Shown here: positions 1 through 64,000 of the stretch, in pieces
How the letters are laid out: each line of letters starts with the position of its first letter
How positions within the stretch are numbered: position 1 is the first letter of the stretch
Origin: an uncultured Pelagibacteraceae bacterium
GTDB taxonomy: Bacteria; Pseudomonadota; Alphaproteobacteria; Pelagibacterales; Pelagibacteraceae
Assembly: GCA_902565385.1 (NCBI GenBank)
Contig: CACFEW010000003.1
Span: forward strand, 1-64,000
DNA: 64,000 nt
Reading direction: 5' to 3'
Program-made: the position numbers and the translations under genes
The notes under the pieces: generated by a model
What the model saw: the letters and a program-made list of their open reading frames with translations, nothing else
Databases searched by the model: none
Told to the model about the DNA's origin: nothing

Positions 1-86
1 TTTGGATTTACTCTAACAAATTTCAGAATCCGTGCCAAGAAATTTTTTCATTGGAGCATGAGTGCAGCATTGTGATAGCATTTATC

Positions 87-1097
87 ATGAAAAAAAAAAT
101 TCCAAATATTTTGTCTAACCAAAGACATGTAGTTTCAAACTTTCTTGATAGAAATGAAGGTCTAATCATAGGAGATACTGAAGATGTTTTGGATATTAAA
201 AATCAATATTTAATTGAGACCTATAAGCTTTTAAATATTCATAAGCAGATTGAAAAACTTAATTTAGCATATGGAACTGTGTCTGCAGATACTGGTGATG
301 GGTATGATGATTTCCACTACTATCCTTTTATAGAAATTAAAAAAAAGGGCTCTGGATTAAATGATATATTAAAGAAAAATAATCATCTTCCATGTGGTTT
401 TTTTTGTATTCATGATTGGGCCACTATCAATAGACGATCTTTTGATTTTTATAGCTATTATCACCATTATACTAATAAAAAATATTTTGTTAAATCCATT
501 GAAGTAAAGAGTGGAAGTATTAGCATTTTTCCTCTTTCTAACAATCTAAAAAGTAATCCATTCCGTAGTATTAGTCATTATGATCCTCACCATTTAAATT
601 TACTTTCATTAGGAAAAAATAAAAAAAAAGTTATAGATAGGATTAAAAAATTTGCAGAAAATTCATCAATTAAATTTAAAATTAAAGGATTATATAAATT
701 TAAAGATGGAGACCACAAAAAATATAACATTGCTAATAACGCTTATTTTAAATACCCAGCAGCATACTATTCTTTCATGGATTTTGTTCAAGATTTGAAA
801 AAATTAGGAGCAAAAGTAGAATTTTTTGATCCATATTATAAATCTTTCGATGACTGTGATAAAGATGAATTAAAATCATTTCAAAAAGAATTAAATTCAT
901 TAAAAAAACAAAAAAATAAAAAGAAAGGATCAGGTGACTTGATTAAATGCCAAGTGGAAAATGGTATTTATAACGTTTATCATACTGAAATTAGAGGTGA
1001 AGATGAGGAATATAACGGTCAAAGCTACCCACAGTATTCAACAGCTGTATTGGTATTAACAAACAAATTTAAATTAATGGAAACAAAGATTGTTTAA
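87..1097 (+). CDS. Unknown protein, first gene of a four-gene accessory operon
   Basis: I do not recognise this 336-residue protein. The frame opens at a TTG at 51, but the ATG at 87 is the likelier start because it begins a lysine-rich N-terminus and nothing upstream looks like a ribosome site. The protein has no signal peptide or membrane segment and is rich in Lys, Tyr and Phe. A low-complexity lysine stretch near residue 285 separates the main body from a C-terminal segment of about 55 residues. It is followed 38 bp later by another unknown plus-strand gene and then two more with gaps of 8 and 5 bp, so all four are probably co-transcribed. The window starts just upstream, so the operon's true first gene and promoter may be missing. 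Confidence 0.6.
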   Translation: MKKKIPNILSNQRHVVSNFLDRNEGLIIGDTEDVLDIKNQYLIETYKLLNIHKQIEKLNLAYGTVSADTGDGYDDFHYYPFIEIKKKGSGLNDILKKNNHLPCGFFCIHDWATINRRSFDFYSYYHHYTNKKYFVKSIEVKSGSISIFPLSNNLKSNPFRSISHYDPHHLNLLSLGKNKKKVIDRIKKFAENSSIKFKIKGLYKFKDGDHKKYNIANNAYFKYPAAYYSFMDFVQDLKKLGAKVEFFDPYYKSFDDCDKDELKSFQKELNSLKKQKNKKKGSGDLIKCQVENGIYNVYHTEIRGEDEEYNGQSYPQYSTAVLVLTNKFKLMETKIV

Positions 1098-1135
1098 TTT
1101 CATCAGGTGTATTGGTAATAAATAAAGAAATTTAA

Positions 1136-2071
1136 ATGAAATCTCACAACAAAAAACTTCAATGGCATACAAACGTTCATATTTATGGACTGTCTTTAGC
1201 AATTGGCGATGCTCATTTCTTAATAGATAAAATAAAAGCTGGAGATGCTTATACAGAATATTTTTATAATATTGATGGTGAAAGGGAAGGTGAGCCCGAG
1301 GGTTTTGTAAATGAAGTTGATAATATAATAGGAAAGACAGTTAGTTGTTTCACACTTAATAATGGGGGATTAGGCTGGTATCCAGTGTTCGACTCTTACG
1401 CTAAAGGTAAAGAGTATTTAGAAATTGATGGATATTATATTGATCATGGTGGAGCAACTACTACTCCATATTTTCAAAGACCTGAGTGTTTTTTTGAAAA
1501 GGAACACATTAAAGTTATTAACAACTTGATTGAAAAATCATTAGAAAACAAACCATTATTTACTTTAAGTTTTCCATCGAAAAAAATCTTATTTATGGAA
1601 ACAAAAGACCAGGTTCAATTTTATACTGAAAAAGAAATCAAGGTAGATTACTCAAAACCTACAAACAAGGTATTTGATCAATTGCTTGATATTTATAATA
1701 ATGAAAATTTAGGTTTCATTAATGCAGATATTCCAACCAGTGAATATTGTTATGATTTTCATATCGACAATTTAAGTTCAGATAAATTTGAAGTTTATAA
1801 AGTCGAAAGTTTGGTAAAGGAAGTTGATTGGTATGCAGCTTATTATGCAAAATACCATACTAATTCAAAAGATATTTATAAAAGAAAAAAAACTTCCGAA
1901 GAGCAACGTAAATGGATTGAAGAATGGAGATCACAACAACCTTTGGCTAAGGAGATGAAAGAAATTTTAGAACTTTCTAATTATGATCCTGATGCACCTG
2001 AAATTGAAAGTTTCAAAACGAATGTAGATCTATATGGTTTTCTACATGGGTATTATTTAAAAGCAGTGTAA
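1136..2071 (+). CDS. Unknown protein, second gene of the accessory operon
   Basis: This 311-residue soluble protein is not recognised. The N-terminal part carries acidic and aromatic clusters around residues 45-115, and a short 'DFHID' motif lies near residue 204. The fourth gene of the operon also contains 'DFHID', near residue 130, which hints at a shared element but is too short to be proof. No signal peptide, membrane segment or metal-binding cysteine cluster is visible. It lies 38 bp after the preceding unknown gene and 8 bp before the next, consistent with one transcript. Cytoplasmic location is inferred from composition only. Confidence 0.6.
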   Translation: MKSHNKKLQWHTNVHIYGLSLAIGDAHFLIDKIKAGDAYTEYFYNIDGEREGEPEGFVNEVDNIIGKTVSCFTLNNGGLGWYPVFDSYAKGKEYLEIDGYYIDHGGATTTPYFQRPECFFEKEHIKVINNLIEKSLENKPLFTLSFPSKKILFMETKDQVQFYTEKEIKVDYSKPTNKVFDQLLDIYNNENLGFINADIPTSEYCYDFHIDNLSSDKFEVYKVESLVKEVDWYAAYYAKYHTNSKDIYKRKKTSEEQRKWIEEWRSQQPLAKEMKEILELSNYDPDAPEIESFKTNVDLYGFLHGYYLKAV

Positions 2072-2079
2072 ACTTAAGT

Positions 2080-3447
2080 ATGAAGAAAATTGATTACATT
2101 TATAAAAACTTTGATGTCATCGCTTTTTCAAAAAACTTAAAGAAAATAAAAAAGAGTGAATGCTCTGAATTAAGTGACTTCTTAACAAGCATTGTTCTTA
2201 TGAGCACTAGAGATATTTCACAAATTAAAAAAGAAATTAATTATCACCAGTTTACCAAATCAAAACTAGATAGTGAAATAACTGAAAGGTGGGGCAACTA
2301 CTACACCTTATTTTCAAAGAATTGTGTGAACTTTTTAAAGAAGTTTGGAAATAATTATTCTGAAAAAGATATTGTGAAATACTTTTTTGAGCAAAAAAAT
2401 TTACTTAATATGGATTTTTCAAATAGTTATGAAGAGTGGAAAAATCTATTTGGTATTCATGTAAATACAGGAGAGTTTTTTAGAAAATTCAAAAAACACT
2501 TTAAAATTATCTATTATGGGCATCTAAGTTATATGGCTGAGGACAGGCATAGAGATAGTCCTTATGAGGATATCTTTTGTCTTCATGTTCCGCAAAATAA
2601 AAAGTTTTATCTATTTTTTTATGGTTATGAGGAAGATGGAAATGATAGTTCAGGAGTTGCTAAAATTTATAACAAAAAACCAACTAAAGATCAGATAGAG
2701 AAAGACATAAAAACATCAAATATTTTTAGATATGCAGATCTTGCAGAGAAATATAACTGGAGGAAAATTATTCAAAGTTCTGGCATTATAAAATTTGATA
2801 AAGAGTATAATCGTATTTACTCTGACGGGTTTAAGTTTGAACACAAGGAAGAACCTTGTTTTTCAAATGAAAGTGATTATTTCAACTTTCATAATTCAAA
2901 AGGTGAATTGGCTATCGCAAGAAGCATGGCAATTTTAAATCCTGAAAAATACTTTAAGAAACACTTTAAAGACTGGAAGCAAGTAGCTGATACGTTAGGA
3001 GCTAGCAAAGGTGGATATCATGCCACCAAGAGAAAAGCTAAAATAGAAACTAACAAATTCTTTAAATTTGTGATGAGTGAAAAACTTAATTACAGAAATA
3101 ATATTAAATTTATTGAGGAAATTATTTACTCCTATGACGATCTTGAAGGGTTTCTAAAGTATGTGCCTTTAAAGATACAAGAAAGTAAAGAGCTAAAAGA
3201 AGAGATAAGAATTCTCAGAATGTTTAGAAGCAATAACAAGAAGTTTATAATTGAAGTGTTTAATAAGAATGAAGATAAACTAGAAAACTTAGCTAAAAAT
3301 TATATGCCAACCACTATTTTTGATGATCCAAAACTAATGTTTGAGTTGATAAAACTAGATCCAAATTTTAGTGCTGATATTGGAGAGAAGCTTAAAAAGA
3401 ATAAATTGTTTATGTCAAAGGTCAATAAGCACTTAGATAATTTATAA
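2080..3447 (+). CDS. Unknown protein sharing a domain with the MORN protein at 5156-6385
   Basis: This 455-residue protein has no function I recognise. Residues about 131-180 (GEFF, then HFKII, then acidic/aromatic positions and a K-x-Y-L ending) match residues about 136-178 of the MORN-repeat protein encoded on the other strand at 5156-6385, so the two share a small domain. The C-terminal 80 residues contain short helical units of the type 'DDPKLMFELIKLDPNF', which faintly resemble DUF4116-like repeats; this is tentative. It lies 8 bp after the previous gene and 5 bp before the next. No membrane segment or signal peptide is visible. Confidence 0.62.
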   Translation: MKKIDYIYKNFDVIAFSKNLKKIKKSECSELSDFLTSIVLMSTRDISQIKKEINYHQFTKSKLDSEITERWGNYYTLFSKNCVNFLKKFGNNYSEKDIVKYFFEQKNLLNMDFSNSYEEWKNLFGIHVNTGEFFRKFKKHFKIIYYGHLSYMAEDRHRDSPYEDIFCLHVPQNKKFYLFFYGYEEDGNDSSGVAKIYNKKPTKDQIEKDIKTSNIFRYADLAEKYNWRKIIQSSGIIKFDKEYNRIYSDGFKFEHKEEPCFSNESDYFNFHNSKGELAIARSMAILNPEKYFKKHFKDWKQVADTLGASKGGYHATKRKAKIETNKFFKFVMSEKLNYRNNIKFIEEIIYSYDDLEGFLKYVPLKIQESKELKEEIRILRMFRSNNKKFIIEVFNKNEDKLENLAKNYMPTTIFDDPKLMFELIKLDPNFSADIGEKLKKNKLFMSKVNKHLDNL

Positions 3448-3452
3448 TAATA

Positions 3453-4046
3453 ATGAAAAATAAAATATTAAATATTTCTACAAGATTCAGAAATGATGTT
3501 AATAGAGCAAAGATAAAGAAAGCTGACATTGTAAAAATTAAAGATCAGTATCCCACTCCTATTCATGGTGATTATTTCTATTCAGAGACCTCAGCACTAA
3601 AATTAGATAGAATGATTATTACAGGAAAATATCTCGCAGTAGCAGAAAAGAATATTTTTAAAGAAAAGCATAAAATTCTTAAGTCTCTAGACAAAATAGA
3701 TCTAGAAAACTTTCAAATTACTTTATGGAGTATGAATATTTCATCTTTAAAAAAAATGAGAAAATATTGCAAAATTCCGGGTAGTCAAAAAAATTTTGGA
3801 ATTTTAGGCATTTCTTACGAAAAGGTAAAATCCAAAGAACGTATTGCAGATGATTTTCATATCGACTTTGATGTTATGCTTGAACCCTCAGAATTTAAAA
3901 AAATTACTTATAAGTTGTTAAATAAAAAAAAGAATTTTGAGTATAATTTCTTATTTAAAGTTAAATCTAATGTAGATTATCCTCCAGAAAATATGGTTTA
4001 TGGTAATGCGATCTTGGATTTCAAGATAGCTAAACATCAATCTTAG
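3453..4046 (+). CDS. Unknown protein, last gene of the accessory operon
   Basis: This 197-residue basic protein is unrecognised. It begins 5 bp after the preceding stop, so translational coupling is likely. A 'DDFHIDFDVML' stretch near residue 130 recalls a 'DFHID' motif in the second gene of the operon. There is no signal peptide, membrane helix or obvious catalytic motif. The operon ends here: the next gene lies on the opposite strand, 157 bp away. Confidence 0.58.
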   Translation: MKNKILNISTRFRNDVNRAKIKKADIVKIKDQYPTPIHGDYFYSETSALKLDRMIITGKYLAVAEKNIFKEKHKILKSLDKIDLENFQITLWSMNISSLKKMRKYCKIPGSQKNFGILGISYEKVKSKERIADDFHIDFDVMLEPSEFKKITYKLLNKKKNFEYNFLFKVKSNVDYPPENMVYGNAILDFKIAKHQS

Positions 4047-4203
4047 TAACTTGTGCAGGGGCCATGGGGGTACTGGGTATAGGATATATGTCCTTATGCT
4101 CAGAATATTTGATTAACTGTTAACCACTTATATTCTATTAAATGTCACTTTATTTATTTGAAATCTTGGTTAACAGAGCAATGAATTAATACAAAAATTT
4201 ATT
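4047..4203. other. Convergent intergenic region with 10-bp inverted repeat
   Basis: This is the gap between two convergent accessory transcripts. It opens with an unusually G-rich stretch (about 4056-4082) in an otherwise A/T-rich neighbourhood. A perfect 10-bp inverted repeat, CTGTTAACCA at 4117-4126 and TGGTTAACAG at 4167-4176, is separated by 40 bp. It is too widely spaced and lacks the U-tract for a simple intrinsic terminator, so it could be a protein-binding pair. A near copy (CTGTTAACTA) occurs at 5074-5083. No gene is visible here. Confidence 0.5.
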
Positions 4204-4905
4204 TTACCTTAAGTTACCAAATAGAATACTTAAATCCTGTGTATCTAAAAATTTAAGTATTTTTTTATGTGTATTGGAGACAAATGAATCTGGTCCACGC
4301 ATTTGATCAGAATTATAATCTATATCGTGTTTAAAATTTCCTTTTTCATCAAGCAAAACTCCATTCTCTATATTTAATAAATAATTAAAAGCTTCATCAA
4401 TACTATCTTTGTCTTTTTTAGGAACTTTATACCTAAGTTGGCTATATAATTTTCTGGGATCTTTAATAAATCCTCCCTCATATTCCATTTCAATATGCTC
4501 CCATTCTAAATCTCTAGGTCTTTGAATATGAGTTATGAAATTATAACCTTCACCTTTAGAAGTGACTAACACTTTAAATCTTCTGTCATAAAAGCTTTCA
4601 ATAGTAGGTAATCCAATATGAATACTCAGAGGATCGTATTCATCTTTATTTAGCATCGCTAATTTAATTTTAGTAATCTTACTTTTTGTACTTACACCTT
4701 TTGTTTTATTGCAGACAATAACAGAGTAATAAGCTTTACCTTTGTTATTAATAAGTGGTGTGTTCTCATCTTTCAATATTAGAAAACTAAGTATTTCTCT
4801 TTCTCCTCTTGGATATTTAAATACTTTAGAATTTGTAAATATTGCCAGATATTCCCCAGGGGGGCAATTAGTGTGAGCTGTAAACCTATATATTTCTTGT
4901 TTCAT
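4204..4905 (-). CDS. Unknown 233-residue protein, monocistronic
   Basis: The protein is not recognised. It starts at ATG 4905 and is soluble by appearance. An N-terminal cysteine pair is present ('HTNCPP' and a later 'VCNK') but no proper zinc ribbon. It lies on the minus strand between two operons of unknown genes: 157 bp before the convergent plus operon and 250 bp downstream of the MORN operon, so it probably has its own promoter in 4906-5155. That upstream gap contains a 17-bp palindrome at 5001-5017. Membership of the accessory island is inferred from context. Confidence 0.58.
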   Translation of the reverse strand: MKQEIYRFTAHTNCPPGEYLAIFTNSKVFKYPRGEREILSFLILKDENTPLINNKGKAYYSVIVCNKTKGVSTKSKITKIKLAMLNKDEYDPLSIHIGLPTIESFYDRRFKVLVTSKGEGYNFITHIQRPRDLEWEHIEMEYEGGFIKDPRKLYSQLRYKVPKKDKDSIDEAFNYLLNIENGVLLDEKGNFKHDIDYNSDQMRGPDSFVSNTHKKILKFLDTQDLSILFGNLR

Positions 4906-5155
4906 TTAACATTCTATTAGTCTTTGAAAATTATTAATCAATAGAACATAAGTTGTACGACATTGGTTATTAGCAAGTTTTATTAGTATTTTTGATTAAA
5001 TGAGTCAGTATGACTCAAGTTAGTTAGTTAGTCTTATAATGAGGTAATATGTTAATATGGCAATATGGTAGTTCTGTTAACTACAAGTAATCAAAATATT
5101 TTAATCTAAACTTTGTAGGATAAGCTTTTTATTCTTCTTAAATGCTTTGTATAAA
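4906..5155. other. Intergenic region with palindrome and short tandem repeats
   Basis: This 250-bp spacer separates two minus-strand transcripts. It holds a perfect 7-3-7 palindrome (TGAGTCA GTA TGACTCA) at 5001-5017, a GTTA tandem run just after it, and a CTGTTAACTA at 5074-5083 that nearly matches the inverted repeat at 4117-4176. The palindrome recurs as GAGTCA-N3-TGACTC at 18002-18016. No ORF worth reporting is present. It probably contains the promoter of the 4204-4905 gene and the end of the MORN operon. Confidence 0.5.
5001..5017. repeat. Palindrome TGAGTCA-GTA-TGACTCA
   Basis: This is a perfect 7-bp inverted repeat with a 3-bp centre. The inner 6-3-6 form also occurs at 18002-18016, over the integrase stop codon. 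It lies about 95 bp upstream of the 4204-4905 gene, so an operator is possible. A recombination site is an alternative, although 3 bp is short for a tyrosine-recombinase crossover region. Confidence 0.6.
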
Positions 5156-6385
5156 TTATTTTATTAATTTACCCTGTTTAAAAGTTCCTTCTATTACTTT
5201 TCCCATGGCATCAATAAACTTACCTCTTCCATGGAACACATCATTTTTAAAACCACCCTCATATGTCGTACCATTTGGATTAATATAATATCCTGTGCCA
5301 TCTTTTTTATCTTCTTTAAATTCTCCTGAATATTTTTCACCACTGGGCTGTGTTAATGTTCCTTTTCCATTCATCTTACCGTTCTTCCAATCACCTTTGT
5401 ATCTCAAACCATCTACCCAAATATATTCTCCAACCCCATCAAACAAATCGTATTTAAATTCACCTTTATAAATATCTCCACTTTTATATTTGATTGTTCC
5501 ATATCCATGTTTTTTTCCTAATTGATATTTTCCCGAATAAACTTCTGTGACCTCATTTGTAACTTTCTCAACATGATCTAAGACTAAAGCTTCCTTATGA
5601 TATGATTGATAATAACTTGCAGGTAAAATTAAGCTTTTTACAGGTTTGTAATATGGAGGATTTTTAGCTTTGAAAAAATCATCATCAATATGTTTGTTTT
5701 TAAACATAAAGTCATATTCTTTTTCAACATATCTGTCTAAAATTTTCATATAATATTCGTGTTTATTAGAAATTTTTTTGTAATTTTTTTCAGTAATAGT
5801 ATCTAGAATAAAAACTGTATCATGCATATTTGATTTTTTTTCAGTATTAATTAATCTATATTTTTTATCTTTAGAGCAATAGAGAACAAATGCATCATTC
5901 CACAAAGTTTCTTCATACATTATGCAGTCGTAACAACTTATGATTTTAAAATGGGGTTTAAGTTTTAGAAAAAATTCTCCACTAAAAATTAATGGAGCTA
6001 AATAATTTTTAAAATGCTCCTCTTCATCATTAATTTCATTATACCCTTTTACACATTTAGTTATTTTTTCTGCTAAGTCGTAGACTAGCTCTGGTTTCCA
6101 ATTATTTAAAATACTTAAAAGTTTATTGATATTTAAGTTTTTAAAAAAATGAGTAATTTTTCTTTTGTTTTTAGTTTTTTTATTTTCAACTACTTCTATA
6201 TCTTTGTTAACTTTCACTTTCTTCATAAGGTATTTACAAATCTGACATTTTTGTTTACCAGTTAAAATCTTTGGAATTTTGAGTAATTTAAAATTATTAT
6301 CACAATGTTTAGTTTCACATCTTACATGTGCATAAATTGTTTTATTGTTTAAATTTTTTTTCATTTTTTTTGAATCATAATTCAC
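5156..6385 (-). CDS. Zinc-ribbon and MORN-repeat protein, last gene of six-gene operon
   Basis: This 409-residue protein has three visible parts. Residues 23-50 carry a C-x4-C...C-x2-C cluster (Cys23, Cys28, Cys47, Cys50) that fits a small zinc ribbon. Residues about 136-178 (GEFF...HFKII...) match a domain in the plus-strand protein at 2080-3447. Residues about 283-405 are five MORN repeats (pattern Y-x-G-x-[FW]-x-x-G-x-x-x-G-x-G-x-x), which in other proteins form a beta-strand scaffold for protein or lipid contacts. The start chosen (6385) overlaps the upstream gene's stop by 11 bp; an ATG seven codons later (6364) is an alternative. No catalytic motif is seen. A scaffold or sensor role in the operon is inference. 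Confidence 0.8.
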   Translation of the reverse strand: MNYDSKKMKKNLNNKTIYAHVRCETKHCDNNFKLLKIPKILTGKQKCQICKYLMKKVKVNKDIEVVENKKTKNKRKITHFFKNLNINKLLSILNNWKPELVYDLAEKITKCVKGYNEINDEEEHFKNYLAPLIFSGEFFLKLKPHFKIISCYDCIMYEETLWNDAFVLYCSKDKKYRLINTEKKSNMHDTVFILDTITEKNYKKISNKHEYYMKILDRYVEKEYDFMFKNKHIDDDFFKAKNPPYYKPVKSLILPASYYQSYHKEALVLDHVEKVTNEVTEVYSGKYQLGKKHGYGTIKYKSGDIYKGEFKYDLFDGVGEYIWVDGLRYKGDWKNGKMNGKGTLTQPSGEKYSGEFKEDKKDGTGYYINPNGTTYEGGFKNDVFHGRGKFIDAMGKVIEGTFKQGKLIK

Positions 6386-6812
6386 TTAACCACCTAGGCC
6401 AAGATCTTGAATTGATATTTCTTTTAAGTTTAAATTCTTTAATAATTATTCTCATTATTTCTGATTTTTTGTAACCTTCTGAATATAGTTCTTTTGCTCT
6501 TTTAATTTTATCGTTCTTTAGCCTCTGGACTTGAGGATCATATTGAACTAGGTTCGATTTATCTCCACCAACATTTCCAATTAATCTTTTATTTCCTTTC
6601 ATTCCTTTTGCTCTTTTTTTCTCAAGTATTCCAGTAAGCTTCTTTCTATCCCTTAATGCTTGCTCAGCCTTAAGTTTATTAGGAAAAATTTGAAGCCCTC
6701 TAAATTCTTTAGGTATATTGCTGTTAGGTGTTTGTGGTGTTGAGAATAATATTTTGTATTGACCATTTAAATTATTTTTATCTACTGGTCTAATTTTATT
6801 ATGGTTACTCAT
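6375..6812 (-). CDS. Small basic protein with possible C-terminal helix-turn-helix
   Basis: The protein has 145 residues and is strongly basic. The C-terminal 45 residues ('AKELYSEGYKKSEIMRIII' followed by 'SRSWPRWLSEL') resemble a recombinase-type helix-turn-helix, suggesting DNA binding. The central part is lysine- and arginine-rich and could contact nucleic acid. It lies 3 bp after the preceding gene and overlaps the MORN gene by 11 bp, so it is co-translated with both. I do not recognise a family; the DNA-binding assignment is inference from the helix pattern. Confidence 0.58.
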   Translation of the reverse strand: MSNHNKIRPVDKNNLNGQYKILFSTPQTPNSNIPKEFRGLQIFPNKLKAEQALRDRKKLTGILEKKRAKGMKGNKRLIGNVGGDKSNLVQYDPQVQRLKNDKIKRAKELYSEGYKKSEIMRIIIKEFKLKRNINSRSWPRWLSEL

Positions 6813-6815
6813 TTA

Positions 6816-7310
6816 TTATTCTGCCCAAAATTTTTTAAATGCATCAATTTTTTCTTGGTTTATATTGTGAAAGACCCAAACCATAGTATTGTATTGATTT
6901 AAAACTCTATCATACGAAATCTTTGATTTTTCAAGGCATTTAATAAATTGAAGTCCTTTTTTTCTTCGGCCCTCAGGTTTATGAATTCCAGCACCACCAG
7001 TATTTTTATCATAGCTAGATATTGGTGTCGTGCCTCTTTTAAGAAGCAAACTTATATAGTGTTTAGATCCAAGCCCAGTCATCTTTCCGAACTCATCTGT
7101 GCTTATTTGGCCTTTACCTAAAATATATTCTCTTGGTTCTCTCTTGTAATTTCCTGAGCCAATAAATTGTTTTTCTTTTATTTTTAACAGCTCTGTTTTT
7201 GTTGAGGCTTTGAAAATTTTACCAGTAGAGGTTTGTTTCCAACACCATAAATTTTCACTTGAATTAAAATAAAAACTATTTTTATCGTAGATCCTTAACT
7301 TTTTAATCAT
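6816..7310 (-). CDS. Unknown 164-residue protein coupled to the nuclease-helicase
   Basis: Unrecognised. Its ATG overlaps the stop of the nuclease-helicase gene (TAATG arrangement at 7310), so it is translationally coupled to it. A segment around residues 67-95 ('ISTDEFGKMTGLGSKHYI') has a helix-turn-helix-like pattern, followed by a basic glycine-rich loop. Tryptophans near both ends suggest a compact fold. No membrane segments or enzymatic motifs are visible. Its position in the middle of the operon suggests it acts with the helicase, which is inference. Confidence 0.58.
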   Translation of the reverse strand: MIKKLRIYDKNSFYFNSSENLWCWKQTSTGKIFKASTKTELLKIKEKQFIGSGNYKREPREYILGKGQISTDEFGKMTGLGSKHYISLLLKRGTTPISSYDKNTGGAGIHKPEGRRKKGLQFIKCLEKSKISYDRVLNQYNTMVWVFHNINQEKIDAFKKFWAE

Positions 7311-10300
7311 TACACTTTAATCTCAAATAATAATAGTTTACAAAAATTATTCATTAATCTCATCTCATGAATTGTGTTAGCTGAAGCCAATAAAAGGTTA
7401 GGATTAAATAAAATTATAGCAACATTCTGAGCTCTTGAAATTGCAACATTTAATCTATTTCTATTGAAGAAAAAATCTTTATGACGAGGCAAGTTTTCAG
7501 CATCAGAACTTGTCATAGAAATAAAAACAATTTTGGCTTCTTGACCTTGAAATAAATCTATTGTTCCAACTCTAGTATCCTCTGAATATTTTTTTAATAA
7601 TTTTTGCTTAATGTTGTTTGTTTGAACGTTAAAAGGTGCCACCACCATAATATTGTTTATATCCAATTTGTTTTTGCCTTTTTCATCCTCAAAATTTTTT
7701 CCTATAATTTTAGAATAATAATTATGAATTATATCAGCTTCTTCATCAGATCTTTGAGAGTTTCCAAAATGATCAGTTGGAACAAAGAAAATACCCTCAT
7801 CTTTAATATTATTTAATCCAAGTTTAACAGATCTAGATTGAGTTACTTCATGTGGAATTAATCTAGAGTCATAAAAACTTTCTGAAATATATTTGCAAAT
7901 TTCTTTATTTAATCTTCGTGTTTCTCTTAAAAATATTCCTTGTTCAGGAGGAATAGTATCTCGATCTTCTAAAATATAATCTAAAGAACTAAGTTTAGCA
8001 TAACCATCATGAGTTCCTCTAATTGGTTGTGATAATTGCATTTGATCTCCAATTAATACTAAATTCTTAGAAGATGTTGCCATAGCTATAGTATTTGCTA
8101 ATGAAACTTGACCCGCTTCATCAATAAATAAATAATCTAATTTTTGATTCATTCTGATATTTGAAAAAAACCATGCCGTGCCACCAAATAATAAAAAATC
8201 TTTAGTGTCTATTGGTTTATCTTTAATTATATCAATAATAAATTCACCATTAAAAAGATTTGTGCTGCTACTTTTTTTCATTCCCTTAAATTTAAATTTT
8301 TCAGCTTTAGCTTGTCTCTCTATTTCTGATAATAAATTTTTTATAGCTTCATGGGAGTTACTAGATACGCCAACTTTTTTATCGTCCTTCATAAGTTCTA
8401 TAATTATTTTAGCACTATTATAAGTTTTGCCAGTTCCTGGAGGCCCTTGAATACTTAGACAACTATTCTTCATTTGTTTAACAACCTTTATAGACTCGTC
8501 TGTAATATTTTTATTTTCATCAATTAGTTTTTCTCCTGATTTAATTTTACTTAGATCTGGGTTACCCCTATTTAGAAGATCAAGAACACATTTGTAGCTT
8601 GCACCTTTTAAATTAATATAATTTTCAACAAACCTATTAAGTGCTTGTTCAAGAACCGCTATTTGAGCTGGTCCTCTTCTGCTTAAGGAAAGAACACTAG
8701 GCATTTCTCCTAAGGTCTGATATTTTTTTTCAGTCAATTTAATTTTTACGATATTTTTATTTGGAGAGTCTTCAGTAATTTCGATTATAGAACCAAGGGA
8801 TAGATTTTGATGTGCATTGTATACTGTAGAGTCTTTTTTTAATTTATAATCTTGGTCGTTAAACTGATAAGTAAAAACATATCCTTTCTCAACTTTTTCT
8901 GGTTTGTCAGACTGTAAAAAACAATTTCCGATACACTCAGGATCTTCTTCTAGCTCATCATGAGTTTTATCCATTCGATCAAATGTTTCCCACCACTCAG
9001 GTTTTATTTCTCTTCGATGAAAACCAACAAGATTTTTTATAGTTTCTGTTAATGGATTTTTTGCTATTTCTTTTTTCTCTAGAGATTTTTTAAGTTCAAC
9101 TTCAATTTTCTCCCAATCTTTTTTTTCTGTAGATTTCTTTTCTGTTTCCTCATTTATTGAAAACCAATCAATGCTTTCGGGTTTATTTTGGACTAAAAAT
9201 TCTCTTAGATGAAATGTCGATTCACAGTCATCTTTGTTATATTCGATAATATCTTCTTTTGTTTTTTTATCTTTTGAGGACAACCAAAAATCATACAGTT
9301 TGACACTATCCTCAGCTTTTTTAACATCAGCTGTTCTTTTAAATCCATACAATACTTCTTCAATAGATTTTAATGACATATCTTTTTCTGTTGTTCTAAC
9401 GGATTGGTTTACAATTAAAAAAAGATCAACAAATTTTTCCCCTCGTAAAAGGGAGTCAACAAAATTGCTTCCCTCTGGAAAATCAGAGGAGAATAGGGAA
9501 GCAAGTTGTCTTAAAGATCGTTTTTCATAAGAATTATAATGATAGAGATGAGCTTTTGGGTATTGTTTAAAGTGGCTTTTAAAAAAATTGATTAACTCAA
9601 TAAAGTTCTCTTGTTCATACTTTTTTTTAAAATCTTTAGCCCAGAAATATTTGAACTCCATACCTTTTGGACCTTTAAAATAAACTCCATGCAGATACTC
9701 AAATCCTCTTCCATCTTCTTGCGGGTATCCTTCAATATCAAAAAATAAATCTCCATCATCTGGTTTTGGTAATTTGTAAAATCCCTTACCTTTGTCAGGG
9801 TCTAAAATTATATATTTACTTTTACCAGTTTCTCTTTTCTCCTCCTGAAGCTGGGCTTGACATATTCTGTCTATAAGAGCTTGTTTGTTAATTTTAACTT
9901 TAATTTTTTCAGGATTAGCAGATGCTAGTTTTTTAACCGTATTGATACCAATTTTTTTTAGTTTTTCAATTTGCGATCTATTTATCTTAGCTACTTGATT
10001 TATATAATTATCTTCAGTCCAAATCTTTTCACATTCATCTGTATAATCACAAAAATTACAATGAGAACATTTTTCAGGATAAACTTTTTCTTCGACAATA
10101 TTTTTTAAAAATTTATCAAAATTTTTTTTTGTATAATGATAAAAGTCTATAAATTCTTTTATCTTATATTGGTGAGTTATATCAGCACCGTCTATTAAAT
10201 ACATTCTTTCAGGTAATATTCCTTGAATTGAGCTTAAGATATAGGAGTAAGCGGTAATTTGATAAATGTGTCTTGGTTTAGGTTTTCTAGTTATTTTCGT

Positions 10301-10696
10301 ATCGTATACTTCATAACTAAAATCTCCAAGATCAGATGCGGTTTCAACTTTAATTAAAAAATCAGCTTCTCCCCTAAAATCTCCGTCAATTAAATATGCA
10401 TGATAGATAAGATCATAACCCTTTTTTACTGCTTCTAAAGTTTTTTTATATCTCTCTTCTTCTGTTAAATCTTGCTTGATAGAAATATTTTTTTTGTAAT
10501 ACTTTTTTAAAAGATCAAAGTGTTTCTTTTCATGTTTAATACCAAATTCTTTCCATATCTTTTGATCAATACTCTCCTCATTTCTTTTGATTTCTTTGTA
10601 AAGAAACTTGATTTCATTTTTAATTAAATATTTGCAACTTACAAAATTATTAAGATCACTTGGAGATGTCAAAAATTTCTTATTTTTGATTTTCAT
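7310..10696 (-). CDS. RecB/Cas4-like nuclease - RNase H-like - SF1 helicase fusion (TM0106-type)
   Basis: This 1128-residue multidomain enzyme resembles the 'TM0106 family RecB-like nuclease/helicase' proteins. The N-terminal nuclease has Asp112, Asp132-x-Lys134 and a Q-x3-Y motif after it. Cys21 together with Cys213-x2-Cys216-x5-Cys222 fits an Fe-S cluster of the Cas4/AddB kind. A YprB/RNase H-like block starts at Asp320-Ile-Glu322 and ends near 'YNKDDC'. The C-terminal DNA2/UPF1-like helicase has Walker A GPPGTGKT at 751-758, DEAG at 859-862, a 'GDQMQL' motif III, 'LFQGQE' and a final 'NVAISRA' motif VI. Such architecture processes DNA ends or RNA-DNA structures. Its setting in a six-gene accessory operon suggests antiviral or element-maintenance use, which is inference. 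Key residues all appear intact. Confidence 0.88.
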   Translation of the reverse strand: MKIKNKKFLTSPSDLNNFVSCKYLIKNEIKFLYKEIKRNEESIDQKIWKEFGIKHEKKHFDLLKKYYKKNISIKQDLTEEERYKKTLEAVKKGYDLIYHAYLIDGDFRGEADFLIKVETASDLGDFSYEVYDTKITRKPKPRHIYQITAYSYILSSIQGILPERMYLIDGADITHQYKIKEFIDFYHYTKKNFDKFLKNIVEEKVYPEKCSHCNFCDYTDECEKIWTEDNYINQVAKINRSQIEKLKKIGINTVKKLASANPEKIKVKINKQALIDRICQAQLQEEKRETGKSKYIILDPDKGKGFYKLPKPDDGDLFFDIEGYPQEDGRGFEYLHGVYFKGPKGMEFKYFWAKDFKKKYEQENFIELINFFKSHFKQYPKAHLYHYNSYEKRSLRQLASLFSSDFPEGSNFVDSLLRGEKFVDLFLIVNQSVRTTEKDMSLKSIEEVLYGFKRTADVKKAEDSVKLYDFWLSSKDKKTKEDIIEYNKDDCESTFHLREFLVQNKPESIDWFSINEETEKKSTEKKDWEKIEVELKKSLEKKEIAKNPLTETIKNLVGFHRREIKPEWWETFDRMDKTHDELEEDPECIGNCFLQSDKPEKVEKGYVFTYQFNDQDYKLKKDSTVYNAHQNLSLGSIIEITEDSPNKNIVKIKLTEKKYQTLGEMPSVLSLSRRGPAQIAVLEQALNRFVENYINLKGASYKCVLDLLNRGNPDLSKIKSGEKLIDENKNITDESIKVVKQMKNSCLSIQGPPGTGKTYNSAKIIIELMKDDKKVGVSSNSHEAIKNLLSEIERQAKAEKFKFKGMKKSSSTNLFNGEFIIDIIKDKPIDTKDFLLFGGTAWFFSNIRMNQKLDYLFIDEAGQVSLANTIAMATSSKNLVLIGDQMQLSQPIRGTHDGYAKLSSLDYILEDRDTIPPEQGIFLRETRRLNKEICKYISESFYDSRLIPHEVTQSRSVKLGLNNIKDEGIFFVPTDHFGNSQRSDEEADIIHNYYSKIIGKNFEDEKGKNKLDINNIMVVAPFNVQTNNIKQKLLKKYSEDTRVGTIDLFQGQEAKIVFISMTSSDAENLPRHKDFFFNRNRLNVAISRAQNVAIILFNPNLLLASANTIHEMRLMNNFCKLLLFEIKV

Positions 10697-10964
10697 TTCT
10701 TTTTAGTTCATTATTTAGAACTTTAATCTCAATTTCATTTTTTTTATAGTCATGAACAATTCTTAAATATCTGTAAAGTCTAAGTAAATTATAGGGAATA
10801 TAATAAAAATTAACAATTAACTTTAGTAATGGTTTTGATTTATAATATTCCTCATTAGCTTTTTCTGAAATACTTTTATTTGCTAAGTATACTTCAATAT
10901 TTTGTTTCCATTCTAAACAATAATTAAGTCTATCCCTAATAGTGTTTTTTAATTGATATCTCAT
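10680..10964 (-). CDS. Small protein upstream of the nuclease-helicase
   Basis: This is a 94-residue protein if started at ATG 10964. That start is preferred over the in-frame codon at 10994 because it overlaps the stop of a newly noticed 53-residue gene in an ATGA arrangement (10961-10964). It is basic, with a mildly hydrophobic aromatic stretch near residues 45-60 that could touch a membrane, followed by a charged, probably coiled-coil C-terminus. Its 3' end overlaps the helicase start by 17 bp. No family is recognised. Confidence 0.6.
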   Translation of the reverse strand: MRYQLKNTIRDRLNYCLEWKQNIEVYLANKSISEKANEEYYKSKPLLKLIVNFYYIPYNLLRLYRYLRIVHDYKKNEIEIKVLNNELKRNENQK

Positions 10965-11122
10965 ATTAAGTATTCTGCTATTTGTCTGTAACATTCAGGC
11001 CTTACAGATGATTTTCCAATTATTTTAACTTGGCCGTTTTTAAAGCAATATATCCAATAATAGTGCTGTTTGTTCTCTTCATCAAAAATTTCTTCTATTC
11101 GAATTTCAGTAATTTTATCCAT
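10961..11122 (-). CDS. Short 53-residue protein, head of the nuclease-helicase operon
   Basis: A small ORF reads MDKITEIRIEEIF at the N-terminus and ends ...QIAEYLI. Its TGA stop overlaps the ATG of the next gene by 4 bp, typical of real coupled genes in this operon. The composition is balanced (Cys, Trp, His and Tyr all present), unlike random A/T sequence. The start codon lies 28 bp left of a 13-bp inverted repeat in the divergent promoter region. Function unknown; a small regulator or antitoxin-like partner is possible but unsupported. Confidence 0.5.
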   Translation of the reverse strand: MDKITEIRIEEIFDEENKQHYYWIYCFKNGQVKIIGKSSVRPECYRQIAEYLI

Positions 11123-11149
11123 TAATTCTTGTGGGGTTTTGTTGATTTG

Positions 11150-11204
11150 ACCATGATGCTAGAGAAAGGAGACATACTAGAAAGATGAAAGCTAGCATCA
11201 TGGT
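11150..11204. promoter_or_regulatory. 13-bp perfect inverted repeat in divergent promoter region
   Basis: ACCATGATGCTAG at 11150-11162 is matched exactly by CTAGCATCATGGT at 11192-11204, leaving a 29-bp centre. It sits between the minus-strand nuclease-helicase operon (first start 11122) and the plus-strand zinc-finger gene (start 11270). It could be a two-site operator for a dimeric regulator, or an RNA hairpin in the leader of the minus operon. A 28-codon hydrophobic ORF on the minus strand (11201 to 11115) starts inside one arm; the repeat could mask its start codon. Confidence 0.6.
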
Positions 11205-11218
11205 ATTAATGATCATGC

Positions 11219-11252
11219 TTGACAATATATGTAGTTTACTATAAATTGTCAA
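11219..11252 (+). promoter_or_regulatory. Probable promoter of the 11270 gene, with 8-bp inverted repeat
   Basis: A consensus -35 TTGACA (11219-11224) is followed after 15-16 bp by TATAAA (11240-11245). TTGACAAT at 11219-11226 and ATTGTCAA at 11245-11252 form a perfect inverted repeat bracketing the promoter, the layout of an operator overlapping a promoter. The predicted transcript would begin near 11252, so translation must start at the ATG at 11270 rather than the in-frame TTG at 11219. Confidence 0.6.
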
Positions 11253-11269
11253 TAGGTAAACAACATAAT

Positions 11270-12607
11270 ATGAAAAAAAGCCATAAAATATATGATGAAT
11301 ATAGTACAGACCTAGAAATCAACGATTCTAGTCCATTGTATAAATCTTGGAATGATAAATGGTTGAGTTATTTAAGGAATTTAAATGGACTTTATGAAAA
11401 CCAACCCCTTACAGAAATAAAATTTAATATTGTAGAGCACTATACTGAGGATGGTCTTGAGAAAGGGGATTTTGACCCATCTACCAATAAAATTATTAGT
11501 AATGAAAAAAATTACAAGGTTATTGATTTATTTGGTGAAGATTACAAACAACTTTTTCTAGAATTTATGAACCTAAATCTAAGCGTTTCTAGTATTGAAA
11601 GCTTTATCAACAAATATGGAACACTTGGCTCTCCAATAGTACAGAGAAAATATTCAGAACAAGGCGAAGATGAGCATAAAAATAACAATATTATTCAGGG
11701 AGAATTAATACAGTGTTGGTATGTAGAAATTAAAAACCTTCAATCATTACTTAAAAATTATCAATATTATCTTAAAAAGGATTTTAAGAAATTAAACGAA
11801 AAATTTAAAATTATTCAAAAGAATGAAACATATTATTGGAGTTTTAAAGAAACAGAAAATTTCGATGAACAATTTCCACTGGTAATTAATTTTTTTTCTA
11901 AAAACTACAATTATCCAGTAACAATTAATAATGAAATAATACAAATTGATAGTGATAATGTTGATCAAATATTTACTGAATATTCTATTGAAGTAATTAA
12001 AAAGTTTTATTCTGAGAGAACTAGAGCTTATATAGATTTAAGTAATAGTTGGTTTAATACAAAATTTGAGCCAAAAGGATTAATAGGTTTTATATGGCAT
12101 CAAGCTATAAAGTTAATTGAGGATAAAAACCAAATCAAAAATTGTAAATATTGTAGTAAAGAATTTGTAATAGGACAGGGTGAGGCAAGAAAAAATAAAG
12201 AGTTTTGCACTAGATCTCATGCAGTCTTGAGCAAAAGAGAAGATAATTTTTCAAATAATATTTCTAAAATTTTTATCAAAAAAGGATATGAAATTAAACA
12301 TCTGGAAAGAGATAGCATGTTTGATTTTGTAGTACTTAAAAATAAAAAGAAGGTTTCAGGAATTAATATTAGCCTATCAGAAAGCTTAGATAGCAAAAGT
12401 AAGAAATGGAATTTCTTGATTCAGAAAAAAATTAAAGAGCCTATGTTGTCAGAGAATTTACAATCTGCATATTTGATTAATAAAAACTTGGATTGTTTTT
12501 TATTTAATAAAAATAATAATCAATTTAAAAAATTAAAATCACCTATGGAATATGATTCTTTAATTAAATTTATAAAAAGTAATGAAAAAGAAACTAAGAA
12601 CAAATAA
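11270..12607 (+). CDS. Zinc-finger protein of unknown function, divergent to the nuclease-helicase operon
   Basis: This 445-residue protein contains a treble-clef-like cluster at residues 292-317 (Cys292-x2-Cys295...Cys313-x3-His317), reminiscent of CGNR-type zinc fingers that bind nucleic acid. The N-terminal 280 residues are helical and acidic and are not recognised. The C-terminal 110 residues alternate hydrophobic strands and basic turns, with a 'DSMFDFVV' start that might be a degenerate nuclease-like fold; this is weak. The start at 11270 is chosen because the promoter at 11219-11245 excludes the upstream TTG. It is divergent from the six-gene operon and overlaps the next gene by 26 bp. 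A regulator or partner of that operon is a plausible inference. Confidence 0.62.
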   Translation: MKKSHKIYDEYSTDLEINDSSPLYKSWNDKWLSYLRNLNGLYENQPLTEIKFNIVEHYTEDGLEKGDFDPSTNKIISNEKNYKVIDLFGEDYKQLFLEFMNLNLSVSSIESFINKYGTLGSPIVQRKYSEQGEDEHKNNNIIQGELIQCWYVEIKNLQSLLKNYQYYLKKDFKKLNEKFKIIQKNETYYWSFKETENFDEQFPLVINFFSKNYNYPVTINNEIIQIDSDNVDQIFTEYSIEVIKKFYSERTRAYIDLSNSWFNTKFEPKGLIGFIWHQAIKLIEDKNQIKNCKYCSKEFVIGQGEARKNKEFCTRSHAVLSKREDNFSNNISKIFIKKGYEIKHLERDSMFDFVVLKNKKKVSGINISLSESLDSKSKKWNFLIQKKIKEPMLSENLQSAYLINKNLDCFLFNKNNNQFKKLKSPMEYDSLIKFIKSNEKETKNK

Positions 12608-12833
12608 AAAGCTAATTAATCTTTTAAGACAAGAAACTCCTAAACAGCGTCAAAAGTTTCTTAATGAAGTAGACCATGTATTGTGTGAGGTTTTTGGCCT
12701 TGAATACAAGGATTTACCTTGGAGAAATCTTAATGCTTGCGATAAGGATTGGGATAAATACGTAGGAGATGTAAGGCTAGCTATATCAAAAACCCTTGTA
12801 GAATTTAATAAAAGGAACAGGGTATTACATTAA
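12582..12833 (+). CDS. Small basic protein overlapping the zinc-finger gene
   Basis: This 83-residue protein is unrecognised. It begins 26 bp inside the end of the zinc-finger gene, so the two form a coupled pair. The N-terminus is strongly basic; the middle ('EVDHVLCEVFGLEYKDLPW') is amphipathic, and the end is helical and basic. The balanced composition with Trp, Cys and Asp argues for a genuine gene. Small size and coupling would suit an accessory or antitoxin-like partner, but nothing in the sequence proves this. Confidence 0.5.
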   Translation: MKKKLRTNKKLINLLRQETPKQRQKFLNEVDHVLCEVFGLEYKDLPWRNLNACDKDWDKYVGDVRLAISKTLVEFNKRNRVLH

Positions 12834-12884
12834 AAAATTAAAATATTTCAACTTTTTTAAAGAAAATCATTTTAATTATGAAAT

Positions 12885-12961
<77 letters not shown>

Positions 12962-12995
12962 ATAAATCTTTTTACAAGATAAATTTTTTATATTT

Positions 12996-15524
12996 TTAAG
13001 GTTCTCGTATTTCAACATAGAATTTTAATAAATTAAAAAAATTTGATAAATCGCTGTGATAACTATCACCAAATAAAATTTTTGACCACAATATATCGAG
13101 TTCAGAAACAGAAATGTTATTCATATCTATAGGTTTTATGGAACCATTTTTGAATAGTCTTGTTATATCGTCTTTAAACTTTTGATTAACGAAGTTAAAA
13201 TCTGGAATTATGAATTTTTCTTTAATATAGTTAATTTCTGTCTTTCTAACTCCCCTCTCGTTATTTGATAATTCTTCAAGTTGAAGTTGTCCATATAAAC
13301 TTAGAAACCAAGAGGCTATTAATTTATTATCATTTAAATTTTTTGATTTTAATAGAATAAAATTTGTGGATATTACAGCTTCTTCCTCGATAATAGAAAT
13401 TTTTCCATGCCTTCTGGTTGCTCTAGGGATTAATATTGTACCTTTTTCATAAACTCTTGAACTTTTAAGAATTTTGATTATTTCATCAAAAGTTTTAGAT
13501 TTTTTATATTGAACATTTTTTGTTGATTTATTAAATAAATTTTTAAAGTTTATGAAAATATTTTTCAATTTTTTTTGATCTTTTATAGTAAAATTATTTC
13601 TTGGATTGATAGCTAAATAATCAAAACTTTCTTTATTTATCATAGTTGGTATCATTTCAGAATTTTTTATACCAAGCATAAATTTTTCAGATGGCAATGA
13701 AAGTATTTCTTTTCCCAACTTATTATTTTTATTTGGAAAAATTAAATCACTACCACCAGTATTTCCAGCATTTCCTCTTGGAAGAAAATTACAAGAAAAA
13801 TCAATTTTATTAAATTTACATTTTGATTTAGTTATTAATTTGTAAAAACTTTCATTATTAAAATATTCTTTCCAACCTAAATAATTATTTTTAATTAATT
13901 CTTTTTTTTCAATCTCGCTTATTGAATAATTTTCATTTGAAGAATTATTTTTAAGATCTTTTTCTAGTTTAATATAATCTAAATTTTCTAAATCATTATT
14001 AATTTCAATAAATTTAACTTTGTTTTTTTTTGATTTTTTGTTTCCTATTAACAATAAAGTATTTTTTGCAACATCAGAAAATATATTCTTATGAGGATAA
14101 TTTACTACGTACTCCAAACCAAAATTATTAATTAAATATTCTCTAAACTTTATAGTTTCTTTGGAAAGGCTTGCTAGATATCTTGCAGGAAAAACAAAAA
14201 TAAAATTAGTAGATTTATTAGAAAATGACACACACTGCTCTAAATGTAAGCATTCAACCCCCAATTGACCAATAGACAATTTAGAATTTTCTCTAGTTTC
14301 ATTAAAAATTTTTTTTGCTAACATTTCTTTTTCTTCTGAATTTTCTTTATTAGCGCCTCTCTTGAATGGAGGGTTACAAATTATAATTTTTACTTTGTTA
14401 AAATCATTTTTTTTTAAATCAGTTATATTTTTGTTAGTAATTTTTGCAGAGTTTCCATTACTTTCTAAATTTATAAAATTTAATCTTAAAGTTAGACAAT
14501 CAATAAAATGTTCATCAATTTCATTTGCCCAAAATTGATTATTGGAAATATTTTTATGAAAATTATTTAAATTTATAAATAAATTCCCAATCCCTGCGCT
14601 TGGATCAAATATTAAGTCCTCTTTATTCAATTGTTTTTCTAATATATTTTTTGAAAAGAATGCTACTAAATTTGACAACTCATCATCTGTCGAAGTTATT
14701 ATTCCTTGTTGAGCTTTTTCATAATTTTGATGAACTATGGATTGAATTATAAAACCTAGATCTGAACCATCTTTAAATGATTTGCCTGCTTCAATACCAT
14801 TATCAAATATTTTGAAATCCTTTTTATAATTAATTTTTTTGTTAATTGCTTCAAAACCATTACTAATTAAGATTTTTTCAATTGTATTCTTATTTCTTGA
14901 AATTTTTTTTCCTAAAATTGATCCAACAATATACCCAGATAGTGCTTCAGAAATAATTTCATCCCATAGTTTTTTATTATTATAATTTTTTTGTAATTTC
15001 TTCTCTAATTCTGATAACCCAAACTTCCATTCAGTAATATTTTTGTCAAAAACAAGATTGATAATTGATTTAAGTTCTGTTTCTAATTTTTTTGTAAAAT
15101 TATTAAAACTTTCTTTAGAAAATTCAGCTACTTTAATTGGACTAGGTTTTATCAATTGATGAATTACGGTATCTCGCTTATCAGAATATCTGTACAAATT
15201 TATAATTTCTAAATTTGTTAGAATATAAAATGGTTTTTCCATTTCGTTTTTGAGAGTTTCGGCATAACCCTTGACTTGTTCATTAAAAGCATAATTGAAT
15301 ACGGCAGATCTTGTTCTCTTAATTTCACAAATAAGAACACTTTTTTTATTTTTTTTGTTTTGAAATATATAATCTGGAATTGTACCATTATTTATTTTTC
15401 GATGATGAACCAGTTCATAATTCTCAAAAAAAAATTTATTGTCTAAAAAAATTGGTTTAAATGAAAATTCAAATACTGGATGAAAAACTTTTACCTCATC
15501 ATCAGTGTATTTCGGTAGTTTCAT
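12996..15524 (-). CDS. Nuclease-N6-adenine methyltransferase fusion (type IIG/type I-like RM enzyme)
   Basis: This 842-residue protein combines cutting and methylating modules. The N-terminal domain has Pro50-Asp51...Glu67-x-Lys69, a PD-(D/E)XK nuclease core like the HsdR N-terminus. A helical segment leads to an HsdM-like methyltransferase with the SAM motif DPSAGIG (307-313) and the catalytic NPPF (384-387). The C-terminal third, about residues 590-830, probably holds the target-recognition region. A single-chain restriction-modification enzyme acting on adenine in a specific DNA site is the natural reading. It overlaps the upstream methyltransferase gene by 23 bp, making a three-gene operon. 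All key residues look intact. The recognition sequence cannot be predicted. Confidence 0.85.
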   Translation of the reverse strand: MKLPKYTDDEVKVFHPVFEFSFKPIFLDNKFFFENYELVHHRKINNGTIPDYIFQNKKNKKSVLICEIKRTRSAVFNYAFNEQVKGYAETLKNEMEKPFYILTNLEIINLYRYSDKRDTVIHQLIKPSPIKVAEFSKESFNNFTKKLETELKSIINLVFDKNITEWKFGLSELEKKLQKNYNNKKLWDEIISEALSGYIVGSILGKKISRNKNTIEKILISNGFEAINKKINYKKDFKIFDNGIEAGKSFKDGSDLGFIIQSIVHQNYEKAQQGIITSTDDELSNLVAFFSKNILEKQLNKEDLIFDPSAGIGNLFINLNNFHKNISNNQFWANEIDEHFIDCLTLRLNFINLESNGNSAKITNKNITDLKKNDFNKVKIIICNPPFKRGANKENSEEKEMLAKKIFNETRENSKLSIGQLGVECLHLEQCVSFSNKSTNFIFVFPARYLASLSKETIKFREYLINNFGLEYVVNYPHKNIFSDVAKNTLLLIGNKKSKKNKVKFIEINNDLENLDYIKLEKDLKNNSSNENYSISEIEKKELIKNNYLGWKEYFNNESFYKLITKSKCKFNKIDFSCNFLPRGNAGNTGGSDLIFPNKNNKLGKEILSLPSEKFMLGIKNSEMIPTMINKESFDYLAINPRNNFTIKDQKKLKNIFINFKNLFNKSTKNVQYKKSKTFDEIIKILKSSRVYEKGTILIPRATRRHGKISIIEEEAVISTNFILLKSKNLNDNKLIASWFLSLYGQLQLEELSNNERGVRKTEINYIKEKFIIPDFNFVNQKFKDDITRLFKNGSIKPIDMNNISVSELDILWSKILFGDSYHSDLSNFFNLLKFYVEIREP

Positions 15525-16818
15525 TTACAATTGGTGTTTCGATAATTTTGTTTAATATTTTTTCATTATTTCTATTAACAATAATTTTTTTATTCAGTCT
15601 TTTCAATTTAGATTTATTAAGCAAAGACCAGTCAGGCAACTTAATTTCAGCTAATTCATAACGTTGAATTTTAAATAAACCAGATCCTTGATTCCTAGAG
15701 CTATTTATCACTTTAGACTTAAAAATTTTTGAATTTAAAATTATTATCATTGCATTAATTGATAAATGTTTTGGTTTGAGAATATAAAAATTATCTGAAA
15801 CGCATAAGTTTTGATAGTTTTCAAAGAATTCTATATTATCTCTAAAAAAATAGTTAAAGATAATTGGACCCTTCTTTAGATTGTGATTAAAGGATTTTAA
15901 ATTTTTTTTATGAATTTGTTTATATCTTTCTGAAAGATTTTTTTTCAATATATTTGGTATTATTTCCTCAGAACTAAATATGTAAGCATAACTTGGAGTT
16001 ATTAATTTATTATCTTTATTTATATTTGCAGATTTGAGTATAATTTTTTTTGATAAATGAAAATATCTGTCATTTTTAGTTGCTTGAAAAGTTTTTTTTG
16101 AAATTAAACCCAAGCCTCTCTTTATATCTACTAAATTTGATAAGTCGGTAAATCCATTAATTTTACTATCGATTAAATTTTTTTTGTTTAATTTTTCTTT
16201 TTTTAAAATAATTATTTTTGCATCAATTAAAACATTTTTAAAAGGAGTTTTTAATTTAATAACTTTTAAAATTCTGCAATTATTTTTTATTAATTGCATT
16301 AATTTTTTTCCATATTTAGTTTGATCAATAATGTCATCGACAATTAAAGTACAAATGCCCCCATCTTTTAAATCCTGGATTACTTTAAGCAAGAAATAAA
16401 CATAAAGATTACTTTTTTGATCTATTTTTGTTGAATATTGTTTTTCAAATGAAATGATTAATTTCTTTTTAAATTTTTTAGAAATAATTTCATGTCTAAC
16501 ATATGGTGGATTTAAAATTATAAAATCAAATTTTAATTTGGATTTACTTAATAAATAATCTGAATTCTTTAAACTCTTAAAATCAATTTTATTTTTAAAT
16601 TTTGAAATTACTTTGTTATAAAATTTCGTTTCTATCTCGTGACCATATAGTTTAAATTTAATTTTTTTTATCTTAAGCAATGACTCAAAAAAAACACCTT
16701 CACCAAAACAAGGATCTAAAATTTCAATTCTTTTTTTTTTTATAAATTTAATTGAATTTTTCACCATTAGATCTGCTATCTTTTTTGGTGTAAAAAATTG
16801 TCCTTCAGATTTATTCAT
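15502..16818 (-). CDS. N6-adenine DNA methyltransferase (Eco57I/TaqI-like)
   Basis: This 438-residue class I SAM-dependent methyltransferase has DPCFGEG (35-41) as SAM-binding motif I and NPPY (103-106) as the catalytic motif IV, followed by a long C-terminal part that probably recognises the DNA target. The order of motifs fits gamma-class adenine methyltransferases. It overlaps dcm by 4 bp (ATGA) and the nuclease-methylase gene by 23 bp, so the three are translated from one message. It may be the protective partner of the nuclease fusion downstream, or modify a different site. No nuclease motif is seen in it. Confidence 0.85.
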   Translation of the reverse strand: MNKSEGQFFTPKKIADLMVKNSIKFIKKKRIEILDPCFGEGVFFESLLKIKKIKFKLYGHEIETKFYNKVISKFKNKIDFKSLKNSDYLLSKSKLKFDFIILNPPYVRHEIISKKFKKKLIISFEKQYSTKIDQKSNLYVYFLLKVIQDLKDGGICTLIVDDIIDQTKYGKKLMQLIKNNCRILKVIKLKTPFKNVLIDAKIIILKKEKLNKKNLIDSKINGFTDLSNLVDIKRGLGLISKKTFQATKNDRYFHLSKKIILKSANINKDNKLITPSYAYIFSSEEIIPNILKKNLSERYKQIHKKNLKSFNHNLKKGPIIFNYFFRDNIEFFENYQNLCVSDNFYILKPKHLSINAMIIILNSKIFKSKVINSSRNQGSGLFKIQRYELAEIKLPDWSLLNKSKLKRLNKKIIVNRNNEKILNKIIETPIVNETTEIH

Positions 16819-17957
16819 TTTCTAAAAATTGATTTAACACTGTGAGCAAGAAATATACTTAGAAGTGGGGGAACTGCATTCCCAATTTGTTTACATAAAC
16901 TTCTAATGCTAGAGAATTCTGGTGTAAAATAATCTGGAAAGGATTGAATTCTTAAAGCCTCTCTTGGTGTAATAAGTCTTTTTTGACTATAGTGGTAGTT
17001 GGTTCCTACATTTGGTCTATTGAAATAAGTATTTATTGTTGCAGAAAACTTTTTTGGATCCAGTCTCCCATATGTTGTAGTTCTTCCTCCAGTTTTTTTT
17101 ATTCGCATTACTCTCGGTGAAGCTACACTATCAGGAATTTGTTTATAATTTCCACCTGGCTTTATATATTTTATATATTCTTTATCCAAAGGCGACATTC
17201 GTAATTCAAAATGACATGTGATATTATTAGAATTGTTACCATCTCTTAAATATTTTTGATAAAATGTTTTTGGCTTATACTTATATTTAGCCTTATTACC
17301 TTTTAAAACTGGAACTGGAAGATCATCTAATGCTGAAAAAATATTTGTTTTATCAATTTCAATTTCTAATCCAAGATCTGATATTTCAGTATCAAGATTT
17401 AACTTAAGGTATGAGACGATTTTATTTATACTTGGTGTTATTGGTTCGGATAAATTTTTTTTCCAGGCAATTAAAATTTGTCTTTTCCTTGTTTGGGGAA
17501 TTAAATAATTTGTACAGTCAAATTCTTTTATTATTGCGTTAAAACCAAGTTTAGTAATATAATTTACTATATATTCAGTCAGTTTTTTTTTTCCTATATA
17601 TGAATTTTTTATACCTGGAACGTTTTCAAATAAAATAACACTTGGTTTAATAAATTTTATTGTTTTAATAAAGTTAAAAATTTCTTTGCCTCTAGGATCA
17701 TCTTTTTTTCTTTTACCTAAAAGAGAAAATGATTGACAAGGAGGACCTCCTATTAAAACGTCAGATTTAGGTAGTATATTTATAAAATCTTTAATATCTC
17801 CACAGGTGGCTTTCTTTTTTATTAAGTTTTCAAATGATTTGCAGCTGTCTCTATCAATATCATTTGCAAAGATTGTTTCAAAACCTAATCTATTAAAACC
17901 GTAATCAAGTCCACCACAACCGCTATATAAACTTGTAACTGTTAATTTTTTGCTCAT
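16815..17957 (-). CDS. dcm: DNA cytosine-5 methyltransferase
   Basis: This 380-residue C5-methyltransferase has the expected ordered motifs: the 'SGCGGLDYGF' SAM loop near residue 12, GGPPCQSF with catalytic Cys74, ENVPG at 111-115, QTRKRQ (motif VIII) and a C-terminal QIGNAVPP (motif X). The region between motifs VIII and IX is the target-recognition domain. It methylates C5 of cytosine in an unknown site. It heads the restriction-modification operon, 47 bp downstream of the integrase gene on the same strand, so integrase and RM genes may share a transcript and travel together. Whether it protects against the operon's own nuclease or another enzyme is unclear. Confidence 0.93.
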   Translation of the reverse strand: MSKKLTVTSLYSGCGGLDYGFNRLGFETIFANDIDRDSCKSFENLIKKKATCGDIKDFINILPKSDVLIGGPPCQSFSLLGKRKKDDPRGKEIFNFIKTIKFIKPSVILFENVPGIKNSYIGKKKLTEYIVNYITKLGFNAIIKEFDCTNYLIPQTRKRQILIAWKKNLSEPITPSINKIVSYLKLNLDTEISDLGLEIEIDKTNIFSALDDLPVPVLKGNKAKYKYKPKTFYQKYLRDGNNSNNITCHFELRMSPLDKEYIKYIKPGGNYKQIPDSVASPRVMRIKKTGGRTTTYGRLDPKKFSATINTYFNRPNVGTNYHYSQKRLITPREALRIQSFPDYFTPEFSSIRSLCKQIGNAVPPLLSIFLAHSVKSIFRK

Positions 17958-18001
17958 TTCTAATTATAAATTTTTATTTATTATTAATTATTACTATATT
18001 C

Positions 18002-18016
18002 GAGTCACGTTGACTC
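18002..18016. repeat. Palindrome GAGTCA-CGT-TGACTC over the integrase stop
   Basis: A perfect 6-3-6 palindrome that includes the integrase stop codon (18005-18007). The same GAGTCA-N3-TGACTC occurs at 5002-5016. A 12-base match of this kind is unlikely twice by chance in 64 kb of A/T-rich DNA. The role is unknown. Confidence 0.55.
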
Positions 18017-18973
18017 ACCCAACTCATTCATTCTTTTACTAACATCTAATAGCTTTAAATTATTATATGTTTTTAGTAGCATCTTAGGATCTGAATGTCC
18101 TGAAATATACATAGTTTCAGCTACAGATAATTTTTTATCTTTCATAAAGTTTGTTAAGGCTTGTCTTCTTAAGTCATGAAATTTTGCATCCTTTATATTG
18201 TAGAATTTACATAAATTACGAAACTGTTTACTTACGGCCATTCCAGATAATCCAAAAGGTAATTTAGTACTTTTCAATAAATCCAATGCTTTTTTAGTTA
18301 AGGGTATCGTTCTTGGTTTAGTTTTAGCTATAGGAATAAACAAGCTTTGATCAATTAAATGATCCTCTTTTATTCTTAGTATTTCACCTTGTCTCATACC
18401 TGTTTCCAATGCAATTTGAATTATAGTTTTAAGTTTTTCAGAAGTTTTATTTCCGTAAATTAAAAGTTTTAGTTCTTTATCTGTAAATCTTCTGTCTCTA
18501 GGCTCAGGTAGCTTTGGCTTTCTAATATCTAAAACTGGGTTATCTATCTTAAAACCCCATTCTTTTCTTGCTATAGAGAATAGGTGAGAGATGACTGCTA
18601 ATCGTCTTTTAACAGAGGAAGGTTGTAAATATTTTAAGGCTCTGTCTCTATATTGTGCAATAATACTATTATTAATCAGGTTTAGTTTAAGATTAATAAA
18701 ATGTTCTTTTAGAAGATATTTAATTAATTTGTTCTCCATACCTTTAGATCTCTTATGGATAGTAATTTCATCTCTATATCTAATTAAACAATCTTTAAAT
18801 AAGGGATAGTTAATTTTTAAAATATCAATTTCTTCCCTAAAGTATTTAAGCTCTATATTTTTAGCCCAAATTTGAGCATCCTTCTTTACTATAAAAGTTT
18901 TAGTAGTTGTCGGATGTCCTTTTATTCTAATTACACACTGCCATTTACCAAGTCTTTTTCTAAAGTACGCCAT
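18005..18973 (-). CDS. Tyrosine-type site-specific integrase
   Basis: This 322-residue recombinase has all catalytic residues visible: Arg194 (GMRQGE), Lys217 or Lys219 (AKTKPR), His266-x2-Arg269 (HDLRR), His293 (SGHSD) and nucleophile Tyr303 (KTYNNL). The N-terminal 60 residues are a small AP2-like arm-binding domain (W-x-C-x-I-R pattern), then a SAM-like core-binding helical domain. It integrates circular DNA into a target site, here very probably the 3' end of a CAT-anticodon tRNA, since a 48-bp tRNA fragment starts 97 bp upstream of its start codon. It is transcribed away from that site toward the RM operon. Confidence 0.95.
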   Translation of the reverse strand: MAYFRKRLGKWQCVIRIKGHPTTTKTFIVKKDAQIWAKNIELKYFREEIDILKINYPLFKDCLIRYRDEITIHKRSKGMENKLIKYLLKEHFINLKLNLINNSIIAQYRDRALKYLQPSSVKRRLAVISHLFSIARKEWGFKIDNPVLDIRKPKLPEPRDRRFTDKELKLLIYGNKTSEKLKTIIQIALETGMRQGEILRIKEDHLIDQSLFIPIAKTKPRTIPLTKKALDLLKSTKLPFGLSGMAVSKQFRNLCKFYNIKDAKFHDLRRQALTNFMKDKKLSVAETMYISGHSDPKMLLKTYNNLKLLDVSKRMNELGEST

Positions 18974-19069
18974 ATCATTCCTCCAATTTTGAGTACGAGA
19001 GTGAGTACTTGTGATTACTTAGTTAAATTAATTATTGTTTACCTGTGAAAATTGGGGTGGTGCAGTACA

Positions 19070-19117
19070 CTCATAATGTATTGGTCCCAGGTTCGAGTCC
19101 TGGCGGGCCCACCAAAT
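19070..19117 (+). repeat. tRNA 3'-half direct repeat, copy 1 (attachment site)
   Basis: 48 bp identical to 21693-21740. It begins at the CTCATAA anticodon loop (CAT anticodon), runs through the variable loop, a CCAGG/CCTGG T-stem, the 3' acceptor strand CGGGCCCA and CCA, and stops three bases later (AAT). In this copy 'GTACA' just before could still pair with the 3' anticodon strand, but no D-arm or 5' acceptor strand GGGCCC is present, so it is not a working tRNA. It is typical of att sites left by integration at a tRNA 3' end. The parent is tRNA-Met(elongator) or tRNA-Ile(CAT). Confidence 0.9.
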
Positions 19118-19187
19118 CTAGGAAAATCAACGTTTAGAAATTTTGATTTTTTGAAATTTTGTCAAAAAACCCTCTAAAAATTTTTTC

Positions 19188-19203
19188 ATTGTATACCAAA
19201 TTG
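19188..19203 (+). repeat. Subterminal repeat ATTGTATACCAAATTG, left copy
   Basis: Sixteen bases identical to 21610-21625, each inside one end of the tRNA-bounded mini-island at nearly the same distance from its boundary (70 bp left, 67 bp right). Candidate arm-type binding sites for an integrase or accessory protein. Both copies face the same way. Confidence 0.7.
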
Positions 19204-19263
19204 AGTCCAATCCTTTTTAGCAATGTACTGGTCACCTTAAAATTGATTTGTTATCATATATAT

Positions 19264-19596
19264 ATGGGGAAAAAGGCCAAATGTTATAAATGTAAAAAAA
19301 CTGTAAGTTTACAGATGCCTATTGAGAGAGATTTAGAAGATAGACTAGATATATTCGAATGTATTAAATGTGGAACCAATTTTAAATTAAACGTTCGTCA
19401 GTATCTAAAAAATATTAATAAAAAAAATTTTGTCATAAGTACTTTTTCATCAAAACGTAAATTTTTACAAGAAGACGATTGGGTATTACAACAGGAAACT
19501 GGAAGTCAAAAATTTTTTGCAAAGTATTGGTGGGTAATTGTAATAATTACAGCTATACTGGTAATTTGGGATGATATAAGACACGGTAGAATGTAA
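19264..19596 (+). CDS. Zinc-ribbon protein with C-terminal membrane helix
   Basis: 110 residues from ATG 19264; the open frame continues upstream to 19159, but that part has no start context and covers the 16-bp subterminal repeat. Two CxxC pairs (about residues 7-10 and 41-44) form a rubredoxin- or zinc-ribbon-like metal site. A hydrophobic helix near the C-terminus ('YWWVIVIITAILVIW') anchors it, leaving the ribbon in the cytoplasm or periplasm. The stop overlaps the next start (TAATG). Function unknown. Confidence 0.62.
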   Translation: MGKKAKCYKCKKTVSLQMPIERDLEDRLDIFECIKCGTNFKLNVRQYLKNINKKNFVISTFSSKRKFLQEDDWVLQQETGSQKFFAKYWWVIVIITAILVIWDDIRHGRM

Positions 19597-19784
19597 TGGA
19601 AACTTGGCAGATAGTATTAGCAATAATTATAGTTAGTTTATCAATCGTAATGCCAATTTATTATTCATATAAAAAGAAGAAATTAGCTCAGCAACTAAAA
19701 GAGGGCAGAGAGGTTACCGAAAGAGAAAAGATCAGAGTTTATGTAGATAACATTAACCAGAGATTTAGAGATAAACATAAGTGA
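19596..19784 (+). CDS. Small single-pass membrane protein
   Basis: 62 residues with one N-terminal transmembrane helix (about residues 5-25) and a charged cytoplasmic tail ending DKHK. Its ATG overlaps the preceding stop, and its own stop overlaps the GTG of the next gene, so it is the centre of a three-gene coupled set of small membrane proteins. I do not recognise a family. Confidence 0.6.
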   Translation: METWQIVLAIIIVSLSIVMPIYYSYKKKKLAQQLKEGREVTEREKIRVYVDNINQRFRDKHK

Positions 19785-19972
19785 AAATAAGCAAAAAAGA
19801 TTTAAGGGGAACGTATCCTAAATGGATCATGGTTGTATGGTCCATAATTTGTTTAATAGGAGCAGTTTTTGTTTGGCAATATTCTGCAATAGTTTCAGTT
19901 TTGTTGTTAATTGCAAGTTGGACTTTTTTATCATATCTTTGGGGGGCAAAAATTTGGGGTAAATTAAAATGA
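19781..19972 (+). CDS. Small two-helix membrane protein
   Basis: 63 residues beginning at GTG 19781, 4 bp inside the previous gene. Two hydrophobic segments (about 16-32 and 36-53) with a short linker predict a hairpin in the membrane with both ends cytoplasmic. Coupling to the two preceding membrane genes suggests a small complex. No homology recognised. Confidence 0.58.
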   Translation: MKISKKDLRGTYPKWIMVVWSIICLIGAVFVWQYSAIVSVLLLIASWTFLSYLWGAKIWGKLK

Positions 19973-20400
19973 AAACAAAAAAAACAAAAAAAACAAAAAA
20001 AAAACAACCTCAAAGTAATCATTTTAAAAAAATTTCTAATAAAACATTTTCTGATTGAATGCAGCATTTGATCGATAATTTTGATATTGAATGGCTCGAT
20101 AGTCATACAAATCGTGAAGTAATGATTTTACCAATGGGTCTACAAACTTATTTTGCTGACTATCTGCAAGAATTAGGAACATATGTAAGAATGAATGGAA
20201 TTGATTTAACAACTGTTTCTTGCAAGAAAATGCACGGGGAAATCTCAAATTTTACTAAAACTGAATATAAAAATTTCTCTAAAAGCAAAAAAGACATAGA
20301 CACAATTTTTTTTGCATACTCTTATTCATTGGCCACTTTATGCTTAACTGATAGAACTGTTAGAAAATTAGTTGGGGTAAAAAAAGGTTTTTTTGGTTAA
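19969..20400 (+). pseudogene. Open frame split by a single TGA: 29-codon lysine-rich leader, then 113-residue protein
   Basis: ATG 19969 opens a frame rich in Lys and Thr, overlapping the previous stop by 4 bp. It runs 29 codons to TGA at 20056-20058 (after Thr-Phe-Ser-Asp), and the next codon in the same frame is ATG 20059, which opens a further 113 codons to 20400. Restoring TGG (Trp) would give one 143-residue protein. The plain reading is a nonsense mutation, or re-start at 20059. The downstream part has no recognised family. Whether it is still translated is unknown. Confidence 0.5.
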
Positions 20401-20813
20401 TAATCATTCAAAAAAACAATACTACTAATTATTTTTTCATATTCATAAGCTTTTTTCTTCCCGCTTAAATAGTCTTCATTTTTTAAATTTTCCTCATTAT
20501 GAATAAGACAACATTTACGCCATAAATCAAAAGCTTCTTTTCTTGTTACACCCCAGGTTCTATGAAAACGTTCATGAACAAGATTTGCGAGTTCATTAGA
20601 AAAATTTTCATCTCCAACAAACTTATCTAACCCGGTAGTATGTATATAAATTACTATTACAAAATAAAAAAAGCTTTGTGCTTCAAGATTTTTTTCTTTT
20701 AATTTTTTTACTATTTTAGGAAACTCCTTTTCGACTATTTTAACATCCAGATCATAAATTATTGAAACATGTTTGGTTAAATCTTTAAAGTATTTATAAG
20801 GGTTGTTGGGCAT
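20397..20813 (-). CDS. Unknown 138-residue protein
   Basis: A soluble helical protein, convergent with the split ORF and overlapping it by 4 bp. A 'LVHERFHRTWGVTRKEAFDLW' type helix-loop is its most distinctive part, with conserved-looking His and Trp. There is no signal peptide, and the single hydrophobic stretch near residues 45-57 is not clearly membrane-spanning. It follows the secreted protein gene by 9 bp on the same strand, so the two are probably co-transcribed. No family recognised. Confidence 0.55.
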   Translation of the reverse strand: MPNNPYKYFKDLTKHVSIIYDLDVKIVEKEFPKIVKKLKEKNLEAQSFFYFVIVIYIHTTGLDKFVGDENFSNELANLVHERFHRTWGVTRKEAFDLWRKCCLIHNEENLKNEDYLSGKKKAYEYEKIISSIVFLNDY

Positions 20814-20822
20814 TATCTAAAT

Positions 20823-21398
20823 CTAACCAGTTTTAATATCTTCGGAACCATAACATATTGACTGTGCTTCTGTGATTTTCTCAGGTAGTCCATCTAGTTT
20901 CCAGTTGTTATCTTTTATATCAAAGTATTCATCTGGATCAAAACCTTGATTACCAACTAACGTAATTCCAAAAAAATTGTCATGATTATACCATGCCATC
21001 ATTGAGTTAATCATTTTCTCTATATCTTTAAGTCCTGGTGCTTGCATCAAAACTAAGTTCATATAGTTAAACATTGGCTGAACCATAATAACCTCAACCT
21101 CAAGATCTTCCTCATGTCCGTTAATTTTAATAGGAATTAATTTATTTTGTAAATTTTTGATATTTTCATTTTCTTTTTTGGTTGAAAAAGAAAAAACAAT
21201 GTTCATTCTCGCACAATCATTTTTTCTAATAATTAAACTTAATTTATCACCCCATATAACTTCACCAGGTTTAGTTGTTACTATAAATTCATCGGAAGTT
21301 ATTACATTCCAATCATCTTCATTTGCTTGAGCCTGATAAGCAATTATTAATAAAAATAAAAATAGATGTAATGAAATAAAGACAATAAAACGCTTCAT
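20823..21398 (-). CDS. Secreted or periplasmic protein of unknown function
   Basis: 191 residues with a clear Sec signal peptide (hydrophobic residues 4-21, probable cleavage after the AQA near residue 25). The mature part has two well-separated cysteines (near residues 62 and 182) that could form a disulfide. An AAGGAG ribosome site precedes ATG 21398 at good spacing, an unusually strong one for this window. Followed by the 138-residue gene 9 bp later. It is the outermost gene of the mini-island. I do not recognise a family. Confidence 0.65.
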   Translation of the reverse strand: MKRFIVFISLHLFLFLLIIAYQAQANEDDWNVITSDEFIVTTKPGEVIWGDKLSLIIRKNDCARMNIVFSFSTKKENENIKNLQNKLIPIKINGHEEDLEVEVIMVQPMFNYMNLVLMQAPGLKDIEKMINSMMAWYNHDNFFGITLVGNQGFDPDEYFDIKDNNWKLDGLPEKITEAQSICYGSEDIKTG

Positions 21399-21609
21399 GG
21401 TTTTGGCTCCTTTTTTGTGGTTAATAATTTGTAATTGGTAATGGTTTCACTCCTCTTCTTATCAAGAGGTTTACGAAGGAAGGAAAATAATGAAAAAAAA
21501 CATAAACGTGAGAAAAGGAATGAAATCCAACGCATGATTCTATTAAAATCAAGTCTTGTTGTTTTTATTTGGACTCAAATTTGTTTAAAAAAAGAAATTT
21601 TTCTAAATG

Positions 21610-21625
21610 ATTGTATACCAAATTG
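21610..21625 (+). repeat. Subterminal repeat ATTGTATACCAAATTG, right copy
   Basis: Identical to 19188-19203; 67 bp from the right-hand tRNA fragment. A small hairpin begins on its last base. Confidence 0.7.
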
Positions 21626-21692
21626 TGTAAACGAATTTACACTTTAGTAATAAGTCAATCATTTGAATGTTAATTTTAGTTCTCTAAGATCT

Positions 21693-21740
21693 CTCATAAT
21701 GTATTGGTCCCAGGTTCGAGTCCTGGCGGGCCCACCAAAT
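21693..21740 (+). repeat. tRNA 3'-half direct repeat, copy 2 (outer attachment site)
   Basis: Identical in all 48 positions to 19070-19117. The bases before it (AGATCT) do not pair with the anticodon strand, so identity to the parent tRNA starts at the anticodon loop. It marks the boundary between accessory DNA and the mla genes. Confidence 0.9.
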
Positions 21741-21757
21741 TGACTTAGACAAAAAAT

Positions 21758-22345
21758 TTAATTATTAGAAAATTCCTCTAAAACTTCAAATAAAGCATCA
21801 ATGTTGCCATCGTTAGAGCTTAAAACTGAAGCGAATTCTTCCTTTTGAGTCCTTGCTAGACTAAGACCCTCAATTATTAAATCTCTTATAAGAGGGTTAT
21901 TCGGATCTTTTGTATAAATTCTCCAATCAATATTTATCTCAGGCCTTTCATTGGTGGCTTTTAGTAAACTATTTACAATAGTGTAATTGTCATTAAGTTT
22001 CTCTTTGTTAGTTACGTCAATTTCTGGGTTAGTGTACTCTGCTAATCTGCTAGAGAAACTTTTTAAAAAATATTCTTCAAATAATTTAGCATATTTTCTT
22101 TTTTCCTCTTCATTTAGACTTTTTCTTTTTGAACCAAGCGTATAAAAACCAATACCTTTTATATCGACTGTTTCCTTAGCAATTAATTTTAATTTTTGTA
22201 TTTTTTCATCTTTAGAAATATTTTCACCAAGTAATTTTGAAGCTCTATTTACTGTAGACTGAACGAAAATATCTGGTTCGATTGAGAGTGAGATTGATGA
22301 AATCGTGAAGAAAAAAATTAAAAATGTTAAAAATTTCAGTTTCAT
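21758..22345 (-). CDS. mlaC: MlaC-type periplasmic phospholipid carrier
   Basis: 195 residues with a Sec signal peptide (about 1-22) and the MlaC/Ttg2D pattern: an N-terminal 'VNRASKLL' region, 'IKGIGFYTLG' (the family's VDF..M...lG segment), a Lys-rich helix and a C-terminal 'GLSLARTQKEEFASVL' lipid-pocket helix. MlaC carries phospholipids across the periplasm between outer-membrane MlaA and the inner-membrane MlaFEDB transporter, keeping outer-membrane lipid asymmetry. It lies 15 bp after mlaA on the same strand. It is the first core gene after the mini-island, 17 bp from the attachment repeat. The MlaFEDB genes are not in the window. Confidence 0.85.
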   Translation of the reverse strand: MKLKFLTFLIFFFTISSISLSIEPDIFVQSTVNRASKLLGENISKDEKIQKLKLIAKETVDIKGIGFYTLGSKRKSLNEEEKRKYAKLFEEYFLKSFSSRLAEYTNPEIDVTNKEKLNDNYTIVNSLLKATNERPEINIDWRIYTKDPNNPLIRDLIIEGLSLARTQKEEFASVLSSNDGNIDALFEVLEEFSNN

Positions 22346-22360
22346 TATTTATGAATGAAA

Positions 22361-23149
22361 TTACTGTGTCTCTATTTCTTCCCAATCACTATCATCTTGA
22401 GTTTCAATAATTTTTGTACTGTTCAAGATTCTTTGCTGCCTATCCTGTAAGTAAAGACTTTTCACAGAAGCATAAAAGTCTAGTGAATTTTTTTCTAAGT
22501 TTTCAATTGAGTCAAAATTCTTCGCTCTAAAATCTACACCAGCAGTTACTTTCGATGCATAATAATCTACATCCTTAAAATAATTTGTGTCATTTCTTAC
22601 AGTTACATTATACCAAGCATCACCACCTACAAAATTTGTTATAGATGCAATGGTATCTCTAGCAGTGCTAGGTCCTAAAACTGGTAGCACTAAGTAACAT
22701 CCAGGACCAATACCATGAGAAGCTAAACTTTGCCCATAATCTTCTTTAACATATTCACTGAAACCTAAGTATGTTGCAACATCAATTAATCCTAAAATAC
22801 CAACTGTTGTATTAATTAAAAATCTTCCAGCATTAATACCAGCTAGAGCAAACTCACCTTGAAGAACATTATTTGGTATAGTTACTAAATTAGATAAATT
22901 GTTGAGTGAGTTACTTACACCAGTTTTAACTGGTGATGGTAAGACTCTGTAAACACTTGAAACTGGCTTGAAGATGATTTTATCTAAACCTTGATTAAGT
23001 GCAAATGATGCTTTATTAAAAGTCTCAGAGCAATCCTTGATTTCTGATGGCTCATTTTTTTTTAAAATAAGCTCTCCATCAGAACCTGAGTGAGCATTCA
23101 CAACTAACGTAAAAGTTGTAATTAAAATAACTATAATTTTTCTCATCAT
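22361..23149 (-). CDS. mlaA: MlaA/VacJ outer-membrane lipid asymmetry protein
   Basis: 262 residues with a signal peptide and the MlaA core: 'CSETFNKASFALNQGLDK' corresponds to the family's E-x-F-N-R-x-x-[FW]-x-x-N-x-x-x-D motif, followed by the 'LNNLSNLVTIPNNVLQG' and 'GINAGRFLINTTVGILGLIDVA' ring helices and 'GIGPGCYLVLPVLGPSTARD'. MlaA forms a ring-shaped channel that removes phospholipids from the outer leaflet. Unusually, no lipobox cysteine follows the signal peptide, so it may not be lipidated. Either of two adjacent ATGs could start it. mlaC follows. Confidence 0.9.
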   Translation of the reverse strand: MMRKIIVILITTFTLVVNAHSGSDGELILKKNEPSEIKDCSETFNKASFALNQGLDKIIFKPVSSVYRVLPSPVKTGVSNSLNNLSNLVTIPNNVLQGEFALAGINAGRFLINTTVGILGLIDVATYLGFSEYVKEDYGQSLASHGIGPGCYLVLPVLGPSTARDTIASITNFVGGDAWYNVTVRNDTNYFKDVDYYASKVTAGVDFRAKNFDSIENLEKNSLDFYASVKSLYLQDRQQRILNSTKIIETQDDSDWEEIETQ

Positions 23150-23214
23150 CTACTGATCTGTATAATACAATGTTAAATAAATTAAAATAAGAATAAATCA
23201 TTTTTATAGCTCAA

Positions 23215-23946
23215 ATGTGGCCTAAAATATCAACAAATTATTCACCCAACTTTAATGCAATTAAAAGAATAAAAAAAAATATTAAATTTATAATTATTCA
23301 CTATACCGGTATGGAATATGAATCATCTGCGTTGAATAGACTTTGTGATATCAAGACAAAAGTTAGTGCGCATTATTTTATAAAAAAAAATGGTTCAATT
23401 ATAAATCTTGTGCCTCCAATATATGAAGCTTGGCATGCGGGAAAGTCCAGCTGGAAAGGTTTAAAATCTCTTAATAAGTACTCTATAGGTGTTGAAATAC
23501 AAAATTCTGGCCATGATAATAAATATGAAAATTTTACTCAAAAACAAATTATCTCAACTAAAAAATTATTAAAATATTTAATGAATAAATATAAAGTTAA
23601 ATCAAAAAATGTTTTAGGACATTCTGATATTGCTCCAGATCGTAAAAAAGATCCTGGAGAAAAGTTTCCATGGAAAGAGTTAGCAAAATCTAGATTGTCC
23701 CAGTGGCATAATTTGAATGAAAACAAACTCAAACGAAAAAGATTAATACTACTAAATTTTGTTGAAGAAAGTAATTTTATGACAAATTTGAGTAAGATTG
23801 GTTATTTTAAAACTTTAAAACAAAAGAAAAACATAAAAAAAAGAAATATTATTAAGGCTTTTCAACGACATTTCAGGCAAAATTTAATAAATGGAATTTC
23901 TGACCAAGAATGCTTAATGATTAGCAAAGATTTACTAAAATCTTAA
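23215..23946 (+). CDS. N-acetylmuramoyl-L-alanine amidase (amidase_2 / AmpD-AmiD type)
   Basis: 243 residues. 'FIIIHYTGM' gives the first zinc His, 'SAHYFIKKNGSI' the family's S-x-H-Y motif, 'AWHAGKSSW' the second, and 'LGHSDIAPDRKKDPGEKFPW' the last His/Asp pair. The C-terminal 60 residues resemble a small peptidoglycan-binding-like helical tail. It cleaves the bond between MurNAc and L-Ala in cell-wall fragments. No signal peptide is evident, so a cytoplasmic recycling (AmpD-like) role is likelier than a secreted one. Divergent from mlaA and immediately upstream of rnpB. Confidence 0.9.
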   Translation: MWPKISTNYSPNFNAIKRIKKNIKFIIIHYTGMEYESSALNRLCDIKTKVSAHYFIKKNGSIINLVPPIYEAWHAGKSSWKGLKSLNKYSIGVEIQNSGHDNKYENFTQKQIISTKKLLKYLMNKYKVKSKNVLGHSDIAPDRKKDPGEKFPWKELAKSRLSQWHNLNENKLKRKRLILLNFVEESNFMTNLSKIGYFKTLKQKKNIKKRNIIKAFQRHFRQNLINGISDQECLMISKDLLKS

Positions 23947-23952
23947 CAATTG

Positions 23953-23981
23953 TTGTTGAAAAAAATTTATTTAATTATAAA
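23953..23981 (+). promoter_or_regulatory. Promoter of rnpB
   Basis: TTGTTG at 23953-23958, a 17-bp spacer, and TATAAA at 23976-23981. The predicted start of transcription, about 23988, coincides with the first paired bases of RNase P RNA. Confidence 0.65.
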
Positions 23982-23987
23982 TTGTTA

Positions 23988-24344
23988 CCGCCAGATAAAT
24001 GACTTATCGCTTTAAGCAATTAAAGAGGAAAGTCCGGGCTCCGCAAGGATACAGTGCCAGGTAATACCTGGCGGGGGCAACCCTAGGGATAGTGCCACAG
24101 AAAATAAACCGCCATAACATGGCAAGGGTGAAAAGGTGTGGTAAGAGCACACCGGTTCTATTGGTAACAATGAACGCTGGAAAACCCCACTGGGAGCAAG
24201 ACTAAGTAGAGGTGATACTGTTGAAAAACTAAAAGCAATTCTTGGCTAGTCACCTGGGTTAGTCGCTTGAGTTTGGAAGTGATTTCAAACCTAGAGAAAT
24301 GATAGGTTTAAATGACAGAACCCGGCTTATAGTTTATCTGGCAA
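23988..24344 (+). ncRNA. rnpB: RNase P RNA, bacterial type A
   Basis: About 357 nt. The conserved block GAGGAAAGTCCGGGCTCC lies at about 24026, and its partner ACAGAACCCGGCTTA near 24315. The ends pair as P1: GCCAGATAAA at 23990-23999 with TTTATCTGGC at 24333-24342. GAGGTGATACTG-like and AAACCCCACTGGGAGCAAGA-like internal elements of the catalytic core are also visible. It is the ribozyme that matures tRNA 5' ends. It has its own promoter and lies between the amidase gene and mraZ. Confidence 0.95.
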
Positions 24345-24422
24345 ATTTTCTTCATTTAAACAATCGACAATTTATAAAATAAATTAGCTTAAATTGCTTA
24401 TTTAAACCCTAAATTGTATGTA

Positions 24423-24466
24423 TTGACACCTAGCCTAAAAACCCATAATATCCCATGTATTCCCAT
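24423..24466 (+). promoter_or_regulatory. mraZ promoter with three MraZ-box repeats
   Basis: -35 TTGACA at 24423-24428, 17-bp spacer, -10 TAATAT at 24446-24451. Three CCCAT units at 24442-24446, 24452-24456 and 24462-24466 repeat with exact 10-bp period, one helical turn. On the minus strand these are ATGGG units, matching the TGGG-N6 direct repeats bound by MraZ in other bacteria. They overlap the -10 and start region, so MraZ probably represses its own operon, and with it the downstream division cluster. Confidence 0.85.
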
Positions 24467-24494
24467 TAAAGGGGGATAAAGGAATATATGGTTT

Positions 24495-24938
24495 ATGTTT
24501 TTATCAACCTACGAAAACAAATTAGACAAAAAAGGAAGGGTGTCAGTGCCGGCGAGCTTTAGATCTTATTTATCTAATTTAGGATACAATGGAGTTATTT
24601 GTTATCCATCATTTAACAATCAATCAATAGAAGCATGGCCCCAAGATAGAGTTGAGAAAATTTCAAATTCAATAGACACCTTAAATCCTTTTGAAGAAAA
24701 AAGAGATTTTTTTGCAACTTCAATATTATCAGAAAGCATAAATTTACAATTTGACAGCGAGGGAAGAATTTCACTTACGCCAAAATTATTAAAACATGCA
24801 AAAATTAAAAATAGCATGGTGTTTGTTGGTCAAGGCAAAACCTTTCAGATATGGGAACCAACAATTTTTGAAAAATTTAAGGTCACTGCAAGAAAAAAAG
24901 CAAATTTAAATCGTGCAAGTCTTAAATGGGAGCATTAA
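24495..24938 (+). CDS. mraZ: Transcriptional regulator MraZ
   Basis: 147 residues with two SpoVT/AbrB-type repeats: '[21 protein letters not shown]' at the N-terminus and '[19 protein letters not shown]' in the second half, both carrying the D-x-x-G-R DNA-contact signature. MraZ forms a ring and binds repeated TGGG boxes. Three such boxes lie 29-53 bp upstream. The start at 24495 is preceded by an AAAGGA ribosome site. It heads the division cluster, but the next gene is ftsZ rather than the usual rsmH. Confidence 0.95.
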
Positions 24939-24963
24939 CTTAAAAATAACGGGGGATAACGAA

Positions 24964-26430
24964 ATGACAATTAACTTTAAAACGCCAGAGATAAAAGAAT
25001 TACAACCTAGACTTTTAGTAATGGGAGTTGGTGGTGCAGGTGGAAATGCAATAAATGAAATGATTGAAAATGGAATGCAAGGAGTGGAATTCATTGCAGT
25101 TAATACTGATGCACAAGATCTAAAACATAGTAAAGCAAAATCAAAAATACAAATTGGTTTAAATTTAACTAAAGGTTTAGGGGCAGGTGCAAAAATTGAC
25201 ATAGGACAAGCTGCAGCCGATGAGTCTTTAAATGATATCGTTAATGTTTTACAAGGTGCAAATATGGTTTTTATAGCCGCTGGAATGGGCGGTGGAACAG
25301 GGACTGGTGCTGCACACGTAATTGCAAGAGCCGCTAAAGAATTAAATATTTTAACTGTTGGAGTAGTGACATTACCGTTTTTATATGAAGGCCCGTCAAG
25401 AATGAGAAGAGCTCAGATTGGTCTTGAGGAGTTAAGAAAACATGTTGATACTATTATTGTAATTCCCAATCAAAATTTATTTAAAATAGCGAATGAACAA
25501 ACTACTTTTGAAGAATCATTTAATCTTTCAAATAATGTTTTAATGCATGGTGTACAAAGTGTTACTGATTTAATGGTAAGACCAGGAATCATTAATTTAG
25601 ATTTTGCTGATGTTGAAACAGTTATGGCCTCGATGGGTAAAGCCATGATGGGAACAGGTGAAGCTGAAGGTGAGGGTAGATCCATGAAAGCTACAGAAAT
25701 GGCAATCAGCAATCCTTTAATTGATGACTATACTCTTAAGGGCGCAAAGGGATTACTTGTCAATATTACAGGTGGTAAAGACCTTAAATTATTTGAAGTT
25801 GATGAAGTAGTTAACAAAATAAGATCTGAGGTTGAGGCTGATGCCGAAGTAATTATAGGTGCAATTACTGACCCGTCTCTTGAAGGTAAAATAAGAGTAT
25901 CAATTGTTGCCACTGCTTTAGATGGACAACAACCAGAAACAAAATCAGTTATAAACATGGTACACAGGATTCAAAATAGAAATCCTGGATATTCTGATTT
26001 TTCAAATTTAGGATCTAATACTTCTTTTAATTTTTCAACTAGTACTCCTATTTCAAGTGGTGCTAATGCTTTAAAATTAGAGAATGAAATATCAACTGAA
26101 AATGTTAGTGAAACCGTTTCAACAGAGAATATTAATCAAATTAATGATCAATATCATGAGGAATTATTAAAGAACCAACAAGTTGAAAGTTTAGTTGAAA
26201 ACACTAAAGAAGATGAGGAAAGTTCTTTTACTAGAGAAGCTGTCGATGAATCACCTCAAGAAGATGAAATAAAAGATGATTTAAAGGAGTTTGGTGTGGA
26301 TAGGAATGCACCAGACTTATTTAGTTCTCAAGAAGAAACATCTTCAACAGAAAATCTTTTGTCCAAAGAAAATGAGGACCAAGAAGACGACTTAGAGATA
26401 CCAGCATTTTTAAGAAGACAAAAAAATTAA
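24964..26430 (+). CDS. ftsZ: Cell division GTPase FtsZ
   Basis: 488 residues from ATG 24964; a GTG frame extension to 24913 is rejected because GGGGGAT at 24950-24956 is a good ribosome site for 24964. N-terminal GTPase: '[15 protein letters not shown]' from 19, tubulin signature GGGTGTG at 109-115, then the T7 catalytic loop '[10 protein letters not shown]'. After about residue 330 comes a long acidic disordered linker, ending in the conserved tail '[10 protein letters not shown]'. It polymerises into the division ring. Position is unusual: between mraZ and rsmH instead of after ftsA. The tail normally docks FtsA, whose docking domain is missing from the ftsA-slot protein here. Confidence 0.97.
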
Positions 26431-26448
26431 TGGTCTTCGTAAAAATAA

Positions 26449-27459
26449 ATGGAAGCCACCATAGTACAGGATAAAACAAAACATTATCCAGTACTGCTAA
26501 AAGAAATTATTAGCATTATTACCCCTCAATATGGTGGCACATTTATCGACTGTACCTTTGGTCAAGGCGGTTACACTCGAGAAATTCTTAAGAACAAAAA
26601 CAACAAAGTTATTGGGTTTGATAGAGATTCTGAAAGTTTAAAAATTGCAAAAGAAATTGAAAAAAAATTTCCAGGAAGATTTAGCTTTAAAAATTTAAAT
26701 TTTAGTAAATTAGGAAATTTAAAACTCAAAGATGAAAACGTTCGAGGTGTATTATTTGATCTAGGTTATTCATTTACACAGATTAAAGATCCAAAAAAAG
26801 GATTGTCTTTTAATTCTAGAGGATCGTTGGATATGAGGATGGGTTTAAACGAATTTTCAGCTAAAGAAGCAATAAATAAATTAGATGGAAAAAGTCTTAT
26901 TAAAATTTTTAAATTTTTTGGTGACGAAAGAGATTCAAAACTAATCGTTAAGAATATTCTTAAAGATAGATTGTTAAAAGAAATAGATACCCCTCATTTA
27001 GTAAAAATTATTGAAAAATCAAAAAAAGGAAATAATAAAAAAATTCACCCTGCAACTAAAGTTTTTCAGGCATTAAGAATTTTTGTTAACAAGGAAATAA
27101 GTGAGCTAATTTATGGAATGATACATGCAGCTAAAGTTTTAAAAAAGGATGGTCTTTTGGTTATCGTAACTTTTCATTCTTTAGAAGATAAAATTGTAAA
27201 ATATTTCTTTAGAAGTCTTTCAGAACATAAAAGTGTATCTAGATACCAACCTGATAAAATACACGAGGAAATCTTATTTAAATTACATCAAAAAAAGCCA
27301 ATAGTGCCATCGACTCTAGAGCTTAAAGAAAACCCTCCTTCTAGGTCTGCAAAATTAAGGTGCTTAATAAAAAAGGAAAATATTTACGATTTTAAAACTG
27401 ATATTTTAGACAAATTTAAAGATTTAATTGAAATTGAAAATCTTGGACATAACTTATGA
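26449..27459 (+). CDS. rsmH: 16S rRNA (cytosine-1402-N4) methyltransferase
   Basis: 336 residues. '[10 protein letters not shown]', the SAM-binding '[16 protein letters not shown]', '[11 protein letters not shown]', 'RGSLDMRMG' and the C-terminal '[19 protein letters not shown]' and '[15 protein letters not shown]' are all RsmH (MraW) motifs, in order and of full length. It methylates N4 of C1402 in the ribosomal decoding centre. Starts 18 bp after ftsZ and overlaps ftsL by 4 bp. Confidence 0.97.
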
Positions 27460-27767
27460 AAAAAATACTAACTATTGGTTTAATTTTTTCACTTATTGTA
27501 ATTACCTCTTTTATAAAAAATTCTACAAAGAAAATTGATGAAGAATTGTTCAGTTTAAAAGAGAATATATCAGATTTAAATTTAGAATTAGATAATGTGA
27601 AACTTGAATTTGATTATTTAAGCTCTCCAGAAAAACTGATTAGTTATCAAAATCTTTATTTTGAAAATAAATTAACCCAAAAGAGTATAAATGAAATTGG
27701 AATTATTGGCTTCACGAGAGAAAAAATTCTTACAAACGATGTCAAAATTATAGATAGCGAAAAATAA
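27456..27767 (+). CDS. ftsL: FtsL-like divisome protein
   Basis: 103 residues: a short cytoplasmic N-terminus, one membrane helix (about 3-20), then a heptad-patterned coiled coil, then '[12 protein letters not shown]', which matches the alphaproteobacterial FtsL 'L..P.RLE.LA' end. FtsL sequences are very divergent, so the call rests on this layout and on position between rsmH and ftsI, overlapping rsmH by 4 bp. It would pair with FtsB and FtsQ to activate FtsWI. No ftsB is in the window. Confidence 0.8.
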
Positions 27768-27771
27768 TATT

Positions 27772-29442
27772 ATGAAGTTTATTCTCCAAGAAAACAAAGA
27801 AGAATTTGAATTTAAAAGTGACAAAAAAAACTTTGATATTAAGTTTAATAGAGTTGCATTTATTTTTTTTATTTTTTTTCTAATTTCTTTAATTTATTGT
27901 ATTCATCTTACTCATCTGGGATCAAGAGATTTAAATTCTAATATTTCAAAGAATTATGGCTCTTTTAAAAAAATTCAGAGAGCAAATATCTTAGATCGAA
28001 ACAATCATTTTTTAGCAAAAACTGTTAATTCTATTGATATTGGAATAAATCCAGTTGAAGCGATAGATAAAAAAAAATTGTTACTTAATCTAAAATACAT
28101 TTTTCCTGATAAAGATTTTGAATTAATTAATTCAAAACTTTCAAAAGATAAATTTTTTTGGTTTGAAAAAAAAATTTCAGAGGAGAACTATGAGAAAATT
28201 ATGATGTTGGGTGATAAATCAATAAAACCACATGAAAATCTTATAAGAGTTTATCCACAAAAAAATTTATTTAGTCATATAATAGGACAAATAGATGATG
28301 ATAACCTGGGGATTTCTGGGTTAGAGAAATCATTAGATGCAGATTTAAAAAAAAACGATAAATCTATTCAACTTACTGTCGATAAAGATATTCAGTTCCT
28401 GATAAGAGAAGAGTTAATAAGGTTTAATAAAATATTTAAAACTAAAGGTAGTGCCTCAATTTTAATGGATATTAATAATGGTGAGATATTATCGATTATT
28501 TCGCTGCCTGATTTTGACCCTAATCAAAGAGAAAATATTACAGATGTGAATTATATTAATAGAGCAACTAAAGGTGTTTATGAATTAGGTTCTGTTTTTA
28601 AAACTTTTACCCTGGCAGCAGCCTTAAATGAAAAGATAATAGAGCCAAATACTGAATTTAAAAATTTAGAAAAAAATATTACTTGTGGAAAAAATAAAAT
28701 AAGTGAATATGACAAAAAAATTCCCTCCAACTTAACTGCTGAAGAAATATTAATCCGCTCAGGCAACATAGGTTCAGTAAGAATCGGCCAAGCAATTGGG
28801 ATTGAAAAATATAAAAAATTTTTAAATGATCTTAACTTAATTAACTCAATACAATTTGACATAGAGGAAATGGGTAAACCAATACCCTTTAATTGGGGAA
28901 AGTGTAAGCTTGCAACAACTTCATATGGACATGGAATAACTACTACAATTTTACAATTAACTAGCGCTTACTCTACTATTGCTAACGGTGGTTTTAGGAT
29001 CAATCCAACTCTTATAAAAAAAGAAAAATATATTAAAGGAGAAAGAATTTTAGAGGAAAATGTTTCATTAAATCTTGTTTCAATATTAAGAAAAATTGTA
29101 ACTACAAAAGAAGGTACAGCAACTCTAGCTAATGTAGAAGGTTATGAGGTTGCAGGGAAAACTGGTACCGCAGAAAAAATTTTAGAGGGTGGATATTCCC
29201 GAAAAAAAATTAATACTTTTGCTTCAGTGTTTCCAGCCTCAAATCCCAAGTATAGCTTAGTTGTGATGTTGGATGAGCCTAAAACAAATAGTGAGTACGT
29301 TTATAATTATAGAGATGGATCAGGAATAAAATACAAAGGAACTCCTTTTAATACTGCGGGTTGGACTTCAGTTGAAGTTGTTGGTCAAATTATAGAAAAG
29401 ATTGGGCCTATTTTAGCCACAAAATACGCGCAAATTAATTAA
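27772..29442 (+). CDS. ftsI: Penicillin-binding protein 3, division transpeptidase
   Basis: 556 residues. One N-terminal membrane helix (about 24-46), the pedestal domain, then the transpeptidase with SxxK at Ser274 ('LGSVFKTF'), SxN at Ser330-Gly-Asn332 and Lys463-Thr-Gly. These are the three class B PBP active-site motifs. It crosslinks septal peptidoglycan with FtsW. Lies 4 bp after ftsL and 2 bp before the murE-murF gene. Confidence 0.97.
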   Translation: MKFILQENKEEFEFKSDKKNFDIKFNRVAFIFFIFFLISLIYCIHLTHLGSRDLNSNISKNYGSFKKIQRANILDRNNHFLAKTVNSIDIGINPVEAIDKKKLLLNLKYIFPDKDFELINSKLSKDKFFWFEKKISEENYEKIMMLGDKSIKPHENLIRVYPQKNLFSHIIGQIDDDNLGISGLEKSLDADLKKNDKSIQLTVDKDIQFLIREELIRFNKIFKTKGSASILMDINNGEILSIISLPDFDPNQRENITDVNYINRATKGVYELGSVFKTFTLAAALNEKIIEPNTEFKNLEKNITCGKNKISEYDKKIPSNLTAEEILIRSGNIGSVRIGQAIGIEKYKKFLNDLNLINSIQFDIEEMGKPIPFNWGKCKLATTSYGHGITTTILQLTSAYSTIANGGFRINPTLIKKEKYIKGERILEENVSLNLVSILRKIVTTKEGTATLANVEGYEVAGKTGTAEKILEGGYSRKKINTFASVFPASNPKYSLVVMLDEPKTNSEYVYNYRDGSGIKYKGTPFNTAGWTSVEVVGQIIEKIGPILATKYAQIN

Positions 29443-29444
29443 CA

Positions 29445-32288
29445 ATGTTATTAGGCAATTATTTTAACAATATAGATAATAGTAAAAAAAAAATTTTTTT
29501 CTCAGGGATTTCATTCAATTCAAAAGATATTAAAAAAGATAATATTTTTTTTGCTATAAAAGGGAATAATTTTGATGGAAATAAATTCATTTCTATTGCA
29601 ATAAAAAAAGGCTCTAAAATTATTATAAGCGAGAGAAGAATAACAAATCCCCAAAAGGATATTTTATTCATTCATACAAAAAATATAAGAAAACTTTTAG
29701 CAGAAATCGCTTTTAAAATTTATAAGAATAAACCAAATAATTTAATTGCTGTAACTGGAACAAATGGAAAATCATCTGTTTCAGATTTTTATTTTCAATT
29801 GTTAAAACTTAATAAAATAAAAGTCGCCTCAATCGGAACATTAGGTGTAAAATCGAAAAATATAAGACGAAATTTACAAAATACTACGATAGACCCAATT
29901 CGAATGGGACAAATATTATCTAAATTAAAATCTCAAAAAATTAATAATGTAATTATGGAAGCATCCAGCCACGGTCTAACTCAACATAGGTTGGATGGTC
30001 TAAAGTTTTCATCTGGTATTTTCACAAATTTATCTCAAGATCACCTAGATTATCATAAAAATTTTAAAGAATATTTTAAAGCAAAACTGTACCTCTTTGA
30101 AAATTTGATAGGAAAGAAAGGAAATGTAATAACAGATGAAACATTACCAGAATTTAAAAGAATAAAAAAAATCGCAATTTCTAGAAAATTGAAATTGCAG
30201 GTTTTAAATAATAGCAAAAATCAATTTCAAATTTTATCTCATAGTTATAGAGGTGAGAAACAAATATTAAAAATTAGATACTATAATCTAACAAGAAAAA
30301 TAAATTTAAATCTTATCGGAAAAATACAATTAAAAAATATTTTAATGGCGATTATTGCAGCAAAAAATAGCAATATAAGTTTAATCAAGATTCTAAATGT
30401 TTTATCACAACTTAAGCCAATAGATGGAAGATTTGAAAAAATAGGTAAAATCAAAAATAGGTCTAAAGTAATACTTGATTATGCACACACACCAGATGCA
30501 CTAAGAATATGTCTTTCAAACCTTAAAGAGCAATTTCCAAATAAAAAAATAATTTTACTCTTTGGTTGTGGTGGAAATAGAGATCAAAATAAAAGATTTA
30601 AAATGGGAAAGATTGCATGTGATTATTCTAACGAAATTTATTTAACAGATGATAATCCTAGATTTGAAGATCCAAGAAAAATAAGAGATGATATTAAAAA
30701 GGGTATTCAAGACACTTCGATAAAAGAAATTCCTGATAGAAAAAAAGCTATTTCTGAGGCCATAAAAAATTTAAATACAGGTGATATTTTGTTGGTTGCT
30801 GGAAAAGGTCATGAGAAAACTCAAGATTTTGGTAAAAAGAAAATTTATTTTTCAGACAAAAAAATTATTTTAGATTGTATTAAACTTAAGAATACAAACT
30901 TATCAAAAAACTTTAAGATAAATATTATTAAAGAATTATCGAAAATCAAAAATAAAATTCCTTTAGTAAAAGCAGATAAAGCAAGAATTAACTCCAAAGA
31001 GGTAAATAAGAATGATATCTTTTTTGCTATTAAAGGAAAAAAAAATGATGGAAATGAATATATTGGAGAGGCATTTAAAAATAAAGCATCATTAGTTGTA
31101 GTAAATAAAGTTCAAAATAAATTTAATAGCAAACGTCAGATAAAAGTAAGAAATACATTAAAATTTATGACTGAAATTTCAAAAATATTTAGACAAAATA
31201 TCGATACAAATATTATAGCTATTACAGGAAGTTGTGGAAAAACTACTCTCAAAGAATTATTGGGCAATGTGTTAGGAAAGATTTCTAGTGTTAGTATTTC
31301 TCCAAAATCATATAACAATAAATTTGGAGTTCCATTAAGTTTACTTAATTTAAAACATAGTGATGAATTTGGAGTTTTAGAGGTTGGTATGGATAAAAAA
31401 GGGGAAATAGATAATTTAACAAATATTATAAAACCGAATGTTGGCTTGATAACTAACATAAATTATGCACATGCAAAAAATTTCAAAAATATCAAACAAA
31501 TTGCTTTAGCTAAAGCAGAGATAATTAAAAATATATTACCCAATGGTTTTGTTGTCTTGAATGCTGATGATAGTTTTTTCAAATTACATAAAAAAATTGC
31601 TGAAAATAATAATATTAATGTGATTTCTTTTGGGATTAAAACTAAAAAAGCAAATGTTAAGTTGTTTGATATTAAAAAAGTTAAAAAGGCATTTAAAATT
31701 AAAGTTAAACTTAATGATAAGTTTAAATATTTTATAATTTCTAATAATTTTCAAAGTAATATTTATAATATCTTAAGCGCTTTAAGTGTAATAAGTATTT
31801 ACAAAGATGTGCTTAAACTTAATGAAAAAATTTTCTTAGATTTTAGAAGTCCAGCAGGAAGAGGAGATCATTCTATAATAAAGATAGGTAACAAAAAAAT
31901 AAACTTAATTGATGAAAGTTATAATTCTAATCCTCTATCTTTAAAATCAGCCTTAAAAAATTATGACAATATAGATACAAAAAAATATCGTAAATATCTT
32001 TTGCTTGGAGATATGATGGAACTTGGTTCACATTCAAAAAAACTTCACCAATCAATAGTTCCTTTAATAAACGAGACAAATATTGATAAAGTATTTGTTA
32101 TGGGAAAAATGGTAAGAGAAATATTCGATAATATTGTGAAAGTAAAAAGAGGAAGAATTTTAGAAAATAAATCAGGAATTTTTGAATTAATTAAGAAAGA
32201 TTTCAATAATAATGATTATTTAATGATTAAAGCCTCAAATGCGACAGGTTTTAACAGTATAGTAAATAACTTGAAGGGTTTAAATTAA
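29445..32288 (+). CDS. murE/murF: MurE-MurF fusion: UDP-MurNAc-tripeptide and pentapeptide synthetase
   Basis: 947 residues encode two Mur ligases in one chain. The first half (1 to about 480) is MurE: 'TGTNGKS' at 104-110, 'HGLTQHRLDG', 'NLSQDHLDYH', and Asp403-Asn-Pro-Arg406, the motif associated with meso-diaminopimelate. The second half (about 490-947) is MurF: 'TGSCGKTT' from 594, 'SYNNKFGVPLSLLNL', and 'DESYNSNPLSLKSAL'. Both P-loops are intact. The product is UDP-MurNAc-pentapeptide made by two successive ligations. No stop or frameshift separates the halves. A similar N-terminal substrate-binding motif ('NDIFFAIKG') appears at both starts. Confidence 0.95.
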   Translation: MLLGNYFNNIDNSKKKIFFSGISFNSKDIKKDNIFFAIKGNNFDGNKFISIAIKKGSKIIISERRITNPQKDILFIHTKNIRKLLAEIAFKIYKNKPNNLIAVTGTNGKSSVSDFYFQLLKLNKIKVASIGTLGVKSKNIRRNLQNTTIDPIRMGQILSKLKSQKINNVIMEASSHGLTQHRLDGLKFSSGIFTNLSQDHLDYHKNFKEYFKAKLYLFENLIGKKGNVITDETLPEFKRIKKIAISRKLKLQVLNNSKNQFQILSHSYRGEKQILKIRYYNLTRKINLNLIGKIQLKNILMAIIAAKNSNISLIKILNVLSQLKPIDGRFEKIGKIKNRSKVILDYAHTPDALRICLSNLKEQFPNKKIILLFGCGGNRDQNKRFKMGKIACDYSNEIYLTDDNPRFEDPRKIRDDIKKGIQDTSIKEIPDRKKAISEAIKNLNTGDILLVAGKGHEKTQDFGKKKIYFSDKKIILDCIKLKNTNLSKNFKINIIKELSKIKNKIPLVKADKARINSKEVNKNDIFFAIKGKKNDGNEYIGEAFKNKASLVVVNKVQNKFNSKRQIKVRNTLKFMTEISKIFRQNIDTNIIAITGSCGKTTLKELLGNVLGKISSVSISPKSYNNKFGVPLSLLNLKHSDEFGVLEVGMDKKGEIDNLTNIIKPNVGLITNINYAHAKNFKNIKQIALAKAEIIKNILPNGFVVLNADDSFFKLHKKIAENNNINVISFGIKTKKANVKLFDIKKVKKAFKIKVKLNDKFKYFIISNNFQSNIYNILSALSVISIYKDVLKLNEKIFLDFRSPAGRGDHSIIKIGNKKINLIDESYNSNPLSLKSALKNYDNIDTKKYRKYLLLGDMMELGSHSKKLHQSIVPLINETNIDKVFVMGKMVREIFDNIVKVKRGRILENKSGIFELIKKDFNNNDYLMIKASNATGFNSIVNNLKGLN

Positions 32289-33374
32289 ATGCTTTATCAA
32301 TTTTTACTAAATTTTGTTGATAGTTTAAGTTTTTTAAATGTATTTAAATATCTAACATTTAGGACTGGTTTATCTTTTTTTACGTCATTAATTATTGTTT
32401 TAATTATTGGAGGAACTTTTATAAAATTTTTTTCAAAACAAAAAATTTTAAATCCTATCCGTAATGATGGTCCAGAAGATCATATAGTTAAGAAAATAGG
32501 AACTCCGACTATGGGTGGAGTAATTATTTTGATTGGTTTGTTAATATCAGTACTATTCTGGGCTGATTTATCGAATTTAAATGTTTTATTTTGTTTATAT
32601 ATCGCAATTTCTTTTGGTCTGCTTGGGGCATTCGATGATTATAAAAAAATAAAGCACAGTAACTCTTCAGGTATCTCATCAAAGTTAAAATTAACCTTTC
32701 AAATAATACTAGCAATAGTTGGTGTTAGTTTTTATGTTTACTTTAATGACTATCAAGATTTAACTAATCTATATTTTCCTTTTTTTAAAAACCTCATCAT
32801 TAATCTCGGATGGTTTTTTATACCTTTTTCAATATTTGTAATTATTGGTTCATCGAATGCTGTAAATCTCACTGATGGATTAGATGGGTTAGCAACAGTG
32901 CCTGTTATACTTGTTGCAGCTTGTTTTGCATTTATAAGTTATGTTACAGGAAACATTGTATTCTCAACTTATTTACAAATTCCTTACATAGAGGGAACTG
33001 GGGAAGTTTCAATTTTTTGTGGAGCAATCATTGGCTCTTGCTTAGGCTTTTTATGGTTCAACGCACCTCCAGCAAAAATTTTTATGGGAGATACTGGATC
33101 TTTGTCTTTGGGTGGCTCTCTAGGAGCAGTTGGTATAATAACAAAACATGAAATAGTTTTAGCAATTACTGGAGGTTTATTTGTTCTTGAAGCAGTTTCA
33201 GTGATTGTGCAAGTAATATCATTTAAACTTACTGGTAAAAGAGTTTTTAAAATGGCACCAATCCATCATCATTTTGAGAAGAAAGGTTGGCCTGAATCAA
33301 CAGTTGTAATTAGATTTTGGATAATTTCTATCATTTTATCAATGATAGGACTTGCTACATTAAAATTAAGATAA
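32289..33374 (+). CDS. mraY: Phospho-MurNAc-pentapeptide transferase MraY
   Basis: 361 residues with about ten membrane helices. Catalytic motifs visible: 'GAFDDYKKI', 'NAVNLTDGLDGLA', 'FMGDTGSLSLGG' and 'MAPIHHHFEKKGW'. It transfers phospho-MurNAc-pentapeptide to undecaprenyl phosphate, making lipid I in the inner membrane. Begins directly after murE/murF, and its stop overlaps the murD start. Confidence 0.97.
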   Translation: MLYQFLLNFVDSLSFLNVFKYLTFRTGLSFFTSLIIVLIIGGTFIKFFSKQKILNPIRNDGPEDHIVKKIGTPTMGGVIILIGLLISVLFWADLSNLNVLFCLYIAISFGLLGAFDDYKKIKHSNSSGISSKLKLTFQIILAIVGVSFYVYFNDYQDLTNLYFPFFKNLIINLGWFFIPFSIFVIIGSSNAVNLTDGLDGLATVPVILVAACFAFISYVTGNIVFSTYLQIPYIEGTGEVSIFCGAIIGSCLGFLWFNAPPAKIFMGDTGSLSLGGSLGAVGIITKHEIVLAITGGLFVLEAVSVIVQVISFKLTGKRVFKMAPIHHHFEKKGWPESTVVIRFWIISIILSMIGLATLKLR

Positions 33375-34684
33375 TGAGTGATAATTCACAAATTTTCTTT
33401 AATAAAAAAATTTTAATTTATGGATTAGGAAAAAGTGGACTTTCGTCATTCAATTTTTTAAGAAATAAAAATGATGTTTATTTATTTGATGATAACCCAA
33501 ATCTTAAAATAAATAAGTCGATTAAAAAAAAAACTCTCGATTTTAAAAAATTATTAAAAACCAAATTTGATATAATTATATTAAGCCCAGGAATTGATAT
33601 AAAAAAATGTAAGTTAAAAAATTTACTTAGAAAAAAAAATAAGAATATCTATACAGATCTAGATGTTTTTTACTCATTTTATAAAAATGTCTCATTAACA
33701 ATAACTGGCACAAACGGGAAGTCCACCACATGCAAACTTCTATATGACATCTTAAAAGATCAAAAAAAAGACGTAAGATTAGCAGGGAATATTGGTACAC
33801 CAATACTATCTATAAATAAGATCTCAAAAAAAACAATTTTCGTTATTGAGGCTTCATCCTACCAATTAGAATATAGTAAAATTTTTTCATCAAAATTTGC
33901 TGCTATCCTTAATATTGCGCCAGATCATTTGGAGAGACATGGTAATTTAAAAAATTATATAGAGGCAAAATTTAAAATTTTTAATAATCGAAAAAGAGGA
34001 GCAATTGGATTTGTAAATAAAAATGATCATTTAATTCAAAAAAGAATTAAAACAATAAAGCCTAAATTAAAACTGGTAAATGTAGATACAAAATTGAACA
34101 ATCTAATTTTGAAAAAAGTTAGAAACAAATATTTTTTATCGAGATCAAATCAAGCTAATCTCTCATTTGTTTTAGAAATGATAAAAAAATTTAATGTAAA
34201 ACCAAATAAATTATTAGAAAGCGTAAATAAATTTAAAGGATTGAATTATAGGCAGAAAATTATTTATAACAAAAATAAATTAATCATCATTAATGATTCT
34301 AAATCAACAAGTTATTCTTCTTCAAAAGAATTACTAGAAATGTACAAGAATATTCATTGGTTAATTGGTGGTATTCCAAAAAAAAATGACAAAATATCGT
34401 TATCAAAAAAATACTTTAGAAATATTAAGATTTATGTCTTTGGTAAAAACTTTAAAAAATTTTCAAAAGATTTAAAGAAAAATGCGGAACTTAAAAGTTT
34501 TAAAAATTTAAATCTTGCAGTATCAGCAATTTTTAAGAATATTCATAAAAAGAAACACTCAAATAATACAATCTTATTTAGTCCAGCCTCTGCATCATTT
34601 GATAGTTTTAAAAATTTTGAGGAAAGAGGATCATATTTTAATAAGTTGATAAAAAGATATATTAATGAAAGAAAAATTATTTAG
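33374..34684 (+). CDS. murD: UDP-MurNAc-L-Ala:D-Glu ligase MurD
   Basis: 436 residues from ATG 33374, which overlaps mraY's TAA (TAATG). The longer frame from 33317 is only a shadow of mraY. Rossmann-like 'ILIYGLGKSGLSSF', P-loop 'TGTNGKSTT', 'AGNIGTPIL', 'VIEASSYQLEY' and 'NIAPDHLERHG' are MurD landmarks. It adds D-glutamate to UDP-MurNAc-L-Ala. Overlaps ftsW by 20 bp. Confidence 0.95.
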   Translation: MSDNSQIFFNKKILIYGLGKSGLSSFNFLRNKNDVYLFDDNPNLKINKSIKKKTLDFKKLLKTKFDIIILSPGIDIKKCKLKNLLRKKNKNIYTDLDVFYSFYKNVSLTITGTNGKSTTCKLLYDILKDQKKDVRLAGNIGTPILSINKISKKTIFVIEASSYQLEYSKIFSSKFAAILNIAPDHLERHGNLKNYIEAKFKIFNNRKRGAIGFVNKNDHLIQKRIKTIKPKLKLVNVDTKLNNLILKKVRNKYFLSRSNQANLSFVLEMIKKFNVKPNKLLESVNKFKGLNYRQKIIYNKNKLIIINDSKSTSYSSSKELLEMYKNIHWLIGGIPKKNDKISLSKKYFRNIKIYVFGKNFKKFSKDLKKNAELKSFKNLNLAVSAIFKNIHKKKHSNNTILFSPASASFDSFKNFEERGSYFNKLIKRYINERKII

Positions 34685-35792
34685 TTATATTTCTTTTTAT
34701 CAATGGTGGAAAAGTATTGATAAACCTATTCTATCATTGATCTTAATTTTATTTTTGGCGGGTTTATTCTTCTCATTAGTATCAACTTCCCTAATTGCAT
34801 CTGATAAATTAGATACGAATACTTATTTCTTTTTTTTTAAACATACAGTTTTTGTTTTTTTTGGCTTTTTTTTAATTTTTATTTTATCTTTTATACCTGA
34901 AAAAGAAATTTATAGAATTTCACTTATATTTTTCTGTTTATCATTAGTTTTGTTGTTCCTGGTTCCTATAATTGGAGTAGAGATCAAGGGTTCCAAGAGA
35001 TGGATTGATTTGTTGGTATTGCCAAGAATACAACCTATTGAGTTTGTAAAGCCTTTTTTAATAGTGATAATGAGTATGATAATTTGCTCTCAAAAATATA
35101 CTAATTTTAATTTGAAATACTTCTTATCTTTTTTGTTAACTATATTGATATCGAGTCTTTTGATACTTCAACCAGATATTGGTCAAACTCTTTTAATCGG
35201 TTTTAGTTGGTTAGTTTTGATTTTTATTTCTGGTATTAGTATATTTTTTTTGAGCTTAGTTTTTTTTATCTCTCTAGCCACGATAGCATCTATCATTAGT
35301 TACCTTCCACAATTTAAATACATAAAAGATAGATTATTTTCTTTTTTTAATCCTGAAATGGGCACTCATAACTTTCAATCAGACAAAGCATTAGAAGCTA
35401 TAATAAGTGGAGGTTTTTTTGGAAAAGGTATTGGAGAGGGAACATTAAAAAACAGAGTTCCTGAAGCTCATACAGATTACATTATTTCGGTAATTTCGGA
35501 AGAGTTTGGAGTAATCTTCATAATGTTAATTTTATTAACCTACCTAGTATTAATATTTTCAGTTCTGAAAAAAGTTTACAAAGAAAATGACAAAAAGATC
35601 AAACTAATCCTAACCGGATCTATTAGCTTAATACTCATGCAAGCTATGATTCACATAGGAGTAAATATTAGATTATTCCCAACTACAGGAATGACTTTAC
35701 CATTTTTAAGTTATGGGGGTTCATCGATTATAAGTATTTCTATAATGTCTGGTATAATTTTGAATTTAACAAAAAGAAAAGTAACTGAATGA
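34665..35792 (+). CDS. ftsW: Septal peptidoglycan glycosyltransferase FtsW
   Basis: 375-residue SEDS protein with about ten membrane helices. 'IKGSKRWIDL', 'QPDIGQTLL', 'GIGEGTLKNRVPEAHTDYI' and 'GMTLPFLSYGGSS' are characteristic; the acidic residue in 'QPDIGQ' corresponds to the SEDS catalytic Asp region. It polymerises lipid II with FtsI at the septum. Starts 20 bp inside murD and ends overlapping murG by 4 bp. Confidence 0.95.
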   Translation: MKEKLFSYISFYQWWKSIDKPILSLILILFLAGLFFSLVSTSLIASDKLDTNTYFFFFKHTVFVFFGFFLIFILSFIPEKEIYRISLIFFCLSLVLLFLVPIIGVEIKGSKRWIDLLVLPRIQPIEFVKPFLIVIMSMIICSQKYTNFNLKYFLSFLLTILISSLLILQPDIGQTLLIGFSWLVLIFISGISIFFLSLVFFISLATIASIISYLPQFKYIKDRLFSFFNPEMGTHNFQSDKALEAIISGGFFGKGIGEGTLKNRVPEAHTDYIISVISEEFGVIFIMLILLTYLVLIFSVLKKVYKENDKKIKLILTGSISLILMQAMIHIGVNIRLFPTTGMTLPFLSYGGSSIISISIMSGIILNLTKRKVTE

Positions 35793-36853
35793 AAAATATA
35801 TTAATTTCAACAGGAGGAACAGGGGGACATGTAGTGCCAGCAAAAATTCTAAGTGAACATTTGCATTCAAATTTTAATGTTTTTATTTCTACTGACTCAA
35901 GAGGGCTGAAATATCTAGATGATAAAAAAAATGATATTATTTTGATAAATACTCCTAAATTAAATCTAAATATATTTTTTATATTTAAAATATTTCAAGT
36001 AATTTATTTGGTGATTAAAACAGTTTTATTATTAAAAAAAAATAAGATTAATGTCGTTTTTTCAACAGGAGGATATATGTCATTACCTGTTTGTTTTGGT
36101 GCAAAATTATTAGGAATAAAGATATACCTACTTGAACCCAATATTGTTTTAGGTAAAGCAAACAGACTTTTTTTAGGTTTTTGTAAAAAAATTTTTACTT
36201 ATACAGAAAGCTTAAAAAACTTTCCTGAAAAACTTAAACACAAAATTCAAATAATAACTCCACTAGTTAAAAAAAATTTTTATGAGAAAAGAGAAATTAA
36301 AACAGAAAATAAAGCATTCTGTCTTTTGGTTGTTGGTGGCAGTCAAGGAGCAAAGATTTTTGACAAAGTGGTAAAAAATGTAATCGTTAATTTGTCGAAA
36401 AAAAATAAAATTAAAATCATTCAACAAACCCATAAAAGTAATACTGATCAATTAAGAAGTATTTATGATGAGGCTAAAATTGAAAATACTATTTTTGATT
36501 TTGAGGAAAATTTGGCAGATTTGATAAATCAATCAGACCTATGTATTACCCGTGCTGGTGCATCTACGTTAGCAGAATTATCAATCATGAATAAACCGTT
36601 TCTAACAATCCCTTTAGTTTCAGCAAAAGATAATCATCAATTTGAAAACGCAAATTTTTATCAAAATTTAGGTTGCTGCTGGATTATGAATCAAAAAGAC
36701 TTTAATGACGTTAATTTAGAAAAATTTTTAAATCATATAATTATGAATAAGTCTGAATATAATATAAAAAAAAATAACTTAGAAAAACATAATTCCCAAA
36801 ACTCATGGAATAATATAAATCAAAAAATATTGGAAATTATAAATGAAAATTGA
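35789..36853 (+). CDS. murG: Lipid II-forming GlcNAc transferase MurG
   Basis: 354 residues, GT-B fold. The N-terminal 'ISTGGTGGHVVPA' loop, 'VVFSTGGYMSLPV' and the C-terminal UDP-GlcNAc site 'CITRAGASTLAEL' with 'KDNHQFENA' are all present. It adds GlcNAc to lipid I at the inner face of the inner membrane. Overlaps both neighbours (ftsW by 4 bp, murC by 11 bp). Confidence 0.96.
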   Translation: MKNILISTGGTGGHVVPAKILSEHLHSNFNVFISTDSRGLKYLDDKKNDIILINTPKLNLNIFFIFKIFQVIYLVIKTVLLLKKNKINVVFSTGGYMSLPVCFGAKLLGIKIYLLEPNIVLGKANRLFLGFCKKIFTYTESLKNFPEKLKHKIQIITPLVKKNFYEKREIKTENKAFCLLVVGGSQGAKIFDKVVKNVIVNLSKKNKIKIIQQTHKSNTDQLRSIYDEAKIENTIFDFEENLADLINQSDLCITRAGASTLAELSIMNKPFLTIPLVSAKDNHQFENANFYQNLGCCWIMNQKDFNDVNLEKFLNHIIMNKSEYNIKKNNLEKHNSQNSWNNINQKILEIINEN

Positions 36854-38237
36854 GTTAGCTAAAAAAGAGATTATCCATTTTATAGGCATTGGTGGAATAG
36901 GTATGAGTGGTCTTGCATTGATTATGAAGGCGAAAGGTTTTCAAATTCAAGGTAGCGATATTAATAAGAACAAAAATATCGAAAAATTAAAAAAACAGGG
37001 TGTTAGAATTTTTATTGGTCAAAAAAAACAAAATATAAAAGATGTTACAATTGTAGTGACTTCCTCTGCGATAAAAAAAAGTAATCCAGAATTACTAGAA
37101 GCTAAAAGAAAAAAATTACCAGTAATTAAAAGAGGGAAGATGTTAGCAAATCTTGTTTCTTTAATGAAAAATATTGTCGTAGTTGGATCTCACGGCAAAA
37201 CAACAACAACATCTTTAGTAAGTTCTATTTTTGAAAATACAAAGTTAGATCCTACAATAATCAATGGAGGCATAATAAATTCGATAAAGAGCACTGCAAA
37301 ATTAGGTAAGAGTGACTGGTCTATATTAGAGGCAGATGAGTCAGATGGAAGTTTTATTCATATTTCTCCAACATACTCAATTATTACAAACATAGACAGA
37401 GAACACATGGATTTTTATAAATCAATGAAGGATTTAAAAAATCATTTTCTACACTTTATAAAAAAAGTTCCATCATTTGGAAAAACTTTTATTTGTATTG
37501 ATGATAAAATTAACAATGAATTAAGTAAAGATATTAAAAATAAAAATTTTTTTACATATGGAATCAAGTCTAATGCTAATTTTCTTATCAAAAATATAAT
37601 TCAAAACAAACTTTTCTCAAAATTTGATTTATCTATAAATTTACCAAATAAAAAAAGAACAATCTTAAAAAACTTTCAGATCCCATTATTAGGTGTTCAT
37701 AATATAAGAAACTCTACAGCAGCAATTGCAGTTGCTCTTACTATAGGAATTCCAGTTTCTAATATTAAAAAAGGTCTGAAAAACTTTAAAGGTGTCCAGC
37801 GTAGATTTAATAAGATATTCACATTTAACGGAGTTGATTTTTATGATGATTATGCACATCATCCTACTGAGATAAAATCTGTTTTAGAGGGAGTAAAAAA
37901 AGTTTTTGATAAGTGTGAAAAAGTCTGTGTTTTTCAACCACATAGAATATCAAGATTAAAAGATTTAAGAAATGAATTTACTCACTGTTTCAGAGATGCA
38001 GACACAATTATATTATGTCCCATTTTTACAGCGGGAGAAAAAATTAAATTAGGTTTTCATTATAATGATTTTGCAAAAGAAATAATTAAAAATTCAAAAG
38101 TAAAACTATTTATGATTAAAAATAATATTGAATTAGCAAAATTTCTCAAACAAAATATTTATGGAAATAAAATCGTCATAGGAATGGGTGCTGGTACAAT
38201 CTCAAATTGGATGAAAAAATTACCTGAATTAATGTAA
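36843..38237 (+). CDS. murC: UDP-MurNAc:L-Ala ligase MurC
   Basis: 464 residues. 'HFIGIGGIGMSGLA' nucleotide-binding start, P-loop 'VGSHGKTTTT', 'LEADESDGSF', and 'YDDYAHHPTEI' are diagnostic for MurC. It adds L-alanine to UDP-MurNAc. Its stop overlaps the murB start by one base, completing a murG-murC-murB overlap chain. Confidence 0.96.
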   Translation: MKIELAKKEIIHFIGIGGIGMSGLALIMKAKGFQIQGSDINKNKNIEKLKKQGVRIFIGQKKQNIKDVTIVVTSSAIKKSNPELLEAKRKKLPVIKRGKMLANLVSLMKNIVVVGSHGKTTTTSLVSSIFENTKLDPTIINGGIINSIKSTAKLGKSDWSILEADESDGSFIHISPTYSIITNIDREHMDFYKSMKDLKNHFLHFIKKVPSFGKTFICIDDKINNELSKDIKNKNFFTYGIKSNANFLIKNIIQNKLFSKFDLSINLPNKKRTILKNFQIPLLGVHNIRNSTAAIAVALTIGIPVSNIKKGLKNFKGVQRRFNKIFTFNGVDFYDDYAHHPTEIKSVLEGVKKVFDKCEKVCVFQPHRISRLKDLRNEFTHCFRDADTIILCPIFTAGEKIKLGFHYNDFAKEIIKNSKVKLFMIKNNIELAKFLKQNIYGNKIVIGMGAGTISNWMKKLPELM

Positions 38238-39145
38238 TGCAGATACATCAACTTAAAGATTTGTTAAAAGACTTTGATAAAAATGTAATTTACGATCAAG
38301 ATTTAAAAAAAAAAAGTTGGTTTAATATTGGAGGAAAGTCCAAAGTTTTTTATAAGGCGGAAAATTTAAAAGATTTAGTTAAATTTCTCAAATTACTCGA
38401 TAATAAGGAAAAAATCTTTATCATTGGCGCAGGATCAAACACCTTAATCTCAGATAATATTTTTGATGGAGTCGTAATAAAGCTTAGTAAAAATTTTAAT
38501 AGAATATCTTTATTAAGAGACGACGTAATAATTTCTGGAAGTGGCGTTTTAGATAATAGCCTATCTAGTTTTGCTGCTGAAAATAATTTGAGTGGATTTG
38601 AGTTTTTATCATGTATTCCAGGATCTATTGGTGGGGGAATTAAGATGAACGCTGGATGTTTTGGAAAGGAATTTAAAGATATTCTTCTTTCAATTCAAGC
38701 TATAGATCAAAAAGGGAATTTAGTAACAATTCCATCAAAAGAAATAAATTTTGATTATAGAAAAAATGATTTATCTGACGATCTGATTTTTTTAAGTGCT
38801 TCTTTCAAAGGAGTCAAAAGCACTTTCAACAAAGTAAATAGTGAAGTAATAAAAATGAAATCTTTAAAAGAAAAAAATCAACCAATGAGAATTAAAACTG
38901 GTGGAAGCACTTTTAAAAATCCAATAAATCAAACGAATAAAAAAGTTTGGGAGTTGATAAGAGAATCAGTTTCTATTGATACTAAGTTTGGTGATGCACA
39001 TATCTCAGAAAAACATTCAAACTTTTTTGTAAATAAGGGTAATGCAACGTTCAATGATATGAAAAAATTAATTGATTTTGTTTCTAAAAAAGTTCTAGAA
39101 AAAACTGGTATAAAATTAGATAAAGAAATTAAAATATTAGAATAA
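38237..39145 (+). CDS. murB: UDP-N-acetylenolpyruvoylglucosamine reductase MurB
   Basis: 302 residues. FAD-binding 'IIGAGSNTLISD' and 'SCIPGSIGGGIKMNAGCFG', then 'KTGGSTFKNP' with the catalytic Ser, and C-terminal 'AHISEKHSNFFVN'. The compact form without the extra insert matches type II MurB. It reduces enolpyruvyl-UDP-GlcNAc to UDP-MurNAc with NADPH. Followed after 1 bp by ddl. Confidence 0.95.
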   Translation: MQIHQLKDLLKDFDKNVIYDQDLKKKSWFNIGGKSKVFYKAENLKDLVKFLKLLDNKEKIFIIGAGSNTLISDNIFDGVVIKLSKNFNRISLLRDDVIISGSGVLDNSLSSFAAENNLSGFEFLSCIPGSIGGGIKMNAGCFGKEFKDILLSIQAIDQKGNLVTIPSKEINFDYRKNDLSDDLIFLSASFKGVKSTFNKVNSEVIKMKSLKEKNQPMRIKTGGSTFKNPINQTNKKVWELIRESVSIDTKFGDAHISEKHSNFFVNKGNATFNDMKKLIDFVSKKVLEKTGIKLDKEIKILE

Positions 39146-39146
39146 A

Positions 39147-40061
39147 TTGAAAAAAAAAATTTTGATAATCTCAGGTGGTATTTCTAAGGAAAGAATTATC
39201 AGCTTGGAGACAGGAAGACAGGTTGCTAAAGAACTAAAAAAAAATAATTATAAAGTAAAAATATGCGAGCCAGACAAAGATTTAATATCTGTAACAAAAA
39301 GTTTCAAACCTCACTTCATTTTTAATGCTCTACATGGGCAGTTTGGAGAAGATGGATATATACAAACAATCCTTGAGACAATAGGTATACCTTATACCCA
39401 TTCAGGTGTGATTGCCTCTGCCAAGGCAATGGATAAAGAAATTTCCAAAAAAATTTTTATTAAAAATAAAATTTTAACACCTAAATATTTAATTTTTACT
39501 TTTAATAAAACTAATAAAGAACTTATAAGTTTAGTAAAAAAAAAGTTGAACTTTCCTGTTGTAATAAAACCAATTAATGAAGGTTCTAGTGTAAATGTTT
39601 ATATTTGTACCAAGAATAATTTATCGAGAAAGATAAAATTATTAAAAGATTATAAAAAAATATTGATAGAACAATTTATTCCCGGGAGAGAAATACAATC
39701 AGCTATAATTGGAAAGAAAAAGCTCGGAGCAATTGAACTTAAGCCGAAAAGAAAATTTTATGATTACCAGGCAAAATACAATTCTAATGCTAAAACAGAG
39801 CATATAATTCCGGTAGACCTGCCAAAGAAAAAATATAAAGCTCTTATGGACATTACTTTTAAAGCACATAATTTGATGGGATGTAGAGGTGTTACTAGAT
39901 CAGACTTTAAATATTTTAAAGGAAAATTTTATCTTTTAGAAATTAATACTCAACCTGGAATGACAAAACTATCTTTAGTTCCAGAGATATCAGCTTATAT
40001 TGGAATTAATTTCTTAAATTTAATTAAATTAATTTTAAAAGATGCATCTATTAATAAGTAA
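39147..40061 (+). CDS. ddl: D-alanine:D-alanine ligase
   Basis: 304 residues of ATP-grasp fold. 'ISGGISKERIISL' (usually G-G-x-S-x-E), 'FNALHGQFGEDG', 'PYTHSGVIASAKAMDK', 'GSSVNVY' and 'EINTQPGMT' are Ddl landmarks. The start is TTG at 39147, one base after murB's stop; no ATG is placed better. It makes the D-Ala-D-Ala dipeptide used by MurF. Overlaps ftsQ by 20 bp. Confidence 0.93.
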   Translation: MKKKILIISGGISKERIISLETGRQVAKELKKNNYKVKICEPDKDLISVTKSFKPHFIFNALHGQFGEDGYIQTILETIGIPYTHSGVIASAKAMDKEISKKIFIKNKILTPKYLIFTFNKTNKELISLVKKKLNFPVVIKPINEGSSVNVYICTKNNLSRKIKLLKDYKKILIEQFIPGREIQSAIIGKKKLGAIELKPKRKFYDYQAKYNSNAKTEHIIPVDLPKKKYKALMDITFKAHNLMGCRGVTRSDFKYFKGKFYLLEINTQPGMTKLSLVPEISAYIGINFLNLIKLILKDASINK

Positions 40062-40716
40062 AAAAATTGTAGTTTACTTTTTAATGTTTTGTTTTCTTGT
40101 ATCAATAAATAATATTTCATTCATGAATGTTAGTTTTCCAAAAATTAGCGAGGTAGAGATAAATGGTTTAAACCCAGATGAAAGAAAAAAAATTGAAGAT
40201 ATTATTTATGATTCTAATTTTAAAAATATTTTTTATTTAGATAAAGAATATTTAAAAAGAAAGATCAATTCAATTAATATTATTGAACAATTTGAAATAT
40301 TTAAAAATTATCCATCAACTTTAAAAATCTTTATAGAAAAAACAGAAATACTTGCACAAACAAAAAAAAATGGTTTTGATTATTTGATTGGATCAAATGG
40401 AAAGTTAATTGAAAATAAAGATTTCATATTAGAACTACCTTTTATATTTGGTGATTTAGACATTTCAGAGTTTCTTAAGTTAAAAAGTAAAATTGATAGC
40501 TCACTTTTTGAATTTAGTGAAATTTCGAACTTATATATATATAAATCAAAGAGGTGGGATATTGAAACTCTAAATGGAAATTTAATAAAACTTCCAAAAA
40601 ATAACATTGAGGAAATATTAAATTTGTATGTTCGAATGTCTAATGAAAAAAGAATTAATAAAAAAACAATTGTCGACTTTCGCCAAAAAAATCAAATCAT
40701 ATTAAATGAAAAGTAG
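40042..40716 (+). CDS. ftsQ: Cell division protein FtsQ
   Basis: 224 residues: one N-terminal membrane helix (about 8-28), a POTRA domain beginning 'ISEVEINGLNPDERKKI', and the beta domain with 'IFKNYPSTLKIFIEKTEILA', equivalent to the FtsQ 'V.r.wP..l.i.v.E..p.A' signature. It recruits FtsL/FtsB and the late divisome from the periplasm. Overlaps ddl and the following ftsA-slot gene (11 bp). Slightly shorter than typical FtsQ. Confidence 0.9.
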   Translation: MHLLISKKIVVYFLMFCFLVSINNISFMNVSFPKISEVEINGLNPDERKKIEDIIYDSNFKNIFYLDKEYLKRKINSINIIEQFEIFKNYPSTLKIFIEKTEILAQTKKNGFDYLIGSNGKLIENKDFILELPFIFGDLDISEFLKLKSKIDSSLFEFSEISNLYIYKSKRWDIETLNGNLIKLPKNNIEEILNLYVRMSNEKRINKKTIVDFRQKNQIILNEK

Positions 40717-41407
40717 TTCTGTTAATAAAACATTCATTTTCGTAAGTTCAAATAAATTTATAATTATATCACTTGGTGAAGCAAATAAAATTAATTATAA
40801 AAAAGAAACTATTTTTAAAAATCAAAATACAAAATTTGATCTGGATCTATTCAGTGAATTTTTAAATGAAAACATTTTTAAAATTGAAAAAGAATTGGGT
40901 GAATTCATTAAAATTATCTATTTAATAATCGAAAATGAGGAAATTTTTTCAGTTGATTTTTCAATAAAAAATAAAATTAATGATACGCCTCTAAATGCAA
41001 AAATAATTAATAATCTGTTAATAGAAGCAAAGAATTATTGCGAAGAAACTTTAAAAAAATCAGAAGTTATTCATATGAAAATTGATCAATTTAATATTGA
41101 TAATGAACAATATAATTTTTTACCTGATAAAGATACCTGTAAGAGTTTATCTTTGGATCTAAGTTTTATATGTATACCCAATAATGTATTGAACAATTTT
41201 GAAAAAGTATTAAACAAATTCCAGATATCTATTTATAGGACAATTAGTTATCAGTACCTTTATAGCTTTTTAAACATTGACAGCAATAATTTAGAATTAG
41301 TTGTGCAAAAAATTCTGACCGGTTTTAACGAAAATGAAGTGATTTTAATGAAAAAAAAACCTAAGAATCCTGGTTTTTTTGAGAAATTTTTCAATTTTTT
41401 CAATTAA
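40706..41407 (+). CDS. ftsA: Minimal FtsA-like protein lacking the ATPase half
   Basis: 233 residues where full FtsA has about 400. Residues about 10-75 follow FtsA subdomain 1A, but the nucleotide loop is degenerate ('SLGEANKI' where FtsA has a G-T pair). Residues about 95-195 align by eye with subdomain 1C and the return to 1A: 'IHMKIDQFNIDNEQ' against E. coli 'LHVIPQEYAIDYQE', and 'NNFEKVLNKFQISIYRTISY' against the 'VKAVERCGLKVDQ' region. Subdomains 2A/2B, with the ATP site and FtsZ-docking surface, are absent. The last 10 residues (GFFEKFFNFF) form an amphipathic, FtsA-like membrane anchor. The frame is intact, sits in the ftsA slot between ftsQ and lpxC, and overlaps ftsQ, so it looks functional rather than decayed. 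Confidence 0.72.
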   Translation: MKSSSVNKTFIFVSSNKFIIISLGEANKINYKKETIFKNQNTKFDLDLFSEFLNENIFKIEKELGEFIKIIYLIIENEEIFSVDFSIKNKINDTPLNAKIINNLLIEAKNYCEETLKKSEVIHMKIDQFNIDNEQYNFLPDKDTCKSLSLDLSFICIPNNVLNNFEKVLNKFQISIYRTISYQYLYSFLNIDSNNLELVVQKILTGFNENEVILMKKKPKNPGFFEKFFNFFN

Positions 41408-41470
41408 TTTGTATTTTCTCGTAATATTTGTTGTTTTTAATTTAATGAGACTCAGGATTAATAGTAAGGC

Positions 41471-42391
41471 GTGTCTTTATTAAACCAAAAAACAATTAAA
41501 AAAAAAGTCTCCTTTAGCGGGATAGGTCTTCACAGTGGTAAGATAGTTAAGATTTGTATTAAACCTTCTGAGCCAGATACTGGAATTGTTTTCAAAAGAG
41601 TAGATTTAAAAGAAAATAATATTATTTATCCAAATTTCATGAACGTGAGTAATACAGCTCTTTGTACAACTATAAGCAATAGTTATGGCGCAAAAGTTTC
41701 AACAATTGAACATTTAATGGGAGCATTATTCGGACTTGGAATTGATAATGCTTTGGTAGAAATCGATAATGAGGAAGTTCCAATTTTAGATGGATCAGCC
41801 AAGTTGTTTATAAATGAAATTTTATCAGTAGGTTTAGAATCAAGTAATAAACCTATTAAGATCATAAAAATAAACAGAAAAGTAGAATTTAAAAATGATA
41901 ATAAGTTTATTACAATCGAACCTTCAAAGTTAAGTCTAGATATAGATTTTCAACTTAAGTACCAAAATCAAACTATTGGTAGCCAAAGAAATAAGATTAA
42001 CGTTTATGAGGATAATCTTGAAGAAATTTTTAATTCAAGAACATTTTGTTTATACGAGGATATTGAAGCAATTAAGAAAAATGGTCTAGCAAAAGGTGGA
42101 AGTTTAGAAAATGCGATAGTTGTTAAAGGAGAAAATATTTTAAATCCAGATGGTTTAAGAAATACGAAAGAATTTGTAAATCATAAAATTTTAGATTGTA
42201 TTGGTGATCTTTTTACCAGCGGATACAGAATGATAGCAAGTGTAAACTGTTCTCAGGGAGGTCACTTCATGACAAATAGTTTATTACGAAAAGTATTTGA
42301 AAATAAAGAAAATTTTTCAATTATTGAAATTCAAGAGAGAACACTACCTCATACATTAATTAACAGAAGCTTATTTAGATCAATCGCTTGA
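41471..42391 (+). CDS. lpxC: UDP-3-O-acyl-N-acetylglucosamine deacetylase LpxC
   Basis: 306 residues from GTG 41471. Zinc ligands His81 ('TIEHLMG'), His238 and Asp242 ('NHKILD') fall almost exactly at E. coli numbering, and 'GGHF' supplies the catalytic His. It commits UDP-acyl-GlcNAc to lipid A synthesis, implying an LPS-type outer membrane. In other alphaproteobacteria ftsZ usually precedes lpxC; here the mini-ftsA does. Confidence 0.96.
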   Translation: MSLLNQKTIKKKVSFSGIGLHSGKIVKICIKPSEPDTGIVFKRVDLKENNIIYPNFMNVSNTALCTTISNSYGAKVSTIEHLMGALFGLGIDNALVEIDNEEVPILDGSAKLFINEILSVGLESSNKPIKIIKINRKVEFKNDNKFITIEPSKLSLDIDFQLKYQNQTIGSQRNKINVYEDNLEEIFNSRTFCLYEDIEAIKKNGLAKGGSLENAIVVKGENILNPDGLRNTKEFVNHKILDCIGDLFTSGYRMIASVNCSQGGHFMTNSLLRKVFENKENFSIIEIQERTLPHTLINRSLFRSIA

Positions 42392-42439
42392 TTAAATAAT
42401 CATCTTTAAAATTTTTTTCTTAGTATATATAATTGTAAT

Positions 42440-43273
42440 ATGTCTAAATTTAAAATTAGATTAATTTTCATCCTCATTTTACTTTTAAATTCCTGCAGTA
42501 AAAATGTAGAAGAAGTCAAATTAATTAAAGAAACTAGTCAAAATGAAGAAATGATTACTGCTTATCAAAAAGGCATGAGTTATATGGAGACAGGTGATTA
42601 TTTTGCAGCAAGTAAAAAATTCTTAGAGGTAGAAATTTTATTACCCCAATCTCAATGGGCACCAAAATCAGTTTTAATGGCATCATATTCTTACTATCTT
42701 CAAAATTATTATTCTTTAGCAATAGAAAACCTCAAAAGATATTTCAAAACTTATCCACAAGATAAGAATATGGCCTACGCACATTATCTTTTAGCAATGT
42801 GTTATTATGAAACTATTGAAGGTGAAAAAAAAGATTTGGCACCTTTAATCGCATCCAAAAAAGAATTAATTTTTGTTGTCGAAAATTACCCTGAAACTGA
42901 TTATGCTTATGATGCAAGATATAAGATTGATTTAATCAATGATATATTAGCCGCTAAAGAAGTTTATATTGGAAGACATTATATAAAAAAAAAAAAATGG
43001 ATACCGGCTCTTAATAGATTCAAAAACGTGCTTAAAAATTATGAAACTACAGATCATGTAGAGGAAGCAATTCATAGATTGGTGGAAATATATTATATAT
43101 TAGGCATGGAGGAAGAGTCTCTAAAATATGCATCATTGTTGGGCTATAATTATAATTCAGGAGAATGGTACAAAGAAACTTATAAAATTTTTAATAAAGA
43201 ATATAAAGTATCACTTCCAAATAAAAAAAAGAAAAAAAGTAAAATCCTAAGTAAAATAAAAAGTCTTTTTTAA
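42440..43273 (+). CDS. bamD: Outer-membrane assembly lipoprotein BamD
   Basis: 277 residues. Signal peptide with lipobox ('LLLNSC') giving a lipid-modified Cys at about residue 19, then five TPR-like helical pairs ('AYQKGMSYMETGDYFAASKKF', 'APKSVLMASYSYYL' and so on). It is a subunit of the BAM complex that inserts beta-barrels. Immediately before ligA; the recN often found between them in relatives is absent. Confidence 0.93.
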   Translation: MSKFKIRLIFILILLLNSCSKNVEEVKLIKETSQNEEMITAYQKGMSYMETGDYFAASKKFLEVEILLPQSQWAPKSVLMASYSYYLQNYYSLAIENLKRYFKTYPQDKNMAYAHYLLAMCYYETIEGEKKDLAPLIASKKELIFVVENYPETDYAYDARYKIDLINDILAAKEVYIGRHYIKKKKWIPALNRFKNVLKNYETTDHVEEAIHRLVEIYYILGMEEESLKYASLLGYNYNSGEWYKETYKIFNKEYKVSLPNKKKKKSKILSKIKSLF

Positions 43274-46984
<3,711 letters not shown>

Positions 46985-46988
<4 letters not shown>

Positions 46989-49021
46989 TTAATTCTCTTT
47001 TGATATCTAATCCAACCAGGACTTCTCTGAGAATTATCATCTAATTCAAGATCTTGATTAAACTCAAATTCATCAAATGATCCATCATTTTCATCAAAAA
47101 AAGAATTTTTTTCTAAGTTATTTTCTGGAAGTTCATCAATAAATCTTGATGCCATACTATCTATCCAATCTCCTTGATAAAATCTATTCATAGAAAAAGA
47201 AATAATCACATTTTTTTTTGCCCTGGTAATGCCAACATAAGCCAGTCTTCTCTCTTCCTCCAAACCATTGTGTCCCTTTTCTTCTATTGATTTTTGATGA
47301 GGAAATAATCCTTCTTCCCACCCGGGCAAAAAAACTATATCAAACTCTAATCCCTTTGCAGCATGCATTGTCATCATATTTATTTTTTCACCTTCCCAAT
47401 CTTGATCAATTGATGTCGCAAGTGACACATGATCTAAAAAACTCTCTAGGTTATCAAATTCTTTCATAGCGCTTAATAATTCTTTTATATTTTCTAAGCG
47501 ATTTTCGTTCTCAAGATCCTTTTTATTTTTAAGCATTGCAGAGTAACCTGATTCATCTAAGAGAATTTGTAACAATTTAACATGATTAAATTTCTTAATT
47601 TTGAGGTCGTTTCTCCACTTAGAAATTAAATCTAAAAATAAGTTTAGACCTAATTTTGCTTTAGGTTTTATAAGATTTTTATCCATCATTTTTCTTGCTG
47701 AATTTTCTAGACTTATTTTATTTTTTTTTGAATATTCATGGATAGTTTTTAAAGTACTATCACCAATAGCTCTTTTAGGATTATTAACTATTCTTTCAAA
47801 TGCTAAATCGTCTTTCTCTTGATGAATTAATCTTAAGTATGCAACACAATCTTTTATTTCAGCTCTCTCGTAAAATTTTATTCCGCCGATTATTCGATAA
47901 GGTAAGCCTATTTTTAAAAATCGTTCCTCAAATTCTCTTGTTTGAAAAATTGCTCTCACCAAAATTGCAATATTGTTAAGTGAAAATTTTTTCTTGAATT
48001 TTTCTATTTCATCTGAAATTCCTATTGCCTCATCTTTTCCATTTTTAAAACAATTTAACTTAATAAGGTCACCTTCAGACATTGAGGATTTTAATGTCTT
48101 ACCTACTCTATTTTGGTTATTAGAAATTAATTTAGAAGCAACAGATAATATATTTTTTGATGATCTATAATTTTGTTCTAATCTAATCACTTTTGTATTT
48201 TTATAGATTTTATCAAAGTCTAAAAAATTTTTAATTTCAGCACCTCTCCAACTATAAATTGATTGATCATCATCGCCTACACAACATATATTCTTATTTT
48301 TCTCTGCTAATAAATCTAACCATTTGCTTTGAATAAAATTTGTATCTTGATATTCATCAACAAGTATATATTTAAAATTTTTAGAATAGATTTGCCTTAT
48401 ATCATTATTTTTTTCTAAAATTTTTACTGAATGTAAAATTAAATCTCCAAAATCACAGGCATTTAGCTCAGTAAGTTTTTGTTGGTAAATTTTATAAACT
48501 GGTAAAATTATTTTTTCATAAATGTCTTTATGATTTATTTTTACTTCATGTGGGTACATCCCCTTATTTTTCCATTTATCTATATTTGCAATAACGAATC
48601 TAGGTGAAATTTGTTTAATATCAATATTCTCACTTTTGCAAATATTTTTGATAAGTCTGATTTGATCATCAGTGTCAATAATTGTGAAATTATAATTTAA
48701 GCCAACTGCTGATGCATGTTTTCTTAATAATTTTGCACAAATTGAATGAAATGTACCTAACCAAGACAAACCAGTTGCTGATGATCCAAGAATTTTACTT
48801 ACTCTGTTTTCCATTTCCTTTGCAGCTTTATTTGTGAAAGTAACTGCAAGTATCTGATTTGGGAAAGCTTTCTTATTTTTAATTATATGGGCGATTCTGC
48901 TTGTTAAAACCTTAGTTTTTCCTGAACCCGCACCTGCAACAATTAATAATGGCCCTTCTAAAGATAATACAGCCTGCTTTTGCGCTTCATTTAAATTTTT
49001 TAGATAATCGGAGTTTACCAT
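46985..49021 (-). CDS. uvrD: ATP-dependent DNA helicase UvrD/PcrA
   Basis: 678-residue SF1A helicase. Q-motif 'LNEAQKQAV' near residue 10, Walker A 'AGAGSGKT' (29-36), 'DEYQDTNFIQ', 'GDDDQSIYSWRGA', 'LEQNYRSS', 'MTMHAAKGLEFD' and 'EERRLAYVGITRAK' are in order. The C-terminus is acidic and ends 'SPGWIRYQKRIK', like the RNA-polymerase-interacting tail region of UvrD/PcrA. It acts in excision and mismatch repair. Co-transcribed with pepP. Confidence 0.96.
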
Positions 49022-49053
49022 TCAAATAATTCAATTATAAGTTTCAACAATTT

Positions 49054-50637
49054 ATGTTTATTTTTAATTTTTATAAAAAAAAATTTAGAAAATTATTATT
49101 ATCAATAAATAAAATTTTAGATAGTTTTTTTAATGAGTTAGCAAGATCAAAAAGCCAAAAAAATAAGCGTGAACCTATTAAAAAAAAACTCATTTATTTA
49201 GAGCATAAGATTGAAAATTTTTTTAATAAATTTAAAGAATTAAAAAAATACAATCAGAACAAGAAAAAATTAAGTTTTTTCAGGGATAAAGTAGTCTTAT
49301 CAATCACAATAATATTTTTGTTATTTGTGAGTTATTTCTCTTTGCCTGTTTTTTATAATAAAGACGAAACGAGAGATTTCTTAAAAAATCAAATTTTAAA
49401 TATTTATGGAATTGAGATTAGATTTAATGAAAAAGTAAGTTATGGTTTATTACCAAAACCTTTTTTTTACACAAAAAATTTAGATATTATTCATCAAGAT
49501 AAAATTTTAGGAACTTCTGAATATTCTAAATTCTATATTTCTTTGAATAATTTTTTTTCTTTCAAAAAATTGAATATTAAAGATGTGATATTTGAAGATA
49601 CAGAGTTTAATATTAATGCAAATAACATAAATTTTTTTAAAAAAACTTTAAATAAATCAAAGCAACTGGATGAGTTTTTTCTTAAGAAAACAAAATTTTT
49701 TTATAAAGATGAAAATGATGAATTATTGTTTTTATCAAAAGCAGATAACTTAAAATTTTTTTATGATGATAAAAACAATTTACAAAAAGTTAAGTCATCT
49801 TTTGAAATCTTTAATATTCCTTTTAAGCTACATATTTTCGACAATAAAGAAAATAATGAAAGAAGTTTAGAACTAATTTCAAAAAAAATAAGATTAGATA
49901 TAAATAGTTCCTTTAAATATATAGATAAAAAAATTAATGGATTTTTAGATATAGATTTATTTAATAAGAGCAACTCATTTACTTACATAATTGATAATGA
50001 TAAACTCAACTTTTTATCAGAAGATGAGAAATTTGGTGGAGTTATTAATTTTAAACCATTTTATTTTTCAACAAACCTAAATTTTGATTATATAAGCCAA
50101 AAAAAGATATTCCAGAGTGAGTCCTTAATTCTCGATGTACTTGACTCGGAGTTATTAAGTAATCCAAATTTAAGTTCAATCATAAATGTGAAAGTAAATA
50201 AAATTGATAAATTTGAGTATCTGACCGATCTTGTTTTGGAAATTCAATTAAATAATGGCAAAATTTTAATGAGTAATTTCTACGCTAAATGGAACAAATC
50301 AGTATTAATAAAATCAGACGATATTGAGTTTGCAAATAATAAAAATGAAAAAAAATTGATTGGTGAAATTTTATTTGATTTTAATGATGTAGAAAAATTT
50401 TTTAGATATTTTCAAATAAAAAGAAATTACAGAAATGTCTTTAGCGAAATAAGAGCGGATTTTGTCTATGATTTTAATCAGGATAAATTAACCTTTAATA
50501 ATCTTAAAATAGATAATAAATCTAATCAAGTTCTTGAAACGTTTTTAGAAGACTATGATAAGAAAAACAAAAATTTATTTAATAAAGTAACTTTCAGAAA
50601 TTTTGTAAAAGAATTTTTTCAAGTTTATGCTGGGTAA
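49054..50637 (+). CDS. AsmA-like membrane-anchored protein
   Basis: 527 residues. A basic coiled N-terminal region (1-80) precedes one membrane helix (about 85-105); the rest is a long periplasmic beta-rich domain of alternating strands and Asn/Asp turns. '[28 protein letters not shown]' corresponds to the AsmA-type 'tG..v...G.v...l.P.p.l...dv.v' start, and '[14 protein letters not shown]' to the C-terminal repeat. AsmA/TamB relatives are thought to bridge phospholipid movement between membranes. The cytoplasmic basic extension is unusual. Divergent from uvrD, convergent with fumC (13-bp overlap). Confidence 0.75.
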
Positions 50638-52013
50638 ATCATTTTTTTTGGATTTACAATTTTATCATATTCTTTCTCACTGATTAATTTTGATTTTAAA
50701 GCCTCATGCTTTAAAGTAGTTTTGTTCTTAAGAGCTAACTTTGCTATTTTGGCCGAGTTATCATATCCAATGTGTGGAGCGAGCGCAGTTACTAACATTA
50801 AAGAGTTATCCAAATACTCTTTAATTTTCATTTTATCTGCCCTTAATCCCCTGACACAGTAAAGTGTGAAGTTTTTAATACTATCGGCTAGTAAATTGAT
50901 GGATTGCAAAATATTATGAGCGATTAACGGCTTAAAAACATTTAGCTCAAAATGTCCATGTGAACCAGCCATTGTTATTCCATTATGATTTCCAATTACT
51001 TTTACACAAACCATTGTAACTGCCTCAGATTGGGTTGGATTTACTTTACCAGGCATAATCGATGATCCTGGTTCATTAGCTGGTAAAATCAATTCACCAT
51101 ACCCTGCTCTTGGCCCAGAACCCAAAAACCTAATATCATTTGCAATTTTCATTAAACTTACAGCTGTAGTATTTAGTGTACCAGAAAAATTAACAATTTC
51201 ATCATGTGCTGCAAGAGCAGCAAATTTATTTTTTGTTGGTTTAAATGGTAGCTTAGTTATCTTTTTTATTTCATTTATAATTTTTTTATCAAAATTTTTT
51301 TTACTATTAATTCCAGTTCCAACAGCTGTTCCACCTTGAGCAAGAAAATAAATTTCATTTAAAGCGTTCTTTACTCTTTTAATACAGTCCTCAATTTGAG
51401 ATTGGTAACCAGAAAATTCTTGACCTAAAGAAAGCGGAGTTGCATCTTGCAGGTGTGTTCTTCCAACTTTAATTATATTTCTAAATTGTAAAACTTTTTT
51501 TTTTAGTTCTTTATTTAATAATATTAAAGAGGGTAATAATTTATTTTTTGTCTCCATTGCTATGGCAATGTGCATTGAAGTTGGAAAAACATCATTAGTT
51601 GATTGTGACTTATTTACATGATCATTCGGATGAACAGGCTTTTTTGAACCTTTTTTGCCACCTAGTTTTTCTATTGCTCTGTTAGCTATAACTTCATTTA
51701 CATTCATATTTGTTTGGGTACCAGATCCAGTTTGCCAAACTTTTAATGGAAAGTGGTTATCAAGTTTTCCTGAAATAATTTCATCTGATGCAGTGATTAT
51801 TGCATTTGTAATCTTAGGGGAAATCTGTTTTTCTTTTTGATGAACTCTCGCAGCAGCTTTTTTAATAATTGCTATAGATTTAATTAATATTGGCCTAACT
51901 AAAAAATCTCCTATATCAAAATATTTTTTTGATCTTTGAGTTGAAGCACCCCAATACTTATCATCGGGTACATTAATTGATCCAATACTGTCGTATTCTT
52001 TACGATATTTCAT
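50625..52013 (-). CDS. fumC: Class II fumarate hydratase
   Basis: 462 residues of the fumarase/aspartase superfamily. The signature [11 protein letters not shown] is at 316-326; '[19 protein letters not shown]', '[18 protein letters not shown]' and '[17 protein letters not shown]' give the other active-site blocks. It interconverts fumarate and malate in the TCA cycle without an iron-sulfur cluster. Starts at ATG 52013, divergent from the pyrophosphatase gene. Confidence 0.97.
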
Positions 52014-52066
52014 TGATAATTAAAGATTATTTATATAATAAAAATCAGTTAACTAATAGGAGCAAA

Positions 52067-52435
52067 ATGACAAATTTTGAAAAAGTAGGTACTTTTATGA
52101 AAACTTTTGGTCAAGAGGTTAAATCAAAACCTTCATTAAGCACTGATAAGATAAATAATCTTAGATTGAGTCTTATAAAAGAAGAATTAGATGAATTAAA
52201 AGATGCAATTCATAAAAAAGATTTAGTTGAGGTAGCTGATGCTTTAACTGATATTTTATATGTAACTTACGGAGCAGGCCACGCTTTCGGTATAAATCTT
52301 GACAGATGTTTTGACGAAGTTCAAAACTCTAACATGAGTAAGTTAGATAATGATGGTAAACCAATTTATAATGAAAATGGTAAAGTTATGAAAGGACCAA
52401 ATTATTTCAAGCCAAACTTAAGTAAGTTTGTTTAA
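52067..52435 (+). CDS. MazG-like nucleoside triphosphate pyrophosphohydrolase
   Basis: 122 residues from ATG 52067, which follows an AGGAG ribosome site at 52058-52062; the in-frame extension to 51977 overlaps fumC and is rejected. 'LIKEELDELKDAI' and 'EVADALTDILYVTYGAGHAFG' give the E-x2-E...E-x2-D metal-binding pattern of all-alpha NTP pyrophosphatases (MazG/PRA-PH superfamily). The C-terminal 'GPNYFKPNL' is typical of a phage and bacterial subfamily. It probably hydrolyses non-canonical or excess NTPs; the exact substrate is unknown. Confidence 0.82.
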   Translation: MTNFEKVGTFMKTFGQEVKSKPSLSTDKINNLRLSLIKEELDELKDAIHKKDLVEVADALTDILYVTYGAGHAFGINLDRCFDEVQNSNMSKLDNDGKPIYNENGKVMKGPNYFKPNLSKFV

Positions 52436-52446
52436 AATTTTATAAT

Positions 52447-53466
52447 ATGAAAAAAATGTTAATCTATTCGCTAATCTTTATTTTTTTCTTTGAAATTACT
52501 TCAATAATATTTACTAAGTATAAATTATTTATATTTAATGAAATACCCAAATATTCATTTAAAGAAACAAATTTATTTGATTGGGAAGAAAAAGATGAGA
52601 ATGGAATTAATTGGCACAAAAAAAACTATAAATCAAGTCATTCAAGTAGATGTTTTGATGTAAGTTATGAGTTTAATAATGTTGGCGCTAGAGACGTAAA
52701 TGATTATTTTACTAATGATGCGAAAAAATCGATTATATTAATTGGAGATAGTTTTGCTAAAGGATATGGAGTTGATTTAGATAATACTTTTGCAAAGATT
52801 GTAGAAAAAAGAATTGGAAAAAAAGTTTTAAATTTTGGTTTTTCTGGATCTGACCCAAAAACACAAGTTGAAAAATTTATTAATGATGGATCTAATCAAA
52901 ATTTTGATGAACTGATTTATTTCTTTCTTCCAACCAACGATTACTCATCTAATCCTAAAAAAGAAGAAAAAATTGATTATAGTGAAAAGAATTTTTTTTC
53001 AGGGATTGACTTGATGAAAATTAAATACGGTATAGCAAATTTTTTAGCCCGTTTTACATATTCTTATAATTTTTTGAGATCCACGGCATATCTTTTAGAT
53101 ATTAATTTTGACAATAATTATAAAAATCTATCCTACTTTTATAAAAATCATGAAAATATTGACTATACCTTCAATTATATTGATAAAATTTTAAGTTATA
53201 AAGATGTAAAATCTTACATTGTTATCATCCCTATAATTCATGATATAAATATTTATCAAAAATATAAAGTTAACTATAAAAATCTTTATTGGTACAAAGA
53301 GATTAATAAATTAGCAGATATTAACAATTCAAAAATTATTGATCTAATGGATTTTGTTGATTTTAATATAAAGTCTAAATATTTTCATTCATGTGATGGA
53401 CATTGGAATAATTATGGTAACGAATTTGCTGCAATTTCTTTTTTAAAAATTTATAGAGAGGACTGA
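52447..53466 (+). CDS. Membrane-anchored SGNH-hydrolase-like protein
   Basis: 339 residues. N-terminal membrane helix (about 5-22), then 'IILIGDSFAKGYGV' (block I, Ser), 'NFGFSGSDPKTQ' (block II, Gly) and a C-terminal 'DGHWNNYGN' with the Asp-x-x-His-like pair. The block III Asn is plausibly 'PTNDY'. SGNH enzymes hydrolyse or transfer acyl groups on sugars. It follows the pyrophosphatase by 11 bp. A larger acyltransferase with its own SGNH tail is at 56471. Confidence 0.72.
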   Translation: MKKMLIYSLIFIFFFEITSIIFTKYKLFIFNEIPKYSFKETNLFDWEEKDENGINWHKKNYKSSHSSRCFDVSYEFNNVGARDVNDYFTNDAKKSIILIGDSFAKGYGVDLDNTFAKIVEKRIGKKVLNFGFSGSDPKTQVEKFINDGSNQNFDELIYFFLPTNDYSSNPKKEEKIDYSEKNFFSGIDLMKIKYGIANFLARFTYSYNFLRSTAYLLDINFDNNYKNLSYFYKNHENIDYTFNYIDKILSYKDVKSYIVIIPIIHDINIYQKYKVNYKNLYWYKEINKLADINNSKIIDLMDFVDFNIKSKYFHSCDGHWNNYGNEFAAISFLKIYRED

Positions 53467-53470
53467 TATA

Positions 53471-53514
53471 TCACTCAAATTTTTTCTCCATAGAAGAGAA
53501 AAAAAAACGAGTGA
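53471..53514 (+). terminator. Long hairpin after the SGNH gene
   Basis: TCACTC/GAGTGA outer arms (53471-53476, 53509-53514) and TTTTTTCTC/GAGAAAAAA inner arms (53480-53488, 53496-53504) with a 7-nt loop and a small A-rich internal bulge. It starts 5 bp after the SGNH stop. There is no downstream U-tract, so it is at best a weak or Rho-assisted terminator. Confidence 0.45.
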
Positions 53515-53544
53515 CCTGAAAAAGACTTTTGTTTTATTTTTTTG

Positions 53545-53558
53545 AGGGGCGTTCTGTT
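53545..53558. repeat. tmRNA 3'-end direct repeat, outer copy
   Basis: AGGGGCGTTCTGTT, identical to 55192-55205 in the 3' part of the tmRNA coding piece. On the minus strand this copy also follows a GGGACG that could pair with CGCCCC, as in the tmRNA's own 3' hairpin, so it may be the displaced original 3' end of ssrA. Confidence 0.65.
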
Positions 53559-53604
53559 TCTCGTCCCTTGATTAATAATATACAGAATATAACACTTTTT
53601 CAAA

Positions 53605-53672
53605 AACTTCGTGTAAAACTTCGTGTAGTGTTTTGCTCATTTTGCCGATTTCTTGACTTTCAACTTCGTGTA
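53605..53672 (+). repeat. AACTTCGTGTA repeats, left cluster (three copies)
   Basis: Exact copies at 53605-53615, 53617-53627 and 53662-53672. The first two are spaced one helical turn (12 bp) apart. The third occupies the spacer of the promoter at 53653-53682, so the repeats could be operators as well as integrase arm sites. Same orientation as the right cluster. Confidence 0.8.
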
Positions 53673-53682
53673 TTTCTATAAT
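53653..53682 (+). promoter_or_regulatory. Promoter of the nuclease-like gene
   Basis: TTGACT at 53653-53658, 18-bp spacer, perfect TATAAT at 53677-53682. The predicted transcript starts about 8 nt before ATG 53697, so the mRNA is nearly leaderless. One AACTTCGTGTA repeat lies wholly within the spacer, which would let a bound protein block RNA polymerase. Confidence 0.75.
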
Positions 53683-53696
53683 GCACAGATTAAATA

Positions 53697-54203
53697 ATGA
53701 AGTCATCAAATAAAAACATAAGTAACAAAAATGCCAGAGGTAGTGCGGCACAATTCTATGTTGCAGGAGAACTTTGTAGAAGAGACTTAGTTGCTGTAGT
53801 TACAATGGGTAATACTCCTAATACAGATGTTTTGTGTAGTAATGTAGAAGGCACCAAGTTTGTTCATATACAAGTTAAAACATTTCCACCTGGAAACAGA
53901 AAAGTAACAGTTGGAATGAAAGCGGAAAAAGACTTTGGTAAAAATTTTATTTGGGTTTTAGCAGGAATACCACCAAAAGGAGACAAAAGTGATTTTGTTT
54001 ATTATGTTGTTCCATCAAGTGAGGTGTCTAAAAATGTTAAAAGAATGCACTTAGAATATATCTCTCAACCAGGTAAAAAAGGTCAACAAAGAAAAGATTC
54101 TAGTATGAGAGTTATTTTCATTCCACCTTTTAAAGATCCATCCGGATGGTCTATTGAGAAATACAAAAATAGATGGGATTTAATTGAAGACTTGCTAAGA
54201 TAA
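53697..54203 (+). CDS. PD-(D/E)XK nuclease-like protein
   Basis: 168 residues. 'AAQFYVAGELCRRD' supplies the helix with Glu, 'NTPNTDVLCSN' the core Asp, and 'FVHIQVKTF' the Q-x-K strand, together the fold core of PD-(D/E)XK nucleases in the version with Gln before the catalytic Lys. This resembles single-domain restriction-endonuclease-like proteins found near mobile elements. No methyltransferase partner is adjacent, so it may be a defence effector, a homing-type enzyme or a silent relative. Transcribed from a strong promoter containing an island repeat; the next gene follows 23 bp later. Confidence 0.68.
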   Translation: MKSSNKNISNKNARGSAAQFYVAGELCRRDLVAVVTMGNTPNTDVLCSNVEGTKFVHIQVKTFPPGNRKVTVGMKAEKDFGKNFIWVLAGIPPKGDKSDFVYYVVPSSEVSKNVKRMHLEYISQPGKKGQQRKDSSMRVIFIPPFKDPSGWSIEKYKNRWDLIEDLLR

Positions 54204-54226
54204 TAAATAGACAATTGGAATTGATT

Positions 54227-55051
54227 ATGAAAGTAATTATCTTATATCTGTTTAAAGTATTAATTCTTATTTTTTTACACTCTAATTCACTTGCTGAGAT
54301 AAAATATAAAACTTATAAGGAATTGCCTTGTAAATTTAATAACGCAGAAGTTGGAAACTCTGCATATCCAAGAGATGAAATTGATAAGACATATAAAAAA
54401 AAATTTAATAGATGTGTTGATAAAAGATATGGTTTTAAACCTTTGTTTTATCCTAAAGATGGAACATCGATTAGTGTAAAGTATAAAACCCCAATATTTG
54501 CAGTCACAGATTTTGAGTTTGTTTTTGGTAGAGACTATGGAGCACAATATAGATGTCATGTAAAAAAAGGAACCAAAGGTTTTAATAAAAAAATGGCAGG
54601 ATCCATGAAGATTAAAGTTCCGGACCCTTATAATCCTGATGTCATGAGAAAATGTCAAAAACCTTATGATGGAATAGAATTAATTTTTAAGGATTTAAAA
54701 TCTGGAGATCATATTAGATATTATCATTTATCTTCAACACCAGTTGTTCCTGGTTTTGGTGTTGGTAAGTGCAAACTACCTTTAATGAAAGATAGAACTT
54801 TAAATCATACAAGAAGTTATTTTTTTTGTGGTGGTGTATCTAAAGAAAAATTTAAAAAAGGAGAAATTATAGGATATTCAGGTTCCGCAGGAAATAAAGA
54901 ACATTTTGGTTTTAATATTAAAAGAGATGGTAAATGGTTGATTGCACCCGAGGATCAGTCAGTTTGGGAGAGTTTACCTACAGAGTCAGAATTCTATTTA
55001 TTGCCAGTTATGAGCAAAAAATATTTAAAAAAAATTGGTGTTTTAAATTAA
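54227..55051 (+). CDS. Secreted M23-peptidase-like protein, probably catalytically degenerate
   Basis: 274 residues from ATG 54227; the TTG at 54215 is a weaker alternative. Signal peptide 1 to about 23 (ends SLAE). The body follows the LytM/M23 beta-fold: 'GTSISVKYKTPIFAV' start, 'HIRYYHLSSTPV' (the Y-x-H-L-S region), and 'KKGEIIGYSGSAGNKEHFGFNI' near the C-terminus. Active M23 enzymes have H-x3-D and H-x-H; here the first is not seen and the second is reduced to one His. It therefore probably binds rather than cuts peptidoglycan. Six or more cysteines suggest disulfides. Second gene of the tmRNA mini-island. Confidence 0.66.
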   Translation: MKVIILYLFKVLILIFLHSNSLAEIKYKTYKELPCKFNNAEVGNSAYPRDEIDKTYKKKFNRCVDKRYGFKPLFYPKDGTSISVKYKTPIFAVTDFEFVFGRDYGAQYRCHVKKGTKGFNKKMAGSMKIKVPDPYNPDVMRKCQKPYDGIELIFKDLKSGDHIRYYHLSSTPVVPGFGVGKCKLPLMKDRTLNHTRSYFFCGGVSKEKFKKGEIIGYSGSAGNKEHFGFNIKRDGKWLIAPEDQSVWESLPTESEFYLLPVMSKKYLKKIGVLN

Positions 55052-55111
55052 TTCTTTTAAAAAAATGTTATACGCGCAAATGCGACTATAACGGTTCGGA
55101 ACTAGACTTCA

Positions 55112-55143
55112 AACTTCGTGTAAACTTCGTGTAAAACTTCGTG
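55112..55143 (+). repeat. AACTTCGTGTA repeats, right cluster
   Basis: Exact copies at 55112-55122 and 55123-55133, then AACTTCGTG at 55135-55143, spaced 11 and 12 bp. The same motif occurs at the left end of the mini-island, in the same orientation. No promoter or gene starts from this cluster on the plus strand, which favours an end-recognition role over simple transcription control. Confidence 0.8.
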
Positions 55144-55189
55144 CTGTTCCTAATTTGATATTTCAATTGGATTAAGGGTTTCCGTTGGT

Positions 55190-55440
55190 AAAGGGGCGTT
55201 CTGTTGCCAGGTGCCCCAGACCCCGTTTACTTAATTAACAATGTTAATTAAGCAGCAAGTGCGTAACTTTCGTTAGCAATTATAAAATAGTCCTTTGCGG
55301 AGGTACAATTCCGGACGAAAGAATAGCTTTTAGTCACTCGTCGAATCTAGTTCACCCCCATAAGTTGTAAATGGTGGAGGTGGTGGGTACTGCCCCCACG
55401 TCCGCAATGGTTATTACGAAATTCGTTTATCGTCATAGTT
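55190..55440 (-). ncRNA. ssrA: Two-piece (circularly permuted) tmRNA
   Basis: Minus strand. The acceptor piece (5' part of the gene) ends CACCTCCACCA, with the CCA at 55374-55372 and T-stem GTGGG/CCCAC before it. A 12-nt spacer (55371-55360) precedes GGGGGTGAAC at 55359, the 5' acceptor strand, followed by TTCGACG as in all tmRNAs. GGGGGTG pairs with CACCTCC (one G-U). The tag reading frame GCT...TAA at 55277-55248 encodes ANESYALAA. A 10-bp hairpin covers the stop codon, then a G/C-rich pseudoknot. The permuted order (acceptor piece first) is the alphaproteobacterial form. Outer ends are approximate. Confidence 0.9.
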
Positions 55441-55493
55441 GGAAATCCAACTTTATTAATATAAAAGGAAATGCAAGAGATTCAATAACATTC

Positions 55494-56441
55494 ATGAAAT
55501 TAACTAAAGAACAAATAGAAGATATAAAAAATCAACAATCACAAAGTAATTCAACAAAACGAGTAACTTCACCCGAATTAGAGAAAATTCTCTATGAGGC
55601 TCTCCCTGCTCTTGACCATGGTTTTGTAAGAGTTGTTGACTATATGGGAGATGATACTTCAATTGTTCAATCAGCTAGAGTTTCTTATGGTAAAGGAACT
55701 AAGCAAGTTTCTACAGATGCTGGTTTAATAAAATATTTAATGCGCCATTGGCATAGTACTCCCTTCGAGATGTGTGAAATTAAATATCATATCAAGCTGC
55801 CAATCTTCATTGCTCGTCAATGGATTAGACATAGAACTGCAAATGTGAATGAATATTCCGCAAGATATTCAATTTTAGACAAAGAATTTTATTTGCCATC
55901 TAAAGAAAATCTTGCAGCTCAATCAACTTCTAATAGGCAAGGGAGAGGAGATGTTCTTGAAGGTGAGCAGGCAGATGAGGTTTTGGAGCTTTTAAAGAAG
56001 GATGCAGAGAGAACATATAATAATTATGAAACAATGCTCAACGAAAAATACGATGGATCTACTATTGATAAAAATAAAAAGGGTTTAGCTAGAGAACTTG
56101 CAAGAATGAACCTAACATTAAATACTTATACTCAATGGTATTGGAAAACAGATTTATTAAATCTTATGAATTTCTTGAGATTAAGAGCAGATCACCATGC
56201 ACAATATGAAATAAGGGTTTATGCAGATATTATGTTAGACACATTAAAAAAATGGGTTCCAATAACTTACGAAGCTTTTATGGATTATAGAGTTGGAGGA
56301 ACTGAAGTTTCAGCAAAGGGAAAAATTATTATTCAAAAGCTTATAAAAGGTGAAGACGTAAATGTTGAAAGTTCTGAATTATCAAAAAGGGAGTGGAATG
56401 AGTTGATGTCAGCTTTTGATTTAACTGATAAGATGATTTAA
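55494..56441 (+). CDS. thyX: Flavin-dependent thymidylate synthase
   Basis: 315 residues from ATG 55494; the in-frame 41-codon extension to 55371 is tmRNA sequence and is rejected. The ThyX motif R-H-R-x7-S is complete at Arg112-Ser122 ([11 protein letters not shown]), and '[20 protein letters not shown]' and '[11 protein letters not shown]' give the other FAD/dUMP-binding parts. It methylates dUMP with methylene-tetrahydrofolate and FAD, replacing ThyA. The tmRNA promoter, on the other strand, must lie in or just before its leader. Confidence 0.96.
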
Positions 56442-56470
56442 ATATTTTTTAAAAATTTATTTAATTTAAA

Positions 56471-58357
56471 TTGACTTATAAGCCTGAAATTGACAGTTTA
56501 AGAGCTATATCAGTATTAGCAATTCTAGTTTATCACGCTAAAATTTACTTTTTCAATTCATTATTATTCCCGGGTGGTTACTATGGTGTAGACATTTTTT
56601 TTGTTATTTCGGGTTATTTGATCACAGCTATAATAATTAGAGAGAAAGTAAATAATAATAAATTTTCATTTAAAAATTTTTATTTTAGAAGAGCTCGTAG
56701 AATTTTTCCTGCTTTAATATTAGTATTAATAATTTCATTACCTTTAGCTTGGTATTCATTGATGCCATATTCTTTAATTGAATATTCAAAGTCGATAATT
56801 TATTCAATTATTTTTGTATCTAATTTTTTTTTTTATTTTACCGGACTTGAATACGGAGCTGTAAGTGGTTTATTAAAACCCTTATTGCATACTTGGTCTT
56901 TATCAGTAGAGGAACAGTTTTATCTTTTTTTTCCAATAATTTTAATTGTATTAATAAATTATTTTAAAAACAAAATATTTGTTCCTATATTTTTTATAGT
57001 AATTTTAAGTTTAATATTTGCACAATCACTTTTTATATTTAATCAAAACTTAAATTTTTATTTATTACCAAGTAGAATTTGGGAATTATTATTTGGTTCA
57101 TTACTTTTTTTATATCAAAAAAATAATATTTTAAAAATCAGTAATTTAAAAAGTGATTTTTTTTGCATAATTGGAATTATTTTAATTTTTATCTCATTTA
57201 ATTATTTTTATGAAGTTGATCCTAGCCCAAATATTAAAACCATTATCCCAATTTTTGGTGCAGCGTTAATAATCATTTTTGCAAAGAAAGATGCAACTAT
57301 TACTAAGATATTAACTAATAAGATTATTTTAAGTGTAGGATTAATCTCATATTCATTATATTTATTTCATTATCCCATTTTCGCTTTTGTAAGGAACGTC
57401 AGATTAGCAGATAGTTCTTTTGATTATTTTTTAGTCGCAATAGTGATTTTTATTCTCTCAACACTTTCATATAACTTTATTGAAAAACCTTTTAGAGATA
57501 AAGAAAAGATTCCTGATAATATTTTTCTCTATGTTATTACTTTTTTAATTTCAGTTTTGATACTTTTGTCGATAATGATAATCAAAAACAATGGTTTTCA
57601 AAAACGATTTCCATCTCTAAACTCATTTAGTACTGATTACGAAATGTATTTAAAAAAAGATAGAGATCTCAAATACAAGTTAGGAAATCCGAAATTTGAA
57701 AAAATGAATAAAAAAAATGTTTTAATTATAGGAAATTCTCATGGAAGAGATACTTTTAACGCTCTTTATTTAAATAAAGAACTTTTTACTAATTACCAGT
57801 TTTCAATATTAGATACACAAATTAGTTGTTTGGAAAATATTTTTTACACATTAAAGATATGTGATAAAAAATTGAGCGATTCTCAAAAAAATATTTTAAA
57901 TGAATCTGAAATCATATTATTGAGTACTTCATTTAAAACTACTGATATTGACAAATTAGAAAAAATAATTGAAAGCATATTAAAAAATAAAAAAAGGGTT
58001 ATCTTACTTAATCAAAAACCGCACTTTTATTTTTACAATAACTTTTCTTTAGTTGATGAATTTTTTTTAAAATTTAATAGGCTTCCAAACGAAGAGGAGA
58101 AAATCATTATGGAAAAAAAATACTTTGACTCAATCTCTCAGGAAACTAGAAAAATAAATACAAGTTTAAAAAGCATTGCACAAAATAAAGAAATCAAATT
58201 ATTTAATAAAGTAGAATTATTTTGCAATGAATTAAAGAGAAGATGCAAGTATTTAACTGATGACAATTACAAATTATTTTATGATCATAGTCATTATACT
58301 ATTGAAGGATCCAAATATATTGGTAAAAAAATTTATGAGCTTCAATGGTTCAGATAA
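56471..58357 (+). CDS. Acyltransferase-3 / SGNH fusion (OafA-like)
   Basis: 628 residues from TTG 56471, the only start before the conserved 'PEIDSLRAISVLAILVYHA'. About ten membrane helices make up the acyltransferase-3 domain (motifs 'GGYYGVDIFFVISGYLI', 'RRARRIFPAL', 'LLHTWSLSVEEQFYLFFP'). The C-terminal 230 residues form an SGNH domain with 'NVLIIGNSHGRDTF' and 'DHSHYTIEG'. Such proteins O-acetylate cell-surface sugars such as LPS or peptidoglycan. Converges with mrp, overlapping 16 bp. Confidence 0.93.
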   Translation: MTYKPEIDSLRAISVLAILVYHAKIYFFNSLLFPGGYYGVDIFFVISGYLITAIIIREKVNNNKFSFKNFYFRRARRIFPALILVLIISLPLAWYSLMPYSLIEYSKSIIYSIIFVSNFFFYFTGLEYGAVSGLLKPLLHTWSLSVEEQFYLFFPIILIVLINYFKNKIFVPIFFIVILSLIFAQSLFIFNQNLNFYLLPSRIWELLFGSLLFLYQKNNILKISNLKSDFFCIIGIILIFISFNYFYEVDPSPNIKTIIPIFGAALIIIFAKKDATITKILTNKIILSVGLISYSLYLFHYPIFAFVRNVRLADSSFDYFLVAIVIFILSTLSYNFIEKPFRDKEKIPDNIFLYVITFLISVLILLSIMIIKNNGFQKRFPSLNSFSTDYEMYLKKDRDLKYKLGNPKFEKMNKKNVLIIGNSHGRDTFNALYLNKELFTNYQFSILDTQISCLENIFYTLKICDKKLSDSQKNILNESEIILLSTSFKTTDIDKLEKIIESILKNKKRVILLNQKPHFYFYNNFSLVDEFFLKFNRLPNEEEKIIMEKKYFDSISQETRKINTSLKSIAQNKEIKLFNKVELFCNELKRRCKYLTDDNYKLFYDHSHYTIEGSKYIGKKIYELQWFR

Positions 58358-59172
58358 AGTGCTTTTATCTCATTAGCAAATTTTAAGTATATCTTAGAAA
58401 TTTCATGTTCAGGATTAGCTTCAACTAATGGTATTCCATTATCGCTAGTTTTGCCAATATCAGGATTAATCGGTATTTCTCCTAAAAATTTTTTTTGAAA
58501 TTTTTCAGCTGTTTTTTTAACTCCACCCTCACCAAAAATTTTATATTTTTTTCCATCATCTCCTATAAAAAAACTCATATTATCAACTAAACCTAAAATT
58601 TTAACACCAAGTTTATCAAACATTTTTATTCCTCTTATAACATCCAAAAGAGCTACCTCTTGAGGTGTACTTACAATTATTGCACCATCCATTACTATTT
58701 CTTGGGAAAATGTTAGCTGGGTATCGCCAGTGCCTGGTGGCAAATCGACGATGATAAAATCTAAATCTTTCCAATTTACTTTTTGTGTGAAAGTCCTAAT
58801 CGCACTTGTTACCATTGGTCCTCGCCAAATCATAGGTGTTTGTTGATCAGCTAAGAAACCTATGGACATACACTGAATATCGTACTTATTAATAGGTTCT
58901 AATTTTTGTCCATCACTTTTTGGTTTCTCGTCAATTCCCAACATTTTTGGAATAGAGGGGCCATAAATATCTGCATCTAATAAACCAACTTTACATCCAA
59001 CTTTTTTCAAAGCCAAAGCCAAGTTTGTTGCAAAGGTGGATTTTCCTACACCTCCTTTTGCGCTTGAAATTGCAATGGTAAACTTTGTGCCCTTAATTGG
59101 ATTTTTCTCAGGCAATTTTCCACTCATTTTAGCTCTCATTGCGTCACTTAATTCTGGTTTTTCCTTTGGCAC
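58342..59172 (-). CDS. mrp: Mrp/NBP35 family iron-sulfur carrier ATPase
   Basis: 276 residues from GTG 59172. The deviant Walker A 'KGGVGKS' at 39-45, 'LLDADIYGPSIPKMLG', 'DFIIVDLPPGTGDTQL' and 'GLVDNMSFF' are Mrp (ApbC) landmarks. Many Mrp proteins have an N-terminal DUF59/MIP18 domain; here only about 28 residues precede the ATPase. The usual C-x2-C after 'NMS' is not seen ('NMSFFIGDDG'), as in several alphaproteobacteria. It loads Fe-S clusters onto targets. Divergent from hflK with a 51-bp gap. Confidence 0.9.
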   Translation of the reverse strand: MPKEKPELSDAMRAKMSGKLPEKNPIKGTKFTIAISSAKGGVGKSTFATNLALALKKVGCKVGLLDADIYGPSIPKMLGIDEKPKSDGQKLEPINKYDIQCMSIGFLADQQTPMIWRGPMVTSAIRTFTQKVNWKDLDFIIVDLPPGTGDTQLTFSQEIVMDGAIIVSTPQEVALLDVIRGIKMFDKLGVKILGLVDNMSFFIGDDGKKYKIFGEGGVKKTAEKFQKKFLGEIPINPDIGKTSDNGIPLVEANPEHEISKIYLKFANEIKALYLNH

Positions 59173-59223
59173 AAAGACATCTTAACTTGTTTTTCAATAT
59201 AAAGACATTATATAGATTGCCAT

Positions 59224-60339
59224 ATGTCAGATAATTTCAAACAAAGTGGTGGTAGTCCTTGGGGCACACCTCCAGGCGGAAGTAGTGGTGGAAGCGGTAA
59301 CGGCTCTGGCCGAGGCCCGACACCTCCAGACGTAGATAAAATTATTAGAGAGTTCCAAGAAAAAATTAAGAAATTTTTACCTGGCGGAAGTTCTTCAGGA
59401 GGAAAGCAAGCAATTTTAGTTTTGATTATTTTAGGTTTTGTCTGGTTGGCAAGTGGACTTTATAGAGTATTACCAGATGAGCAGGGTGTAGTTTTAAGAT
59501 TTGGTAAATTTGTAAAAACAACCCAACCCGGATTAAATTATCATATACCGTTTCCAGTTGAATCTGTACTAACTCCAAAAGTCACAAAAGTTAATAGAAT
59601 TGATATTGGTTTTAGATCTGAAAGAGACAGTGGATTTACCTCTCAGGGTGGAGTGGCTGATGTTCCACAAGAAAGCTTAATGTTAACCGGAGATGAAAAT
59701 ATAGTAAATATCGATTTTTCTGTTTTTTGGGTAATTAAAGATGCAGGTAATTTTTTATTTAAAATACAAGATCCAGAAGGAACAGTTAAAGCAGCTGCAG
59801 AGACAGCAATGAGAGAAGTAATTGCAAGATCTGATATTCAACCTATTTTAACTGAGGGTAGATCAGTCATAGAGACAGACACGCAAGAAATCATCCAAAA
59901 GATTTTAGATGAATACACTAGTGGTATTCAAATCACACAAGTTCAAACACAAAAAGCTGATCCACCAGATCAAGTAATTGATGCATTTAGAGATGTACAG
60001 GCTGCAAGAGCTGACATGGAAAGATCAAAAAACGAGGCTGAAGCTTATGCAAATGATGTTATCCCAAGAGCCCGAGGGGAAGCAGAAAAAATTTTACAAG
60101 CTGCCGAGGCTTATAAAAAAGAAGTCGTAGCAAAAGCTGAGGGTGAAGCAAGCAGATTTTTAGCAATTTATAATGAATATAAAAATGCCAAATCTGTAAC
60201 ACAAGAAAGAATGTATTTAGAAACTATGGAAAAAGTTTTAGCCGATATAGATAAAGTTATTATTGAAAAAAATGCAGGTTCGGGTGTAGTGCCATACTTA
60301 CCATTACCTGAGTTGCAAAAAAAGAAAGTGACAAACTAA
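59224..60339 (+). CDS. hflK: FtsH-regulating protease modulator HflK
   Basis: 371 residues. A Gly/Ser/Pro-rich cytoplasmic N-terminus (to about 57), one membrane helix (about 60-77), then the SPFH domain ('DEQGVVLRFGKFVKTTQPGL') and a long helix rich in Ala/Glu ('NEAEAYANDVIPRARGEAEKI'). HflK and HflC form a large periplasmic cage around FtsH. hflC starts 1 bp after the stop. Confidence 0.95.
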   Translation: MSDNFKQSGGSPWGTPPGGSSGGSGNGSGRGPTPPDVDKIIREFQEKIKKFLPGGSSSGGKQAILVLIILGFVWLASGLYRVLPDEQGVVLRFGKFVKTTQPGLNYHIPFPVESVLTPKVTKVNRIDIGFRSERDSGFTSQGGVADVPQESLMLTGDENIVNIDFSVFWVIKDAGNFLFKIQDPEGTVKAAAETAMREVIARSDIQPILTEGRSVIETDTQEIIQKILDEYTSGIQITQVQTQKADPPDQVIDAFRDVQAARADMERSKNEAEAYANDVIPRARGEAEKILQAAEAYKKEVVAKAEGEASRFLAIYNEYKNAKSVTQERMYLETMEKVLADIDKVIIEKNAGSGVVPYLPLPELQKKKVTN

Positions 60340-60340
60340 T

Positions 60341-61210
60341 ATGAACGCTGGGAAAATTACCACTGGAATTATTGTTGTTTTAGCAGCGATTGCATTCTTT
60401 TCAATTTTTATTGTTAAAGAGGTTAATCAGGCAATTGTTCTACAATTTGGTGATCCCAAAAGAATAATTTTAAAACCTGGATTAAACTTTAAACTACCTT
60501 TTATTCAAAACGTTGTCTTTTTAGATAAAAGAATACTAAATTTAGATACGCCACCAGAGGAAGTTATTGCATCTGATCAAAAAAGATTGATAGTTGATGC
60601 ATTTGCTAGATTTCAAATAGTTGATCCTCTTAAGTTTTATATTTCAGTTGGAAATGAAAGGGTTGCTAGATCAAGACTGGCTACAATTATCAATTCAAGA
60701 ATTAGGAACGTTCTTGGACAACAAGAACTTCAAACTCTTCTTTCAGAAGATAGAACAAAACAAATGGCTTTAATTCAAGAAGGCGTAAATAATGAGGCAG
60801 AAAATTTTGGAATAAAAATAGTAGACGTTAGAATTAAAAGAGCAGATCTTCCCCAAGCTAACAGTGATGCAATTTTTAGAAGGATGCAGACAGAAAGAGA
60901 GAGAGAAGCAAAAGAATTTAGAGCAAGAGGAGCTGAAATGGCCGTCACCATCACATCGACTGCTGACAAAGAAGTAACTGTAATTTTAGCTGAGGCTCAA
61001 AAGAAATCAGAAATTATGAAAGGTGAAGGAGATGGTAAAAGAAATAATATTTTTGCTGCCGCGTTTGGACAAGATCCAGAATTCTTTGCATTTTATAGAG
61101 CTATGCAGGCTTATGAAAAAGCTTTAATAGGTGGAGAAACATCTCTAATTTTATCTCCAGATAGTGAATTCTTTAAATTTTTTGGAAATATAAAACCTCA
61201 AACAGAGTAA
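60341..61210 (+). CDS. hflC: FtsH-regulating protease modulator HflC
   Basis: 289 residues. Membrane helix 7-27, SPFH domain from 'VNQAIVLQFGDPKRII', and the coiled helix 'RRMQTEREREAKEFRARGAEM', which is conserved in HflC. Works with HflK to restrict FtsH access to membrane substrates. Directly after hflK and 6 bp before the DUF2065 gene, the usual alphaproteobacterial order. Confidence 0.95.
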   Translation: MNAGKITTGIIVVLAAIAFFSIFIVKEVNQAIVLQFGDPKRIILKPGLNFKLPFIQNVVFLDKRILNLDTPPEEVIASDQKRLIVDAFARFQIVDPLKFYISVGNERVARSRLATIINSRIRNVLGQQELQTLLSEDRTKQMALIQEGVNNEAENFGIKIVDVRIKRADLPQANSDAIFRRMQTEREREAKEFRARGAEMAVTITSTADKEVTVILAEAQKKSEIMKGEGDGKRNNIFAAAFGQDPEFFAFYRAMQAYEKALIGGETSLILSPDSEFFKFFGNIKPQTE

Positions 61211-61216
61211 AATTTA

Positions 61217-61402
61217 ATGAAAGAATTGATCATAGCATTTGGTCTATTCTTATTCATTGAAGGTATTTTATATGCCTTATTTCCATCAAAAATGAGGAAT
61301 ATGTTAAAAAAGCTTGAGTTAATTAAAGATGGTCAATTACGTACTGGTGGATTAATTTTTGCTTTAATAGGATTTATAATTATTTATTACGCAAAAAGTT
61401 AA
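61217..61402 (+). CDS. DUF2065 (YjeT-like) small membrane protein
   Basis: 61 residues with two membrane helices: 'LIIAFGLFLFIEGILYALFP' at the N-terminus and 'GLIFALIGFIIIYYA' at the C-terminus, joined by a basic loop. This is the DUF2065 pattern, commonly found between hflC and degP. Function unknown; the context suggests a link with membrane protein quality control. Confidence 0.88.
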   Translation: MKELIIAFGLFLFIEGILYALFPSKMRNMLKKLELIKDGQLRTGGLIFALIGFIIIYYAKS

Positions 61403-61403
61403 A

Positions 61404-62816
61404 ATGATGAAAATAAAAGCCATATTTCTCTCTTTAATATTAATATTAAATTTTTCATCAGTATCAAATTCTCAAAATGTTCCTAATTCATTTGCAGATT
61501 TAGCTGAAAAATTAATGCCTTCAGTAGTGAATATTTCAACAACCCAAACTGTTGTCGAGAGAAGCAATCCCTTCCCAAATTTTCAATTTCCACCTGGATC
61601 ACCATTCGGTGATATGTTTAAAGAATTTGGAACTCCACAAGAAAGACAATCTTCAGCTTTAGGTTCTGGGTTTATTATAGATAAAGAGGGAATAGTGGTA
61701 ACTAATAATCACGTAATTGAAGGTGCAGAGGACATTGTTGTGCAGGTAAACGGAGAAAAAAAATTTAAAGCGAAAGTTATTGGTGCTGATCCACTTTCAG
61801 ATATTGCAGTTTTAAAAATTGAGTCAAAAGAAAAATTTTTACCTGTAAGATTTGGTGACTCTGATAAAGCAAGAATAGGTGATTGGGTTATAGCTATTGG
61901 AAATCCATTTGGGTTAGGTGGCACCGTAACCTCAGGAATAATTTCTGCAAGAAATCGATCAATTGGATTATCAAGATATGAAGACTATATTCAAACAGAT
62001 GCATCTATAAACTCTGGTAATTCAGGAGGTCCTTTGTTTGATATGAATGGTGATGTGATCGGAATTAATACTGCAATTCTTGGAAGAAGTGGAAATGTTG
62101 GGATAGGTTTTTCAATACCATCTAATAGTGCAAAAATTGTAATTGATCAATTAATTGAATTTGGGGAGACAAAAAGAGGATGGCTTGGAGTAAGAATTCA
62201 AGATGTAACAAAAGAAATTGCAGAAGTTGAAAAATTAGATGAACCAAGAGGAGCGCTAGTAGCAAGTGTTGCACCTAATAGTCCATCTGAAAAAGCCGGA
62301 GTTAAAAGTGGAGATATTATTTTGGAATTCAATGGTGAAAAAATAAATCAAATGAAAGAACTCCCAATAATCGTTGCAAGAACGGAAGTTGGAAAAAAAG
62401 TGAAAGTAAAAATTTGGAGAAATAAAAAAGAAATTGTCAAAACTATTACACTTGGAAGATTAGAGACATCTGAGGATTTTAAAATTTCAGAAAAAAAAGA
62501 GGAAACACCAAAAGAAACTTTAGTTGAAAACCTTAAAATTAAAGTTAGAAAACTTTCTGATCAGGATATTAAATCTAGAAATTTACCAAACCAAACAAGT
62601 GGATTAGTTATCACAAGTATTGAAAAAGATAGTCCTTTAGTTGGCTCTATAGAGGTGAATAGTATTATTTTAGAAGCGCAGAAGAAGAAAATACGATCAG
62701 TTGAGGACTTAAATCAATCTCTTAAACAAGTTCTTAATAGTAATCAAAAGACTATTTTACTTGTAATCTATAATAGTCAAAATCAAAAAAGATATATAGG
62801 TGTTAAATTAGATTAG
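61404..62816 (+). CDS. degP: Periplasmic serine protease/chaperone DegP (HtrA)
   Basis: 470 residues. Signal peptide 1 to about 24, trypsin-like domain with His103 ('NNHVIEG'), Asp133 ('LSDIAVLKI') and Ser207 ('NSGNSGG'), then two PDZ domains (from about 260 and 380). The linker 'SEKKEETPKETLVENL' separates the PDZs. It degrades or refolds misfolded envelope proteins. Last gene of the hflK-hflC-DUF2065-degP set; miaA follows 3 bp later. Confidence 0.96.
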   Translation: MMKIKAIFLSLILILNFSSVSNSQNVPNSFADLAEKLMPSVVNISTTQTVVERSNPFPNFQFPPGSPFGDMFKEFGTPQERQSSALGSGFIIDKEGIVVTNNHVIEGAEDIVVQVNGEKKFKAKVIGADPLSDIAVLKIESKEKFLPVRFGDSDKARIGDWVIAIGNPFGLGGTVTSGIISARNRSIGLSRYEDYIQTDASINSGNSGGPLFDMNGDVIGINTAILGRSGNVGIGFSIPSNSAKIVIDQLIEFGETKRGWLGVRIQDVTKEIAEVEKLDEPRGALVASVAPNSPSEKAGVKSGDIILEFNGEKINQMKELPIIVARTEVGKKVKVKIWRNKKEIVKTITLGRLETSEDFKISEKKEETPKETLVENLKIKVRKLSDQDIKSRNLPNQTSGLVITSIEKDSPLVGSIEVNSIILEAQKKKIRSVEDLNQSLKQVLNSNQKTILLVIYNSQNQKRYIGVKLD

Positions 62817-62819
62817 TTT

Positions 62820-63728
62820 ATGGATTTTAAATCCAAAATTATTTTAATTTATGGACCTACCGCTTCTGGAAAATCTAAATTTGCAATTAAATTAGCTAAA
62901 AAGATTAAAGGCCAAATTATAAATGCTGATAGTATGCAAGTTTATAAAGAATTAAAGATTTTGACAGCAAGACCATTTAAACAAGACCAGCAAAAAATAA
63001 AACATCATTTATATGGATTTCAAAGTGGCAAAAAAAACTTCTCTACTGGTGATTGGCTTAAATTAGTTAACTATAAAATTTTATACTGTAAAAAAATGAA
63101 AAAAACCCCAATACTAGTTGGAGGCACTGGCCTATATTTCAAAGCTCTGACAGATGGCTTGGTAAATATTCCAAAAATTCCTAGCAATTTCAGAAATGAA
63201 ATAAGAAATTTACATAAGAGAATAGGACAAAAAAAATTTTTTTTAAAACTATTAAAAATAGATCCTTTGGTCAAAGATCGAGTTAACTACTTAGATGTAC
63301 AAAGATCTATAAGAGCATATGAAATTAAATCATTTACAAAAAAATCTATGATCGATTGGTTTAAAAATACAAAGTCAAATTATGATCATAATGACTTTTT
63401 TAAAATCTGTATTGATTTTCCAAGGAAAGATCTAATTGAGAGAATAAATAAGAGGACTGAGAATATGATTAAATCAGGTGCAATTTTAGAAGTTAAAAAG
63501 TTTATCAAATTGAGAGTTCCAAAAAATAAAAGCCTTAGTAAAGCAATTGGAATTAGTGAGATTAAGCAATATCTCCAAAAAAAAATCCAAACGGAACAAT
63601 TAATAGAGAAAATATCAATAAAGACTAGGCAATATGCCAAAAGACAGAGCACCTGGGCTCGCGGAAATATGAAAGATTGGATTAAAGTTAATCCTGAAGG
63701 TTTGTATAAGCTCTTAAAAAAAATTTAG
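62820..63728 (+). CDS. miaA: tRNA dimethylallyltransferase
   Basis: 302 residues. P-loop 'GPTASGKS' at 12-19, 'NADSMQVYKEL' and 'VGGTGLYFKAL', with the C-terminal 'KRQSTWARG' RNA-contact motif. It adds dimethylallyl to A37 of tRNAs that read U-starting codons. Starts 3 bp after degP. Confidence 0.96.
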   Translation: MDFKSKIILIYGPTASGKSKFAIKLAKKIKGQIINADSMQVYKELKILTARPFKQDQQKIKHHLYGFQSGKKNFSTGDWLKLVNYKILYCKKMKKTPILVGGTGLYFKALTDGLVNIPKIPSNFRNEIRNLHKRIGQKKFFLKLLKIDPLVKDRVNYLDVQRSIRAYEIKSFTKKSMIDWFKNTKSNYDHNDFFKICIDFPRKDLIERINKRTENMIKSGAILEVKKFIKLRVPKNKSLSKAIGISEIKQYLQKKIQTEQLIEKISIKTRQYAKRQSTWARGNMKDWIKVNPEGLYKLLKKI

Positions 63729-63781
63729 ATATTCTCTACTTAGCCTTGACCAATTAGCACAACTTCAGCTAGATTGCTTGA

Positions 63782-64000
63782 ATGTCTAAATTATATACCG
63801 GTGCAGAAATTGTATTTAAATGTCTTGAAGATCAGGAGGTTGAATATATTTTTGGTTATCCAGGTGGTGCAGTCTTGCCAATTTATGATGAACTTAAAAA
63901 TCATTCATCGATAAAGCATATACTTGTAAGACATGAGCAAGGAGCAGGTCACGCTGCAGAGGGATATGCAAGATCATCAGGCAAACCTGGAGTAGTTTTA
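63782..64000 (+). CDS. ilvB: Acetolactate synthase large subunit (5' part only)
   Basis: The first 73 codons, cut by the window end. '[20 protein letters not shown]', '[13 protein letters not shown]' and '[15 protein letters not shown]' with the catalytic Glu of the TPP-binding N-terminal domain identify a ThDP-dependent acetolactate synthase. It makes acetolactate for valine, leucine and isoleucine. Begins 53 bp after miaA; a weak TTGACC/TAGATT promoter may lie in the gap. Confidence 0.92.

Follow-up and report, generated by a model that had tools for sequence, protein, structure and literature searches.

Does the short open reading frame (ORF) that stands in the place of ftsA in a stretch of DNA from an uncultured Pelagibacteraceae bacterium encode a genuine FtsA, and, if it does, what could such a protein still do in cell division? 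The question touches on two that are open in the field: for what reason an ATPase of the actin fold serves in the divisome, and which functions of FtsA are essential. The stretch analyzed here, called the window, comprises 64,000 nucleotides of contig CACFEW010000003.1 (assembly GCA_902565385.1).

Genomic context of the short gene

The dcw cluster of Pelagibacteraceae contains the order ddl-ftsQ-ftsA-lpxC, and in the window the ftsA slot is occupied by a short ORF. The complete order in the window is mraZ-ftsZ-rsmH-ftsL-ftsI-murEF-mraY-murD-ftsW-murG-murC-murB-ddl-ftsQ-[short ftsA]-lpxC-bamD, with gene names taken from the sequences and from similarity and with ftsQ tested against Pfam. The ORF starts with ATG. 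Its frame between ftsQ and lpxC is intact, as the sequence-only reading had it. The genes that matter here are the following.

24964..26430, + strand: ftsZ, between mraZ and rsmH, ~16 kb upstream of the short ftsA (PF00091, E=5e-49)
40042..40716, + strand: ftsQ, the upstream neighbor, with an 11-bp overlap with the short ftsA (Pfam FtsQ_DivIB_C, E=3e-9; POTRA_1, E=1e-6)
40706..41407, + strand: short ftsA, 233 aa, with 1A, 1C, and an amphipathic tail and with lobe 2 absent (ORF, profiles, AlphaFold model)
41471..42391, + strand: lpxC, the downstream neighbor (order kept in all relatives in which the region is covered)

The region from 24495 to 26460 places ftsZ between mraZ and rsmH and not 3' of ftsA, and ftsZ likewise stands immediately 5' of rsmH in the sister family. 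Farther along the cluster (29445 to 32288), MurE and MurF are encoded on a single 947-aa ORF in the window's genus; the matching ORF in the other family is only 472 to 478 aa long.

Identity of the short protein as FtsA

The best NCBIfam match of the 233-aa protein, and its sole meaningful one, is ftsA (TIGR01174, E=2.5e-4), with residues 45 to 184 of the protein collinear with positions 45 to 182 of the model. The score of 20.2 bits lies below the curated equivalog cut-off of 175.85 bits, as do the scores of most long FtsA proteins of the SAR11 order. Annotations of short-form genomes that call ftsA absent would be wrong, because the short gene scores far under curated cut-offs. A Pfam search with the 233-aa protein alone gave no match, including none to the SepF domain (PF04472). 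TIGR01174 is matched by 58 of 72 short orthologs (lowest E=5e-11), and SHS2_FTSA (PF02491), the FtsA-specific model of 1C, is matched by 18.

Comparisons based on the whole set of orthologs point the same way. A short-form profile run against solved structures has FtsA on top (7q6d, E=0.0016), and hhalign joins the short and long same-genus profiles across residues 5 to 190 with E=4e-34. An AlphaFold2 (AF2) model built from the 72 orthologs (pLDDT 83.6, pTM 0.79) was compared with the PDB by Foldseek, and the 19 best matches are without exception FtsA (E from 3e-14 to 3e-10; TM relative to the query, at most 0.66), with PilM next in line. The model, the Foldseek matches, and the profile matches all place a 1C (SHS2) subdomain inserted into 1A. 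The homology to 1A and 1C proposed earlier by eye is thereby borne out, and these data show that the ORF at 40706 to 41407 is a real half-size FtsA, an ftsA ortholog minus lobe 2.

Retained and missing parts

With subdomain boundaries adopted from the FtsA literature, the short gene is divided as follows.

40727..40933, + strand: opening part of subdomain 1A (residues 8-76), with three strands, a helix (46-64), and a strand (70-75) (AF2 secondary structure, motif tally, hhalign)
40946..41179, + strand: subdomain 1C/SHS2, residues 81-158 (profile matches, AF2)
41180..41269, + strand: return part of 1A, with helix 159-170, strand 175-181, and helix 182-188 (short-form profile, AF2)
41261..41290, + strand: excision junction, residues 186-195, where lobe 2 is missing relative to the long forms (two-segment long-profile matches without a DNA gap)
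41291..41341, + strand: final helix of 1A (196-205), then the conserved motif G-x-N-x-N-E-V (206-212) (profile, AF2, conservation)
41372..41404, + strand: C-terminal amphipathic helix GFFEKFFNFFN, the putative membrane anchor (hydrophobic moment [muH] 0.66, lowest entropy, model helix 224-232)

The short form thus resembles known FtsA (TIGR01174; PDB 1e4f, 4a2a, and 7q6i) in its ftsQ-lpxC locus, its 1A and 1C fold, the last 1A helix, and the C-terminal amphipathic helix but differs from it in having no 2A, no 2B, and no phosphate-2 or adenosine motif and in having a degenerate phosphate-1 motif. The long FtsA proteins of sister SAR11 species (369 to 401 aa; e.g., G463 and G423) share the slot, a GFFEKxFxFF tail, and an alignable 1A and 1C with the short form; unlike it, they keep lobe 2 (PF14450) and all three nucleotide motifs.

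The boundaries of the missing segment are sharp. Against a profile of the genus's long FtsA (390 positions), the short genes match in two pieces, one from ~1-3 to ~184-188 and one from ~345 to 389, which abut in the DNA (249663-250217 followed by 250218-250355 in G452:C1; 289604-290155 followed by 290156-290293 in G319). Relative to the long forms, ~155 to 160 residues are missing, and the distances across the ftsQ-lpxC slot are bimodal (688 to 770 versus 1133 to 1259 bp, with none intermediate). Because the lobe-2 family PF14450 is found in 9/9 long relatives and in 0/72 short orthologs, the segment is identified as lobe 2 (2A and 2B), which carries the nucleotide site and has been excised cleanly. 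The motifs follow the same division: the phosphate-1 D-x-G is present in 29/29 long sequences versus stray matches in 3/114 short ones (it reads V-S-S within residues 8-76 in the window), G-x-G-S is present in 28/29 versus 0/114, and the actin-type set of phosphate-1, phosphate-2, and adenosine motifs is not found in the short form. An R-x-x-E-I motif near the 2B pocket, invariant in nine long sequences, is gone as well. The earlier statement that 2A, 2B, and a usable nucleotide site are missing is therefore upheld.

The tail is the least variable part of the protein, with a mean entropy of 0.49 bits versus 1.3 to 2.5 elsewhere; the 1A helix also ranks among the most conserved parts, and the excision junction is the least conserved segment. 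The hydrophobic moment of the tail exceeds that of the E. coli tail (0.57), in agreement with the amphipathic tail described from the sequence and with a putative membrane-targeting helix, which the AF2 model renders at low pLDDT (47 to 59). The sequence-only reading went too far in one respect: 1C and the anchor are indeed kept, but they are not all that is kept, as the whole of 1A, including its last helix, is retained.

Some variation in size exists among the short forms, which are 220 to 223 aa long in G106, G136, and G447, and ~11 residues of 1C are missing in G106. In another Pelagibacteraceae genus (g5; loci L285 to L289), FtsA is full length (about 400 aa) and its D-x-G and second phosphate motifs look degenerate, which looks like loss of the nucleotide site without loss of the lobe.

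Distribution of the short form

Extending the search to other SAR11 genomes, we found the short form to be common in the window's genus. The 82 other same-genus genomes that are at least 92% complete comprise 52 with the short form (some of them cut at contig ends or frameshifted), 24 with the long form, 3 with fragments only, and 3 (G131, G142, and G192) with no match to either the short or the long FtsA profile. Short ORFs occur in well over 100 of the 399 sampled genomes. Named Pelagibacteraceae loci number 80, and 71 of these yield an intact short ORF; the named matches are all from SAR11 (Pelagibacteraceae or Pelagibacterales) and mostly from single-cell genomes. Both forms are represented by single-contig genomes (G321, G106, G408, G429, and G012 for the short form; G463 and G423 for the long form). 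A half-size FtsA is carried by many species of this genus.

The eight other matched Pelagibacteraceae genera have long frames (378 to 430 aa, except for one cut at a contig end), and the other family of the order, the sister family, also has a long FtsA. Because all of these have long forms, the long form is taken as ancestral and the short form as derived and, in our sample, confined to one genus.

Selection on the short gene and alternative explanations

An assembly or sequencing artefact, or a split gene with lobe 2 encoded elsewhere, might be suspected from the state of the window's own genome, which is 67% complete and in 50 contigs. However, the same short gene is present in many single-cell genomes and in several single-contig genomes, and relatives show an intact gene of 220 to 246 aa and not a frameshifted long one. 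Searches of short-form genomes for lobe 2 returned only MreB (four confirmed) and, as weak matches, frames of ~640 to 650 aa taken as DnaK, with no second or split FtsA, and in the five single-contig short-form genomes the short copy is the sole FtsA, a full-length ftsA being found nowhere else in them. An artefact or split gene is scarcely credible on these grounds and was rejected. None of the three outcomes named beforehand as refuting the sequence-only reading (no structural match to FtsA, a full-length ftsA elsewhere in the genome, or a frameshifted long gene in relatives) was observed. Replacement of ftsA in its slot by a 1C-containing actin-fold protein akin to PilM or GspL is also very unlikely. 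These two are the next structural matches after FtsA: PilM, the actin-like protein of type IV pili, has the same 1A-1C arrangement and binds the cytoplasmic tail of a bitopic partner in the 1A-1C cleft (PMC7613929), and the cytoplasmic domain of GspL (T2SS) is likewise an actin-like domain docking a partner protein (4pht_Y, E=1.7e-5). However, FtsA matches better by two to six orders of magnitude. PilM, unlike the short protein, has two lobes and nucleotide binding, lacks a divisome locus, and gives a weaker match to the model (E about 1e-7), and GspL is a weak match from another locus and system. The slot and the tail motif are common to the short form and its long relatives, and a tree of 1A plus 1C groups the long forms of G463 and its relatives beside the short forms, within the genus. 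Neither the fold match nor the locus is closer to PilM than to FtsA, and this candidate was set aside.

A decaying remnant, with FtsA dispensable in the genus and the short gene heading for loss, would fit several observations. Of the cluster genes, ftsA and ftsQ evolve fastest (median identity, 0.32 to 0.38), the frame is shifted in single-contig G012 and disrupted in G164 and G448, and three near-complete genomes have no match. However, ftsA and ftsQ are fastest in the short and long classes alike, and the long forms change just as fast, so the rate of evolution does not set the short form apart. Of the 46 short-form loci examined, 43 have an intact frame; invariant residues are present across the 72 short orthologs; and pairwise dN/dS values among close short orthologs are mostly 0.11 to 0.27 at constant length (233 aa), the higher values, to 0.38, coming from a small number of pairs that are either divergent or almost identical. 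We consider decay improbable, and a pseudogene reading was rejected given the low dN/dS, the constant length, and the intact loci; the pattern shows that the short ftsA is kept by purifying selection. In G012 (L019, a single contig of 1,343,202 bp), the gene at ~1430 to 2130 is frameshifted at a TTTTTTTAAAAAAAA run, which may be a sequencing error, slippage, or a real loss.

The FtsZ tail and other divisome proteins

In canonical systems, the C-terminal peptide of FtsZ docks in 2B of FtsA (4a2a). The corresponding peptide in the window is as follows.

26386..26427, + strand: C-terminal peptide of FtsZ, normally bound by 2B of FtsA (essentially invariant in 40 short-form and 22 long-form genomes)

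The end of FtsZ, D/E-[LF]-EIPAFLRRQ, hardly differs among these genomes, with or without 2B. Deletion of 2B has been found to abolish FtsZ binding, with 1C serving self-interaction and recruitment of FtsQ and FtsN (PMC4281207). The absence of 2B that the sequence-only reading reported is confirmed, but a loss of FtsZ docking along with 2B goes beyond the evidence, the FtsZ tail being essentially invariant.

Searches of 20 near-complete same-genus genomes, from the short and long classes, detected no ZipA, SepF, FtsX_ECD, or SPOR-type FtsN. This fits the simplified divisome suggested earlier, a reading that nevertheless goes further than the evidence: the same proteins are missing from the long-form relatives too. 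These nondetections and the invariance of the FtsZ tail regardless of 2B are new relative to that reading.

The SPOR matches that did appear are lipoproteins beside a dacC-like gene and not FtsN. At L277 (976 to 1728) and in its homologs (L274 to L280), an RlpA-like SPOR lipoprotein is encoded between mltB-like and dacC-like genes. It was above the threshold in 7/11 short-form versus 0/9 long-form genomes, a difference that is probably due to divergence around the threshold, and an association of SPOR proteins with the short form was dropped on account of the identity of the matches.

A proposed role for the short FtsA

In gamma-proteobacterial FtsA, the tail of FtsN binds in the IA-IC cleft, the longitudinal contacts are between IIA and IIB, the lateral interface is 1C, and the membrane anchor is the C-terminal amphipathic helix (PMC7613929). 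Those proteins form the cleft and the lateral interface from the same region that is retained here, namely, 1A and 1C with the anchor. We infer that the short FtsA probably acts as a nucleotide-independent, membrane-bound divisome adaptor that arose by excision of lobe 2, with the FtsZ tail received by another protein or by a new site. The excision joined the end of the second segment of 1A, with nothing between, to the final 1A helix and the membrane tail; the product would fold as a single-lobe half-actin. Such a protein would have no ATP binding between lobes, no IIA-IIB longitudinal contact and hence no polymerization, and no 2B pocket for the FtsZ tail. With its C-terminal tail in the inner membrane, the protein would use the 1A-1C cleft or the 1C surface to hold the cytoplasmic portion of a membrane protein of the divisome; FtsQ, FtsK, or FtsW is the most plausible candidate, since SPOR-type FtsN was not detected. 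The FtsZ tail would then have to dock on a different protein or at a novel site of the short FtsA itself.

Several points speak against the adaptor reading. The best-known ligand of the cleft, FtsN, may not exist here; part of the conservation of 1C could come from fold stability only; the tail helix is modeled with low confidence; and the FtsZ tail is as conserved in short- as in long-form genomes, which would be unexpected in cells that no longer tether FtsZ. This last point favors a reading in which the short FtsA still tethers FtsZ, the FtsZ tail having moved to a new site on 1A or 1C, perhaps the surface bared by the loss of lobe 2, so that the protein would be a minimal anchor comparable to SepF or ZipA, which would be functional analogues with unrelated folds. 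The nondetection of ZipA, SepF, and FtsX_ECD leaves no other known tether, and the membrane helix is the best-conserved segment. However, the 2B pocket and the nearby R-x-x-E-I motif are gone, and genomes with 2B show the same invariance of the FtsZ tail, so the constraint need not stem from the short FtsA. We regard continued tethering as somewhat unlikely and prefer the adaptor reading. More tentatively, it is possible that a free-living SAR11 genus divides with an ATP-independent, non-actin half-FtsA and that a receptor new to bacteria, either an unrecognized protein or a novel site of the half-FtsA, holds the tail of its FtsZ.

If division with a half-FtsA is real, it concerns one of the most abundant bacterial groups of the ocean. 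The genus offers a natural experiment in which dozens of species have lost, in one piece, the nucleotide site together with the interface for longitudinal filaments and the pocket for FtsZ. Close sister species retain all of these, and the FtsZ tail is unchanged. Some of the complete genomes are probably those of cultured isolates; therefore, pairs of short-form and long-form strains can be used to test the predictions of the adaptor reading, namely, that the protein binds membranes but not ATP and forms no filaments and that FtsZ has a different receptor. No paper on a short SAR11 ftsA was found in the open-access journal literature combining FtsA with SAR11 or Pelagibacter.

History of the excision

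In a tree built from eight dcw proteins, the starred branches force four changes for the short class. On the gene tree of 1A plus 1C, which has the better model, all short forms make up one clade (support 73/84, not starred), with the long forms of the G463 type as sister. Four independent deletions, as suggested by the dcw-gene tree, were accordingly dropped as a claim in view of the single, weakly supported short clade. The length across the junction is nearly equal among the short forms compared (29 to 30 residues), and, because of this and the single 1A-plus-1C clade, one excision spread by recombination is equally possible; the short class may have come about in that way or by several excisions. 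A tree of lobe 2 only gave no sign of regain of lobe 2. Between the window and G294 (L088), DNA identity is 98 to 99% over the mur genes to about 39.9 kb, falls to about 62% over ftsQ-ftsA, and is ~70 to 85% beyond (39900 to 43500 compared), and a recombination boundary is visible at ddl/ftsQ.
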